From Lineolata rhizophorae (Eukaryota; Ascomycota; Dothideomycetes; Lineolatales; Lineolataceae): a DNA stretch of 64,000 nucleotides. Positions 1 to 64,000 of the stretch are shown here, one piece after another. The notes under the pieces were generated by a model. It worked only from the letters and a program-made list of their open reading frames with translations, was not told the DNA's origin and made no database searches. Location of the stretch: NCBI GenBank assembly GCA_010093515.1, contig MU001674.1, forward strand, positions 234,246 through 298,245, given 5' to 3'. The position numbers and the translations under genes are program-made. Positions within the stretch are counted from its first letter, which is position 1. Each line of letters begins with the position of its first letter.

Positions 1-525
1 TCGACGGTGACTTGCAACTCCTCGGTAATCGTATGGTCGAGCGTCTCGAGCTTTGTTTCGACCATCGTCTCGTGAAGCGTCTCAATCTCGGTCTCGATCA
101 TCGTCTCATGGATCGTCTCGTGGACGGTCTCATGGACAGTTTCGTGAACTGTCTCCGTCATTGGCGGGGCATGCTCGACGACAGTAACAAAGTGTTCGAC
201 GACCTCGGCCTCGGGCGGGGTTGCCACGACCTAGAAAATGACGTTAGAACTGTTCGCCGGTGTTCGATTTAGCCTTCCAAGGGCTGGCGCGCGTAGCATG
301 TCGTCTGCCTGTGTCTCCAAGCACATCCGTGTTTGGAAGCATGTCGTCATGGAGTCCATCTCTTCCAGTCCAACCTGAGCAACCCGATTTTCCCATTGAC
401 CTATTTCCGTCCCGACATGCTCGCTCACCCCCGGAAGCCACCGCGGCCCCACGTACCGTCGGAACCCATAGCAACTCCAAAGCGGCCAGCGCCGCGAACA
501 CACTACCTCCCTGAATCCCCTTCAT
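1..525 (-). CDS. Secreted Thr/Glu-repeat protein, 3' end outside window
   Basis: Function unknown. Exon 1 (525..457) encodes 23 residues starting MKGIQGGSVFAALAALELL, a plausible signal peptide. A GTACGT donor at 456 and a CTAAC branch with TTTTCTAG acceptor (231) lead to exon 2 (230..1), which stays open to the window edge. The join is phase 0. Exon 2 encodes a strikingly repetitive Thr/Glu/His/Val stretch built from units like ETVHETVHETIHET, then MIETEIETLHETMVETKLET. Such low-complexity Thr-rich tracts are typical of fungal wall or surface proteins; that role is inference. The 226-nt intron is long for this window, so an extra small exon is possible. The repeat continues to the edge, so total length and any GPI signal are unseen. 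Confidence 0.6.
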
Positions 526-2080
526 CTCCGCTCCGGTGAATGATTTGAAGTGGTGAGGTTTGACTTGGATTGGGCAATTGGCGTAAGGATCGAGCGCGCT
601 TGATTATGAAGTAAACAGCAGGCCAGCTGGCAGTCGTTGAAAGAAAGGAGGGAACCGAAATGTGCCACTGGCACTTTGTTACTAAAAAGGAGTGTGAAGA
701 AAAAAAAAAGGACAGTGAACGCAAAAGTAAAGAACGAAGAAAATGGAGGAGAGAAGTCGCAGCTACACTCGGATGTCGAACAAGAAGGAAAAAGCTGGGC
801 GTTGCCGGCGCATTGGGATATTATAACGGAGCACGGGGTGCTCGACATCGGATCAACGCAGCACAGCAGCGCCCAGGAGAGTGGCTTGGAGTCAGGCAAC
901 ATTAGGCCCGGAATTGAAGGAGGAGGATTCTTGGCTTGCGGGAGAAGTCAGGCCAGAACGGAGGGCGGCCACGGCGGGCGCGGGCACGGAGCTGCATTGA
1001 CGATGCAGGAACGGGCCCCTTGGGGGAGGCCAAAGATAGCAGAGTTCGACGGTGGAGGTCTCAAGTCGGTCTGGCCTACCGCTGTGGCGGACGGGCTGCG
1101 ACGGGCGGGCGGGCGTGCTCCGACGGCGGCGAGACAGGCACCGTCGCACGACAGGGCCCGCTCCCCGCCCCGCCCTGCCCAGCGCGCATGAGCCGCAGCC
1201 CCGCGTGGCTTGCGGTCCCGCGCCCGCGCCGGGGCCCGCCGCACAGGAGGCTCGTCCTGGCGCGGCCGCCCCGGCGCGAACCCGGCCGCCGCCCTCGCGC
1301 CCGCGCGCGGCGGAACCCCCGGAGCGCCGGGTGGACGCACGCCCCGTCCGCGTTTGGCTTGGCTCCCAGGCTTGGCGCCGCCGTCCACCCACTGACGGCC
1401 GCGGGAAACCCGCTGCCATTTCCTCTTTTTCTTTTTCCAGCTGTTTTTCCCTGGCTTCGCGATTGAAACCACCGGCCCCACCCGCATGCCGCCTAGGGTA
1501 GGTCGCAAGCCGCTGTGATCGTCCTGACTCGGTGCCAGCCCGAGCAGGGCAAGCAGCCAATGTCCTGGCCCCCGCGGGCGTTGCGCTGCTTGCCCGTTCT
1601 GGCCGTTGGACAAACGGCCCTTTCGTTGGTGTTGGTGGTCCTCGGAAGCGTGCCCTTCCGTCGTCGCTCAGGAGCGCTGGGCTGGCTTGTCCCACAGTCA
1701 GGGAGTTGACGGTGGTCTCAGAGCTCGGCGCGTTGGCGATGGTGTTGAGTGGGTCTGCGATCCGCGCTCGGAGACTACCGGCACTTTGTCAATCGGCGAG
1801 CGCTGCATACGCCCGTACCGATCGCTTTCTCCAACACCAAAGGAAAATCGAGCACGTCATGAACGTCGATTTCGTTGATTCCACCAAACGACGAGGGACA
1901 ATGGGATCGAAACGCTCAAAAAGCAACGATCCCTTTTTAGCCGTTCACCTCGCAGTCCAGCCTGTGCGAACTTCAAACAAGTGCTCGTGTACATCACGAC
2001 CAGGGCCTGCGGTCGACGTGTGCACACACATATAACCGTATCCTAAAACGCCTCGACCCCCGCCAGGGACCACCGCCAGC
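526..2080. other. Intergenic region, divergent promoters, GC-rich core
   Basis: This separates the start of the left-edge secreted protein gene (-) from the DUF1295 gene (+). About 1050-1400 is extremely GC- and CpG-rich, so all frames stay open by chance. A purine-rich A tract lies near 700-750. I see no gene with a proper start, splice signals or recognisable domain here. Confidence 0.5.
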
Positions 2081-3133
2081 ATGGCTTCCGCCGCCCACGT
2101 TTTGGACGAGTACTACCTCGCCATCACCCTCCTAATCACCGTCGGCTACCAGCTTCTCTTTTTCGCCGTCGCATTTACGTTCAAGTTCGACAAGCTGACC
2201 GACTTCGCCGGCGGGACCAACTTCGTCTTGCTCGCCGTCGTGACGCTAGCATGCAGCGGAGCCGGCGACAATGCGCGGCAGGTTGTCGCTTCGCTCTTCA
2301 TCATGGCCTGGGGCGCCCGCCTCTCGGGATTTCTCCTCTTCCGCATCCTGAAGACGGGCAAGGATGACCGCTTCGACGGCACGCGCGACAAGTTCTTTCC
2401 GTTCCTGGGCTTTTGGGTCTTCCAGATGCTCTGGGTGTGGACGGTCTCCTTGCCCGTCACCATCCTCAACTCGCCTGCCGTCACGCGATTCCCGCAGCCA
2501 AGCTTCGGCCAAGGCGCCGACGTGGCAGGGGTCGTGCTCTATACCGTGGGACTGGTGATGGAGTCCGTGTCCGACGTCCAGAAGTACCGATTCCGCAGCA
2601 AACATGGTCGCGATGGAAGCATCTGCGACATTGGCTTTTTCAATTGGTCCAGGCATCCGAATTATTTCGGGGAGATTCTGATTCAATTTTGTATGCCGTC
2701 CCTGCCGCATGGCGACCCGACTCGGTCATTGTCCAAGTCGTCAGTCTAGACCTCCCCGCTAACCCGCTCAAAATTAGCCATTTTCATGATCGCCGTATCT
2801 CCGGCCGCATACGGGTACGTCCGCGGCGGCGCGCACGACGCACTGTACGCCTCCATTCTGGGCCCGTTCTTCCTCACGGCTTTGCTCATGTTTGTGTCTG
2901 GCCTGTCTCTGCAAGAACGGCCTGCAGCCAAGAAGCGCTACGAAGACGGCACAAACTACGAGGCCTACGCAAACTACCTTCAGCGGACGAGTATCCTGAT
3001 CCCCTTCCCTCCCCAACTTTATTCCCGGATGCCGGTCTTTTTAAAGAGAACTCTGTTTCTAGAATTTCCCATGTTTGTATTTGACCCTCGGAAGCATTCG
3101 GATTCATGGAAAAGCCACCAAGCTGCAGCCTGA
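2081..3133 (+). CDS. DUF1295 membrane reductase (steroid 5-alpha-reductase-like)
   Basis: CDS join(2081..2690,2778..3133), 321 aa. It is a multi-pass membrane protein of the DUF1295 family, related to the C-terminal domain of 3-oxo-5-alpha-steroid 4-dehydrogenases and ICMT-like enzymes. Hydrophobic segments begin at the N-terminus (YYLAITLLITVGYQLLFF). The family hallmark lies around residues 190-202 (FFNWSRHPNYFGEI), followed by IQFSIFMIAVSP across the splice. The single 87-nt intron has a GTATGC donor, a GCTAACC branch and a TTAG acceptor. The tail ends in a soluble segment with FVFDPRKHSDSWK. Substrate is unknown; a lipid or sterol reductase role in the ER is inferred from the family. The ATG follows CCAGC and is the first good start. 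Confidence 0.85.
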
Positions 3134-6100
3134 GAAGGCAGACCGGTTGAATCATGTGCCGAGAAGCTTGGCGTTAGCATCAGCACCAGGAGGTTTTGTA
3201 GGACTTCAGGCGCTTCGCAAAACTGTCGGTTCGATGACGTATTCATTATTTGGGTTATTGAGTCACGACTAGATGTTCAATCTGTACAACAATTTAGCAA
3301 TGTAACGAGGCAGGCTCTGCAGAAAAGAGTGGTTGAGCACAGAGTATACTACGCTTAATACCTTAGGACATTTTGGTGGCTCCCTAAACGGAACCTACGT
3401 CGAGTTCGTTGATGTGCTGCTCATTTTCCGGGTACAGGCCCTCCCACCGACGGATTACTCCGTACCCCCTGACTCGATAGTGCGGTATGCCATGCGAGCG
3501 GGCTGAAACGACCAATCCTTCGGCCCCGATGTGCAACACCCGCCCCAAGATTCCCAACGCGCCTGCCTGTGCTCCCGGTTTGTTCCATGCGCACAAGCCC
3601 AGGTGGGATAAAGAGCGAACTGAAAGTCTTACGCGTCCCTCCACCGCCAATTTTCATGCGCTTCGTTGCCTTGCAGACCGTAACCCTGCCGCGCTCTTAG
3701 GAGGAACGCTTCACATGTCGGCGGCTTGGCTCGCGGGTCCTCGGGTTTATATATAATAAGCGGCCAACTTTCCGCGCCACGAAGGGAAATTCAGAAATAT
3801 TTACTATGGTGCTTGTCCCCTAATTTTGCGGCCAGAGAATGTCCGCCTGGGTTCATCGGCTGAGATGATACATATTAGTCCTTTTAAAGATGTGTTTGAC
3901 CCTTTGGGAACGACCAACATCGATCGTTTATGGTTGCGAAAGTCTTGCGCATCCAAGTGTGGGCGCCGCTCCGCTATCTGGTATTCCGAACGACCACAAA
4001 TGCGCACATCCCCTCGTTTATGCTCGGCCTACAAACCATCTCAAATTGTACTGCTCGGAAAAGGCAATCGTGCTTGTTCAATAGTAGTAGTTAGCGTCGG
4101 ATTTAGTAGTCAGGCTTAACAATGCTCTGTTCGCACAAGTGTCGTTTTGACCCCCGCTTGTAGCACAATGGCGATCTACGGGAATTATCTTGAGGCATTT
4201 TGTCAGCCTCTTGCCGTGAAAAGTTCACCAAAAGACGCTGCATGATTTCAAGGTTGCTGGGCTAAGTAGAATCCAACAGCTTTGGAAATATAGTGTTGGT
4301 TAAGAGCTGGTGGTTTTGGGGCCGTCGGTCTACTAGGTAGAAATTCCAGCGAAGCATCCAATTTGTGAAGATACACTGAAATCATAAATAAGTTCCGTGC
4401 CAAGAATTCGAACTTACTAGAATGAAGCGCTCCATGCCGCAGGCGTATTGCCATAATTTCTCTAGAACAATCATTCTAGACAGGTGCCTTGCGATGACGA
4501 CTAAAACGTCGAGTTATCAAGCGACATAAACGTTTCCGCAGGATTCGTCGCCCGCAGTACCAAGCTGGCAAGACAACTACATGATAAAGCACAAATATCG
4601 TGACAAAAAGAAAGCCTCGCCACTGGAATAGTGGAATTGAAATATTAAAAACTTACGATTAGAACTAAAAAAATGCGAAGTAATCTGTGTTGGCACTTGG
4701 TAGCGGCCCGGTCCCGCCTCGGTAATGGTTCGGCGAACCCGAGGTAGGCCCGATCGAATGGCGGATTGACACTCAGGCTCCTAGGAGTCACTGGACTTGA
4801 CTAGACAGCGCGAGGCCAAGGATCGTGCATCAAAATGAAACCAGTCGTCGCGATTGCGGGACAGAGCTGACGCCAACGAAATCCGTATTAAGCCTAGAAA
4901 ATTTGAGCTACGCCTTCAACGACATGTAAGGCGACCTAAAGTATTCCGTAGAAAGGGAGAGGCGCCGAGCCGAACGAATAAAAGGAAAAAAAAATCTCAT
5001 TATTCACCGCCGTAGCTTTATTGACAATAACTGACAGTTGCTAGCACAGTATGAATAAATCTAGTAGGTAGGGTCTTCCTCTTTTGAATTTCGTACCTGT
5101 CTTTTGCCGCCCAGTGCTTTTGCGACCGTGTGGGGGTTACGCCTCCTCAGCCGTGATGCGGCGCACACTCACGTGAGAAGAACTTAGCGAGAGTCGAGAC
5201 GTGGCTAATTGCGTCAAAATAAAATTAGATGCAAGGAGGAGCCTGAGAATAGGCCTTCGCCCTTCCGTCCATCGCCGGCGTGGAACATCTCCAAAGAAGT
5301 TGCGGCGTAGAGCTGATGTGCAGCCTAGAAGGAGAGCAACTTGAGTTGGGGGATGTTTCTCGGGGCTTGTCTGGGGAGCAAGATCCTGTCCAACGGGCGA
5401 GCGCTGGTTGGCTGGGCTGGGTTCCCCGTCCGAATAAGGTTTAGGCAGTCGCTTAAGAGGCAATAGAGCGTGCCGCCATGCCGACCACGTCAGGTCCAGC
5501 GCTGCCCCAAGACCGAGACCTGCCCATTTGCCGGACCCTCATGGGGCTGACGAAGTAAGGGCACAGCGTGGAGAGCCTTGCCTACGGTGCGCAGCGCTGA
5601 AAACCCAAATGGTGTTCTGGCCGTCATTCCCCGTACCCGAACCCTAGGCTTCGCTTCGACCACGCTCGACCGGGGATGCAGCCTGGCTAGCTCTGGTGTC
5701 GCTGCTTTCAATTTTGGCGCAGAGATGAAGGAGAGAGACTTGCAACAGGCAACAATGCGACCTGTCTAGGAATGCGAAATAGTTGGGAGCGAGAAATCCA
5801 CGTATTAAACGCTCACATGTTGTCGCCGTGTGATAGCCAGGGGCCGATCGGGCGATACGGAATACTCCGCATCGGCGCATATGAACCCCTCAGACCCCGT
5901 TTACGTAGTCGTAGGAAGAACTTAACCTAGATCCACGGCCGAAGATCTGATGGACGGCGGAACAATCCACGATGAAGAGGGGGTGACGCTGACCGGTTGG
6001 GTGGCCATGGCATTGTAGGTTAATAGGTCGGACATAGGGCCCCAGCTAGAGCGCGAATTGATTGGACCCTGCAGACGCGCGCGCGCAGCGGCGCCCGGCC

Positions 6101-6775
6101 GGCCACGAATGCTCCTGGCCAGCAGAGGCAGCCCTGGATGGAGAAGCAGGCGTTTGGCCGGCGGCAACGACCATGTATTTTATCCTCGCCCAGGGCCGGG
6201 GGCGAGTGCCGCCCTCGGCATGACGTTGGGGCGCTGGAGCGCAGAACGGAAAAAGAGGCGATGGACTAGGTCGGCCCGTAGCGTGGAGGGAGCTCGGGTA
6301 CCTTACCGTGTTGGCGACCCGCGGCCCTGTCACGTCGAACACCTAGGGTCGAGACGCCCTCCATCTCGCCCACCGGTCACGTCTCATTCCTTCTTTCCTA
6401 CATCTCACTCCCTCCGCCACCCTGTACGCCGCTCCCAGCCTAGCTGTTTCCCCTCTACATCACTCCAGCCATCGAACGCTATCTCAGCATCAAGTCTCCG
6501 CTCGCCAATTTCCACTTAACTACTGATCCCTCCATCCCGCTCGCCGTGAGGGCTGGGGGCGAGCGGCGTCGCGTTGGTCATTCTCTGTCTCTTGATATCC
6601 GGCGCCCTCGCAAACTTCCTACGGCAGCCGCTACTCTCCAGTTCGGCCGCCGCGTCCTCCAAGCCGCCATTTATCGCCCCGGCGTTTACGGCTGTATTTT
6701 TCTTTTGTTTCTGCTCAAGTTCTCTGTCGCCTTCCCCAATAGGATGAATGCGGCAAGGCTTGTTCACCTCGAGCC
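3134..6775. other. Gene-poor intergenic region
   Basis: This 3.6-kb stretch holds only short open frames with no start context, splice pattern or domain that I recognise. A TATA-like TTTATATATAATAA lies near 3748-3762 but no convincing gene follows. The part from about 3780 to 5100 is more AT-rich than the flanks. The last 700 bp are probably the SNT2 promoter and leader. Confidence 0.4.
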
Positions 6776-6779
6776 ATGA
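6744..6779 (+). promoter_or_regulatory. uORF overlapping the SNT2 start (ATGA)
   Basis: An 11-codon upstream ORF (MNAARLVHLEP, then TGA) ends at 6777-6779 and overlaps the main ATG at 6776-6778 as ATGA. A second ATG at 6748 opens another frame that runs past the main start and stops at 6787-6789. If the leader includes these, SNT2 translation should depend on leaky scanning or reinitiation. The transcript start is not known from sequence. Confidence 0.5.
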
Positions 6780-9700
6780 CTTCATCTAACGCGGAAGCTG
6801 CGCCGCGCGGTCTCAGTACGCCCGCACTGCACAGCGTAACCAGCACCCGCGGCCACTCTGCCTCAAACGGCTCGGCGCACAAAGCTGAGGCGGAAGCCGC
6901 GAGCGCAGACTCGGCGAGGCCAAGGAAGGAGGCTGCCAGCGAGGATCGAGATCGCCCCCGCGTGGTGGGACGCGACTCTCGGCCAGCATCGCGCACCGCC
7001 AACGACAAGAATCCATCCGCCGGTCAGGGCCGAAACAAATCGCAACCGCCATCCGAAGAGAAGACGTCTGCATCTATGATGCGCAAAGCGCCGTCGGATT
7101 CTCCTCCACAGCTAGAGGCTTCCGGAGGGGCCGTAGGACCTTCGCCCTACGGGACTCGGTCGCGCAACAAGCCTCAGAGTGCGCGTCCAAATTATGCCGA
7201 AGACATCGAAATGGATTTCGAGCAGTCTGCGGCGGCGAACAATGGTACTGCTGACCCCGTTGCGGCGACTTCGCGGCGTGTCTCACCCACGCCATCAACA
7301 AGCGAGAGCCGCCAATCTCCGGCCGGAGGCGCCGTGGCTACCAAGCGCGCAGCCGGCCAGAGTTCAAAGAACTCCTGGAGCAATACGAATCAATCATCCA
7401 TGGCCAAAGAAACCGTCATTCCCGGAACCTCGACTTTTTCGGCCACCTCTAGTGGGACTTCAAGTCTGCAGAATAAAAAGCGCAAATCTACCGCAACCCA
7501 CCCCGCAAGCAACGGCGCAGCAGCGGGTACCAGCCAAGCGCTCGGTGGCCGCTCGCATTCTTCTGGGCCTTCATTTCGAGAGACGACCATGCCGACCTTC
7601 GAGAAGACACGTGCCGTTTTGAGGGACGGCAAGCTAGAGGCAGATGACGGCACCGTCTACTCCGTCAACGGTGAGCCCCGATCACAGGAATTGTTACGAT
7701 GTTTTTATTTTGGCCCCTGGCTGACGTTGCGCAGACCAAGTGTACCTAGTTTGTGAACCTCCTGGCGATCCGTACTACATTTGCAGGATCATGGAATTCA
7801 TTCGGGCGCCAAATAAGTCCCATTCTCCAGTTGAGCAACTACGAGTCAACTGGTACTACAGGCCGCGTGATGTTCTTCGCTACAATAGCGATACTCGGCT
7901 GGTATACGCGACCATGCATTCCGATATTTGCCCACTTACTTCGCTTAGAGGGAAGTGTACCATCCTCCATAGGTCTGAAATTAGCGACATCGATGAGTAT
8001 AGGAGACGAAAGGACTCCTTCTGGTTTAACCAGGTATTCGATCGCTTCATTCATCGCTGGTATGAGGCGATTCCTGTCCAGCAGGTTATCAACGTACCCG
8101 ACAACGTCAAAAAGGCTCTCAACGAGCGATGGAAGTATGTGGTTGTCGAAACTGGCCGAGTCAAGGAATTGACCGCCGCTGTAAAGCTCTGCAAGCGCTG
8201 CAGTGGCTACTGCGCTTCGTAGGTTTCCCTGTCTTTCTACTGCGACTAGACAACTAATCACGTGATAGGGACGACTCTGTTGACTGCGCGGTCTGTAAGA
8301 ACACATATCACATGAATTGTGTAAGGCCGCCAGTCCTGAAAAAGCCATCACGCGGATTTGCTTGGGCTTGTGCGCCTTGTGGACGAGCCCAAGAACGCAA
8401 GTTGGAGGCTCGCAGGACGCCCATTATCGGTGACCTGTCTAAAGATGCAGAGGAAGAAGAACTCATCGATGAAGAGGAGGAAGATCTTGGGCCTGCCGAG
8501 ACACGGGCGCCAAGCCCGAATGGCTCCGTCGGTGACACTCCTGGGAATGAGGCCGAAATTGCGTTGGCAAAGATGTGGCCTATGCGCTATCTTGGGATTC
8601 ATTGCAGGGTAGAAGACGCACTCCAGTACGACGATCGTGCGATCTATCCGCGCGCCAGCTCACGCTTAGGGCCACGCCACCAAGCAAACGTTAACGTGTG
8701 GCACGGTCGACCAGTGGAGCTTGTGAAGCCAGCAGAAATCAAACGGCGGTATGTTAAGAGTGGCAGCAACAAAAAAGACACTAAGCTCTCGAAGGAGACT
8801 CTAGCTGCTCTAGAAGCCGACAAGCAGGAGAAAGCAAAGCGACCGAAGTGGGTCATGGATGAGCCTTTTGGATTTGTGCACAGAGGCGAGGACTACCCGA
8901 ACGACGACCCGAGGAACACTGCACAACTCCTATTCAAAATGCCCTCTGAGGAAGAGCGCAAACCTGGAATGGACATCGACAAGGTGATTAATAAGTATAT
9001 TGAGCACTTGAGAGTCCTGATGCGTGAATGGGAATTTGCCAGGCTCTATACTCCCGAGTCGATACTGTGGAAGGCCTTCAGAGTCATTCCGACGAATGTG
9101 TTCGATAAGGCCATGACGCTTTTGATGGAGAACAAATTTGACGCCCTGGCAGCGACAAAGCAGATTAAAGCCTTAACAGCAAAGCCGGAGAACTTTAAGG
9201 AACCTAATCCGACGCCAGACGAGTATAAGCGTTTTGTCGAGGGGGTTGCCAAATACGGCTCTGAACTTCGGAACGTGCGATTGCACGTGAAGACCATGCC
9301 TCACAAAGACATAGTCCGATTCTACTACCAGTGGAAGAGGACGCGTGCTGGGAGGAATGTTTGGGGGAGCTATGCCGGTCGCAAAGGAACAAAAAAGAAG
9401 GCGGAATCCGAGTCCGCATCCCGACTTGTCGATGACGTCGCCGACGACCAAGACGATTCAGCGTTCGATAGTAATAAGGCGATATTAAAAAAGCGCGGGT
9501 TCCAGTGCAAGTTCTGCTCTACGCAGAAGTCTCGACAATGGCGTCGGGCCCCCGGTGTTACTCCTGGACAGACGATTGCATCAAACGCCAAAGCCGGGAG
9601 CAAGGATAAAGGTCAACACTTGGTTCTTGCTCTTTGTCAGCGCTGCGCGGGGCTCTGGCGGAAATATGCTATCCAGTGGGAGAACATTGACGAGGTCGCG

Positions 9701-12149
9701 AAGAAAGTTGCGCAAGGCGGTTCGAAGCAATGGAAACGCCGGTTTGACGAAGAGCTGCTCAACGAGTTGGTCGCGTACAATGAGAATTCAGATTACGTAG
9801 ACACCGAGGATTTATCCGAGTCACAACCTCCTTCTGTCGAACCTCCGAAGAAAAAACAAAAGGCCTCAAATGAGAAGGAGAAGGATAGTCAAAAAGAAAA
9901 GGATAAAGAGAGTGCGCCGGCATCCGCCGTAGCTGAACCAGTCGTCAAGAAGAAGCCAGCTCCTCCTCCAAAGCAACCCACACCTCCTCCACTACCGGCA
10001 CAGCCAAAGTTTAGAGATTTGCCTTGTGCTGTTTGCTGGACATTCGAGCCTTTTCGGGACCATCTGTTTACGTGCACTGGTTGCAAGTTGACCGTTCACC
10101 GGCAGTGCTATGGGATTCATAGTGATCGTCGGACCTCAAGCAAATGGTTGTGCGACATGTGCTTAAATGACAGAAAGAATCGCACAAATATCGTAAGTTT
10201 AAGTTTACACACTATGCATGAATTTAAGTTGATACTGACCTCGACTCTAGGACTACAAGTGCGTGTTGTGCCCAAATCACTATACAGAACAGGAGCTTGT
10301 AGAGCCGCCCAAGGTTTCACACAAAAAGAAAACCGATCGTGAACGAGAAAAAGAACGTCTAGAAAAGGAACTTGTGATCAAGGCCGCCGAGGACTATCGC
10401 CGAAGCCAGCGAGAGCATGGCAGGCCAGAGATGCCTCGCGAGCCCCTCAAGATGACAAGCAACTACCATTGGGTGCATGTTCAGTGCGCAATCTGGACGC
10501 CCGGCGTTGAATTCAGCAACGCGGAAGCGCTTGAAACGGTCGAGAACATTGGCCCCCCAGCCGTGCCCCCTTCCAAGTACGAGCAGATTTGCAAGGTCTG
10601 CAAGGAGAACAAGGAGGGAGCATGCGTAACGTGCCCTCAATGTCACGGAGCGTTCCACGTTACTTGCGCTCAACGGGCAGGATATTACCTAGGCTTCGAC
10701 ATCGCGCCGGTGAAGAGTACGCGAAAAGACGTCGTTACTACCGTCAGTCTGGGAGGCGAGACTGGATTTATGACGGCTGTCATATGGTGCAAGGAACATG
10801 CAGCCAAGGACAAGAGGCACGCAATGAACGACGTCGTGGACGAGACATCCCTGCAGGAATATGGGAATGCATTGCAGCTATTCGCTCGCAATTATAAGCA
10901 GGCGGATCGTACACTTACTGGTACTGCGAGAAAGGCTGCCCTTCTAGACAGCGCAACTAAGGGACAGGCTCCGCCTACCGCTGCACAACCACCTCCTTCG
11001 AACCGAAGAGTTTCCTCTGCCAACATCACCGTGGCAAATCGAACACAACGCAGTTCAGCGGGCGCAACGGTCAAATCTGAGGATCAAGACAGCGACATGC
11101 AGATGGCTACAAAGTCCCTGGGAAAGAAGTGTGCCACGTGTGGGGTTGACGTCTCACCAAGGTGGTGGCCGTTTAGGCTGCAGGCTCCACAGAAAGAGTC
11201 ACAAAAGTCCAGCTCTCCAGACAGCGGGATAGCCGTAAATGGCACTGATGCGATTGGTGATGGATATGGCCAGAATAGCTCTCGACAAGCCGTACCACAA
11301 CCAAACGGAGTTGGGGATCACGCAGACGAGGCCAGCAGGTTTACGTCCAACCAGCAACCAGCAACGTCGGCCGCAGCTGCAGCCATGGCATCAGCCGCCC
11401 TTACCGTCGATTCTGGTACTTCTGTGCCGTCAGGGGCGGACGCTTTCCAATGCCACAAATGTCACGTCAAGAAGCTTACTGAACCGGAGAAAAAGGAAGA
11501 GACCAGATCCTCCATTTTCCCCGAGGCTCCTCTGCCTTCGAGGTCCCCACCTATTTTGCTTGGTGCCACTATACCTCAGTGGATTCCGCCTGGAAGCATA
11601 CCGCCAACCAGTTTTATGGGAGGCATACCAATGCACCCACACGGACTACCACCTCCCGCTCCTGTTGGCGCACATATACCCAGCCATCCCCCCTACCAAG
11701 CCCCACTACCTCCCCATCACCATATGAATGGCTACCCTCCTCCACCCGGCGGGCCCGTTCTACCTCCTCATATGGGCACCGGCAGATCACCGTACCCGCC
11801 ACAAACAGCACCTCCTCCACCTCCCATTCATGTGGGAAACGCTCCGGCACACCCTTTGGTCCCTCCACAAGCACCGAACGGGTTGCACTCGTCACATGTG
11901 CCAATACCTTCACCTACCCGTGCCGGGGTACCACCTCAATTTCACTCTAGGCAGACCGACAACCCATTCCAGCATAGCGCAGGACACGGGCAACCAATGC
12001 CTCCCTTCCACCCTCCTCCGCAAGCTGGGAGTCCAGGACAGGTGCAAAACCGTCCAGTAACGCCTCGGGACGCTCATGGAGGTGGCGCTGAGGGCCGAGC
12101 CAGTGCAGGGGCTAGCGCGAGTCCATCGCTTCGGAATCTCTTGCAGTGA
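6776..12149 (+). CDS. SNT2: Snt2-type BAH/PHD/ELM2/SANT chromatin protein
   Basis: CDS join(6776..7670,7735..8218,8269..10192,10251..12149), 1733 aa. The order is a disordered N-terminus (1-298), a BAH domain (about 299-440, VYLVCEPPGDPYYICRIMEF), a PHD finger built across intron 2 (about 449-498), ELM2 (about 560-650, GIHCRVEDALQYDDRAIYP), SANT (about 782-830), a GATA-like zinc finger (from about 872, CKFCSTQKSRQWRR), PHD2 plus extended PHD (about 1046-1290, spanning intron 3), another Cys pair with a long insert, and a Pro-rich tail. This is the fungal Snt2 architecture. Yeast Snt2 reads histone marks, acts with Ecm5 and Rpd3, and also serves as a ubiquitin ligase for histones. All three introns have standard donors, CTAAT/CTGAC-like branches and matching phases. 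Confidence 0.9.
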
Positions 12150-13203
12150 AACGATTATTCATGCTGCTGTTTTCTTAGCCGTGGGTATGCCCCAAAGCGA
12201 ATTTGTCCTTCCGTTGGAACGGTGTTTTCGGTTGGGATACGAACTACGATTCGGCGGGAGAATCTGGATAGTTCAAGGCGACACTGCCGAAAGTGTAGGA
12301 TACGATCGAGGTCAGATCGACTAGCTACAGCTTCCCGTGATGGAGCCGGCGAATGTTAAACGATACCACTATCGGGCGATCATAAGTTTACTCTGCATGA
12401 GAGCTTTGGTTGCTCCATTTGTAGATTAGGGTTCCAGCATTTTACTGTGCTAGTGTTTTATCTATCTTTGTTTAAGAGCCGTAGATCACGGTCCGAAGCT
12501 CCTCGCAGTGATGCGTGCAGTGCTGCACGATGCCAAGCTGGTGGCGTCGTGGCGTCAGATTCCCGTTCGAGGTCCACCCACCAAGTTGTTTGCAGCGGCG
12601 GGTTGGTTGCAGGTGGCTGGTGCATTGTGGGGGCAAAGCAGGATGCGACGTTCCGTGCCACACGCCCCGGCCTTCCCGGCCATCTTTTAAGCCCCTTCCG
12701 GTCGATACGGCCCTCTTTCCGCTATCGCTTGTCTTCAATTAAATTCGGAACAACCTCTCACCTTCTGTCGCTCGCTGTTCCACGCTCAAAGCAAATTCCA
12801 TTGCTCAGAATCGCAAGCCTTTTACCCTCGAAGCCTTTGTTTTGCATCCGACGGATCCATTTCAGACATCGACTTGTGCTGTTGGTAAAGCCTTCGTCCT
12901 ACTCGGAAGTCGCTCAAGCGGAAACTCGGCAACCAGCGTTGAAACTCCCTCCAGCGTCCTGAAACAACTCCTGCGCGAGCAAATCGGAGGCTGTGCACCG
13001 GCAAGCTTTTTTCCTGTCGGATCGTCTTTTAAGGGCTGCTCCCGTTGCTTGGCATCCGCGCGTTTTGACCTTTGCTTCTACCGCGTTCTGTTCTTCGTTT
13101 CTTCACATTCCTTTCTCCGGGCGGAGGCTGTTTTCTGATCGTGTTCCGCGCGCTCCCTTGTTTTTAATTAATTACTTCCATACTCTTTTTCGCGGCTAGA
13201 ACC
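12150..13203. other. Intergenic region, SNT2 3' end and RCR gene leader
   Basis: No coding signal is supported. The last 500 bp are pyrimidine-rich (CTTTTTCGCGGCTAG just before the RCR start) and read like a fungal promoter and 5' leader. An open frame at about 12447-12962 has no ATG at its start and no recognisable domain. Confidence 0.4.
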
Positions 13204-13900
13204 ATGGAGGTGTCTGTCGTAAGGCGCCAGTACGTCTACTACGACGACGATGGCAACCGGTACTATTCTTGGTGGTCCACTCCAGTACGTTGCATTTATC
13301 ACGCTGACCCATTCGCGTGGTATGACGGTGCCTCGAAAGACAGCACAAAAATGCTAACTTCAACTTGTCCCTCTTTTACCCTAGACCGGCTACATCGTCA
13401 AATACACTCTCCTCGGCGTCATCTTTCTCCTCATCCTCCTTTGGATTGTCGGCGGTTATATGCACGCACAGATTCGCATGAAGAAAGGCCTGGCGCCACT
13501 ATCCTACCACCGCGTACGCTACACCTAAGTCCTCAACATACCTCTCACTTCGCAATTAACGCGTATACAGTTCTTAGTCCCGCGCTCTCAGCGTGCTCGC
13601 TTCCCGCCGGCGCACACGCAGAACAATTACACCTTCTACCGGACATCGCCGTACGACCCTCGCACGCAGCAGCCGCATCCCGATTCGGTCGGCATGAACA
13701 CGTTTCCGGAGCCGCCGCCTGTGTACAGCAACGACGCGCCACCACAGTATCAGCCACCGCCCGGCGCGAGCAAAGTCGATCCTGCACAGGGCCAGGCGCC
13801 CCAAGATCTGTCCCAAGCGGAAGGAGGCCAGATCGGACAAGAGAATGCGCCGAACAGGCCGGAGCCGATGTATCGGCGGTTCTTGCGGTTCGGTCGGTAA
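13204..13900 (+). CDS. RCR-family single-pass membrane protein with PPxY motifs
   Basis: CDS join(13204..13284,13385..13513,13571..13900), 179 aa. It matches the RCR (resistance to Congo red) family, which in yeast regulates chitin deposition and endosome-vacuole traffic. A short Tyr-rich N-terminus (RRQYVYYDDDGNRYYSWW) precedes one TM helix (about 33-53, YTLLGVIFLLILLWIVGGY). Then come a basic stop-transfer (RMKKGLAP), the family motif SYHRFLVPRSQRARFPP across intron 2, and a Pro-rich cytosolic tail. The tail holds PPVY and PPQY, the PPxY type that Rcr1/Rcr2 use to bind the WW domains of the ubiquitin ligase Rsp5. Both introns have GTACGT or GTACGC donors and phase 0 junctions. Confidence 0.8.
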
Positions 13901-14831
13901 AGAGGAGAAGAGTGATGAAGGAGGGTAAGCTGATGCATTGGTTGCTCACTTCGGAGCAGCCCCCGGGGGTGTGACTGCACACTGCTGTGGGAATTGCTAC
14001 TCAATAGAGGGTGTCTTTTCAGAGGGAGCGATGCTTTGTGGCCAATCCGCCTCGCGCAAAGCTGCCTTGTTTCAATTGTACGATTAAGCCTTCTGGCAGC
14101 TTGCAGGATCAAGTTCTATGTAGGAATAACGGGAGGTTCCGGTTCCTTTAATGCGTGTAACGAATAGCCATAGCCTACTTAGAAAATATGATGAAAACAT
14201 ACTGGCTACCTCGAAGTCTGCGTGTTGATTAATTCTCACCTTGAGTGCAATACAGACACGTCGACGTTCATTTAGTCATTTGGTCAAAAGATGAAAATTC
14301 GACTGGAGCCATAAGCAATGTAATTCTCACGCTGCTTTTTCGGAAGGTGGGATGGCAACAATTGGGAGGAGACCCTGCGGAAGCTCCTAGCTGAGCAGCT
14401 GAGTTACTAAGGTGACCTCACCTAGCCGGGGCCTAGGTAGTGACTCCTTCGTCGCCAAGGCTTAGGGCGAGTCAAACCGTGCTTCCGCCTCATACAAAAC
14501 GGTGTCCTGTCGCAAACCTACCCTCTCACTTCGTTTACTCACCAACGCTTGGCTCCCACCCTCACTTTTGCGCATTAGTGGATCTACCTTCTTATCAATT
14601 CGTGCCGCTCTTTCCTGTCACCCGTCGGTTTCGCCCGCCTCCGATCTGATCGACACACCTTGCGAAAAGCAAAGAGCCCCCGCCAGTCTCGTGGAGGGGC
14701 ACGCCTGAAGTGCTTTCAAAATACTTCTACCGCGGGCGCGCTTGTTGCTGCGCTCTACATGCGCACAGGGCTTGAGAAGCTCCCCATTGATACGACCGAA
14801 CAGATTTGCGGACGTTAAGACAGGGAACAAA
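13901..14831. other. Intergenic region upstream of valyl-tRNA synthetase
   Basis: No gene is supported. A pyrimidine-rich stretch around 14440-14650 resembles a fungal promoter and leader. Short open frames there lack domain or splice support. Confidence 0.4.
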
Positions 14832-17800
14832 ATGGCGTTGAACGCGGCGTCTCATAACGTCGGTATGTTAGCTTATTTCGTTCCACATCAAGACTAGCTA
14901 CAGGGCAGGGGAGACTTCCGCTGGCGTGCACGAGCTATTTCACTTACGCAGATGCTCACTGTCAATGTGCTCGTCTCCAGCCGGCGAGAAAACAGGACCA
15001 GTGTCGGGCCAACCGCCCTCACTCGCAGAAGACTCAAAGTCTGCCATCCTCGGCGCTTCCGAGAGCGATCCAACCGGCCAGCATGCACCAGGGAGGGATG
15101 GCGGCGAGCGCAACAAAGAGAAGAAGATCAAATCGGAGAAGGAGCTCGAAAAGGAGCGGATAAAAGCAGAAAAGGCCAAGAAATTTGCCGAGAAGCAAGC
15201 AAAGATGGCACAAGGAGGTGGTGGAGGAGCGGCGCAGCCGTCGAAGAAGGAAAAGAAGAAGGCAGAGCAGGCGGATGCGCAATCCAAGATGGCGCCGTAC
15301 GTGGAGCAGACGCCCAAGGGCGAAAGGAAAATCCTCCAGCCGCTTGATGACGACTACCACAAAGCATACATCCCCGCGGTGGTGGAGTCGGCGTGGTACG
15401 ACTGGTGGGAGAAGGAAGGCTTCTTCATGCCCGAGTTTAACGAGGACGGCAGCGTCAAGGATGCTGGCTACTTCACGATTCCGATACCACCTCCGAACGT
15501 GACAGGCGCTCTGCACTGTGGGCATGCGCTAGCGACAGCGCTGCAGGATACGCTGATCCGGTGGAACCGTATGAGGGGTCTGACGACGCTGTGGGTCCCT
15601 GGCTGCGACCATGCCGGTATCGCGACCCAGAGCGTGGTGGAGAATATGCTTTGGAGGCGCCAACATAAAACACGGTACGACCTCGGGAGGCCCAAGTTCA
15701 CGGAACTTGTTTGGGACTGGAAGGACGAGTACCACATCAAGATCAATAAGGTGCTGAAGCGTATGGGAGGCTCCTTCGACTGGACAAGGGAAGCTTTCAC
15801 CATGGACCCGAATCTCTCTTCTGCTGTGACGGAGACATTTGTGCGATTGCACGATGAAGGATACATCTACCGGTCGAATCGCCTAGTCAACTGGTGTACC
15901 AGACTCAACACGGCGCTGTCGACTCTCGAAGTCGACAACAAAGAACTCGAGGGTCGCACGCTACTTGACGTGCCTGGATACGATCGCAAGGTCGAGTTTG
16001 GCGTGATCACCTACTTCAAGTATCCAATTGACGGTTCCGAAGAAACCATCACTGTGGCAACCACTCGGCCGGAGACCATGCTGGGTGACACGGCGGTTGC
16101 AGTGCATCCGGAAGACAAGCGTTACAAGCACCTCATTGGAAAGAACGTCAAGCACCCCTTCGTGGATCGGCTCCTACCCATATTCGGCGACGAATACGTT
16201 GATCCCGAGTTTGGCACCGGTGCTGTTAAGATCACGCCAGCTCACGACCCCAATGACTTCACCCTGGGTCAGAAACACAACCTGCCGTTCATCAATATCC
16301 TAGATGATGACGGCACGATGAACACAAACACGGGCTCATTTGCTGGTCAAAAGCGCTTCGATGCGCGGTACAGCGTTGTGGACGAGCTGACCAAGCTTGG
16401 ACTTTACGTTAAGAAGGAAAACAACCCGATGAAAGTGCCGCTGTGCTCCAGGTCCAAGGATGTCATCGAACCACTTATTAAACCGCAGTGGTGGATGCGG
16501 ATGAAGGAGTTGGCGGCCCCTGCAATTGACGCCGTGCGCTCAGGTGAGATCAAGATTCGGCCCGAGACTGCGGAACGGAGCTATTTCCGCTGGATGGAAA
16601 ACATCAATGACTGGTGCCTGTCACGACAACTTTGGTGGGGCCACCAAGCGCCGGCGTACTTCATCACATTCGAGGGTGAGCCAGGGAATCGAGCAGACGA
16701 TAACCTATGGGTGACAGGGCGCAACGAAGAGGAAGCGCAGACGAAGGCGGAAAAGAAGTTCCCCGGCAAGATATTTACCCTAGAGCGCGACCAAGACGTG
16801 CTTGATACTTGGTTTTCGTCCGGTCTCTGGCCGTTCTCCACGCTGGGCTGGCCCAACAAGACGAACGACCTGGACAAGTTATATCCAACATCCGTGCTTG
16901 AGACGGGTTGGGACATCCTGTTCTTCTGGGTGGCGAGGATGATCATGCTTGGCATCAAGCTTACAGGCAAGGTGCCTTTCACGGAAGTGTACTGCCATTC
17001 CCTCGTCCGCGACTCTGAAGGCCGCAAGATGTCCAAGTCTCTGGGTAACGTGATCGATCCTGTTGACATCATGGATGGCATCACTCTCAAAGAGCTTAAT
17101 GACAAGCTACTAATGGGCAACCTCGATCCCAAAGAGCTCAAGACGGCTACCAAGTACCAGCAGTCCGCTTTCCCGCAGGGCATCCCCGAGTGTGGTGCTG
17201 ACGCCCTGCGCTTCTCACTTGTGCAATATACTACGGGTGGCGGCGATATTGCCTTCGACGTCAAGGTCATGCACGCTTACCGACGCTTCTGCAATAAAAT
17301 CTATCAGGCGACCAAGTACGTGCTAGGGAAACTCCCGGCTTCGTATACACCCCCTGCTGCTGGGGCACTCAAGACAGGCCGGGAGTCTCTAGCAGAACGG
17401 TGGATTCTACACAAATTGACCATCGCGGCCAAGGACATCAATCAGGCCCTCACCGACCGTGAGTTCTCGCGGTCTACGCAAGTTGCGTATCAGTACTGGT
17501 ACGACAATCTGTGCGACGTGTACATCGAAAATTCCAAGGCCATTATCCAGGACGGGACAGAGGAAGAGAAGAGGTCAGCTGTGGATACGCTGTACACGGC
17601 TCTTGAAGGGGGTCTCACTATGATGCATCCCTTCATGCCGTTTCTAACGGAAGAACTATGGCAGCGCCTACCACGTAGGCCTGGTGACGCGACTCCGTCC
17701 ATTGTTAGGGCGGCGTATCCACAGTATGCCGCAGAGATAGACGATCCGGAGGCCGAGACTGCCTACGAATTGATTCTGGGATGTAGCAAGGGAGCTAGGT

Positions 17801-18334
17801 CACTTATGGCAGAATACGCAATTAAGGAAGATGGAAAGAGTAAGTTGTCCCTAAACAAAATCTATCCATCGAAGTCCAATGTGTAGGCGACATCACTAAC
17901 GAGCACCTACAGTCTTCGTCCAGACATATGATGATGCCACATACACGACGGCTACGACCAACGTTCAGTCCATCAAATCCCTCGCTGGCAAAGGCATAGC
18001 CTCCGTCTCCATATTGCCCGCCTCATCCCCAACGCCCACCGGCTGCGCCGTCTTCGCCGTGTCTGCCTCGGCCGCCGTCTTCCTCGAAGTCAAGGGCCGC
18101 GTCATGATCGACACCGAGATCAAGAAGGCACAGGGCAAGCTCAGGAAGGCTGCCGAAGGTGCAGCTAAGCAGCGCAAGATCTTGGACGCGCCGGATTTCC
18201 AGGAGAAAGTGAGCGAAGCGGTGCTGGGAACGGAGAAGCAGAAACTGGATGATTTGATGGCCGAGCAGCGGAACTATGAGAAGAGCATCGAACAATTCGA
18301 ACAGCTCAAACTCGAAGAGGGCGGGGAGAGGTAG
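14832..18334 (+). CDS. Valyl-tRNA synthetase
   Basis: CDS join(14832..14862,14981..17839,17913..18334), 1103 aa. This class Ia synthetase charges tRNA-Val. A lysine-rich, eukaryote-type N-terminal extension (about 30-100) precedes the core. The HIGH-type motif is HCGH (189-192, in [13 protein letters not shown]). The CP1 editing domain follows, and KMSKS is at 693-697 ([14 protein letters not shown]). The C-terminal coiled coil ([11 protein letters not shown] ... [16 protein letters not shown]) is restored by intron 2 (GTAAGT to CCTACAG). In fungi one gene often serves cytosol and mitochondria through alternative starts. Exon 1 is short ([10 protein letters not shown]). The acceptor at 14980 (CTCAC branch, TCTCCAG) is preferred, but one at 14908 is also in frame and would add 24 residues. 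A start inside exon 2 is also possible. Confidence 0.93.
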
Positions 18335-18669
18335 AAGAATCGTGGACTGAGCGAAAAGTACATTTGCTTTTGTCTTATTGGAGCTGTTCTTTTGGATTGT
18401 TTACTTTACCTTTCTATTATCCTTGTTCTTGTGGCGTGACTAGACCAGATACAAAAGTGTAGAATTGTTCTCATGATTCTTGAGTACGCTTTGGTCACAA
18501 ATCTCAGGAGTGATAATTGACTGGCCCTCTAAACGCGCTCCAACGTGAGGTGAGGTAATGCATGTAACGTTAATTAGATGTATCTTAATTCATACAGTAA
18601 ATATGATGCCCTGGAAACCTCGTATATCGTCAGCGCCTGGGCATATAACAGTACAAAACTGGACGGCAT
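18335..18669. other. Convergent 3' ends of valRS and RRG7
   Basis: The 335 bp between two convergent stop codons are AT-rich and T-rich, as expected for terminator and polyadenylation regions. No gene is seen. Confidence 0.5.
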
Positions 18670-19488
18670 TCATTTAACCATCCGTTTTCGTCTCTTCTTT
18701 ACCGAAACCACTCTGCTGTCCCGAGTCAAAACAACCTCTCCTCCGTCGCTTGCATCAGCAGACCGTTTTAAAGCTACTCCATATCCAATCAGACCACAGC
18801 CTTCCGCAGCAGCCTTGTTCCACATAAAATGCACAATCCTACCCACTATTTGCGCCGCTATCTTTCCTCGTTCCGAGATCGGCTCCTCGGTACCCTGGCC
18901 CTCGTCCAACTCATCCACCACTAGGTTCACGAACCCCAGCGGCCTCCTACTCCTCGCCACAGCATCTCTCACGGCCGCCGTCGCCCTCCCTCTAGCGACA
19001 AGCAGCCCCAGCACGCCGTCACCCTTCCACCCCGGCGGCGCGCCCGCCATGGCGCCCTCCAGCTCGCGCACCGCTCGTGGCTGAGCCGCCACCACGTCGG
19101 CCTTGCACTGTGCGACCACTGGCACGTCGGCCTGGGTAGTGTCACCAGTGAACGCGCCGCCGTCGCCGCCGCCGCCGCCAGCGGAGGGCAGGCGCCACCA
19201 GCCGCGCAGGTCGATGCCGCGATCGTTGGCCCGGCCGACGCGCGTGAGATCGAAGCCGAGACACGCGAGCGCATCGACGGCACGGTACTCGAACAGCGTG
19301 CCCTTGTAGACGGACGAGTGAGGCGAGAGGCCGGTGCGGCGGGCGTGGTCGAGGAAGGAGGACAGCGAGGAGTGCGCTGTGGAGCCGGGGCTGATGGACG
19401 CGCTGGGTTCGGTGGAGGTGCGGCTACGTGGGCTGTGAAGTGAGGTGGAAGTTGTGAAGGCTCGGAAACAGGGTGCACGGGAGAACAT
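18670..19488 (-). CDS. RRG7: Rrg7-like mitochondrial restriction-endonuclease-fold protein
   Basis: Intronless, 272 aa. The central block GTLFEYRAVDALACLGFDL, then VGRANDRGIDLRGWW and VPVVAQCKAD, matches the RRG7/DUF2034 family. Yeast Rrg7 is required for respiratory growth and localises to mitochondria. The family has a PD-(D/E)XK-like fold: the Glu of FEYRA, the Asp of RGIDLRGWW and the Gln-Cys-Lys of VAQCK fit the expected catalytic pattern. The N-terminus is Arg/Ser-rich without acidic residues (MFSRAPCFRAFTTSTSLHSP), consistent with a mitochondrial targeting peptide. A Gly-rich insertion lies between the Asp and the QCK strand. The gene converges on the valyl-tRNA synthetase gene. Confidence 0.85.
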   Translation of the reverse strand: MFSRAPCFRAFTTSTSLHSPRSRTSTEPSASISPGSTAHSSLSSFLDHARRTGLSPHSSVYKGTLFEYRAVDALACLGFDLTRVGRANDRGIDLRGWWRLPSAGGGGGDGGAFTGDTTQADVPVVAQCKADVVAAQPRAVRELEGAMAGAPPGWKGDGVLGLLVARGRATAAVRDAVARSRRPLGFVNLVVDELDEGQGTEEPISERGKIAAQIVGRIVHFMWNKAAAEGCGLIGYGVALKRSADASDGGEVVLTRDSRVVSVKKRRKRMVK

Positions 19489-21489
19489 GAGGGGACAGAG
19501 GCAGGCGTGTGTGTGATGCCGGTCGAGGTGTTGATGCCACGGGAACGAAGGCGCTGAGCCCGAGCCCCTGGTAAGTCGGCTCGCCTCGGCTCGAACCGAC
19601 GCTAGTGTCAGCTTTATTTGGGTGTTTGGGCATCACTGGATCTTTACAGAAGGGTCGTTATCGCGAGGTTCAATTTGCATTTCTTTGCCGGAAACTCGGC
19701 ATCAGCTTTGCCAGTTGCTTCACTTGCAATGCCAATGGCTTCTCTTCAAGTCGGGCGCAAGCCTCTTACCCTACGATATCTCACCGCCACTATGGGCTCT
19801 TAGTTACACGAAACGGGTACTCACCTACATTTTCCACTAAATGCCTTGTCAGCTCAATAGCCAGCAGGCAGCAACGGTCAAGCCTCTCAGCAGTACCACT
19901 CGGAGACTTAACCCAGCATACATCGTAGCTGTAGGGGCTCTGTCCAATCACAGGTGCAATTGAAGCAGCGAGTCTCCGCGGGGACATTCCGAACAGCCCT
20001 ACATCAGCAAGTCATCCGAATTGACAGGCCATTCAGTGCGCCCGACCAAGGCGTTTCTCAGAACGTTTGACCAAAGACGGCCGAAGCCAAGTCGCGGCGG
20101 CTCCGCCGGCCGTTCGTTTGGCTTTCCTGCAGATTGCCGCGCTCCCCGGGCACTGCTGGGCAAGGATTGGTGCGGGGGATGTAGCCAGCACATCCGAGAC
20201 CAGTCTAACTTGACTGATCGCCAGGAGATTGTGCTCTGCTCAATTGATCCCGTTTCCCCGACGCATGGTTTCAACCATGTTCGCAGATCGGGCGGCATTC
20301 GGGTCCGGCAAGGCGACGAGATCCCCCCCCTCCCTCCCCTCCTTCCTGTGCCTCCCGGCGCAGACCGTCACCAAACGTGGCTGTGAGTCGGGATCCGTTC
20401 TGGATGCCGGGGCATGGTGTGCTTCGGTGGAGCTCTTCCGCCTTCCCCGGGTCCTTTGATTCGCGTGCCATTAGGCATACCTATGCAAACCATAGCAACC
20501 CTACACGTCGCTGTGGTTCCTTTGACGTGACAGACCGGGCCCAAAACGAGATCCTCTCAAGGAACGACTTTCCAAGGCTCCAAAGCCCACCAGAGGTTTC
20601 ACAACCAATTGGGTTCGCATTCCTTCATGCGCGATGTAGACACCACACTCGAAGATCACCGCCACCTCAAATGTGTTTACCCATGATTTGTCGTTCCGGT
20701 GGCATGTTGTTACTCTTCAGCAACAGAACACATCTCCATGTGTTTTTATGCTTATCACTGATGATTGTGGCACGTAGGCTTCTTACCAACATGCAAGGCC
20801 CTGATTCTAGTATCACGTCTAACAGCAAATTAGTGTCTTTCCCCACGCAAGCCTACCTTAGTCTCGTGGTCCTACGGTGACCATGTGACACTCTTCCTAG
20901 AATTCGAGTGTCGCCGGAATGCAGGGTCAGACTTCCCCGAGTTATAGTTCCTTATAGTGATAGGCTACCATGTATCTTTATTTTAGCGTGGATTCCCATT
21001 GTTCCACAGAACGCTCTAGTTGCTTACACAAAAGAGGCGGGGGAGACCCAATTGCATGCTCGCTTTCCCCGGCGTCCATTTCCCCTGTCCTGGCCTTGCT
21101 GAAGCTTCGCCTATCATGTCTGTATTCCGTATGGATTTGCTCCGTTGTACAATTGCCAGTTGGCGGGCAGCTATGCCTACTTTCGCAACAGGGCGTATGT
21201 CTCTGTTGAGGCACGAGTCAGTGTTGTCGCTGTCACAGCCCAGTGGCTCGGTATAAATATGTCGAGCCCTTGCCTTCTTGTCGACAACTGCCGCAAGATT
21301 TAGCCTGGTTCATTCTTCTGTCCACGGGATTCGCATCGTCAAGATTCCATTAGAACACCTATGTCCCAGCACCGAGGTTGTACTCCCTGGCTTTCCAGAT
21401 CAGTCCCAATAACAATTCTCGACTCTAAAGTCACGAACCCATATAGTATTCTTGTCTTCTAATTCACATTTCATCATTTAGGTAACATC
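19489..21489. other. Intergenic region upstream of RRG7 and of a small unknown gene
   Basis: Two kilobases with no recognisable gene. Around 20080-20170 is GC-rich with short palindromes, and a C-rich tract lies near 20325-20350. The right end is the promoter and leader of the gene at 21490. Confidence 0.4.
21251..21260 (+). promoter_or_regulatory. TATA box upstream of the small gene at 21490
   Basis: GTATAAATAT in a GC-containing context, about 230 bp before the proposed ATG. It supports a real promoter for the small gene; the transcript start would be near 21285. Confidence 0.5.
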
Positions 21490-22060
21490 ATGGGTATTCC
21501 AATCAACAGTTCAAGCAATGTCCCCAGCGGCAATCAGCGTTCCGAAAACCATCAGGGAGAACAGTGCCATGGGCACGACCCGAATCATGCGGGACGACGT
21601 CAGGAAGCGACCAATCTTCGTCCTCCTAGGTATGCACCTGATTCATGTTAGCCGGTGGTTCCTCACCGTAGATCGCTGTGTGAGCCACGTTAGCAGAACT
21701 AAGACCTTCGCTTCGAGTTCCTGTTTCGTGGACCAATCAAGATCGCTATCAACTCCATGACGATCAGCAATGCAACTAACATTCGCTCATTGTAGGACTC
21801 CCCAGGAATCCACACAAGCCAACTCCTTAAACTGCCCGAACTCCCTCGTTAAAGAGGATACGAGCTCCCCTGCTGAAGTGGATACGGCCTCTCTCGCCGT
21901 ACATAACGGCAGCGGCGAGAATCCTCTCGATAAACACCTTCCCAGGCTAGAGGAGGACCCTTCCTTTAGCATGGGGCGATACTTAGACTGTGAGCAACGG
22001 CATGAGCAGTTGGTTTTGGGACAATGTCAGAAGCCCGAGAACAAATCACAGGACGTTTGA
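21490..22060 (+). CDS. Small hydrophilic protein, unknown
   Basis: CDS join(21490..21629,21796..22060), 134 aa, not recognised. Exon 1 (MGIPINSSSNVPSGNQRSEN ...) ends in phase 2 at a GTATGC donor. An AACTAAC branch and TTGTAG acceptor at 21795 join in frame to RTPQESTQANSL and run to a TGA. The protein is polar (Ser, Asn, Gln, Glu, His), with no TM segment, signal peptide or Cys pattern. A TATA box and pyrimidine-rich leader precede it. The 166-nt intron contains stops in frame, so the splice is required. It could be a small stress- or development-induced protein, but that is a guess. No homologue was recognised. Confidence 0.42.
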
Positions 22061-22714
22061 TTATAAAACTGTTCTCACGTCCGTGGCTAAAGAAGTTGAA
22101 AGGGTTACTTGTTAATACGAGCACTCCTGTAGACGTACATGACCACTGACAAATTAGTTGCAACTTCCGTTGGTTGGACTATTCTGGTCGCCTCTTAGCG
22201 AGAAGTAGAAGCTTACTCCTTTGACATATGATACTGAATTGGGACTTGGTATTTATCTATGTGCTAGCCCTTCGCATTTGTTCATTCACTTACGTGATAG
22301 AGCTGCCCTTTCTAGAGTTAAGGCTAGCACACCGTATAAATTCAATCTCTTGCAGTTTAAAAATGTCAAGGCAGACAAGTCTCTGGTGAAACGTGGATTA
22401 TAACATTAAGATTCATAATATGGCATTTACTTTCACTAGCCTATCAGCTATAGACTTCAACTGCTGCACCAAGATAGGAGGCCAGTCGACCCCTTAAGCG
22501 ATGCTCTTTGTAACATCCCAAGAATCAAGGTAGACGGTGCCGTGATAGATCGAGTCATAGACGGCCCACGAACTTAATAGGAGTGCTTGCTTCATAGGCA
22601 TTCCTATTCGTGGACGGCTTCTTGTTCTTTTCGGCGTTCGGGGGTGTCAACTTCCGGATCTGGTGGTATGTTATCCCCTTCGTGGCTCTGTAGTGGCGCG
22701 TGCATCCTACCGCT
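22061..22714. other. Convergent intergenic region
   Basis: This lies between the small unknown gene (+) and the MFS transporter (-). It is AT-rich up to about 22560. No gene is supported. Confidence 0.4.
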
Positions 22715-24546
22715 CTACCGTGACATTAGCTCCAGTCTCCGTGAAATTCCCTGGGCAAACGAAATTCTGATACGCACCCCCATAAAGCATGCTAGGACAA
22801 GGCACAATGACCCCGCTGCAAGAAATGTCGCCCAGGCAGGCCTCATAGCTGCCGCGATTTCGATGATGACCGCGCGTCTCTCTTCTTCTTCTAAGGCCTG
22901 GAAATCCGAACTCGATGTGCCTGTCAGCAGCATATCGGCGCGTTCCCCGTCGCGGCCGCTATCTTCTAGCACCTCGTCGACGCGTTCCGCGCCGATGTTG
23001 CCGTACATGACGCCCACAAGCGCGAGAAAGAAGACGACACCGAAGTCCTGGGCAAGGGCGATAAAGCCGACGGCATTGGCGGCATCGTGGGCAGACGTGA
23101 GCGCCTGCACAGCCGTGAATCCGATCTGCAAGGCAGAGCCGACGCCAAGGCCGAGCAGAACGGTAGCGCCGTAGACGGCAGCTTCGTTCACTGTGTAGGC
23201 TTCGTCCGCGCCGCGGCCGTGCGACGTCAGGCCGAGCAGCGTGGCGCTGCCGGCGATGATGAGGATGCTGCCGCCGAGGTAGAAGGGCGCGAAGGTGCGG
23301 ATACGCGGGAGCAGACCGCCGCTGAACAGAGAAGCCACCACCAGGAGGCAGATATAGGGAAGAAGTCGGACGGCGGCGCCGATGGGGTCATCTCCAGCTG
23401 TGAACTGAAAGAAAAGCGGGATGTAGTAAGCAGTGCCGAGATTGATGCCGCATAGGAGGAAGGTTTGTAACTGTAGATTGACGAGAATTGGCCGACGGAC
23501 GAAGTGTGCTGGGTATAACCGCGAGTCTTTGGGTACGAGGGGGTGGTAGATCGTTACTGCCGCTGTAGCAATCAACAGCAGGCCCGCAGCAACCCAGAGT
23601 ATGATTTCCGGCGGCGAAGACCATGAATAGACGGTCCCGCCAAATGACAGCGCCATTGTGAAGGCGATCATTCCGCCAAAGAACACAACCATGCCTATCC
23701 AATCCATCTGCCGCATCTTTTCTGTTGTCCTTGTGTCTCGCTGCAAATCGATATTGGGCAGGGTGAGAAAGTACGCCGGAGCAAACACTACACCGATGAG
23801 GAGGTTGATATAGAATGCCTAATAGAGCCGGGTGTTAGCCTAGTGAAATTATACGAGAAGTTCTGGAGCAAGCACACATACCCATCGCCATGTCAAACGG
23901 CTAACAGCGAACGCACCTCCCACAACCGGACCGAGCACAGTACCCACGCCCCATGAGAGAACCGCTGTAGACATGTATACAGAGCGCTCTGTAGGTGTGG
24001 TGGTAAGTGCAAGATAAAGTAGTCCGCCGTTATACATTCCGGCCCCGCCGAAGCCACTTTTTAAGTACATTAGTCATTTCAATAGATACAGGGCTAACTT
24101 TGGAGAGCGTACGCTAATGCGCGACCGAAAATAAGAGAGTCCATTGAAGGTGCAGCGCCGCAGAGTGCACTACCAGCCTGAAATAAGACCGTGCTAGCGA
24201 TGAACAGCCATTTGATGTTGAAAACACCATATGCTTTTCCCCATGGGAGTATCGAGATTCCGCCGAGCGCGAAAGCTGTCCCAAGCCAGGGGAGTTTTTC
24301 GACGTTGCCAAAAGTGTTCAAAATGGCAGGCTGAATGTCAGCAACAATGGTATTGTCGATTGCGAAAAAAAAGGTGGAAGTAAGAATGGTGACAACAGCG
24401 ATGAGCCACTGTTAGGGGTTAGCAGCGTCAAAAGTGCAGAGATGGCAGCGCACTTTAATCCCATGGACATCTCTGACCGGCTTTTCAGCGTTCTGCAGGC
24501 CAGTCGGGGGAGAAGGAAACTGAGTTGGAGGTTTATTCGTCGCCAT
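22715..24546 (-). CDS. MFS drug/toxin exporter, 14-TM DHA2 type
   Basis: CDS complement(join(22715..23818,23882..24056,24113..24408,24454..24546)), 555 aa. A short cytosolic N-terminus precedes TM1 (WLIAVVTILTSTFFFAIDNTIVADIQPAIL), which carries the DxTIV motif of 14-TM exporters. Then come FGRALAGFGGAGMYNGG and motif C, [30 protein letters not shown]. The long last exon carries the remaining helices, ending with LAAGSLCLVLACFMGVRI. The three introns have GTGCGC, GTACGC and GTATGT donors and fitting phases (0, 2, 0). It probably exports small molecules across the plasma membrane by proton antiport; the substrate is unknown. No biosynthetic genes sit beside it, so a cluster role is not supported. 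Confidence 0.88.
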
Positions 24547-24660
24547 TTTTGTGGGCGCAAGAATTTCAGACCAAGAGCGCGAATGGGTCACTAGCTTGGC
24601 AATAAGCAAGAGGGGAGGATGGAAGTAGGTAGAAAATACGGAGATGGAAGGATCGCCCAG

Positions 24661-24670
24661 TATTTATACC
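24661..24670 (-). promoter_or_regulatory. TATA box of the MFS transporter gene
   Basis: On the minus strand this reads GGTATAAATA, about 115 bp upstream of the MFS ATG at 24546. It suggests an inducible promoter, common for fungal exporters (inference). Confidence 0.5.
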
Positions 24671-25941
24671 CATGCCTAATCAAAGTGCCATGAAAGCGAT
24701 TTATCAGCAAGTGCACTTGGCAGCGATCGCCGGCCCCCAAAGCAGAATATAGCCTTGCACACATCAATGGAAGCCAATAGGGGCATTCGAATCTATCCCA
24801 CCAACTTCACTTCAACAGCTAGCCAAGTATTACAAATGTAATAAGGCCAATGACATAGAAAATTTGAGCTCGTCACCTTGACTGCACGGCGCGCGAGCTC
24901 CGAATACGACACAGGCGAGTTAGATATACCGCTGATGAAAGCGCCTCCGTGAACATGTCGGCGTGCCACAAGGCTAACAATAGATGAAGCATCAAGATGC
25001 GAGAAGCGTAGACGAATGAAATTGAATGGAAAAAGTCGCGAGAACGCAAATGATAATAGCGCACGAGACGGAGCGCTGAAATGGTTCGGGTTGCATTACC
25101 CGGCGCGGTTGATCGGGCAAAACTGCGGTCTGCAAGTTCTATGCATAGACGCGAACCACCAAATCACGAGCTCCGACCACATTCGTTTCGCCGGACAGCC
25201 CGAGGGTTTAACAGAAGAATGCAAAAATAAATGAAACAAATTGGTTATTGGACATAACTTAAAGGACAGAATGGGTTTCGGAAATATTTGGAGACTACTT
25301 TGCATTACCCCTGGGAGGGAAGACTGTCAGTGGCCGCCGGGATGACGGGGGGGGGGCATAATTGACAGCCATTTGCAGGAAGTTCAAGAAACAGTCTCAA
25401 CCCCCACGAAGTTCCACACAGCCTACTAGTTTCTCAAAAGCAACTCACCATAGTCTAATGTAAGTGACTTAAAAACTTGAATATTCTCATTTCGAGGTGT
25501 AAGCACATTTTGGCTTTTGAATGTCCAACGGAACTGGTGCCGCTTTCTTCACCCCTCGCTACATTCACGAGGCAATTTTACATTCCAATGCTCATCTGTG
25601 AATCGCGAGGTCAGAGAAGTAAAAATTTAGCTTGTTCCGGATGCCTAAAGTTGATCGAGCAATGTCCATTGGTTCCATGGAAGACTTGACGTTGAAATTG
25701 GCTGCAGGTGGAAAAAGGGTGGAGCCGGCCGCCCGAGCGAAGCGAGGGCTGCCAAGCAAACCACGCTAGCCGGCAAGCTTCCCAAAACACCGACCTTCAG
25801 CCGCGACACGCTGAGTATTATTTCGCATCCTACATACCTAATAAGATCCGGCCAAACATGCCCATGAATAATGGGCCGAAAGTGTAGAACTAGGGCAAAA
25901 TTAGCTGATTGGCTGCGTCCATACGCACGGCCATACATAGA

Positions 25942-25996
25942 GACCGAGCTTCACGCCGCTTCTACGCTGAGACCGAGCTTCGCGCCGCCTCTACTC
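25942..25996 (+). repeat. Tandem duplication, about 27-bp unit, two copies
   Basis: Both units read GAGACCGAGCTTC followed by CGCCGC and TCTAC, differing at a few bases. They begin a longer low-complexity patch that continues to about 26440. Confidence 0.6.
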
Positions 25997-26279
25997 TAAG
26001 TTTCCAGTACGCTACGCGTAGGTAGATCTTTATTGACCATCTACGTGCTCCTCTGCGTGCACCTCTGCTGCGTGCCCCTACTGTGCTGCGTGTCCCTGCT
26101 ATGCTACGTTCTCTTCCCGCGCTATATGCTCCAGTGCTCTGTATGCTCCTCTAGTGCTCCATATGCTTATCTCTATGCTAGAATGCGTGCTGCCTATGCT
26201 ATCCTAGCGCAGAGAGGCAAAGCAGCGACCTAGAAGTCACCACGCTGCTGTCGCTATACGTACTACGGCCTCTAGATCA

Positions 26280-26350
26280 CTGTGCTGCCTCTCCGCCGCT
26301 GCACTACCTCTCCCGCCGCCGTGCTACCTTTCCGCCGCTGTGCTGCCATT
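26280..26350 (+). repeat. Degenerate tandem repeat, about 20-bp unit, three copies
   Basis: Units of the form GTGCTGCCTCTCCGCCGCT are repeated with substitutions (GCACTACCTCTC..., GTGCTACCTTTC...). The patch is not coding. Confidence 0.5.
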
Positions 26351-27055
26351 ATACTATGTATGTGCTCCTCTTTATAGGGGCCGAGGAGGCCCCACAAGGG
26401 TGAGCGAAGTGAGACCCGAGCCGGCTCGAGAAGCGAGCGCAGCTTGTGCACTGAGAACCACAAGTGTGATAGATTGAGTGACCAATTTCCACTGACCGCA
26501 GCTAGTCCATATCCGACGGTTGGATCTCTCCACCCTGCTCTTGTAGACCATGTTATACTTCTTCGCAATGCAGACATGTCTGTTGAAACCATCTCCTATG
26601 GCCTATCTAGCAAATACTCGAGCGTTACTCTTGCGCTTTTGGCTTTTTTGTTTGCCTTTCTTGGTCAGCAACTAGAAAGTGGTACAGGGTCTCTTAGAAT
26701 ATTACAACTTTGGTTTGCTCCGTTACTAGTGCTTTCATGATTATATGACTGCGAATTCTGAAAAGATGACCTTTAGTGGGAACTAGGGGCTAAAACATCT
26801 CAACCGGCCGACCAACAAACGCCCTCATGGGCTCATTCTTTCTAGGCAGAGTCATGGAGGGAAGAAAGCGGGAAATATGGGTTGCTGCAACCGAAGGGCC
26901 GTGGATCTCGAATCCGCCAGTAAGCATCAAGTAGAATGAGTGTGTCATTGTAATGTACGTTTAGTACTTGTAATTATGATAAAGTCCAACAATGGTATGA
27001 TTTTCTTATTCTTTATTTATTTAATGCTTTTCTGTTTCTTCCCTTTTCGGCAGGG

Positions 27056-27269
27056 TTGACGGATCAGAGAAAGGAAGAATAACTCTGGTCTGTGCCAGAG
27101 CCTTCACATCCGTTTATTTCAACCAGATATCATCTTTTAGGTGTCGTAAGAGTATATATTCTCCAAGGTAGTGTTGAAGTTGAGAAATCCGTTAAGTTCA
27201 ATCACACACAGGCCCTAGAGAACATGCACATGACAAGATGCGTCACCGCATGACTTGTCAACATTTAGG
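27056..27269 (-). mobile_element. Probable solo LTR relic (LTR retrotransposon, possibly copia-like)
   Basis: Read on the minus strand, the segment starts TGTTGACAAG and ends near GTCAACC, about 214 bp, with a TATA-like motif (ATATATACT) inside. This TG...CA-type layout and length fit a solo LTR. No internal coding region or target-site duplication was seen, so it appears old and worn. Family assignment is tentative. Confidence 0.28.
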
Positions 27270-28033
27270 CTTTAGTCTTCAAAAGCAACTTCCTTACAAT
27301 TGGTTTGGATATATGTGGCTAAGCTCTAGCAGATAACCCAGTAACTCTGGACACATAATAGAAGCACTTCCGACTGGATGTACGCTAGCTCAGAAAGGAG
27401 CACAGCGTAGCAGACTTGGGCTCTCGTATCGGGCTGCATGCATCCCTTCGATTTAGCCTTGTTGTGGCTGCCAAGCTCTTGCGCTTTGAACGACGCAATG
27501 TCATTTGATACGTGTTTTCAGCTGCAGATGGAAGCATTGAGCTGCGTGCCAATCGGCGTTCTCCGAGCGCAGAACCACATTTAACGGGCCGAGTTCGCAA
27601 TCTTCGATGTTCCTTTTCGCCAGTGAAATACGGCAGGCTCGAACGACGTCCTGCAGGCCAAGCCCATGAGTGCTGCCTGGACTAAAAGCCATTGTGCCTT
27701 GCCAAGCTTTTGCCTAGACTGGTTCAGCCGTAGCCAAGCACCTTTGCGCTCCTGCTTACTAGCCAAGCCAGTGAAAGTCTCTCCGGCTGTGTTTTCCGAC
27801 GCAGGGACTACGCTTGAGCTCAGCCCTACATAAATGGTGACCATGATGGCACTCGAAGTTTTTGAAAGGGGTCAACGTAGTACGACTAGCGGGCTTAACG
27901 TACTCTGCTTGCTTCTCTCCTATACTCGAAACACTCTTTTTTGCTTCGTGTTCCCATCGAAGTTTCGTTCAACGTACGGAAAGTCAAAAAGTCTGGACTT
28001 AAGTATCCTCGGCTGCAACGAGAAATACGCAAG
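27270..28033. other. Intergenic region upstream of the GPI-type protein gene
   Basis: No separate gene is supported. An open frame from the ATG at 27834 runs to a TGA at 28035-28037 that overlaps the next gene's ATG. It could be a 67-codon upstream ORF if transcription starts before it, which is not known. Confidence 0.4.
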
Positions 28034-29096
28034 ATGAAGAAAATCCAGGTTGGTCTCGCCACAGCAGTCCTCATAGCGGCTGTGGTAGGCGAACCTCTTA
28101 ACGACACTGAGCCGTATGATGGCACCTGTGATGACGGTCAGTTTTGAATTAACATGAACTCCTCCTAGCACGCGGTAAACACTAAATGTCTAAGCAAACA
28201 CTCATCGAAACTATCTAGAAATTCGTCCTTGGTGTTCCCTCAACGCCCCACGATATGGTGACCCGAACAAGTTCAATATCTACCAATGCAATGATCAGCA
28301 AGATGCCTACGAACTCTTCTACGACTACGACCTACGCTACAACGGCAGCCTGTCCTTTTCGTACACCAACCCGGAGTCCAGCTGCCCGGACCAGTCCCAG
28401 CTAAGCCCTTACCCATATAGCTTCTGGATTGGAAACACCGGTGCCATTGAAGGGCTCAACGTCTCGCGCGCCGACTGGGACAGCAACCCTTATTTTATGG
28501 CGCTGGAATACTATGAGCCATACAACGGTGACGAGATGCGGGAGAACTTGACAACGCACGGCGATGCCTTCTTCATGTCGAGCACGTCGTACTATGTTTG
28601 GGGTATGGCTTGGGTGGTGCGTGCGGAGCCCATCGACAGCGGCTACAGCATTTCGGGTGAACTGAGCAATACCCGGCACAACGGCTTCAACGGAATGCGC
28701 TATGAAATCGGCGACTGCAACAACTTCTTTACAGGCTGGGGCTTCGACACTGAATGGATGGTGGCACAGTGTAACTTCGGCTCGGCGAGTATGTCTGGCA
28801 CCATCACCGAACAAACGGCAAATGTTACTTTCACCGTTATCAGCATCGATGGTGACACGACTTACACTTATGCCTTCACCGGCGAGTGGACCGGAGAAGG
28901 GCCTGAGTTGGTTACCACCGGGGAGGTACCAACGGTGACAGGGACGCGTGCAGAAGTCCAAGATAGCGATGATGACGATGGTGACAGCAATAGTGAGGGA
29001 GATGGGTCAGCTGGTGCTATGCTCGTGCCATCTGCGGCGAAGGTGGCAGTTGCCGCTGCAATCGTTATCTCCTCTTTGGTGTCGGTCATAGTTTAG
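28034..29096 (+). CDS. Secreted, probably GPI-anchored protein of unknown family
   Basis: CDS join(28034..28136,28219..29096), 326 aa. It has a signal peptide (MKKIQVGLATAVLIAAVVG), an extracellular domain of about 240 residues with several Cys and N-glycosylation sites (NGS, NVS, NLT), then an acidic Ser/Gly linker (DSDDDDGDSNSEGDGSAG) and a hydrophobic C-terminus (AAKVAVAAAIVISSLVSVIV). The last pattern is a typical GPI-attachment signal. Motif-like stretches include PWCSLNAPRYGDPNKF at the splice and YSFWIGNTGAIEGLNVSRA. The 82-nt intron has a GTCAGT donor and CTATCTAG acceptor, phase 1. I do not recognise the family. A cell-surface role is inferred from the topology only. Confidence 0.75.
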
Positions 29097-30606
29097 ATTT
29101 GTATTGCAGCTTCAGGTTGAATGTCTACGCATGTGCTGGGTTGGGAATGTACTTCGTCACATTAGCGTATCTCCAATTCTTACCGTCTCAAAGCAACTTG
29201 TGAGACCGACTAGCTGAGGAAGCATTCCGTTGCCGTTTCTCTACTTCATATCATACAATGTTGTGCAGCTTCAGCACCTGCTTTTGTCAGCGCATAGGTG
29301 GAAATCAACGCGTAGGTTGGGTTGGTGAACGGGGATGATCGTACGAATGAGAGATTCCCGTTCTGATGCTACACGGGGCCAAGTCGGCTGAGAATCCCAA
29401 AACTGGATGGGTGGCATTTTGAAAGTTTAGCGGACTCGGGCCAAGAGACGTCTTATCAACGTCGCGGTTTGGAGCGGAACCAATCGCACGAAATTTCTTT
29501 CCCGCCAATCCTGCTTTACCACTCATACGAGAATGGTCACAGAGACCGAGCTTGGCAAGCCACTAGACCCTGTGGCGTTCCCAGCCTTGCCTTACAACGT
29601 AAATTTTTGCGACGTTATCGAATCGTGCAGGATGCATGGTCATTGCTTTGACCAGAGCCTTTTGGTTTGCAGCCGTGGAGGAACTTTCGGCTGTTGCAGT
29701 ATACCTCGATGTAGGAAGCATGGCATAACGCACATACGGAGTGCAAAGGACGTATTTCGCCAAAGATTGCTCGCATATGATATGTCGTTAGCATTTGTAA
29801 CCTCGCATCATGACAATCCTTGAATACTGTATGGCTATACCTCAGATCTGTGGTCGCTATATTGGCGATGCCGGTATATGATATACACCTCGAGTACGGC
29901 GTATATACGGCATAGGTCAATTGTACGCTAGAAAATAGAGTTAATTTGGTGTTTTTGACTTGGAGGTTGAGTACTAGTTCTAGGCCTGACTTCTTCAGAT
30001 GCCATGAACAAAGAAGAGACATTCCTTAATAATTTCGGCTGAAGTTGATATATTGAGGCATGCCTTGCTGTCTGCAGGATGTCGAAGTAGATGGGCCTGC
30101 GCGAAAAGTATTTTTGTCCAAGAGAGTTTTCGATATAAACACATGCTAGGTCCATGGCCCGACATGAAATAGTGAAACTAAGAACAATCGATCTACAGAC
30201 AAGAAATTGGATATCGTCTTCATCTTATTGAAAGTCGCTTCTCGAGATACAAGAGAGCTGGCAATATGACCTTAGACGAAACAGCGGCACCGAGAAGAGG
30301 TCCGAACGGGAGTGAAAATCCTGCATATACAGAAGTGACTTCATGAAGCACGAGTTGTTGGCTTCATACATAATCCTTTAGCCTGGCTGGGGAATACCAA
30401 ATAGCCATCAGGTTGCTAAGCACCGGTAAAGTGCTCCAGCTAGACCATGACATGCCTGCAAACGGTATTAGCTGCGTATTAAATGTACTGTGACATCGGC
30501 ATGGTAATACTCTAAAGAAGACTCGGCTGATCTTCCCATCTTCCCTGCCTGTGAAGATGCAAAAAAGTGGCCGAAACAGAGCACACTAAACAGCCGCAAG
30601 CGGGCT
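29097..30606. other. Convergent intergenic region
   Basis: No gene is firmly supported. A 96-codon ATG-started frame at 29533-29823 encodes a Cys-rich peptide with no signal peptide, and I rate it weak. The remainder is AT-rich. Confidence 0.35.
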
Positions 30607-30849
30607 TCATCCACGTCTGCCATCGGCAGCACCCATAATTCTCTCCCTTGCAATACGCGCCTTTTCTGAGGGGAGAGGGCGAAGCTCGTCGTTCGGGTCT
30701 TTTGCTGCAGTTTGCTGTCTCCCTTCTTGGGTCGACTGGGAGCTCTGCTGACTCTGTTGCTGCTCAAAGGCACGCCTCTGCTTATTCTGCTCGTAGGCAG
30801 CAATGTCGTCCGAGGTGAGCACAATGGACGTAGGTGGACGACGGAGCAT
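30607..30849 (-). CDS. CDC26: Anaphase-promoting complex subunit Cdc26
   Basis: Intronless, 80 aa. The N-terminus MLRRPPTSIVLTSDDIAAYE is the hallmark of Cdc26/Apc12 (human [20 protein letters not shown]). This extended N-terminal peptide packs inside the TPR groove of Apc6/Cdc16 and stabilises the APC/C. The rest is a Gln-rich, charged helix (NKQRRAFEQQQSQQ) and a basic tail (SEKARIARERIMGAADGRRG). Length is normal for the family. The gene diverges from the unknown gene at 31084 with about 230 bp between starts. Confidence 0.88.
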   Translation of the reverse strand: MLRRPPTSIVLTSDDIAAYEQNKQRRAFEQQQSQQSSQSTQEGRQQTAAKDPNDELRPLPSEKARIARERIMGAADGRRG

Positions 30850-31083
30850 TTCTGAAAAGTAAATTTCCGTGAAAACTACAAATGTAGAGAAAGTTTTTGC
30901 AAACGGGTGACGGTGTGAATAAGTTGTCGTGTCGCATCGCGACGAAAGTACTTGGTCAAGACCATCGGTGGCGCACGGACCATCTCCGGAGGAGCTCTCC
31001 GCCGACCAGTTGCTTCCTCACCACTAGAAGGTTTGTATGTGGAACTTATCCCCATCGCTTGGTCTGCGTTCGGCCGCTTCGTC

Positions 31084-32463
31084 ATGTACAAGACCGCGAT
31101 TCGGGCCCCAATTGGGCGAGTACGATCTCTTGGCGCTCATGATAGGCGGTTAGCGGAATCATTTCGCCAATTCCATCTTACGGCGCCGAAAGGCGACGAC
31201 CAAAGTACGTTAAGTTTCGCGCATCAAAGATATCCGTCCTAGCCTATCTGATGCCTCGGACTCACCGCACCTTTTCTTCCTAACACCCCTTCTGCAGAGC
31301 CCCCTTCGTCCCAGGCCCCTCCTCCGGGCCGTCGTCGCGAAGGCGCTGCTCGCGCCGGCGCAGCTATCAGGGGTCTCGCTGGCAGCTCTCCCTCCGTCCG
31401 CACCCCTTCGCAGCGACAACAGCAGCAACGGGAGGTCGTCATGCGCCGGCCTCAGTTGGCCTCGAGCGGCCTTCCCCCTAGCCAACAGCAAGTCGTCCGC
31501 CGCGCGCCGTCGCAGTCGCCGATGCAATCACGGTCTCCGATGAGCCCGGTCGACATGGCCGCCTCGCCGCACCAGGCGCGAGTGAATCGCCAAGGCGGAT
31601 CCAGACAGCGCGGAGGCGGCAGGGACCGGCAGCGCTCGCGGGGTCGGCCGGCGCTTCGAAATTCAAATGAGGACAGTCAGGATATGGATGCGGAGAACGA
31701 CGAGTTCTTCGAGAATTGGGTGGCGCAAGTGCGGTTATACCTGGAGCAGAAGTGGCGGGATGACCAGAACACTCCCGAATACAGGCCGACACAGCCGGAC
31801 GCGAATGAGTTGATCAGGCTGGCTGAGGGAGTCCCCTGGGCGACGATGAAGGAGGACGCCGCGCAGAAGTCGGCTGATGGCCACGGAGCGCAGACGGACA
31901 ACTCGCTCCTGGTCGAGGCTATCAATACAACCTTCGCAACGCGCCTCGCGCAAGCTGCGGATCGCGGCGCGGCCATGCGCCATATGTCGCGCTACGAGTT
32001 ATACGGCCGCATGAAGGAGGGCAAGCCTATAGCTTTCGCCGACGACGACGAGAAATTCTTCGCTCTGGCACGTATGCCACGAAACATGGGCTTGAACTTC
32101 GCCACGCTCGATGAGTCTACCAGAGACAAGGTCCTCGACCAAGTCGTGCGTGGATTATACCCCGAGCTCGAGCTGAAGGAAGGACGGGAGGGTGAGAAGG
32201 GAACCGCCTTAGCGCGGGCGCGCAGGATGGTGCTGAGGAACGAGACGTTCTCGGCGCCGAACGTGGAGCAATTCATGGAGGCGTTCAACCGGTTTGAGAA
32301 GGGTGGTCCGATGAAGGCGCCTAAGGTGGGCGTGAGACAGCAGAAGAAGGTCAAGCATGAGCCACCGCCGGCGCGGTCCAAGGAACCGCTCTACGAGGAA
32401 CAGGCATATAACAAACTTCTCAAGGAGCGGGGCGTGCCTGTAGATTTTCTGGGCCCTATGTAG
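31084..32463 (+). CDS. Conserved-looking nuclear-type protein, unknown
   Basis: Proposed CDS join(31084..31204,31298..32463), 428 aa. The second exon is certain to be open. The first (MYKTAIRAPIGRVRS ...) joins in phase at a GTACGT donor, a CCTAACA branch and a TCTGCAG acceptor, but a start at the internal ATG 31441 is possible. The N-terminal half is Arg/Gln/Ser/Pro-rich and disordered. A charged helical domain of about 220 residues follows (DEFFENWVAQVRLYLEQKWRDD ... MRHMSRYELYGRMKEGKP ... SAPNVEQFMEAFNRFEKG). It ends with a basic stretch (GVRQQKKVKHE), possibly a nuclear localisation signal. I do not recognise the family and assign no function. Confidence 0.6.
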
Positions 32464-33403
32464 CATTTGTATCATAATCTCTCGGAATACTACGCTTCCT
32501 GTATAACTAGATATCATACTACTAGGGCTTCTTTAGCTCTGCAAAGTTGATGGTGACTGGACCTAGAAGCTGGCTATCTACAGCTATTCCTACAATATCC
32601 ACCTAGTCATAGGGTGGAGGACCAAAGCTTTCGAATAGATCTTTTCCCCGCTAAGATTGCGAAGTACGCAAAAACATTACAAGGAAGCCCTTACCTGTAC
32701 ACCATGAAAGTCGCCTGCCATACTGGTTTTCTGATGGCAACGTTCTCATCATGACCTACAAAACACTCGACCCGACCGAGTACGGCCAGAGCAGCAAGAG
32801 CCGTGGCAAGAGGAGGGCTGGCGACGAGGCCGCTTCGGCAGAAGCCGCCCAAGGTGCTGGTGTTGGTGGGGATGATGCGTTGGAAAATCCGGGCTTCCCC
32901 TTTGGTGGAGACTCCGGCCTGATATGTTCCCGGGTCTATGACGGGTTTTGAGCAGTGGGAACTGGGCCCGCCCGAGGGGCTGGTAGGGTGGCGGTGTTGG
33001 CGGCAGGGTCGAGCTAAGACTTACGCTCATATTGCATATCATTTCTGTATGTGCTATCAAATGGATGGCCTTATAAAGCATAAAATAAACCAGCTTACTT
33101 CAAGCATTCTCGGGTCATAGCCAAATAGGGTGAATCCTAGATATTGGACGCCCGACTAAATATCCCAAGCAACAGCAAGGCAAACCAGATGAGGACCTAC
33201 AAACCAGCACAGGTATATATGTATAAAAAAAGAACGAAAAACCCCAAAAAAAAACCGAAAGTAAACTAAAAATCCACCACTAGCAGACAGACAAAAACCA
33301 CCCCAACAAACCGCCCTCGAAAACAGAAACAAACCAAATAACCAGACGGCCGTCAATCGTGCCCACCCCTCCCTTCCCCCAACCCACTCCCCCCCACCCC
33401 AAA
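32464..33403. other. Convergent intergenic region
   Basis: This lies between the unknown gene (+) and the PhoD-like gene (-). It is AT-rich in the first part and C/A-rich from 33160 to 33400. No gene is supported. Confidence 0.4.
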
Positions 33404-36400
33404 TCACTTCCAAATCATCCACCCAGGCCTCTTCTTCTCCAGCGGCGGCAGCGGGGGCGTCGCGCTCCCCACGCTCTCATCCTCGTACGCGCGGGCGCCA
33501 TACCGCTCGCTCCTGCGCGGCGGCGCCCTCGGCGGCGGCGGCGCCTCCTCCCCGTAGCCTCCCGCGCGGCCGTCCCTCCTGGACGGCTTCGCGCCCGACG
33601 GCTCGGCGCCGCGCCTCCAGCCGGCGCGCGGGGCGGCCGCCGGCGTCTCGGCCTCGCTCTCGCTCGGGCTCTCCGACCCGGCGGCCTCGCCGCCGCCGTC
33701 CTCCCCCTCGTCGTCCCTCTTCCCGTCCAGCAGGCCGCGGCGGCGCATCCGGCCGAGCAGGCCGCCCCAGCGGCCGCGGCTGCGGCGCGCGACCGGGTTG
33801 GCGTCGCGCGGGCCGTCGTAGCGCAGCGCCGGCACCAGCAGCCGGTACGGCTTCGTGATGCCGGTCGGGTCCGAGGCGTCCTGCTCCACGTTGAGCGCCA
33901 CGTCGAGGCCGTGCTCGAGGTCGACGTAGGGGGCGCGCGCCGCGGCGGCCGACGGCGCCCCGTCGCCGCCGCCGCCGCCAAAGTACTTGCGTCCGCCGCC
34001 GCCGCCGGGCGTGCCGCTGATGGTGGGCCGGCGTTGGAACGGACCGGGCGGCGGCGGCGGCGGCGGCTGGTGCTGCTGGTGCCCCGCGCTCGACCGCCCA
34101 GGCGGCGGCGGCGCGGCGTTGGTGGGCGTGGGCGGGAAGTACGAGTCGGCGTCGTGGCCCGGGCGCGCGGGGGGTCTGGCGGCGCCGCCGCGCAGGCCGG
34201 GCGCACGCGGGGACCGGCCGGCGGCGCCGGCGGCCACGACGTCGGCGTCCTCGTCGCGCTTGGCGTCGTAGCTGTCGCGCGGCGGGCGGGGCGGGGGCGG
34301 ATGCTCGCGGTCGCGGTACGCGTCGCGGTTGTAGTAGCTGACGGGCGGGCCTTCGGCCCTTCTGTCGCCGCCGCCGCCGCCGCCGCCACGGGAGAGGCGG
34401 CGGAGGATGTTGCCGGGGCGCATGCCGGAAAAGGACCCGCGGCGGCCGAAGGAGAGCGAGCGGGTGATGCTGGGCCGACGGGAGGAGTTTGAGGGGCGAC
34501 GGGGCCGCGCTGCCTCGTATGGGGAGGGGCTGCGCGACCGGGAGCGCGAGTAGCTTCTACTGCGCGATTGCGAACGGGACAGGTCGCCTCCGCTCGTGGC
34601 GGTCAAGGTCGGCGACGGCGGCGGCGTGGCGCCGGGAATGTATTCACGGATGGCGCACCAATTCCGGCGCGGCAGCAAATGCGTGTTGTTCCTCTTCTTC
34701 CCGTCCACGTCCTGGTCGAAGAGGGCGATCATATCTTCGTCCGTTTCGTCGTCGAGGTGGTGGACTTTGTTCCTCTTGTTGATCAAGTCGGCCATCATGT
34801 CGGGCGGCGGACTGTTCACAATAGCGCTGGAGATGATGTTGGGCATGTAGCGATGATCGCGATCTTTGGCCACGCCGAGAGCGCGGTTGGTGTAGAACTG
34901 CCCGACGGCGGCGAGATGCACGTCGCCCGAGAGAATCGTGACGCGCACAGACTTGTCCGCCGCAAGCTCCTGCAACTCTTGGATGAGCCAGTTGCGCTCG
35001 TGCTTGTGATGCCGCGCCGTCCAGTGGTCGTTCAGATCGTCCAGGATCTCCACCCCGCCATCGAACTTGTTGACGAAGCCGCCCAGGGCGCCGGAGCGGC
35101 CGAGCGCCTTGATCGGGTCCATGATGCGGCTCGTCAGCACGTTCTCCAGGAAGTTGAGACGCGGATACGCGATGGGGACGCCCAGCAACACTATGAGATG
35201 GCGCGTTTCCCCCTTGACGACTTCGCGCCGGCACCGATCGAAGACGCGGTCATACGTCTCTTGGCTGAGCACCTCATCATGCATACGCTCGGTGCGGCAG
35301 TCCAGCCCAAGGAACTTGACGCCGCCCCCGAAGGACATGAAGACGCTGCGGGACAGTTCGTCGATGTACGGGCCCCGGTGAGCGCCGAGCAGCCACGAAG
35401 GCTCGTCGCGCTCGCCCTCGGTCGGCAGGGACTGATGCTGGAAGAGCATGTAGTACTTGAAGGCGACGGCACCAACGCCGGTGAAGACGGGGCACGACAT
35501 GACGTTGTCGGGATAGGAGCCAAAGCCATCGAGAATGTCGTGGTCGTCCCAAATATTCACCATCGGGATTTGCCCGTTCGCCATCCCGAACAGGCCCTGC
35601 GAGAACCACATGGCGTACCTTTCCAGGTAGAACTCTTCGAGCTCGTCCTGCATCTCGGCCGAGAACGGCTCGTCCATCTTGTCCTTCCAGCTCTTGTTCT
35701 CGCACCAGCGCCGAAAGTCCTTCGTGTACTTGGTGGCGGCGTCCATGTAGATCTGGTCGCCGCCGCCGACCATGACGTGGAACGGCCTGGTCTGATGGGT
35801 CCCCAGCACGTCTCTCCACAAGGGGTCCGGCCCGCAGAACTGGTCCGGGTCGACGCTCAGACTGAAGCCGTTGCACGAGTGGAACATGACGTGCATGCTC
35901 TGGCCGCGGGCGGGGACCCAGAACCCGACGGCCGGGCCGCGGTTGATGCGGTACGCGATGCGCGCCTGCGCGGCGGTGAGCTCGACCTCGAGCCCGAAGC
36001 GCCAGAAGGTGACGCCGCGCTCGGCGTGCAGGCGCGCGCCGCGCACCTCGCGGTACTTGCCCAGGCGCTCGCCGTCGCGGCGGCGGACGCGCGACGGCGC
36101 CGGCCGCCCGGCCGCGCTGCCCGTCGAGCTGCCCCCGGTCACGGGCGCGCTGCGCGTCGTCTCGAACAGGCCGTCCACCGCCTCCGGATCTTCCTCGCCC
36201 GACAAGTCCATGCCGGGCTCCAGCATGTCGACCGGCCGCACGAACACGGTCCTCCCGTCGCGCCCGACCGTTGGCTGGCCCGCCAACGGATCGACCCACT
36301 CGGGCCTCAACTCGCCGTTCTTCGAATCACCGCCGCCGCCGCCGCCGCCGCCGCCGCTGCCGCCGCCGCCGGCCCCGCCGATCTTGGCCGGCGGCGGCGG

Positions 36401-37898
36401 CAGCAGGTCCATGGGCTGCGCGAACAGGCGTAGCGTCGGCGGCGTCTGGTACGACGACTTGCCGTCGAGCGTGACGACCATGACGCTGCCGCGCCAGATT
36501 TGGCGGCCGGTCTGGGTCTCGCGGCGGATGCCGGTGTAGCGCAGGAGCGGGCCGCAGTGGAGGTGCAGCGGCGGCTGGAACGTCGTCGCGCCGGTCGGCT
36601 CCTCATACCCGCCGTCGTACGCGGCGGCAGCGGCGGCGGCGGCGGCGCGCGGCGGAGCGGCTGTCGAGGGCCCCGCACTTGGCGCGGGCGGCTGCCCGTA
36701 CGTCGCATACTGGCCGCCGGAGCGGCGACGTTCGGATGGTGACTTTTCCCACCATGCCTTGGCGCTATCCTCAGCAGACGGCTTCGGCGCGGCGGGCGCG
36801 GGAGGAGCGGCGGGCTGAGGCGGGGAACTGTCGAGGACGAGATCGTCGCCCAGCAAGGCGGCCACTTTGGCCGTGCGCCAATCGTCCAGCGGACGTGAGG
36901 CCGGCTGGTATCTCCGATGAGGCGAGTAGTGCCTGTGGAAGTGATGGTGCCGATGACGCTCGTCCGGAGCTCCGTCCGCATCCCGGCCTCTGTGATGGTG
37001 GTGTGAACCCGTCGGTGGAGCCGCCGCGGCCGCATCGTGCTGGCCCCTTACGGGCCTCGATGCACCGGCCGCCAACGCGGCTTCGTCGGTGTACCGCCCG
37101 CCATACGGGTCACGATGCCTCGCATCCGCATCCCGCAAGGTCTCCGACCTCCGCGGCGGGTACTCCCACGGCGGTTCCTTTTGCAGTCTCTTGCTATTGC
37201 TCCTTCCCACACCCGCCTCCCCGCCCGGCACCGATACGCCCAGCCCCGTCGGCCCCTCTTTGGCCCTCGTCCTACTGCTCCTGTGCGTATCGCCAGCGGC
37301 AGGCGGCGCGTTCGGGTCCCACGGGTCACTGAGATCGAACGCCGGGTCCGCGCCCGCGCCCGCAGCAGCATCGCCGCCGTGCCTCCGCGAACCCGACGAC
37401 CTCGCCGGCCTCCAATCCGGATGTTCGGGCCCCGGCCCCAGGGCCGCGCCGGCGCGCCCGTCCGCCCGGCCCCTGCTCGAGCGCCGCGCCCGCCGCTCCT
37501 GGGCCGCCAGCTCCGCCTTCTCGACGTCGGCCCGGCGCGCCTCCTTGGTGATGTCGTCGAGCGTCACCTCGAGCTTCTGCAGCGGCGAGCGGTCCGGCAC
37601 CGAGCCTTTGCGGTGCCTGCCGCCGCCGCCGGCGGCCGCGGTGGGCGTGTGGGGGGACCCGGCGGGCCCCGCCTGTGCTGCTGGCGGCGGCGACGGCGGC
37701 GCCCTGGAGTCGGACGTGTTGCGGTGCGCCGACCGGCGATGCTGCGGCTCGGCGCCGCGGGGGCGGCTGGCCGGCGCGCTGGAGTTGGGCTGGGCGGCCG
37801 CCCGCGACGAGTAGGACCGCGCGGGCGGCGCGCCGCCGCCAGTCTGGCGATGGTGCTGGGGCCCGCCGGCCGAGGAGCGGTCGCGCGAGCTGCGCGGC

Positions 37899-37935
<37 letters not shown>

Positions 37936-38260
37936 ACGGGTCCTTGTATGCGACCGGAGGCGGGCCGCGGGGAGCGGCGGGCGCGGCGGGCGGGGGCGCG
38001 CCCGGGTACGGGTGCGAGGAGCGGCGGCGGTGGCCCGAGGACGCGGAGCGCGAGACGCCGTTCTGGGCCGGGGCGGGCGGCGCGCCGGGCGCGGCCGTCT
38101 TGGCCGTCGGCGGCGGCGCGTAGTCGGGGATCACGGGCGACTCGTCGGGGGCGTCGCCGGCGCGGCGCGACGAGCGCTTGGTCGAGTATGGGTCGCGGGT
38201 CGGCGGAGGCATCGGGGGCGGGGGGATGGCGTACGGGTCGCCGTTCGCACGGCGGTCCAT
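33404..38260 (-). CDS. Large PhoD-like metallophosphatase with disordered flanks
   Basis: Intronless, 1618 aa from the first true ATG at 38260 (the open frame extends upstream only through a GTG). The N-terminal ~540 residues are low complexity, rich in Pro, Ser, Arg and Gly, with Gly and His runs. The catalytic region spans about 560-1240. It starts with HLHCGPLLRYTGIRRETQTG and includes VGGGDQIY (about 829), NIWDDHDILDGFGSY (about 901) and LSGDVHLAAVG (about 1108), the metal-binding motifs of PhoD-related phosphatases. The C-terminal ~380 residues are again disordered. Fungi carry such very long PhoD-like proteins; substrate and site of action are not established here. Strong GC bias opens long false frames on the opposite strand. 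Confidence 0.85.
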
Positions 38261-39673
38261 GGCGGCGGCGGGGTTGGCGGGCGAGGACGGATGAGAAGCA
38301 AAAAGAGGCAAAAACGAGGCTCCAAAAGTCGAGAGTTGCGATGCGGCGGCGGTCAGCACGGCGGGCGCATAGCGGGGCCGATATATGGGCAGATGGTGAT
38401 AGAGTCGGGTGTGCAGGTGGTACAGCTCTCGGCTAGCTCTCGGCTCCGCGCAGGGATCGCGACGCTCGGGACGGGGGCTGCAGAGTCAATGGCACAAGCA
38501 TCCGGAGGATGCAGGAGCTGGGAGGTGGAGGGGAGGAGAGAAGAAGAGCGCGGCGGGCCAGCGGCAGGCGAGAATTGCGGTGGCAGGGCAGCCGGGCCGG
38601 AGCCGCAGGCTGAGGCTGGATGCCCGGCTGACCGGCGGCCGCGCTGTGGCTGGTGGCTGGCGGCGTGGCGCGGCTGGCCCACGTGACCGCCCGTTCGCTG
38701 GCCGCGCTGGGCTCCCCGAGTGGCCGCGGGCGCGCACGCCGCGAGGCCCGAAGGACGCGGAGGATCGCGGCGCGTTCGTGCCACGAGCGCTCCGTCCGGC
38801 GCGAGTGCCTGCAAGCCCGGCGACGTCCCGGGCGGCCGCCGCGCTCTGGACGGGAGCCGGAGCGCTCCCAGCGCCGCCGCGGGCCGGCCGTTGATCTGCC
38901 TCGCGATCGCGCCCCTGCGCGGCCCCTGGGCGGTGCGGCGCCGCTCCTCCGCCCGCCCCCGGCAGAGGCCAAATGGCTTTCGGCCCGCTCCTGCAGCATC
39001 ATCTATGCCCGCCCGTCAGCCCAGCAGCCCTCGCGGCCCCTTCTCGCCCACCCCCCCTCTCCGCTCACTCTGCCCGCCATGCCTGCCTCTTGACCTCTTC
39101 GTTTTGCATTCCACCGCGTTGTTCGTGCCGGCCGCCTCGGTCCATTTCCAGCCTGGCTCTCCGTGCGCAGCCACCCCGGCCCCCCAGCTTCTCCGCTCCC
39201 CTTCTGCTCTCGTCTGAAACCTCTTTGATCGCGGCAACCGACCCTGTTCTCCCGCCGCGCTTGCCTCCGCAAGGCCGCGACACGCTTCCAGCGCCGCTCG
39301 GCAATCCCTCGTGGGCAGCAGTCTTGCCGGCCTCTCCTCGCCCAACTGCTCGACGCGGCTATTGCTAGCGTCCCATCAGCCCGGAAGCTCGACAACGGCT
39401 CCGCGTCGCCGCTCGCCTCAACGTCCTCTTCCGGCATCCTCCTCCTCCACGTTCTTTCAATCTTTGGCGTCGAACACACCGCAGCAAAAGGCACCGTCCA
39501 AGCCCGTCCTTCACCGCATGCTCTAACCACACTCCGCGTGCCATCTCCGTCGCCACCCATCGCCCGTACTCCTCCCGCCTCGGCCCGCTTTTCGCGGCCT
39601 CCTCTCTCTCTCTCTCTCTCTCTCTCCCTCCCCTCCCTCCCCTCCCTCCTCTCCCTCCATACCACTTTCCACC
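38261..39673. promoter_or_regulatory. Divergent PhoD-like / KEX2 promoter region, GC-rich
   Basis: 1.4 kb between two divergent starts. The middle is very GC-rich. The KEX2-proximal end becomes pyrimidine-rich, with a (CT)n run at about 39602-39627 followed by CCCTC repeats to the ATG, typical of fungal leaders. No gene is supported inside. Confidence 0.5.
39602..39627 (+). repeat. (CT)n microsatellite in the KEX2 leader
   Basis: About 12-13 CT units, then CCCTC/CCTCC pyrimidine repeats up to about 39658, directly before the KEX2 start. Fungal promoters often use CT-rich tracts near the transcript start. Confidence 0.75.
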
Positions 39674-42418
39674 ATGCGGGCCGCGACCCTGTGGACGCTT
39701 GCCGCGCTGGCGACAAGCGCCCTGTGCCGGTCTTCGGCGCTCCTCCGCCCGCGCGACTACCATCTCCACGACTACTACGCCGTGCACCTGGACGCGCGGA
39801 CCACGACGCCGGACGCGCTGGCCGCGCATCTCGGCCTCGAGTACGAAGGCGGGCTGGGCGAGCTGCCCGACCACCACATCTTCCGCGCCGCGAAGCGGGA
39901 CGGACACGACGTGCTAGAACATGCCGTCCGGGAGCTGGAGGAGAGGCGGAGACGGCGGCGGAAACGCGACGCCCTGAACGCGAGAGGGGCATCGGCCGCT
40001 GAGGAAGAAGAAGAGCTCAGCCCGCTCGACGGCATCTTGTTCCGTCAGAAGCAGAAGCTCAAGCCGCGCATGTGGAAGCGCGGCGTGATACCAAGCCCGC
40101 CCGACGACTCCGCCCGGGCCGCCCGCCAGCTGCAGGGGCCGCCGCCCGACGACGCGGCCATCGCCAAGCACAAGGAGCTCGCCGAAGAGCTGGGCATCGA
40201 GGACCCCATCTTTCTCGACCAATGGCACCTGTACAACAACCGGGAGCCCGGCAACGACCTGAACGTGACGGGCCTGTGGAAGGACGGCGTCACGGGCGCC
40301 AACACGACCGTGTGCATCGTCGACGACGGGCTCGACTTCGATAGCCTCGACCTGGCGCCCAACTACCTCTCGGCCGGCTCGTACGACTTCAACGACAAGG
40401 TGGACGACCCGAAGCCGCGGCTCTCGGACGACCGCCACGGCACCCGGTGCGCGGGCGAGGTGGCGGCCGCCAAGAACGACGTCTGCGGCGTCGGCGTCGC
40501 GTACGAGGCCAACATCGCCGGCATCCGGATATTGAGCAAGCCCATCACCGACGCGGACGAGGCCGTCGCGATGAATTACGAGATGCAGGTCAACGAGATA
40601 TACTCGTGCAGCTGGGGCCCGCCCGACGACGGCCGCAGCATGGACGCGCCCGGCATCTTGATCCGGCGAGCTTTCGTCAACGCGATCCAGAACGGCCGCG
40701 AGGGCAAAGGCACCATCTACGTCTTCGCGGCCGGGAACGGCGCCAACAACGACGACAATTGCAATTTCGACGGCTACACCAATTCCATCTACTCGGTCAC
40801 GGTGGGCGCCATCGACAGGGAGAACAACCACCCTTACTACTCGGAGAAGTGTTCGGCCCAGCTCGTCGTGACCTACTCGTCCGGCCGCAGCGACAACATC
40901 CACACGACCGACGTTGGCGAGAACAAGTGCACCGTCTCGCACGGCGGCACCAGCGCGGCCGGTCCGCTCGTCGCGGGCGTCTACGCCCTCGTCCTCCAAG
41001 TCCGGCCCGAACTGACGTGGCGCGACGTCCAGTGGCTGTCCGTCCTGAACGCGGTGCCGCTGGACCAGGAGTCGGACTGGCAGGAGACGGGCCTCGGCGT
41101 CAAGTTCAGCCACCAGTTCGGGTACGGCAAGGTGGACGCGTGGGCGCTGGTCGAGGCGGCGCGCGACTGGGAGCTGGTGAAGCCGCAGGCCTGGTTCTTC
41201 AGCCCGTGGATGCACGTGCGGCACGCGATCCCCCAGGGCGACCAGGGCCTGGCCAGCAGCTTCGACGTGACGGAGGAGATGCTGGCCGGCGCCAACCTGG
41301 CCCGCCTCGAGCACGTCACCGTCACCATGAACGTGGAGCACTCGCGGCGCGGCGACCTGAGCGTCGAGCTGCGGTCGCCGTCGGGCGTGGTGTCGCACCT
41401 GGCGACGGCGCGGCGCAACGACGACGCGGCCGCCGGCTACGCCGACTGGACCTTCATGTCGGTGGCGCACTGGGGCGAGGCGGGCGCGGGCCGCTGGACC
41501 GTCGTCGTCAAAGACGCAAAGGTCAACGAGCACGAGGGCTCCTTCACCGACTGGAAGCTGCGCCTCTGGGGCGAGTGCCGCGACCCCGACGCCCAGCCCC
41601 TGCTCCCCATGCCCGCCGAGCACGACGACGACGACCACGACGTCGTCACCTCCGCCCCCGTCGCCACCACCAGCCTGTCCGCCTCGCCGGCAGAGGAGAC
41701 GGGCGAGCCTGCGCCCCTCCCCTCGGATCACCCCCACCGCCCCATCAACTCCAAGCCGACGGGCACCGCCGCCGCCGCCGCGGCGTCGGACTCGGACGCG
41801 CCGCCGAGCGGCAGCGGCAGCGGCAGGCCGACGGCCGCGACGTCGAGCGCGACGGGGGCGCCCGCGGCGTCGGCGTCGGCCGCGCCGCCCGAGTCGTTCC
41901 TCCCGTCGCCGTTCCCCACCTTCGGCGTCAGCAAGCGCACGCAGATCTGGATCTACGGGGCGCTGGGGCTGATCCTGGTCTTTTGCGCGGGGCTGTGCGC
42001 GTACCTGGCGGTGTGGCGGCGGCGGCGGCGGCGGCTGGGCGACGTGGCGCGGGACGACTACGAGTTCGAGGTGCTGGAGGAGGACGAGGACGAGGACGAG
42101 GACGAGGGGGGGGATGAGGGGGAGGAGGGCGGCGGGGAGGGTGAGAGGGGCGGGCTGATGAAGGGTGGGAGGAGGGGCGCGAGGAGGAAGAGGAGGGCCG
42201 GGGAGCTGTATGATGCGTTTGCGGGGGAGAGCGATGAGGACGGGCTTGAGGGGGAGGAGTTCTATAGGGATGAGGTGGCGGAGGGGAGCGAGGGGGAGGA
42301 GCGCAGAAGGGAAGCGGCCGGGTACGATGAGAAGGACGCGTTGAGGGGAGAGGCGGGCGGGAGCAGTGGGGATGACGGGCGGTTGTCGAGCGGGAGTGGA
42401 AGCGGGCCGGGGAGGTAG
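39674..42418 (+). CDS. KEX2: Kexin-type Golgi processing protease
   Basis: Intronless, 914 aa. It cleaves secretory precursors after Lys-Arg and Arg-Arg in the late Golgi. The protein has a signal peptide (MRAATLWTLAALATSALC), a pro-segment ending at a likely auto-processing Lys-Arg (KPRMWKRGVIP), and a subtilisin-like domain with Asp217 (CIVDDGLDF), His255 (DDRHGTRCAGE), Asn355 (AAGNGANNDD) and Ser427 (HGGTSAAGP). A P domain follows (about 520-635), then a Ser/Thr/Ala-rich stalk, one TM helix (about 757-781, QIWIYGALGLILVFCAG) and a long acidic cytosolic tail for Golgi retrieval. All catalytic residues are present and length is typical of filamentous fungi. An internal poly-Arg run (RRRRRRKR, about 91-98) in the pro-segment is another possible cleavage site. 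Confidence 0.95.
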   Translation: MRAATLWTLAALATSALCRSSALLRPRDYHLHDYYAVHLDARTTTPDALAAHLGLEYEGGLGELPDHHIFRAAKRDGHDVLEHAVRELEERRRRRRKRDALNARGASAAEEEEELSPLDGILFRQKQKLKPRMWKRGVIPSPPDDSARAARQLQGPPPDDAAIAKHKELAEELGIEDPIFLDQWHLYNNREPGNDLNVTGLWKDGVTGANTTVCIVDDGLDFDSLDLAPNYLSAGSYDFNDKVDDPKPRLSDDRHGTRCAGEVAAAKNDVCGVGVAYEANIAGIRILSKPITDADEAVAMNYEMQVNEIYSCSWGPPDDGRSMDAPGILIRRAFVNAIQNGREGKGTIYVFAAGNGANNDDNCNFDGYTNSIYSVTVGAIDRENNHPYYSEKCSAQLVVTYSSGRSDNIHTTDVGENKCTVSHGGTSAAGPLVAGVYALVLQVRPELTWRDVQWLSVLNAVPLDQESDWQETGLGVKFSHQFGYGKVDAWALVEAARDWELVKPQAWFFSPWMHVRHAIPQGDQGLASSFDVTEEMLAGANLARLEHVTVTMNVEHSRRGDLSVELRSPSGVVSHLATARRNDDAAAGYADWTFMSVAHWGEAGAGRWTVVVKDAKVNEHEGSFTDWKLRLWGECRDPDAQPLLPMPAEHDDDDHDVVTSAPVATTSLSASPAEETGEPAPLPSDHPHRPINSKPTGTAAAAAASDSDAPPSGSGSGRPTAATSSATGAPAASASAAPPESFLPSPFPTFGVSKRTQIWIYGALGLILVFCAGLCAYLAVWRRRRRRLGDVARDDYEFEVLEEDEDEDEDEGGDEGEEGGGEGERGGLMKGGRRGARRKRRAGELYDAFAGESDEDGLEGEEFYRDEVAEGSEGEERRREAAGYDEKDALRGEAGGSSGDDGRLSSGSGSGPGR

Positions 42419-43109
42419 CAGTGCGTCGGGGAAATAGGTGTCTTGGATTAGACAGGCTGCCGCTCGGGGGCCTTTTCATCATCATCTTTTTTTTTTTTTT
42501 GGTCTTAATTACCCTTCTATTTGGTTTCTTCATGCCTATCGACGCGGGAAATCCAGCTGGTTCGTTTCCATAACAGCTGAGAGTGCAGAGCCACACAGCG
42601 TGGGGCGATAGGCCGTGAGTGAAGGCTATGCAAAGTCGGATCCGGAGGCATTCTATTCCATGCGCGCAAAGGAAAAGAAAAAAAAAAATGCATGCACGTG
42701 GTGGGCAAGAGGCGTCGGAAACTGGACATTGGACGGGCGGGTCTTGCATCTTGTGTAATACTTGCGTCCCACATTTGGTGGCGTTATATGATGGTTTCGA
42801 TTTCTGGTTGTACGTGTGGGATTATTAAGAAAATCACAATTTCCAGCGGCTTGCTCGCTGCCTGATAATTGTGCGAACACGAGTCAAGTGAATTGATGGA
42901 AGATGAGGGTAGCTCCGGCTGGGGTTTCCGAACAGGTGAATAGATAACGAGGCTACGGCGCTAAGTACGTACTACGTACGTACCAAAATGCACGGATCCT
43001 GCGCTAGACACAATTCCCACACCAGCCCGACGAAGCAGCGATACCTCCCTCCGCACACGCAGCAGGCCCAAAGCGCCCTCCAAGCCGAAAGCCCCAAACC
43101 CAACCAACC
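42419..43109. other. Intergenic region between KEX2 and the UBE3D-like gene
   Basis: It contains the KEX2 3' end with a T14-type homopolymer near 42487, an A run near 42680, and the promoter of the next gene. No gene is supported. Confidence 0.45.
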
Positions 43110-44921
43110 ATGGCCGCATCCCCACGCCAAACCCCAGCCCCGCGCCCCGAGCCAGACGCCCCGCCCCCCGACCGCAGCATCGCCATCTACGCCGAGCACC
43201 TCCTCCACACGCGCACCATCTCCGTGCACGCCGCCTTCGCGCCGCTCGCCGCCGCCCCCCCCGCCCTCGGCGCCGCGCTCGCCCCCGACCGCCTCGCCCT
43301 GCTCGTCCGCCGCGGCGACCAGCGCGCCGCGCTCGCCCTCGCCGCGCCCGTCGCCGCGCCGGCCCCCGCGCCCGCCGGCCCCCTCGACCTCCCGCTGCCG
43401 CGCGGCGCCGCCCGCGCCGGCGCCTTCGCGCTGCGGCTGCGCGTGGGCGCGGCCGCGGCCGGCGTCGCGGCCGAGGACGCGCGCGAGAACGTGGTGCCGT
43501 GGAGCGGCGCGGCGCTGGCGGCGGCGGCCGGGGGGGGGGAGGAGGGCGCGGGGCGCGACGTCGCGGCGTGCGTGCGTTGCGGCGGGTGCCGGGGGGGCGT
43601 GCTGCGGGCGGAGAAGGCGCGGGCGTGGAGGGATCTGCCGCGCGAGGATTGGGCGGAGATGATGGAGTTCTGGCACTGCCACAAGCCGGGCGGAGGGGGG
43701 GAGGGGGAGGGCGGGGAGGCCAAGGGGTATGCGGCGGGGGGCAGGGTGAGGGCGCTGGAGGGCGTGGTGGGCGTGGCGAAGGCGTACTTTTTGGTCGAGG
43801 AGGAGGCGTGCGTGAACGTCGAGGTAAGGGTCGAGTCTCTCCCGTTTCGCAGCTTCCCATTGTCCTGTTTGTCCAGGGCGGCGAGAAGGAGGTCGATGCC
43901 TGCTATATGCCTGATGGGTCAACCAACCGATACTATCGCCCAAGATTGAAGGAATCGGGGGGGCGGACGGGCTGAGATAAACCACAGGTGTATCCTCGGT
44001 CGGTTTGCCCTCGTTCGTACACCCGACAGTCCGGCGTTTCATCACGGGACTCGGAAGGTCCAAGAGCCCGTGAGATTAATCCGGACACATTGAGCACCGG
44101 ACTTTCTTCCGTAGATTCTAGTGACACTGGACTAACATCGGTCGTAGGCTACTTCGGTAGGCCGTTTAGTGTGCGCCTCTTGTGGCGGGACCCTCGGCAG
44201 CGTAGACGTTAGGGCAGAAGGCTGGCGCATTTATAAGTGGAACCTCGAGCTTTATGATACGCCAGATAGGCGTAAAGATGTGCCCTGGCATCATTTCCAC
44301 CCTGTGTCGAAATGGATTGTGTCCGAGCTCCTCGCTATCTCAGAGTCACAGGGCGTGCGTAAGTTTATAGTCAGCGTTGACGAGGACGACGTGCGAAGTA
44401 AGAAGAGCGAGGATAATGAGGATACCGGGGATGGCACGGATGATGTGGATAGTAAGGGTGACGACAATGACAAACACTCGCCGCTTCTAGTAAGTTGGAC
44501 CCACTGGGCACGACCACGGAGACATCATCTGGGGTGATCGCTTGCTCATGCTTATCTGCTACAGCTCTGGTTGTTCACTCCCGATATGTACTACTCACTC
44601 TCTAAACCATTCACGTCACCCACTCGTGCAGCCAAGATTTTCTGGAAAGTCCATGAGCAAGGGCATGGTCCTGCGGCTTTGGGCGAAAACTCAGACGAAC
44701 CGTCTTCCGCTTCACCAAAGCCTTCTTCGGCCCCTCTGCTATCGAGTTCAAGTCTCTCAACCGAAGAGCTTGTGTTTCCGGAGCGCCTGTTCTCCAGGTT
44801 ACGTCCTGTGCTTGAGGAGGGCACACGGAAGCTGCCGGAAATGGCTCGAAAGTTCGGCGAGTGGAACGTGGCGCTGGTAGAGAGGTTCACGAACAAAGAC
44901 TGCGATTTCTACTCAGCATGA
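43110..44921 (+). CDS. UBE3D-like E2-binding (HECT_2) protein
   Basis: Proposed CDS join(43110..43823,44148..44489,44565..44921), 470 aa. It matches the HECT-like E2-binding family (human UBE3D, which binds UBE2C/UbcH10 and cyclin B). Key blocks are ENVVPWSG, then CVRCGGC, AWRDLPREDWAEMMEFWHCHKP, a second Cys pair (VCASCGGTLG) after the first intron, and the C-terminal LLWLFTPDMYYS with KIFWKVHEQ. The first intron is 324 nt, unusually long, and could hide a small exon or a shorter real splice; it joins in phase 0 with an ACTAACA branch and GTCGTAG acceptor. The second intron is 75 nt (GTAAGT, CTACAG). Exon 1 is extremely Ala/Pro/GC-rich. Confidence 0.75.
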
Positions 44922-46107
44922 AGGGTAGATAATCAGCAAAAATTTCCCTTACGGCCAGCTATTTTCTCGAAACCATTGTTACCGAAGGTAATATTATTAT
45001 TATCTCTTACTCCCTATCAAGCTGGCGCTTATGGGGTGCTTCCATCTAAGTTCTATATTTACAGGCGAAACCCTCTGGGGAAGCAAACCTGTTTCAACTT
45101 ATCTCCCTCTTTTCCTATGGACACTCGCAGCCTATATGTACCTGTGGGGTGTTCTATCCAAGACCTTGGCTAGAGATAACTATCCCTGGCTGGTTTAGAC
45201 TCCCTCTCTCGTATGTATAGCAGCAACCCTACCGAAGTCAATAAGTTACGGCTATTTGGCCTCGACGCATGCTAACCACAACCAGGCTAGGCGACTTTGA
45301 ACATTGCAGCAAACATGATGCTTTATTCTCTGGTTGTTGAGTCATTGCCTAGAGGCCTCGGTCGGCCTCGATACGCTCCAACAATGTAGACGCTCAAAAG
45401 CAGCCAGTATGAGAGTAACTCTGCAGCATCAGTGTAGATATGAGCAAAGGGACTGCAGCTCGCACAACGTGGCTTGTTGGAATGCATAAGAATTCTCTAA
45501 TGGGATCTGATATCCGTCAATATACTAGAAGCAAGTTGATAGGAACATCTGGCCACGAAAATTCAAGACAACTGGGGGTCTGCGCTTGTCTTAATACAAG
45601 CGATGTTCTGTCAAACCATATGTTAATAGCTCACGATCCTGCATCTTATATATGCAGGGCATTCCTTATACCTTCTTGACAACCACAGTCCGGAAAACCT
45701 TTTTCAAGAAGTCCAATTTCTTCACTCCTTGTACATGCCCAGTTAGCCTTCTAAAGACATTGGAGGAGAACAGATATCAAAAGGATACAACTTCGCTAAA
45801 TTACTAGAATAGATGGGCCGTGGACAATCACGTCGAACGCTTTAGCGCTACACAAACACATTTATAATGCAGCTTGCTGGACTAAAGTTATAATTTCACG
45901 AACAAGATCTTGCATTGTGGCAGCTTTCGTAATATCTAGGTTCTCTCTCGATTTTTTACAACACGCGTATGGTAGTTGTATTGCTCCTAGTTAGACTTGT
46001 GTTGCCTGGAAGTCATGGTTCATTTAATTTTAGGAAGAATCAAATACAATTTCTCCAATCTAACCATTAGAGGCTGACATGGTTATGTCGACTTCAGACA
46101 CGCAAAT
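44922..46107. other. Convergent intergenic region
   Basis: AT-rich 1.2 kb between the UBE3D-like gene (+) and TEL2 (-). No gene, tRNA or repeat is recognised. Confidence 0.45.
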
Positions 46108-49100
46108 TCAAAAATCAAGCAGGTCGCCCATCATGGACCGCTGGTATTTCTCAACCACTTCACCACATCTCACGAGCACACCTGCAGCCAGCATGCGAAC
46201 TCTCTCACTTTCTTCATCACCCCCACCAAACCGCTCAAAGATTAGACGCGTCCACTCCTGCGTCTCCACGAGCTCCTTGGCATGCTCTCTCGATATTCTC
46301 TCCTTGTCTTCGTTGACATCGAGTAAGATTAAAAACGAGAACAACAACGCCTCAAGCACGGGAAAGTTATCCGAGGCCGATGCTCGCACGGACAACAAAA
46401 GATCCCAGAATTCAGATGTCATTTGCGGCAATGAGAGCGTAGATGGGCCTGAAGCATGAAGCAAGAGGGCTAGCGTTCGTAGAAAGGGCGGCAGCAGCTC
46501 AGTGGAGAAGTATAGGTTGTCCGTCCCATATGCCTGCAGCCGGGCCCACCACCGGCCTGTGAGCGGGAAGAACATATTTTGCGCGACGATTTTGGCCAGT
46601 TCGTTCGGAATTGCCTTCTTTCGCTTCTTTTCGACTTCCATTCGCGACGAGAAAGTGCGGACCTTGAGTGCGTTCGGCCCGCTCAGTTTATCGGCCGCGT
46701 CGAGAGCCATAGGCTCCAGTAAAGCGTGTTCGAGGTTCTTCGTAAGCCTGTTTACCGGTGAAGATGCGGAGTATTCGCCCGAGTAAATTTTGTGTAGCTT
46801 GTCAGGGAGTTTATTAGACGGGAATGGCACCGTTCCTTGGCTAGAGGGTCGCTGCCCGTCTTCGCCATCATTCGAAAAGCCAGCTAGCTCCCGGGCTCCA
46901 AGGCCGAGAGCTGAAAGTATAGAAATACGCTGGTTTAGCGAGTAATCGCCTTCAAAAAAATTGCGTGAAAACCATTGGCCCACGCTTGCCGGCTGAGCTA
47001 AGAGCACGGCAATAAGAGCATCCCGGCGTAAGTCCTCGAAATTATCGCGCTCGTACTGGTCGTTAAGGCCTGCTAAAACATTGGCGAGTTCATCGATGTG
47101 ATCTAGGACTTCCTTGCCGAAAGTGGCCTTGCGCCGAATTAAGTCGGGGGCAGTGTTTAGAGCAAGCATATGCCGGTCATAATTTTCGGTATCTCGAAGG
47201 CCGGCGATAAGATCGCGGATGTAGCTTTTCGAGGTCAGTCAACATGAGCAACACTTGATCGATGCGCCAGAATAGAACTTACACGGGTGCCCTAGGCTTA
47301 TCCCTTTGGATGAGAGTAGGATCTTCCTCGTCGTCTTCTGGGTCAGAGTCTGGCTTCGCATACGGCACAAGATCATCCTCTTCCCCTCCAGATTCGTCTT
47401 CGACTTCCACTATTCTCGGACCTTTAATTTCTGTTATTCTTGGACTCGCGCTGGCATTTGACGGGGATTGCTTGGATATCGTTGGCTTTTTTGACTTTGA
47501 TCTCCTCCCAGTGGTACCCTGAGTGTTCGAAAGGCCCTGCTTTCTGTCGGTAGACTGCGTGAAGGTACTTCGAAGATCATCGATGGAACCCATCTCGTCC
47601 TTGACCCTAACAAGTTGCAAGTACCACTTTGCTTCTGGAGTTTCCGTGTCTTCAATTTTGAAGTCCATTCTATTCTCGGGTGTATCCACAAGCTCTGATA
47701 ATGCTGTTCCAACTATCATTCCGAGAAATCGAGCCCGTGGAGACGGCGATGCCAATCGGGAAGAAACACCATTCATATGTACGCTAGATCGTGCAACCGT
47801 GAAAAGAAGCATCCGGTTAGCTCTATGGACGTAGCTTGCCAAGAGCAGGAGGACCTGGCAGATTGCTATTCCTAGTTAGTTGCAAAGAAATGAAAGTTGA
47901 GGAATTGAACATGCCTTCCTGTTGGATGATGGGAGTATGCTTAATGTACAACGAGTCGCTGAACTGCGTTATAGCCTTTTCAAGGACTGCGGAGACAGTA
48001 TCTACCGCAAGTAAGCCTCTAATCACCTGAGAAGGCTTCGAAGAAATTTACCAGCTTTGGGCGAAAGCGCTAATACTAATGCACGCAGCAGATCGAAACT
48101 GCCATCAGCGCCGAGTGATGCGGGAGATAATAGCCACGAAATAAGTTTGTTCTCGAGGCTTTCACTGTGCGCGTAAATAGCCCTTAGCAATGCGGCTGAT
48201 CCACCGATTGCTTTTGTCGGTTGCAAGCCCCCCGGAAGCCCATCTTCAGGCTTTGGCGGTAAAACTTCAACGTTCAAGAAGGCCAAAGTCGAACTAAGGA
48301 ATTGCTGTTGCTGGTATGATGACATATGCTTTAGAAGCGCCTCAATTCTCTGCATGCTATTGTCACCCGACACCAATATAGAGCGGTAAAACTCCGAAAT
48401 TACCTGTCCTGTCGTACTGATCAGCTAGTTTTACGGATCTATAGGAAAGTGCGAGACCTACTGGAATATCCCAAGCTGAACGTTTTGGCCAGAAGCTCAG
48501 CAAGCGCTGACCAACCAGTGGAATCTCCTATGCCAAGCATAAACGCCATTTTGGCGCAATTTAGACCAAGCCATGATGCAAATTGGCTTCCCGAAGCGGT
48601 CCACGACTCCTTTCTGACCTCCTTCCTACCCTTCAGCGCATCTTCCGCCTGCGCCGCTGCAGAGACAACCTTGCCTGACGCGATGAGCGAGATGTATTCT
48701 TTCCAGAGCATGGTTTTTTGCACTTCAGCGACCTCTGCTTTGCGTATTTCAGACCACAAGGTTTGTGATGTGCTGTCCCCATCTAGGACATGCTCAAGCA
48801 GTTCTAATGAGTCTCTGATGTGACGATCGATATTCCGAGAAGCCTTCGTGGCATCCTGGCCCGCGAAATCTTGTTCTGTAGCGAGAGCTCGTAGACGAGC
48901 TATGATTGCCCCGATGCCACTCACGCTTCGCAGGCTTGTGGCGAGCAATCTTTTAAAGTTTATGTCTGATTGGCCAAGCTGAAGCGTAGACCAAAAGTTG
49001 GGGGCAATCGAGTTGACGAGTACGGATACAATCTGTGATGATACTGGCCCGGGAACTTTTATTGAAAATAGCGCTGAGTCTTTTCCGTCTTTCTTCGCGA

Positions 49101-49296
49101 AGTAGTTCAGTGCGTCTTGGACATCATCAAAGTTGGGTTGTGATTTGAGTATTTCAAGCAACGACTTCGGCGATTGGCCTTTCGAAAGGTCAGCTCCGCT
49201 GTTGTCCTGTTCATTCGGCGTCGTAGATCGGACAGGTATCTCCTCGATTATCCTCGGTTTAGTAACAGTCTTCACTGGTGTGAGGAGACCTTCCAT
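46108..49296 (-). CDS. TEL2: Telomere length regulation protein Tel2
   Basis: CDS complement(join(46108..47224,47283..47865,47915..47986,48052..48408,48462..49296)), 987 aa. Tel2, with Tti1 and Tti2, is the co-chaperone that matures PIKK kinases (TOR, ATM, ATR). The diagnostic region is SLYIKHTPIIQQE, ASYVHRANRMLLFTVARSS, then SPRARFLGMIVGTALSELVD and the C-terminal YIRDLIAGLRDTENYDRH block. Start MEGLLTPVKTVTKP fits the family. Introns 1 and 2 are the least certain: the chosen acceptors (48409, 47987) keep phase and give SRQVISEFYR and SPKAVLEKAITQF. Intron 3 (47914..47866) is GC-AG. Length matches the family. It diverges from UBA3 with 274 bp between starts. Confidence 0.87.
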
Positions 49297-49570
49297 CTTT
49301 GCTGAGGGCCTTCCGTCAGTGAGTTCTTAGGTTGTTTCTTGGCAAATGTGTGGAAGGTCCTAGCTGCAAACTGCGGAGGCAGATGCTCCCAGACTAACCC
49401 GGCTATAGTAAAGTGTGATGTGTTCGGCATAGACGCGGTAAGCGCTATCGCGCTTACGATAACACGCGCGACCATCTCCCGACGTGCCCTTCCAAGTTTC
49501 TTAGCACCACTCCACCAACTGCACGATATTATTGGAATAGGTTGAGGCGGTGCCTCCTGTTGGTGGCAAC
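49297..49570. promoter_or_regulatory. Compact TEL2-UBA3 bidirectional promoter
   Basis: The two divergent ATGs are 274 bp apart, so both promoters and leaders share this segment. An ATG-started minus-strand frame (49613..49272) crosses it, but its product has no recognisable domain, and the canonical TEL2 N-terminus starts later at 49296. Confidence 0.55.
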
Positions 49571-51120
49571 ATGGCCCGAGCACGGTGGTTAGTACCTCTA
49601 CTAATTTATCCATGTATGTGCGCTAAAAAGTGTGTGTAGGGCGTACTTGGATCGGGTGTTGAACAGGACAGGCCCGTTCACTGATCCAGATTGGGTTCCT
49701 GGAGAGGCGCCTTTGGAATCACTCTTAAGAGCGAAGATATTGTAGGTCTAGAGATCTAGGGATCAAAAGGTGTTTTGGAAACCAGTTGCTAACGTGTCGT
49801 AGGGTTATGTACGGCACCTCGGCTGATTACCATAAACGTAACTAAGTCTAATCAGAGTAGTGGTGCCGGAGGTCTGGGCTGCGAGATTCTGAAGAATCTT
49901 GCTCTATCAGGTTTTACAGACATTCATGTCATTGACATGGGTATGTAATGTACCCTTCCTAGCTTAATAACAGAACGCCTAAGATTAGAGTCACAGACAC
50001 CATTGACGTATCGAACCTCAACCGCCAATTCCTCTTCCGTCAAGCCGATGTTGGCAAGCCGAAAGCAGAAGTTGCCGCCCGATTCGTCGAGAAACGCGTG
50101 AGAGGCGTCCGTATAACACCACACTGTTGTAAGATTCAGGACATGGACGAGGACTACTACATGAAGTTCTCGATGGTGATATGCGGCCTGGACAGCATCG
50201 AGGCCCGGCGGTGGATCAACGCGACACTGGTGGGAATGGTGGATGCAGACGACCCGGACAGTCTGAAACCGCTAGTGGACGGTGGAACCGAGGGATTCAA
50301 GGGCCAAGCCCGCGTCGTACTGCCCACCATGACATCCTGCATCGAGTGCCAACTCGACATGCATGCCCCGCGCGCAGCCGTGCCACTCTGCACTCTGGCG
50401 ACCATCCCACGCCAGCCCCAGCATTGCATCGAGTGGGCACAAATCATCGCGTGGGAAGAAGAGCGCAAGGACGACGTTCTCGACACGGACGATCCGGAGC
50501 ATGTCTCGTGGCTATATAGCAAGGCGCTAGAGCGTGCTAATGAGTTCAACATCCCCGGGGTCACGTACTCGATGACGCAAGGCGTCGTCAAGAATATTAT
50601 CCCGGCCATTGCGTCTACAAATGCTATCATCGCTGCTAGCTGCTGTAACGAGGCCTTCAAAATCTGTACGAGCTCGAATCCTTTCCTAGGCACGCCGGAG
50701 TCCACCAACTACATGATGTTCAGTGGCGACGACAGTATATATACATACACATTCGAGCATCTGAAGAAGGATGACTGCCCCGTTTGCGGCAACTTAGCAC
50801 GGCCATTGGAGGTCAATCCGGAGATTACGCTGCGGGAGTTCATCGAAAGCTTGGCAGAACGTCCAGAAGCGTGCGTTTCCAGTCTCGTTTCAGAGGTGAT
50901 TTTACTGCAAGCTAACTAGTCAGACAGGCAACTGAAGAAGCCCACTTTGCGTAGCGAAGCCAAATCACTTTACTATCAGTCTCCACCGCAACTGGAAGAG
51001 CAGACCAGACCCAATCTTGACAAGAAGCTCTCGGAGCTTGTGTCTAACGGCGAGGAGGTGGCCGTGTCAGACCCGGCTTTCCAGATTGACTTCAAATTCA
51101 AGCTTGTCTTCAAGAGCTAG
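49571..51120 (+). CDS. UBA3: NEDD8-activating enzyme E1 catalytic subunit Uba3
   Basis: CDS join(49571..49587,49640..49741,49803..49808,49861..49940,49997..50870,50928..51120), 423 aa. Uba3 with Ula1/NAE1 adenylates NEDD8/Rub1 and forms its thioester, feeding cullin neddylation. The N-terminus [19 protein letters not shown] is canonical. The nucleotide loop [13 protein letters not shown] (39-50) is assembled only if the 6-nt exon 3 (GGTTAT) is included. The catalytic Cys is Cys200 ([12 protein letters not shown]). Zinc ligands are CIEC and CPVC. The C-terminus [12 protein letters not shown] is the ubiquitin-like domain that recruits the E2. All five introns are 52-61 nt with clear donors and branches. 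Length is normal. Confidence 0.92.
49803..49808 (+). other. UBA3: 6-nt micro-exon of UBA3
   Basis: GGTTAT lies between a GTCGTAG acceptor and a GTACGG donor. The upstream intron (49742..49802) has a GCTAACG branch. The downstream intron (49809..49860) has AACTAAG/CTAATC and ends AGTAG. Inclusion yields the invariant LVIGAGG; skipping yields KIFGAGG, which loses two residues of the first Rossmann strand. Confidence 0.82.
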
Positions 51121-51689
51121 AGCCGATTTTTACTGTGGCATCTTGCATTAAGATACGACATCCTATGGATTACGAGATGACGTAGGTGAACTGTCCGTGT
51201 ATACAAAGCTCGGCTAAACAAAATGGGCTAGGAATACAAAATGGAGTTGCAAAATGGAGACCGGGCAAAAGGTGAGGACTACCCTCTAGATAAAGCTAGC
51301 GACAATTGCAGAATTAGGTATTTGCCGTCCGGCGTATGTGAATACTAAGTATGCTTATAATGCAAAGGCATTTTTGAACATTAAAACAAGCCAGAACTCT
51401 GCAAATGCAATGAGGTGAGCGTTCTTACCGGGCAATTAAATAAGATTCTGGACTTCTTGGTTCCCTTGTCCTTTGTCAATGAGTAAGGCGGAAATGATGG
51501 CCTTTTACGTAGCCATACATAATGTTGAACTGCATAGCCAATCAAAATTCGCCATGCGCGAAATAGAGCTTAGCGATTCGGTCTGACGCGCGTCTAGGTG
51601 TGCTGTGCCCCTGGGCGTTCCTGGACCCTTTTCCGCAAAACGGCCACCATTGAGATACCACGCCACACAGCTCTCTCCACGTAACGAAC
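51121..51689. other. Intergenic region upstream of CDC1
   Basis: UBA3 3' end and CDC1 promoter. No gene is supported. Open frames here start at non-ATG codons. Confidence 0.45.
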
Positions 51690-51722
51690 ATGATCCAGAA
51701 GAAGACGGGTCCGAAACGATGA
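51690..51722 (+). promoter_or_regulatory. uORF overlapping the CDC1 start (ATGA)
   Basis: A 10-codon upstream ORF (MIQKKTGPKR, then TGA) stops at 51720-51722, overlapping the main ATG at 51719-51721 as ATGA. The uORF start has A at -3, so it could be recognised; reinitiation or leaky scanning would then set CDC1 output. Confidence 0.5.
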
Positions 51723-53954
51723 ACTTGCGCTATGGAGGCCTGCGATCCACGCGCGATCACTTCCATGCGCCGCCCAGTCTGACCGAGCGTGCCGCAAGCT
51801 TGCTCCACGCCATCCTCAGTCTATCGCCCGCGCTGCACCAGCATGGAAACCGCATGCCTCAGCGGACGCCGAGGAGGTGCGGGTGGTGGAAGAAAGTGCA
51901 CGGGCTGGAAGTGCTAATAACAATTGTGTGGGTGGTGGTACTATACTGGGGCGAACGGAAGGTATTTCAGGAAAGCTTTGACAGCTGTAGGTGGGAAGAT
52001 TGGGAGAAGTGGGTATGTTTCTGAATCTATGCATGAGCAGCTTCGGGAGTGATCTTTTGTAGAGTTGAAGGTGCTGACAAGTGTAATTGTCTTGCAAAAG
52101 CCTCAAGGCGCGACGCCGCACCACCTCGTCTTCGTCGCCGACCCGCAGATCGTCGACCCGCACACCTATCCAGGCCGCCCCTGGCCACTCTCGTCCTTAA
52201 CAGAGGCCTATACCGACCAGTACCTCCGCCGTGCATACACGAACATCCAGACGGAACTGCGACCCTCGACCATCATGTTCCTCGGAGACCTCTTCGACGG
52301 CGGCCGCGAGTGGGGCACGGGCGCATACAAGAGCCCGGAGAAGCGCTACCAGAAGTACGGGCACACCTTCTGGCTACAGGAATTCGAGCGATTCGGGCGC
52401 ATATTCTTCGGGCGGGCGGCGGGCGCACCGCCGGGCCAGCGCATCGTCGCGACGCTGCCCGGCAACCACGACCTGGGCTTCGCGACGGGCGTGCAGCTGC
52501 CCGTGCGCGAGCGCTTCGAGACGTTCTTCGGCGAGGGCAACCGCGTCGACGTGGTCGGCAACCACACGTTCGTGTCGGTGGACACGGTGTCGCTGAGCGC
52601 CAAGGGCCGCGAGAGCGCCGACGAGCGCGTGTGGCGGCCCGCAATGGACTTCCTCGACGGCGTCAGCGACCGGATGGACCGCGCCGTCGAGCGAGAGCTG
52701 CGGCGGCAGAGCGGCCGCCCCCTGGCGGACAAGTGGCGGTGGCCGGCGTCGGTGATGGACTCGGCCGAGGTGCCCGCAGGCGTGCGGCCGCCACCCCTCG
52801 TCCGTCCGGAGGACCACAACGAGCGCTTCCCCACCATCCTCCTCACGCACGTCCCGCTGTACCGCGACAGAGGGACGCCCTGCGGGCCGCTCCGCGAACG
52901 TTCGCCGCCGTCGCCGCCGGCGCCCGGCCAGACCGCGCCACCCGCCGTCGACCCGCCCAACGCCCTCTCTATCGCCGCCGGCTACCAGTACCAGAACGTC
53001 CTCTTCCCGGACATCACGCAGACCATCGCGGACAAGATCGGGCCGTCGCTCCAACGCGCCTTCTCCGGCGACGACCACGACTACTGCGACGTCGTGCACC
53101 GGGACCTCGCCCCACCACCTACAACTGGCGACGGCGACGCTAGCACCGGCAGCGGCAGCGCCAGGGGCAGCGTCCGCGAGATCACGGTCAAGTCACTCTC
53201 GTGGGCCATGGGCGTCCGTCACCCCGGCTTCCTGCTAGCCAGTCTGTGGAACCCCGTCGACACGCGCGGGCGCCCGCTAGGCTCCTCCGCCGGTGCTGCG
53301 GCGGCGGCCGAATCCGATACGGTGCAGACGCGCCTCTGCCTCCTGCCAGACCAGCTAGCCATCTTCATCCGCTACGCGCTACTAGCGGGGGCCACGGTCG
53401 TGCTGCTCGCGCTAAGGGCCCTTGTGCGCGCGCTGCGTCGTGGAAGGCTGTTAGCGCCAGAAGGGACGCCTCGGGCAAAGAACGGCGTGGAGGGAGATGG
53501 GTACGAGGATGAAGAGGATGAAGAGGACGAAGATGATGGGATGGGCCGGGATGCTGCGCCGCCGACCTCGGCCTCGGCGAACGGATCCTCGACCCCCTCG
53601 GAGGCGGCCAAGAGCACCACTAGGCGGCGCGCCGCGTCGCTGACGGCGGCTATGGCGATGGCGGAGAGCGGTGGCGGGGGAAGTGGCGGAGGAAGCGCCG
53701 AGGGAGCGTCGTCGAGGGATGGCTCGACGCCGCTGTATGGGGTTCCGCTCATTACGCACGCCGGGTATTTTGGTCCGCCGAGGGGCGGCGGGGGTAGCGG
53801 GGCGGAGAGGGAGAAGTGGGGGTTGGGGGGGAAGAGGACGAGGAGGAGAAGGAGGACGGGGTGGGAGGTCTGGGCGGGTGAGTTTGGGTGGGCGGTGGTG
53901 AGGGTGGGGGGGCTGGTTGGGACGTGGTATGTGTGGCTGGTTAGGAGGTGGTGA
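51719..53954 (+). CDS. CDC1: Cdc1/Ted1-type Mn-dependent lipid phosphatase
   Basis: CDS join(51719..52012,52101..53954), 715 aa. The Cdc1/Ted1/PGAP5 family removes ethanolamine phosphate from GPI-anchor mannoses in the ER/Golgi and affects Mn2+ homeostasis. It has an N-terminal signal anchor (LEVLITIVWVVVLYWGE), then DSCRWEDWEKW|PQGATPHHLVFVADPQ across the 88-nt intron. Metal-binding motifs follow: ADPQ (about 111), GDLFDGG (about 161), GNHD (about 219), THVPLYR and a C-terminal SGDDHDYCD (about 420). After the catalytic domain come a TM helix (LAIFIRYALLAGATVVLLALRAL), an acidic low-complexity linker and a final hydrophobic segment. The acceptor at 52100 was chosen because CTGAC precedes it and the product matches the family; two earlier in-frame acceptors exist. 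GC content rises sharply in exon 2. Confidence 0.88.
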
Positions 53955-54737
53955 GGGAAAGGGGAATGAGAGAGGTTTGGTAGAATTTGTAGCTCCTTTA
54001 CGAAATGGCTCGATTCCGTTTTCTGCATCTAAAGCGGCATTGCTGGTTCAAGGGATATAGGGATGTACATTAATCGGAGCTATAGGGCTTGGGTGTTGCA
54101 GATAGAAATGGGAAGGTGTTCGAATTCCTGGCGAGTCCCGTGACGGCGCGTGCCTTCCCGGCGCCAGGCCCTTGGCCGCTCCGGCCGCCCACAGGCGCCA
54201 GCTCTGCAATTCGACGCGGTCCTTACGCGCGCCGACGCGCTCCTCCCTCGTCCCGTCCGCCTTTAAAAGCGTCCCGCTGCCAAAACGCACAACATGCCCC
54301 TCGACCCTCCTCAACACTACGCCAATGACCCTGACGATAGGCAGACACCCGCGCCTGCTATCACACACGATCCTCCCTCGCTACCGGCCTCGCCGCTACC
54401 CAAGCGCACCAAGATCATCGACGAGGAAAAAGGTGCGCCTGCGGCCGCTGCTTCGTCTCGTCTAGGTGAGTGAATTTAGCTTCACATTTGTTGCTGTCTT
54501 GTCTCGCGCAGGAGTCCATGCTGCGCCCTGCTGGGCGGGTCCCCCTAGGATGAGACAGCATTTTGGCTTTTCTCGTGCCGAGCAGGAACCCTGCCCCGGC
54601 GAGCAGTCAAACATTAAGATCATACTTTGGGCGGGAACGACATCATCGTTTGCGTGTAACTTGAAGTATAAGTCCGTTTACTGCATCCTCAAATTAGCCT
54701 CCTCCACCTGTCCTCCCTCTATTGTAGCTCCATCACG
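53955..54737. other. dUTPase promoter with a possible 5' coding exon
   Basis: An ATG at 54294 opens a 57-codon segment (MPLDPPQHYANDPDD ... SPLPKRTKIIDEEKG) ending at a GTGAGT donor (54466). Its Pro/Ser/Lys style resembles fungal dUTPase N-termini. A chain through a second segment (54512..54665) to 54728 keeps frame with the dUTPase exon, but the middle segment looks non-coding, so this is unproven. Several CGCG cores lie near 54212-54240 (GACGCG, TACGCG). Confidence 0.4.
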
Positions 54738-55731
54738 ATGGCTGGCGAGGCCCCAATGGCTTCGCAGACCACGACGCTGTTCCGCTTCTGCGGCATCCGC
54801 GCACCGCCTCCGTCTATGCTGACTTCAAACGCTGCCGTCCTGCCCGAAGGTGCCGCCGCGGCCGTCACGTCTGTGTCCGCCGCCACGACAGGCTCCTCGA
54901 CCCCGACGCCCATGACTCCGACTCACCCTCACCCGCATCACACGCACAAGCATCACCACCACTCCGCGCATCAGAACGGCATGATGCAGCAGGTCCAAGC
55001 GATGACCATGGCCACCATCGTTGAGTCCGTCCCGCCGCTCCAGGTCAAGAAGCTAGTGCCAAACGCGCGGGCGCCGACACGCGGCTCCGCCTTCGCCGCC
55101 GGATACGATTTGTACAGGTAGGGCGCCTTTCCCACTTTAGCGTCTATCTCCCCGCCTTCCTTCCAGGCATCCAAGCAAGTGTTCCCCTCAAGCATACGCG
55201 CTAACACCCCGGGGGCGATCCCGAAACAAACTTGCAGCGCCGCCCCAGCCACGATCCCCGCGCGCGGCCGCGCCCTCGTCTCCACCGGCATCGCCATCTC
55301 CGTGCCCGCCGGCACTTACGGCCGCGTGGCGCCGCGGTCCGGTCTCGCGGCCAAGCACGGCATCGACGTGGGCGCCGGCGTCATCGACGCCGACTACCGC
55401 GGCGAGGTCAAGGTGCTGCTGTTCAACCTGTCGGAGCTCGACTTCGAGGTCGCCGAGGGCGAGCGCGTCGCGCAGCTTGTCGTCGAGAGGGTGAGTGGGT
55501 CCTTCGTCGGTGGTCTTGGCGTTCTTTTTGGGCTGCTCCCTGGTAGAGCGGATTGGACGACGCAAGGGTTATGGTCGATTGGAATGGTCCTGCTAACGAG
55601 ACGGCCCTGCAATAACCTAGATCTACACTCCGAACGTCGTGGTCGTTGAGGAGCTCGAGGAGAGCGTGCGCGGTGCTGGTGGCTTCGGAAGCACCGGCGG
55701 GTTTGGCGGCGCTCCCACCACGACGTCGTAG
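54738..55731 (+). CDS. DUT1: dUTP pyrophosphatase
   Basis: CDS join(54738..55117,55238..55490,55621..55731), 247 aa from the ATG at 54738. It hydrolyses dUTP to dUMP, keeping uracil out of DNA. All five trimeric dUTPase motifs are present: AGYDLYS (about 120, across intron 1), [40 protein letters not shown] and [10 protein letters not shown]. The N-terminal 90 residues are an unusual extension with Ala/Thr/Pro and a His-rich patch ([18 protein letters not shown]). Introns are 120 and 130 nt with GTAGGG and GTGAGT donors. An upstream exon at 54294 may extend or replace this N-terminus. It sits 3 kb from PCNA, another S-phase gene. Confidence 0.9.
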
Positions 55732-56417
55732 AAACCTTTCACCCCTTGGGAGTTCTGCCGGGATTGGGCATAGTCTCTCGACTGTGTTCATGGCGCTTGG
55801 GTTCTTTCTGGAGGTTCTACTGGCTCTAGGATCCTTTAAGTCTCTAGACGGGCTTCAGTATAAGACAGTGGAGTAAACATTTCCCTTGGGGCTCTAAATG
55901 TGCTTCGAGATGCATAGGGATTTTTTGTTGCGTATACCTCCGTAGCCGAAAGTCCGTTGGATTAAAAGTGAATCTTTGGTTTACGTCTTGAGTTCACCAT
56001 TCAATTACTTATTTTAGCTTGTGGACGTAGGACTTCCCCATAACCTTATGGAGTACAGCCCCATAGCATACACTACCAACACGAAAACTAAAGCCCCTGA
56101 AACCCTTCTGGAACGGTATAATTGTTGAATTTTAGGCTAAGTCGTTAAAGCGCAAAAGGATCCAACATCTACATATTACATAAAAGGTGTTTCCCCAAGA
56201 AACTAGATGCAAACAAGTTCTACCGTCTCTAAGGAATTCTAGTCCCGCATACCCACCCATCCCCGAGCACCTCTAACCATTCATCAGGTCCTCCAGCCAC
56301 AAATCCACCCAACTCTACCACGTGCAGCCCCTTCCTCTACCCGCGCGACCTACTTTTCGCCCACCACCCCTTCTCACCTACCTACCTACCTACCTACCTA
56401 CCTACCTACCTACCTAC
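55732..56417. other. Convergent intergenic region ending in an (ACCT)n repeat
   Basis: No gene is supported. The right end runs into the tetranucleotide repeat that holds the pyridoxal kinase stop codon. Confidence 0.45.
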
Positions 56418-56426
56418 CTACCTACC
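56376..56426 (+). repeat. (ACCT)n tetranucleotide microsatellite
   Basis: About 12.75 units of ACCT. On the minus strand it reads GGTA repeats, which pass through TAG in all three frames. It contains the stop codon (56420-56418) of the pyridoxal kinase gene. Confidence 0.9.
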
Positions 56427-58339
56427 CTCCCCCGCCCCTTCCACACTCACCGCGCCCTCCCCCTCCCCCCCCAACTTCACCACCCCCAGCTCATCCGGCT
56501 CCTTCCCGCCCACCTCGTCCGCAACACCCACCTCGAGCGCCCTCGGCTTAAACCTCTCCACGTCCGGCGGCGCGCGCAGCAGCGCCGCGTTGCGCACGAC
56601 GCGCACCTCGGCCGCCTTCATGCGCGCCACGTGCCTTCGCATCTCCTTCTTCTCCCTGCCGGCGCCGCCACCCTCCTTGCCGGCGCCTTCGCCGTCTTCT
56701 CTGCCGTTGCCGTCGCCGTCGTCGTCATCGTCATCGTCGCCGGCGCTGTGCCCCCCGCCGCTGCCCGCACCCGCCACTTCCTCGTGGCGCTCCCAACCCG
56801 CCATAGTCGCGTCCGCCCGCGCGGCCGTGTCCTCGAGCACCGCGTGCATGCTCGCGAGCACCATCTGCGCGGCGCGGGCGAGCGGCAGGTCTGCGGGGGC
56901 CACGTCGTCGGGCGACCGCCAGTGCGGGGTGCGCGCCACCCCGCCGTCGTCGCCGCCACTTGTCGCCATGACCGCCTCGCGCAGCCGCGCCACCGTCAGC
57001 GCGGCGAACATGTCGCCCGTGCCGGAGAAGAAGTGCGGGAAGGCGGGCACGTCGATGCGGAAGATGCGCGGCGCATGCGACGACGTCGAGGTAGAGCCAA
57101 CAATGGTAAGAACTAATGGCTGGGCGGGCGTCGAGGTCTGCGCGGCGGCTGGGGTCGTGTGCGCGGCCGTCGAAGCTGGGATGCTGGGGCGTGGCGTGGC
57201 CGAGGTGCTGGCGGGGAGGCGGACCGAGGTTATGATGACGTGGGGGAGGAGGTAGGTGCGGTGAAGGTTCTGGATGGCGGCTGCGAGGGAGGCGAGCGAG
57301 TCGATTTTGATGTCGGAGAGGATTCTAGGAGAACAGGCGGTTTAGGTTAGTATCAATGCGTTCTGTTGTGTTTACCTTGGGTGGGAGGTGAGGTCCTACT
57401 CGGCTTCGAATTGGTTCGGGAGGATCAGGTCCGCTTCGCGCAGAAGGCTCTTGTACGCCGGCACTATGCCCTCCGGTACGTAGAGCTTGCCGTTGTCGCC
57501 CATGACGGGGTCAAGAACTAAAGGCGAGACGGATCCGATCAGCATCTCGCAGCCCAAGCATGCCCATATCCTTATATTCCCTTGTCCCCGACACTAACAT
57601 CCTCCTCTTTCACCACCGCGCCCCATTTTCGTCCACCAACTCGTAAATTAAAGTTGAAAGATTCTCCTACGCACCCCAGAAGAATGACCCCGGCTTTGTC
57701 CCCGCGTTGAACTTCAAGTCGCGCCCAATTTTGCCTACCACCTCGACCACTTCCGCGCTTGGTATGTACCCCGATAGCATCATGTCGAATTCGTTCAGAT
57801 CCGACTGCTTGAGCCCTTCGTAGAGCTCGGCGATTTCGTCCGCGGGTGTCTTGCGGCCCTTGACTCGCTTATACGCCGTGTGGTTGCCTGCGCCAAAGGT
57901 CGACCCCCGGCGCAAAAGTCGCGCGAGGCATGTTCGTCAGCATCGTAATGTTCATTTTCCGACATTGTCGTGCATTCGCTCTTGAGGCGCCTGGCTTTGG
58001 AGGGGTTCTATTGCGTCTCGCGCGCCTCCGCACAACGACGGGGAACTTACTGTAGTTGACGGTGTGCATGGCGGCAACCTCGCAGCCAAGGTACTGCATG
58101 ACGAAGGCCGCCATCGTGTTGCCGACATGTCTGGCGCCGAGCTCGTCAGGTTGGTCGTTCGAAAGCGGCCGGGCGAATGTCTGCAACGCCACCCGGGGAG
58201 TAGTGTTGGCTTACCCGTACACGACCTTGGATGATGTTAGCTGGAGCGTCGCAAACGAGGTTCAATAGGACAGCGCGAGTCTGACATGGCTGGCTATTGC
58301 GAGCACGCGCGTTTCCGGTATAGGCAATTCAGTAGCCAT
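56418..58339 (-). CDS. Pyridoxal kinase
   Basis: CDS complement(join(56418..57324,57400..57517,57675..57887,58051..58130,58215..58225,58286..58339)), 460 aa. It phosphorylates vitamin B6 vitamers to PLP. Family blocks are [18 protein letters not shown] (start to exon 3), [75 protein letters not shown] and [12 protein letters not shown], whose Asp (about 262) is the catalytic base. Exon 2 is only 11 nt. Four introns use GTAAG/GTGCG/GTAGG-type donors; the first donor is GTCAGA. A Pro/Thr/Ser-rich insert and an acidic Asp/Gly insert make it longer than usual (about 350). The C-terminal tail after RVVRNAALL is atypical and stops inside a GGTA repeat. Confidence 0.9.
58215..58225 (-). other. 11-nt micro-exon of pyridoxal kinase
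   Basis: GTCGTGTACGG on the minus strand, flanked by a CCAAG acceptor (CTAACA branch upstream) and a GTAAGC donor. It supplies V-V-Y-G of the invariant SHVVYG motif. Without it the flanking exons are out of frame. Confidence 0.85.
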
Positions 58340-58771
58340 GGCGAAGGATTGGGGTTGTCTGGCTGACTGGAGAACGGGCGGATTAGAACGGAGAGGGTTG
58401 GAGCATTGTTGGAGTTGAGTGGGAGCAGTGATTGCAAACGGCCAGCGATCTGCGCGTCTCGCTTGGGACCCACGCGGGTGTGACGTACGGTGCGGTGGGT
58501 GTCCCGTGCCGCGGAGATCGCACCGCCTCAAGCGTGGGGATATCTCTGAGAATTTGTGACAACGGAAAGGAGATCACTTCAGCGCAAAAGACAAGCAAAT
58601 GAAAATTAAAGGGCCCCGGAATGATCCGACTGGTTTGGCATTAATGCTCGACGGTTGCTACCGTTTTATCCATCGGGAAGGCAATATGCAATCCGCTCCG
58701 CAAAAGCACGCTACGCCTCCGCCCGTGTGTACCTCTTGCCCACATTATGTACCCAAGTGAAGGAATTGTCT
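58340..58771. other. PCNA 3' end and pyridoxal kinase promoter
   Basis: 432 bp between two genes in the same orientation. No gene is supported. Confidence 0.5.
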
Positions 58772-59819
58772 TTAGTCCTCGTCTCCAATCTATAGGGGGA
58801 CAGAAATAGAGAAATTAGCGGATAATCATCTCCAGCCAACACTTTCGTAGCACGTACCTTAGGGGCGAGATAGAAGCGCAAAAAGCTGTTGCTCGGCAGT
58901 GCGTACTCGACCAGCAGCGGCACTTCGTTCGACAGCGACAGCTTGACCCGGGAGGACAGGCCGCTGGCCTTGCAGAAATTGCTCAGATACTTGAGGGAAA
59001 ACATGAGCGAAACGGGTTCTGAGAGATCGATGGAAACGTTCCTATCCTCGTTGTCGACATTTGTGTGGCTCCGAAGCGTGACGGAACCAGATCCGATATC
59101 GCCCTGGCAGGAAAACTTGACGCCCTCCTTGGTACACTCGATAGAGACTGCGCGAATCGACAACTGTCAGCAAACTTGCGTGGCCCACCACCAATAATTG
59201 TGTCATCGTTGCAAAACCCACCAGACTCAGACAGCGCAAGCAGGTCCCTCGTGATGCGCTGGAACTCGGCCGACGGCATGGTGATGGAAGCAGCATACTC
59301 GGTGTCCGGGATCCCCAGATGTTCCTGGTCAATGTCCATAAGCTTAATGTCATACTCGGAGAGGCGGTCGCTCTCGGCGCTCTCGAAGACTAGGTTGACC
59401 ACGTCGGGCGCGTCCTCGGCCTTGAGCGTCAGGATGTCCTCGTTCTGGGCGCAACGCAGCACCTTGGTCAGCGACGTCAGGTTGATGCCGAGGGCGATGT
59501 TGCGGTCGCAGCGGAAGGGCGAGAAGGCGTCGGACCGCAGCATCATGGCCACGAGGGCCACGTGCGAGTTGTCCATGGCCTGCAACGCGATGCCCGAGTC
59601 GTTGCAATCGAAGTTGCAGTCCTGCACGAGGTTCGTGATCGAGTCGACCACCTGTGCCGCCGCTGTGTTAACATAAACAACTGCCAATTGCAAAGCAGAA
59701 TAGATTTGGGATTGGCAACTTGCCTTCTTCAGAAGGTTGGCCTGCTCTAGACGTGCCTCAAGCACTGGGATCATGTTAGCAATGTAGGTTGCAGGAGGAG
59801 ACGGAGTCCACAACGTACT
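58772..59819 (-). CDS. POL30: Proliferating cell nuclear antigen (PCNA)
   Basis: CDS complement(join(58772..58789,58858..59147,59222..59651,59724..59764,59819..59819)), 259 aa, the usual fungal length. PCNA is the sliding clamp for DNA polymerases and repair. The spliced product reads [14 protein letters not shown], then [53 protein letters not shown], the interdomain loop, and the canonical end FYLAPKIGDED. Exon 1 contributes only the A of the start codon: a GTACGT donor (59818), GCTAACA branch and CCCAG acceptor join it to TG. Intron 2 (59723..59652) is GC-AG with a perfect AG|GCAAGT donor. An alternative ATG at 59774, inside intron 1, would give [11 protein letters not shown] if that intron were kept. 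Confidence 0.93.
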
Positions 59820-61189
59820 GGCTGGAGATTGTGCGTATTTTCGGGCGCGAAGCGGAGCTGGAGGGTGAATTTGGTTGTGGTGCTGCCCGGAGTGTTGCGG
59901 CAGAAGAGGCACGAGGGCAGAGGGCGGCGGGACGGGGAGGGCGATGAATGGAGAAAACGCGACTGTGAGGGACCCGGACGCGTTGGCTCGACACGAGGCG
60001 CGTCTCGACTCATTAATGGCCGAGGTGGGGGCTTGGCGCTCTCCCCCGTGGCCGCGTGTGTGGCGGTGTTACCTGTGGCTGCGGTGGCTATCACTACACC
60101 AGGTCCCTCATCTTCATTTGGCACCAGATTTTGGATTCAAAGTTACTAAGGCGGTAGTGTTTTCCGACTGGAGCTCTAAGCGGCCCCAACGGGGATTGTA
60201 TTGTATTTCCGACCTCGTCCGCCCCAGCGGCCTAGTGACCGTGTGGGCTATAACTAGACGCTAGATGCCACTCACCACAGATTTGTCTTGCCAAATACAA
60301 GTGGCCTGAGGCTTCTCTGTTATTGCATGGTGCTAGATAGCTTCTACGAATTGTTGCAGTTTCTAAGTCAGAACCCAGAACTATACGGTACATGGTTAGA
60401 TGCCGCCAACGAAAAGACGAGTGTCTTCCACTCTTTTACTGTGCACCGCGTGGAGGCGGACATACATCGTGGCACTGGTCATTGAGAATCTGTAGTTATT
60501 TCTTGATTAATTGTCTTGAAGTCTTACACTGAGACAAAATACCAGTTGCCAAAGACGACGGCGGGGCCACCTTGAACACTCCACGGCCACAAAAGATATG
60601 TCCATACTTTTATAAAAGACTTGGGGCTCCTGGAGTCCACTTCATTGATTTCGCCCCACAACGAATGTATTCCAGGTGGAAATAGCTTCATTTGCCACAT
60701 GGTATATTGCAGTGATTATTTAGTCTTTGCAAGTAGTTCCGACAAAGGAAACTCGCGAGCCCGTGGCAGTTACCGGTAGTCAGGGTCTTTGTTGTCTATC
60801 GTCATAAACAATGAGCGCCGATAGCAGCCAGACAATGGCACAAAGGGAAGGTGCGGCCGACCCGCCACATACATTGTTCTAATAAATTTCTCTTTCCTCC
60901 TATAACACGTACTCTTCATACACATACACACATCCAGCGTCATCTAATCCAAAATTACATTTTCTCCCTCCTAAATTTTCGAGCATCAAACTGCTCTTTA
61001 AAGTTGAGCCACTGTAGGTTATCTAGTAGCTCCTCATTCTTCACGCACACAGAACCTACGCTCAAATCTAGACCTGCATCCCGAACAGCGCAAAAGAACG
61101 AGTACTCGGTCATCGCTCATTCTGCGCCTGATCCGACTACCAACACGACAAAGCTTCCCACCCATCTTGTAGCTACCCATTAAACAAAC
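59820..61189. other. Divergent PCNA / unknown gene promoter region
   Basis: 1.4 kb between divergent starts. The PCNA-proximal 200 bp hold CGCG-containing elements. The part from about 60280 to 60850 is AT-rich and without a supported gene. The right end (60890-61180) is C/T- and A-rich, like the leader of the gene at 61190. Confidence 0.45.
59978..59983 (-). promoter_or_regulatory. MCB-type element (ACGCGT) upstream of PCNA
   Basis: The palindrome ACGCGT, core of the MluI cell-cycle box bound by MBF in yeasts, lies about 160 bp upstream of the PCNA start. A related AACGCGAC lies at about 59956-59963. Regulation by MBF here is inferred from yeast. Confidence 0.5.
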
Positions 61190-61837
61190 ATGGGAATCCG
61201 CGACCGTTCTCCTGAGCTCGCCGATCGCATCAACCTCCTCCGCCTGCGTCCCGTCGACACCATGAAGGAGAAGATCGCCCAAATGGCCGTGCAACTGGAG
61301 CCCATTGTGGAAGTCCTGAGCAACGAGCCGCACCCGGCCTGCCCCAAGAGCCTGCTGGGCCTCTTCCTGCTCACCGAAGCCGAGATCGACTCCATGGCGC
61401 ACTTCTATGGGCAGAGCACCCCCCACGAGTTCACCCGGTACTACCCGGGCTCCATGACTTGGGACAAGGAGTACTTCGCCGCCTGCAAGGAGTACGAGGA
61501 GCGCCTGATCTGCCAGGGCCTCGACACGAACCGCCACTACTACGACAACGTCGAGAACTGGCACGCGCCGCCACCCCGCGGCCAGAAGCGCAACCACGCC
61601 GGCAGGGTCCTTTCGGACGTCCAGCTGGCCGAGGCCAAGCGTGATCGCTTCTTGCTGGATCCCCTCGACCGCCTTACGGCCAAGCGCCGCAAGCTCGGCC
61701 GCTTCGTCGGGGTCAGGATGGTTGATACTCCACAAATCGAGGTCAACATGCGGCTAAAGTTCTACGAGGCCAAGGTGGAACTGCAGACGATGATGGACCT
61801 CCAGCGCAATACGAACAAGTCGACGAGGCTGTGGTGA
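61190..61837 (+). CDS. Conserved-looking protein of unknown function
   Basis: Intronless, 215 aa, not recognised. It is a hydrophilic, helix-rich protein with no TM segment: an N-terminal helical part (ELADRINLLRLRPVDTMKEK, then MAVQLEPIVEVLS), an acidic aromatic centre (HFYGQSTPHEFTRYYPGSMTWDKEY ... NRHYYDNVENWHAPPPRG), a basic stretch (KAKRRKLGRF-like, LTAKRRKLGRFVG) that may be a nuclear localisation signal, and a charged C-terminal helix. The codon use is GC3-rich, as in the neighbouring housekeeping genes, which supports it as real. The ATG follows AAACA, a good fungal context. Confidence 0.68.
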   Translation: MGIRDRSPELADRINLLRLRPVDTMKEKIAQMAVQLEPIVEVLSNEPHPACPKSLLGLFLLTEAEIDSMAHFYGQSTPHEFTRYYPGSMTWDKEYFAACKEYEERLICQGLDTNRHYYDNVENWHAPPPRGQKRNHAGRVLSDVQLAEAKRDRFLLDPLDRLTAKRRKLGRFVGVRMVDTPQIEVNMRLKFYEAKVELQTMMDLQRNTNKSTRLW

Positions 61838-62485
61838 GGAGGACCTGGACAGTGTTTTTTTTCTTTTGATGGAACAAGTTAGCGTCTTTGGGGAATAGGG
61901 GAAAATGGGAGACGGAAAGTTGAAAGAAAACTTTAAAAAGAAAAAGGAAGTTCATGTAACTAGTTGCATTGCCTCAGGCAGCTGACGACTCCGACATACT
62001 CTGAAAAAGCACCCATTCTGAAGGATAATGGTTTAGTTCTCATCTCCATCGTAGGCTATCAATCAGCTAACCATGAGTACACTATAGAGCATGCTCCAAG
62101 TCATTGCACAACATTGTACAAGATGCGAACCGTCATTCCGTAGAGCATATCAACAAGCCAGAAGAGGGAGAATATTCAAGACACTAGTGTGTTGTAGCTG
62201 CTTTTAGAACGAGACAATACCTGACCTAGACTCCACGCAAACTTTTTTCATTGGTAGGAAACCCAAAGAACGGGGACGCCAGGGGCCAGACCAACACTCA
62301 GACACGCGGTAAGTGGTTTTTCACTCGCTTTAGCTAGGACCGAAACATTGTGCTCGGGCCTAAATTCCTAGAAACATGCCAAGGTGCTGACAATCATATG
62401 CTTGCGTATGGAACTAGTCCCTTGTATCGCCGTACAATCACACTTTTCCGTTGATAGCTGACTACTAGCCCTTAAGGACGTATCC
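61838..62485. other. Convergent intergenic region
   Basis: It lies between the unknown gene (+) and DPP5 (-). It begins with a T-rich run near 61851 and is otherwise AT-rich. No gene is supported. Confidence 0.45.
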
Positions 62486-64000
62486 TCACCGATCCATTCT
62501 CGCCTCTTCCAAGACCTCCTTACCCTCGCCGCTCTCACTAAACAGCGGCAAGCCGACGTGCTTATTGATCCAGTCGATCACAACGGTATGCCAAAGCAGC
62601 GAGTTTTCCGGCTTCAGCACCCAGTGGTTCTCGTCCGGGAAGGTTAGGAACTGGCTCTCGACGCCGCGGTCCTGCAGCATGTTGAAGGCGGCGAGTCCCT
62701 CGGCGATGGTAAGCCGGTAGTCGAGCTCCGAGTGGATGATGAGGTGCGGCGTCGCCCAGTTGTGCGTGTGCTGCGACGGGTCCCACCGGTGCCACTCGTC
62801 CCGGTTCGCCCAGAATTTGCCGCCGAGGTCGTGCTCCGGGAAGTAGAGCTCCTCGGAGGCCGTCTGGCCCGTCATGCTGAAGACGCCGTCGTGAGTCACG
62901 AGAGCGCGGAATTTGCGGCCGAGTGGCTGGCCTTGGATCCAGTTGATCATGAAGCCTCTGGGGAGTTCGTAGTTAGCCGCGGGAGCGAAGAGCGTAGCGC
63001 TCATGAAGAGGGTTAGACGTACCCGTAACTAGCGCCGAGCGCAACGGCTCTCGTCATATCTACGAAAGGCATGTGCTCCTCGATGAACTCAAACCCCTTG
63101 ACGAGATCAATATACGGATACCCGCCCCACTGCGTTCTAATTGCGTCCACGAACTTCTGTCCGTACCCTGTGCTGCCCGTCGGGTTTGGCATCACTACGA
63201 CATACCCCTGTTCAGCGAACACTGCTGGGTTCCAGCGCGTCGACCACGCATCCGTCCATGCGCCCTGAGGGCCGCCGTGGATGACGTACGCAAGCGGGTA
63301 TTTTTCGGTCGCAATGAAATTGGACGGCTTGAGCACCCACGCATGCACGTTGGTATTGGCACCTTGGAACCAGATCTCGTCGACTTGCTTTGGGGAGAGA
63401 CCAAAGGCATACCCGTTGCGCGAGTTGGAGGAGAGGAGGAGAGGATTGGAATGACTGCCTCGCGGTAGGAGATAGAATTGACTGTTGTCGACGAAATTAT
63501 TGCCTGAGATGAAAATGTCGCCATTGTCAAGAGGGCGAAAATCTGTCACAGTTCCGCTTGCCATGAGTACTTTGGCCGGTACGGTTGCCCCGAAAAGGTC
63601 GACCGGAAGAGAAAACAAGCATTGTCGACCATGCTCTTCAGCCGTCAGAAACAAGTTCATCGTATCTGAGCTAAAAGCTAGCGAACTCGGACTCCGGTCC
63701 CAGTCGGCGGCATTTTTACACGCCTTCAACTGCAGATCCGTGGACGAAGGCCTCGATACGTCCGGAATAAGGACAATGTGGTTCTTGTCGGACTCGTAGC
63801 CGTTCTTTCGCATTGCAAGCACAGCTGCCATTCTTCCGTCCGGTGAAAATACCGGCGACGTACATGCACCTTCCAAGTCGTCTAGATCCACTCTCGAAGG
63901 TTGCGGAGGAGCGCCAACAAACGAACTAAGAGGCGTAACATAGACATTGCACTTAGTATTAGTGGCGGGGTTGAACTCCGGATCCTTGGCCACGAAGATG
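62486..64000 (-). CDS. Dipeptidyl-peptidase 5-like serine peptidase, 5' end outside window
   Basis: Partial CDS complement(join(62486..62957,63023..64000)); the frame is open to the window edge (IFVAKDPEFNPATNT ...). It is an S9 prolyl-oligopeptidase-family enzyme, closest to fungal secreted DPP5, which removes N-terminal dipeptides. Beta-propeller blades (SPVFSPDGRMAAVLAMRKNGYESDKN) precede the alpha/beta-hydrolase domain. The nucleophile motif GASYGGFM is split by the 65-nt intron (GTACGT donor, GCTAACTAC branch, CCCAG acceptor). The catalytic Asp is in HSELDYRL and His in PDENHW. The signal peptide, if any, lies beyond the window. Confidence 0.87.

Follow-up and report, generated by a model that had tools for sequence, protein, structure and literature searches.

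The locus analysed here raises a simple question: is a stretch of only six bases a genuine exon of the gene for UBA3, the catalytic subunit of the NEDD8-activating enzyme (NAE)? The gene lies on the forward strand of the window, by which we mean the whole stretch of 64,000 nucleotides that was analysed, and is modelled with six exons of 17, 102, 6, 80, 874 and 193 nt that together encode 423 amino acids. The coding part of exon 1 as modelled (49571-49587, 17 nt) has an in-frame ATG and ends in phase 2; intron 1 (49588-49639, 52 nt, GTTAGT...TAG) separates it from exon 2 (49640-49741, 102 nt), which matches a relative and has AAG ATA TT at its 3' end. Intron 2 (49742-49802, 61 nt) has the donor GTAGGT, a branch-like CTAAC at 49789-49793 and a TAG acceptor, and is followed by the putative micro-exon GGTTAT (49803-49808), which completes the Leu, encodes the Val and starts the Ile of KILVIGAGG. 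Intron 3 (49809-49860, 52 nt) has the donor GTACGG, a branch-like CTAAG at 49842-49846 or CTAAT at 49848-49852, and again a TAG acceptor. Exon 4 (49861-49940, 80 nt) begins T GGT GCC and is an 89 percent match to a relative, with a weak ThiF match under the family cut-off. Beyond intron 4 (49941-49996, 56 nt, GTATGT...CAG), exon 5 (49997-50870, 874 nt) supplies the bulk of the protein and is 82 percent identical to a relative; intron 5 (50871-50927, 57 nt, GTGCGT...CTAAC...CAG) precedes exon 6 (50928-51120, 193 nt including the stop), which carries the larger part of the E2-binding domain.

Translated, the six exons give a complete UBA3. Residues 4-422 of the window protein align with residues 7-433 of human UBA3 (PDB 1tt5 chain B; E 2.8e-144), and KVLVIGAGGLG of the human chain is aligned to the model with no internal gap; human UBA3, the NAE catalytic subunit (PDB 1tt5, 3gzn), belongs to the same family and has the same KxLVIGAGGLG loop. 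The P-x-C-T region, whose Cys we take to be the catalytic one, aligns with FPMCTIASMPR of 1tt5_B. Both UBA3 domains are present, ThiF (PF00899) with 185.2 bits and, at the C-terminus, E2_bind (PF08825) with 115.3 bits; when the micro-exon is skipped the ThiF score goes down to 173.7 bits. The best protein relatives among the matches listed are from Cenococcum, Mytilinidion and Coniosporium, at about 84 percent identity, and point to a genome that is probably that of a Dothideomycete. A search of the 31-Mb, 48-contig genome, in which the best candidates were scored, found one UBA3 locus, and the remaining E1-like places among those candidates match at no more than 60 percent. The two best of these, on contigs C7 and C3, are probably UBA1 and UBA2; both have the equivalent loop in an uninterrupted frame, so the micro-exon is not common to those E1 genes. 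One scan of viral contigs confirmed no UBA3 loci there.

The case for the hexamer begins with the reading frame. Joined with GGTTAT, exons 2 and 4 read KILVIGAGGLG; joined without it, KIFGAGGLG. Introns 2 and 3 are both phase 2, so the frame is kept whether the hexamer is included or skipped. Splice paths through the interval were enumerated on the conditions that donors be GT or GC, that acceptors be AG and that introns reach at least 30 nt. There were 213 paths with one intron, 10 of them open and in frame, and 4918 with two, 226 of them open and in frame. None of the one-intron paths yields LVIGAGGLG in an open frame, and the single two-intron path that does so is the proposed GGTTAT path. 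The pattern AG|[AG]GTNAT|GT likewise occurs once in the interval, at GGTTAT. What is found is thus a 6-nt unit in the context AG|GGTTAT|GT, between complete introns (61 and 52 nt) that have branch-like sites. A donor tally over 19 candidate introns, many of them doubtful, from the window and 200 kb of the genome contained GTAGGT in 3 and GTACGG in none. The sequence-only reading had given the same coordinates, lengths and peptide for the exon and its two introns, and its further statements also stood: GGTTAT is required for the conserved strand-loop, being on the sole enumerated path that yields it, each flanking intron has its own donor, branch-like site and acceptor, and skipping stays in frame to give KIFGAGG. 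Judged by these sequence tests, GGTTAT (49803-49808) is confirmed as a real micro-exon of UBA3, and the same tests support the view that the first Rossmann strand ends with residues from this two-codon exon, whose inclusion would be needed for the conserved protein. A cDNA that includes the hexamer would contain ATATTGGTTATTGGTGCC.

If the exon is real, its footprint might be visible in related proteins, and relatives do appear to bear it, which is the new element of this analysis. A first, unbaited protein search gave the best 120 of 5795 matches; two further searches, baited with skip forms, gave the best 120 of 3160 and the best 120 of 4124, and the three pooled comprise 264 distinct listed proteins. 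At least two of these rows are SUMO-activating enzymes (P0123 and P0251, the latter a plant SUMO E1), and some come from outside the ascomycetes, for example from Mortierella, Closterium and Ditylenchus. Among the 264, 215 include the residues, 37 have an exact two-residue hole and 12 have other forms; 37 of 264 is no frequency, as two of the searches were baited. The hole proteins read K-x-L/F-GAGG or similar, as a skipped phase-2 six-base exon would give, with L before the hole in 26 of the 37 and F in 11. Both residues are what a phase-2 join predicts, exon 2 contributing (C/T)T and exon 4 a T, C or A; I was also admitted by the filter at this position, with no such case.

The unbaited list locates the irregularity precisely. 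Val and Ile occupy their columns in 111 and 109 of the 120 proteins, and 7 proteins are gapped at both micro-exon residues. An indel falls within the six-residue window KILVIG in 12 of 120, compared with at most 3 of 120 (mean 0.14) in each of the 238 windows starting at residues 48-285, and residues 43-50 are identical across all 120. This contrast is valid for the conserved core alone, whose limits of 48-285 were picked after the first table had been seen, and variable loops exceed the micro-exon site in indels (up to 71 of 120 at residues 295-309 and up to 15 of 120 at residues 329-338).

By name, the 37 hole proteins presumably comprise 7 from Dothideomycetes, 21 from Eurotiomycetes, 5 from Leotiomycetes, 3 from Sordariomycetes and 1 from a Lipomycete, 6 of these assignments having been looked up. 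Two further looked-up names, with other footprints, are Bacidia (Lecanoromycetes) and Candelina (Candelariomycetes). Seven of the 12 other forms have Ser immediately before GAGG, as would result if the annotated frame read through the acceptor AG followed by T or C, and two read R-V-I, which the acceptor AG and the first base of the micro-exon, G, would give. The Bacidia protein, which belongs to the seven Ser forms, reads KVLV-MYVQQ, where V-M-Y can be derived from the AT of the micro-exon and a GTAY donor; the read-through of the window itself is KILV-MYGT. These read-through forms suggest that in lichen-forming fungi the two acceptors and the second donor have kept their phase. P0072 may be another case of reading through an acceptor, and P0063, P0059 and P0245 are not fully accounted for by these footprint readings. 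From the spread of footprints we infer that the exon was probably present across Pezizomycotina and in their common ancestor. The protein P0126 of Limtongia smithiae (Lipomycetes) has the KIFGAGG footprint outside Pezizomycotina, and the exon may be older than that group.

We therefore consider it very probable that GGTTAT is a real, constitutively included coding exon, recognized by intron definition, kept across Pezizomycotina and often missed by gene callers. In the mechanism proposed, each short flanking intron brings its own donor, branch site and acceptor, and the spliceosome would pair sites across each intron, so that the size of the exon would be irrelevant. The flanking introns (52-61 nt) are of ordinary fungal size, and since introns 2 and 3 are short and have complete sites of their own, the size of the exon should be no obstacle; intron definition is the probable mode of splicing. 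According to the review PMC8624252, intron definition is prevalent with short introns and independent of exon length, and Prp40 is needed where exons are too small for enhancers. The argument of the sequence-only reading that two codons approach the lower limit for exon definition is thus misplaced, as introns of this size lead one to expect intron definition (PMC8624252) and a published one-nucleotide fungal exon (PMC12940212) shows that even smaller exons are spliced. The exon would encode the end of the strand leading to the ATP loop, and it would have been retained because its loss would damage the enzyme; it is probably included in most transcripts. Automated gene callers would often skip it, leaving the two-residue hole in deposited proteins.

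The reading of the hole as annotation error draws on pairs of near-identical proteins that differ at these two columns. Aspergillus terreus P0185 is without the two residues and P0112 has them, the two being otherwise 3 substitutions apart, and five close pairs, of which this is one, differ by the same two gap columns and by 3, 3, 3, 8 and 10 substitutions. The source of the rows points the same way. The 65 rows from lgn, jgi or ena only, which we assume to be metagenome or read assemblies, comprise 63 that include the residues and 2 with other forms; the two-residue hole is found in 0 of these 65 among the 264 listed proteins and in 37 of the remaining 199 (198 of NCBI source and 1 from EukProt), a difference for which Fisher's test gives 1.7e-5, as a guide only since the rows are related. 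Contigs shorter than 1800 nt account for ten of the 264 rows. With P0158 (279 aa) left out, the other nine are of full length, and every one includes the exon. These nine leave 158-452 nt for introns and UTRs combined. In six of them less than 278 nt is left, which is the total of the five introns of the UBA3 gene in the window, so these six are probably transcripts. From these comparisons we infer that the hole in relatives is probably an annotation error and not an isoform, although RNA evidence may underlie some of the annotated skip forms.

To gauge the effect of skipping on the protein, AlphaFold was run on two proteins that are 97 percent identical, Lophium P0010, which skips the residues, and Mytilinidion P0004, which includes them; confidence is modest, and the models are used for the local register of strand and loop only. 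The first strand spans residues 50-54 in both. In the including model this strand reads KILVI, then comes the GAG loop, and a helix begins at residue 58. The skip model has KIFGA instead, so that the Gly-Ala of the ATP loop becomes part of the strand, and its helix begins one position later in numbering and three later in sequence. Two ten-residue blocks at the site have pLDDT values of 74-79. The overall fold of the skip model is no worse by pLDDT and pTM (mean pLDDT 65.4 and pTM 0.53, against 66.2 and 0.44 for the including model). The models suggest that skipping would disturb the nucleotide-binding loop and yield a defective enzyme.

These results bear directly on the suggestion that the exon is alternatively spliced and that skipping, which yields KIFGAGG, is a regulated off-switch for neddylation, a reading that we regard as improbable. 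The frame does survive skipping, which would be expected about one time in three and follows from the two phase-2 introns. The skip form is also found repeatedly among deposited proteins, in many species (37 of the 264 listed), and some of these entries may have an RNA basis; a glucose-regulated micro-exon of 20 nt is reported for Trichoderma Xlr2 (PMC11121469). Against this, skip forms number 0 of 65 in the lgn, jgi and ena rows, the pair of A. terreus entries, one skipping and one including, fits differences between gene callers, and in the predicted skip form the strand takes in Gly-Ala from the ATP loop, at modest confidence. The switch for neddylation by exon inclusion that the sequence-only reading proposed is therefore left without support from these rows, with modelled skipping disturbing the loop, and is speculation. 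A related proposal, that the exon has been kept since before the Pezizomycotina radiation, perhaps since an ancestor shared with Lipomycetes, and that low-level skipping is a conserved route to inactive UBA3 that tunes neddylation, strikes us as similarly doubtful.

It might instead be held that only the skipped or some other form is made, that this UBA3 is divergent or failing, and that the hexamer is a coincidence. A single intron of 119 nt (49742-49860) does leave the frame open. Yet the gene is the sole UBA3 locus found, its exon 5 retains 82 percent identity to a relative, and relatives in the unbaited list have the V and I in 111 and 109 of 120 cases. Coincidence was also measured directly in 20000 dinucleotide-preserving shuffles of the interval, with the first 6 and last 3 bases fixed and introns of at least 40 nt: the exact peptide was obtained through an exon of 3-24 nt in 11 of them and a strand-like hydrophobic peptide in 242, and 3 strand-like solutions also had branch-like sites in both introns. 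We consider this reading very unlikely. Hardly credible at all is a stwintron, in which an internal intron interrupts a splice site of an external one and nothing is retained between them: the two intron-sized units do lie back to back, but two nested removals of the whole 119-nt interval would leave KIFGAGG with V and I gone, whereas the conserved protein needs the hexamer retained and both units have complete donors and acceptors around GGTTAT.

The putative constitutive micro-exon of UBA3 resembles a few other cases in fungi. The closest in kind is known from Fusarium, where CYP621A P450 genes have a one-nucleotide exon (Nelson and Syed 2026, PMC12940212) that is likewise ultra-small, set between short introns, part of a conserved motif, inferred from the integrity of that motif and missed by gene models. 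It differs in that omission of its single nucleotide breaks the frame, whereas the six bases in UBA3 are frame-neutral, and in that SRA reads confirmed it and it has been described in Fusarium orthologs, whereas the UBA3 exon is known from sequence and from footprints in several classes. The 20-nt micro-exon of Trichoderma Xlr2 similarly encodes a piece of a key domain and was overlooked by the JGI model, but it is reported to be glucose-regulated with two isoforms (PMC11121469), while the sequences compared here give no sign of regulation in UBA3. An 8-nt micro-exon in CYP5141A1 of Phanerochaete, named in PMC12940212, also lies inside a conserved motif, in a basidiomycete P450 gene unrelated to UBA3. 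A "6-nt exon" of Rhodosporidium DAO1 was considered and set aside, as it appears to consist of six bases that a construct retained from a longer exon (PMC4624585). Among the papers listed in the literature searches we recognised none that links UBA3 or NEDD8 to a fungal micro-exon, and we saw no description there of a recurrent two-residue annotation gap in UBA3.

The interest of the finding lies in the apparent age of the exon and in the recurrent gap in annotation. If it is borne out, a central enzyme has a six-base exon at its ATP loop that probably persisted while the filamentous ascomycetes radiated, and many deposited UBA3 proteins carry a two-residue hole. Gene callers and RNA aligners could then readily be benchmarked on UBA3, which would also lend itself to tests of splicing by intron definition, and caution would be called for when fungal NAE is modelled from database sequences.

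Three further features of the locus were observed. The end of intron 3 has AGs clustered at 49855, 49857 and 49860, and use of the acceptor at 49857 would insert one Ser (KILVISGAGG), the form annotated in Lambiella (P0025). Compared with relatives such as P0001, the modelled N-terminus falls short by up to some 14 residues; an in-frame stop lies at 49538, upstream of the modelled ATG, and another start or an extra upstream exon is possible. Finally, an open frame of 295 amino acids on the reverse strand (48439-49326) adjoins UBA3 in the opposite orientation.
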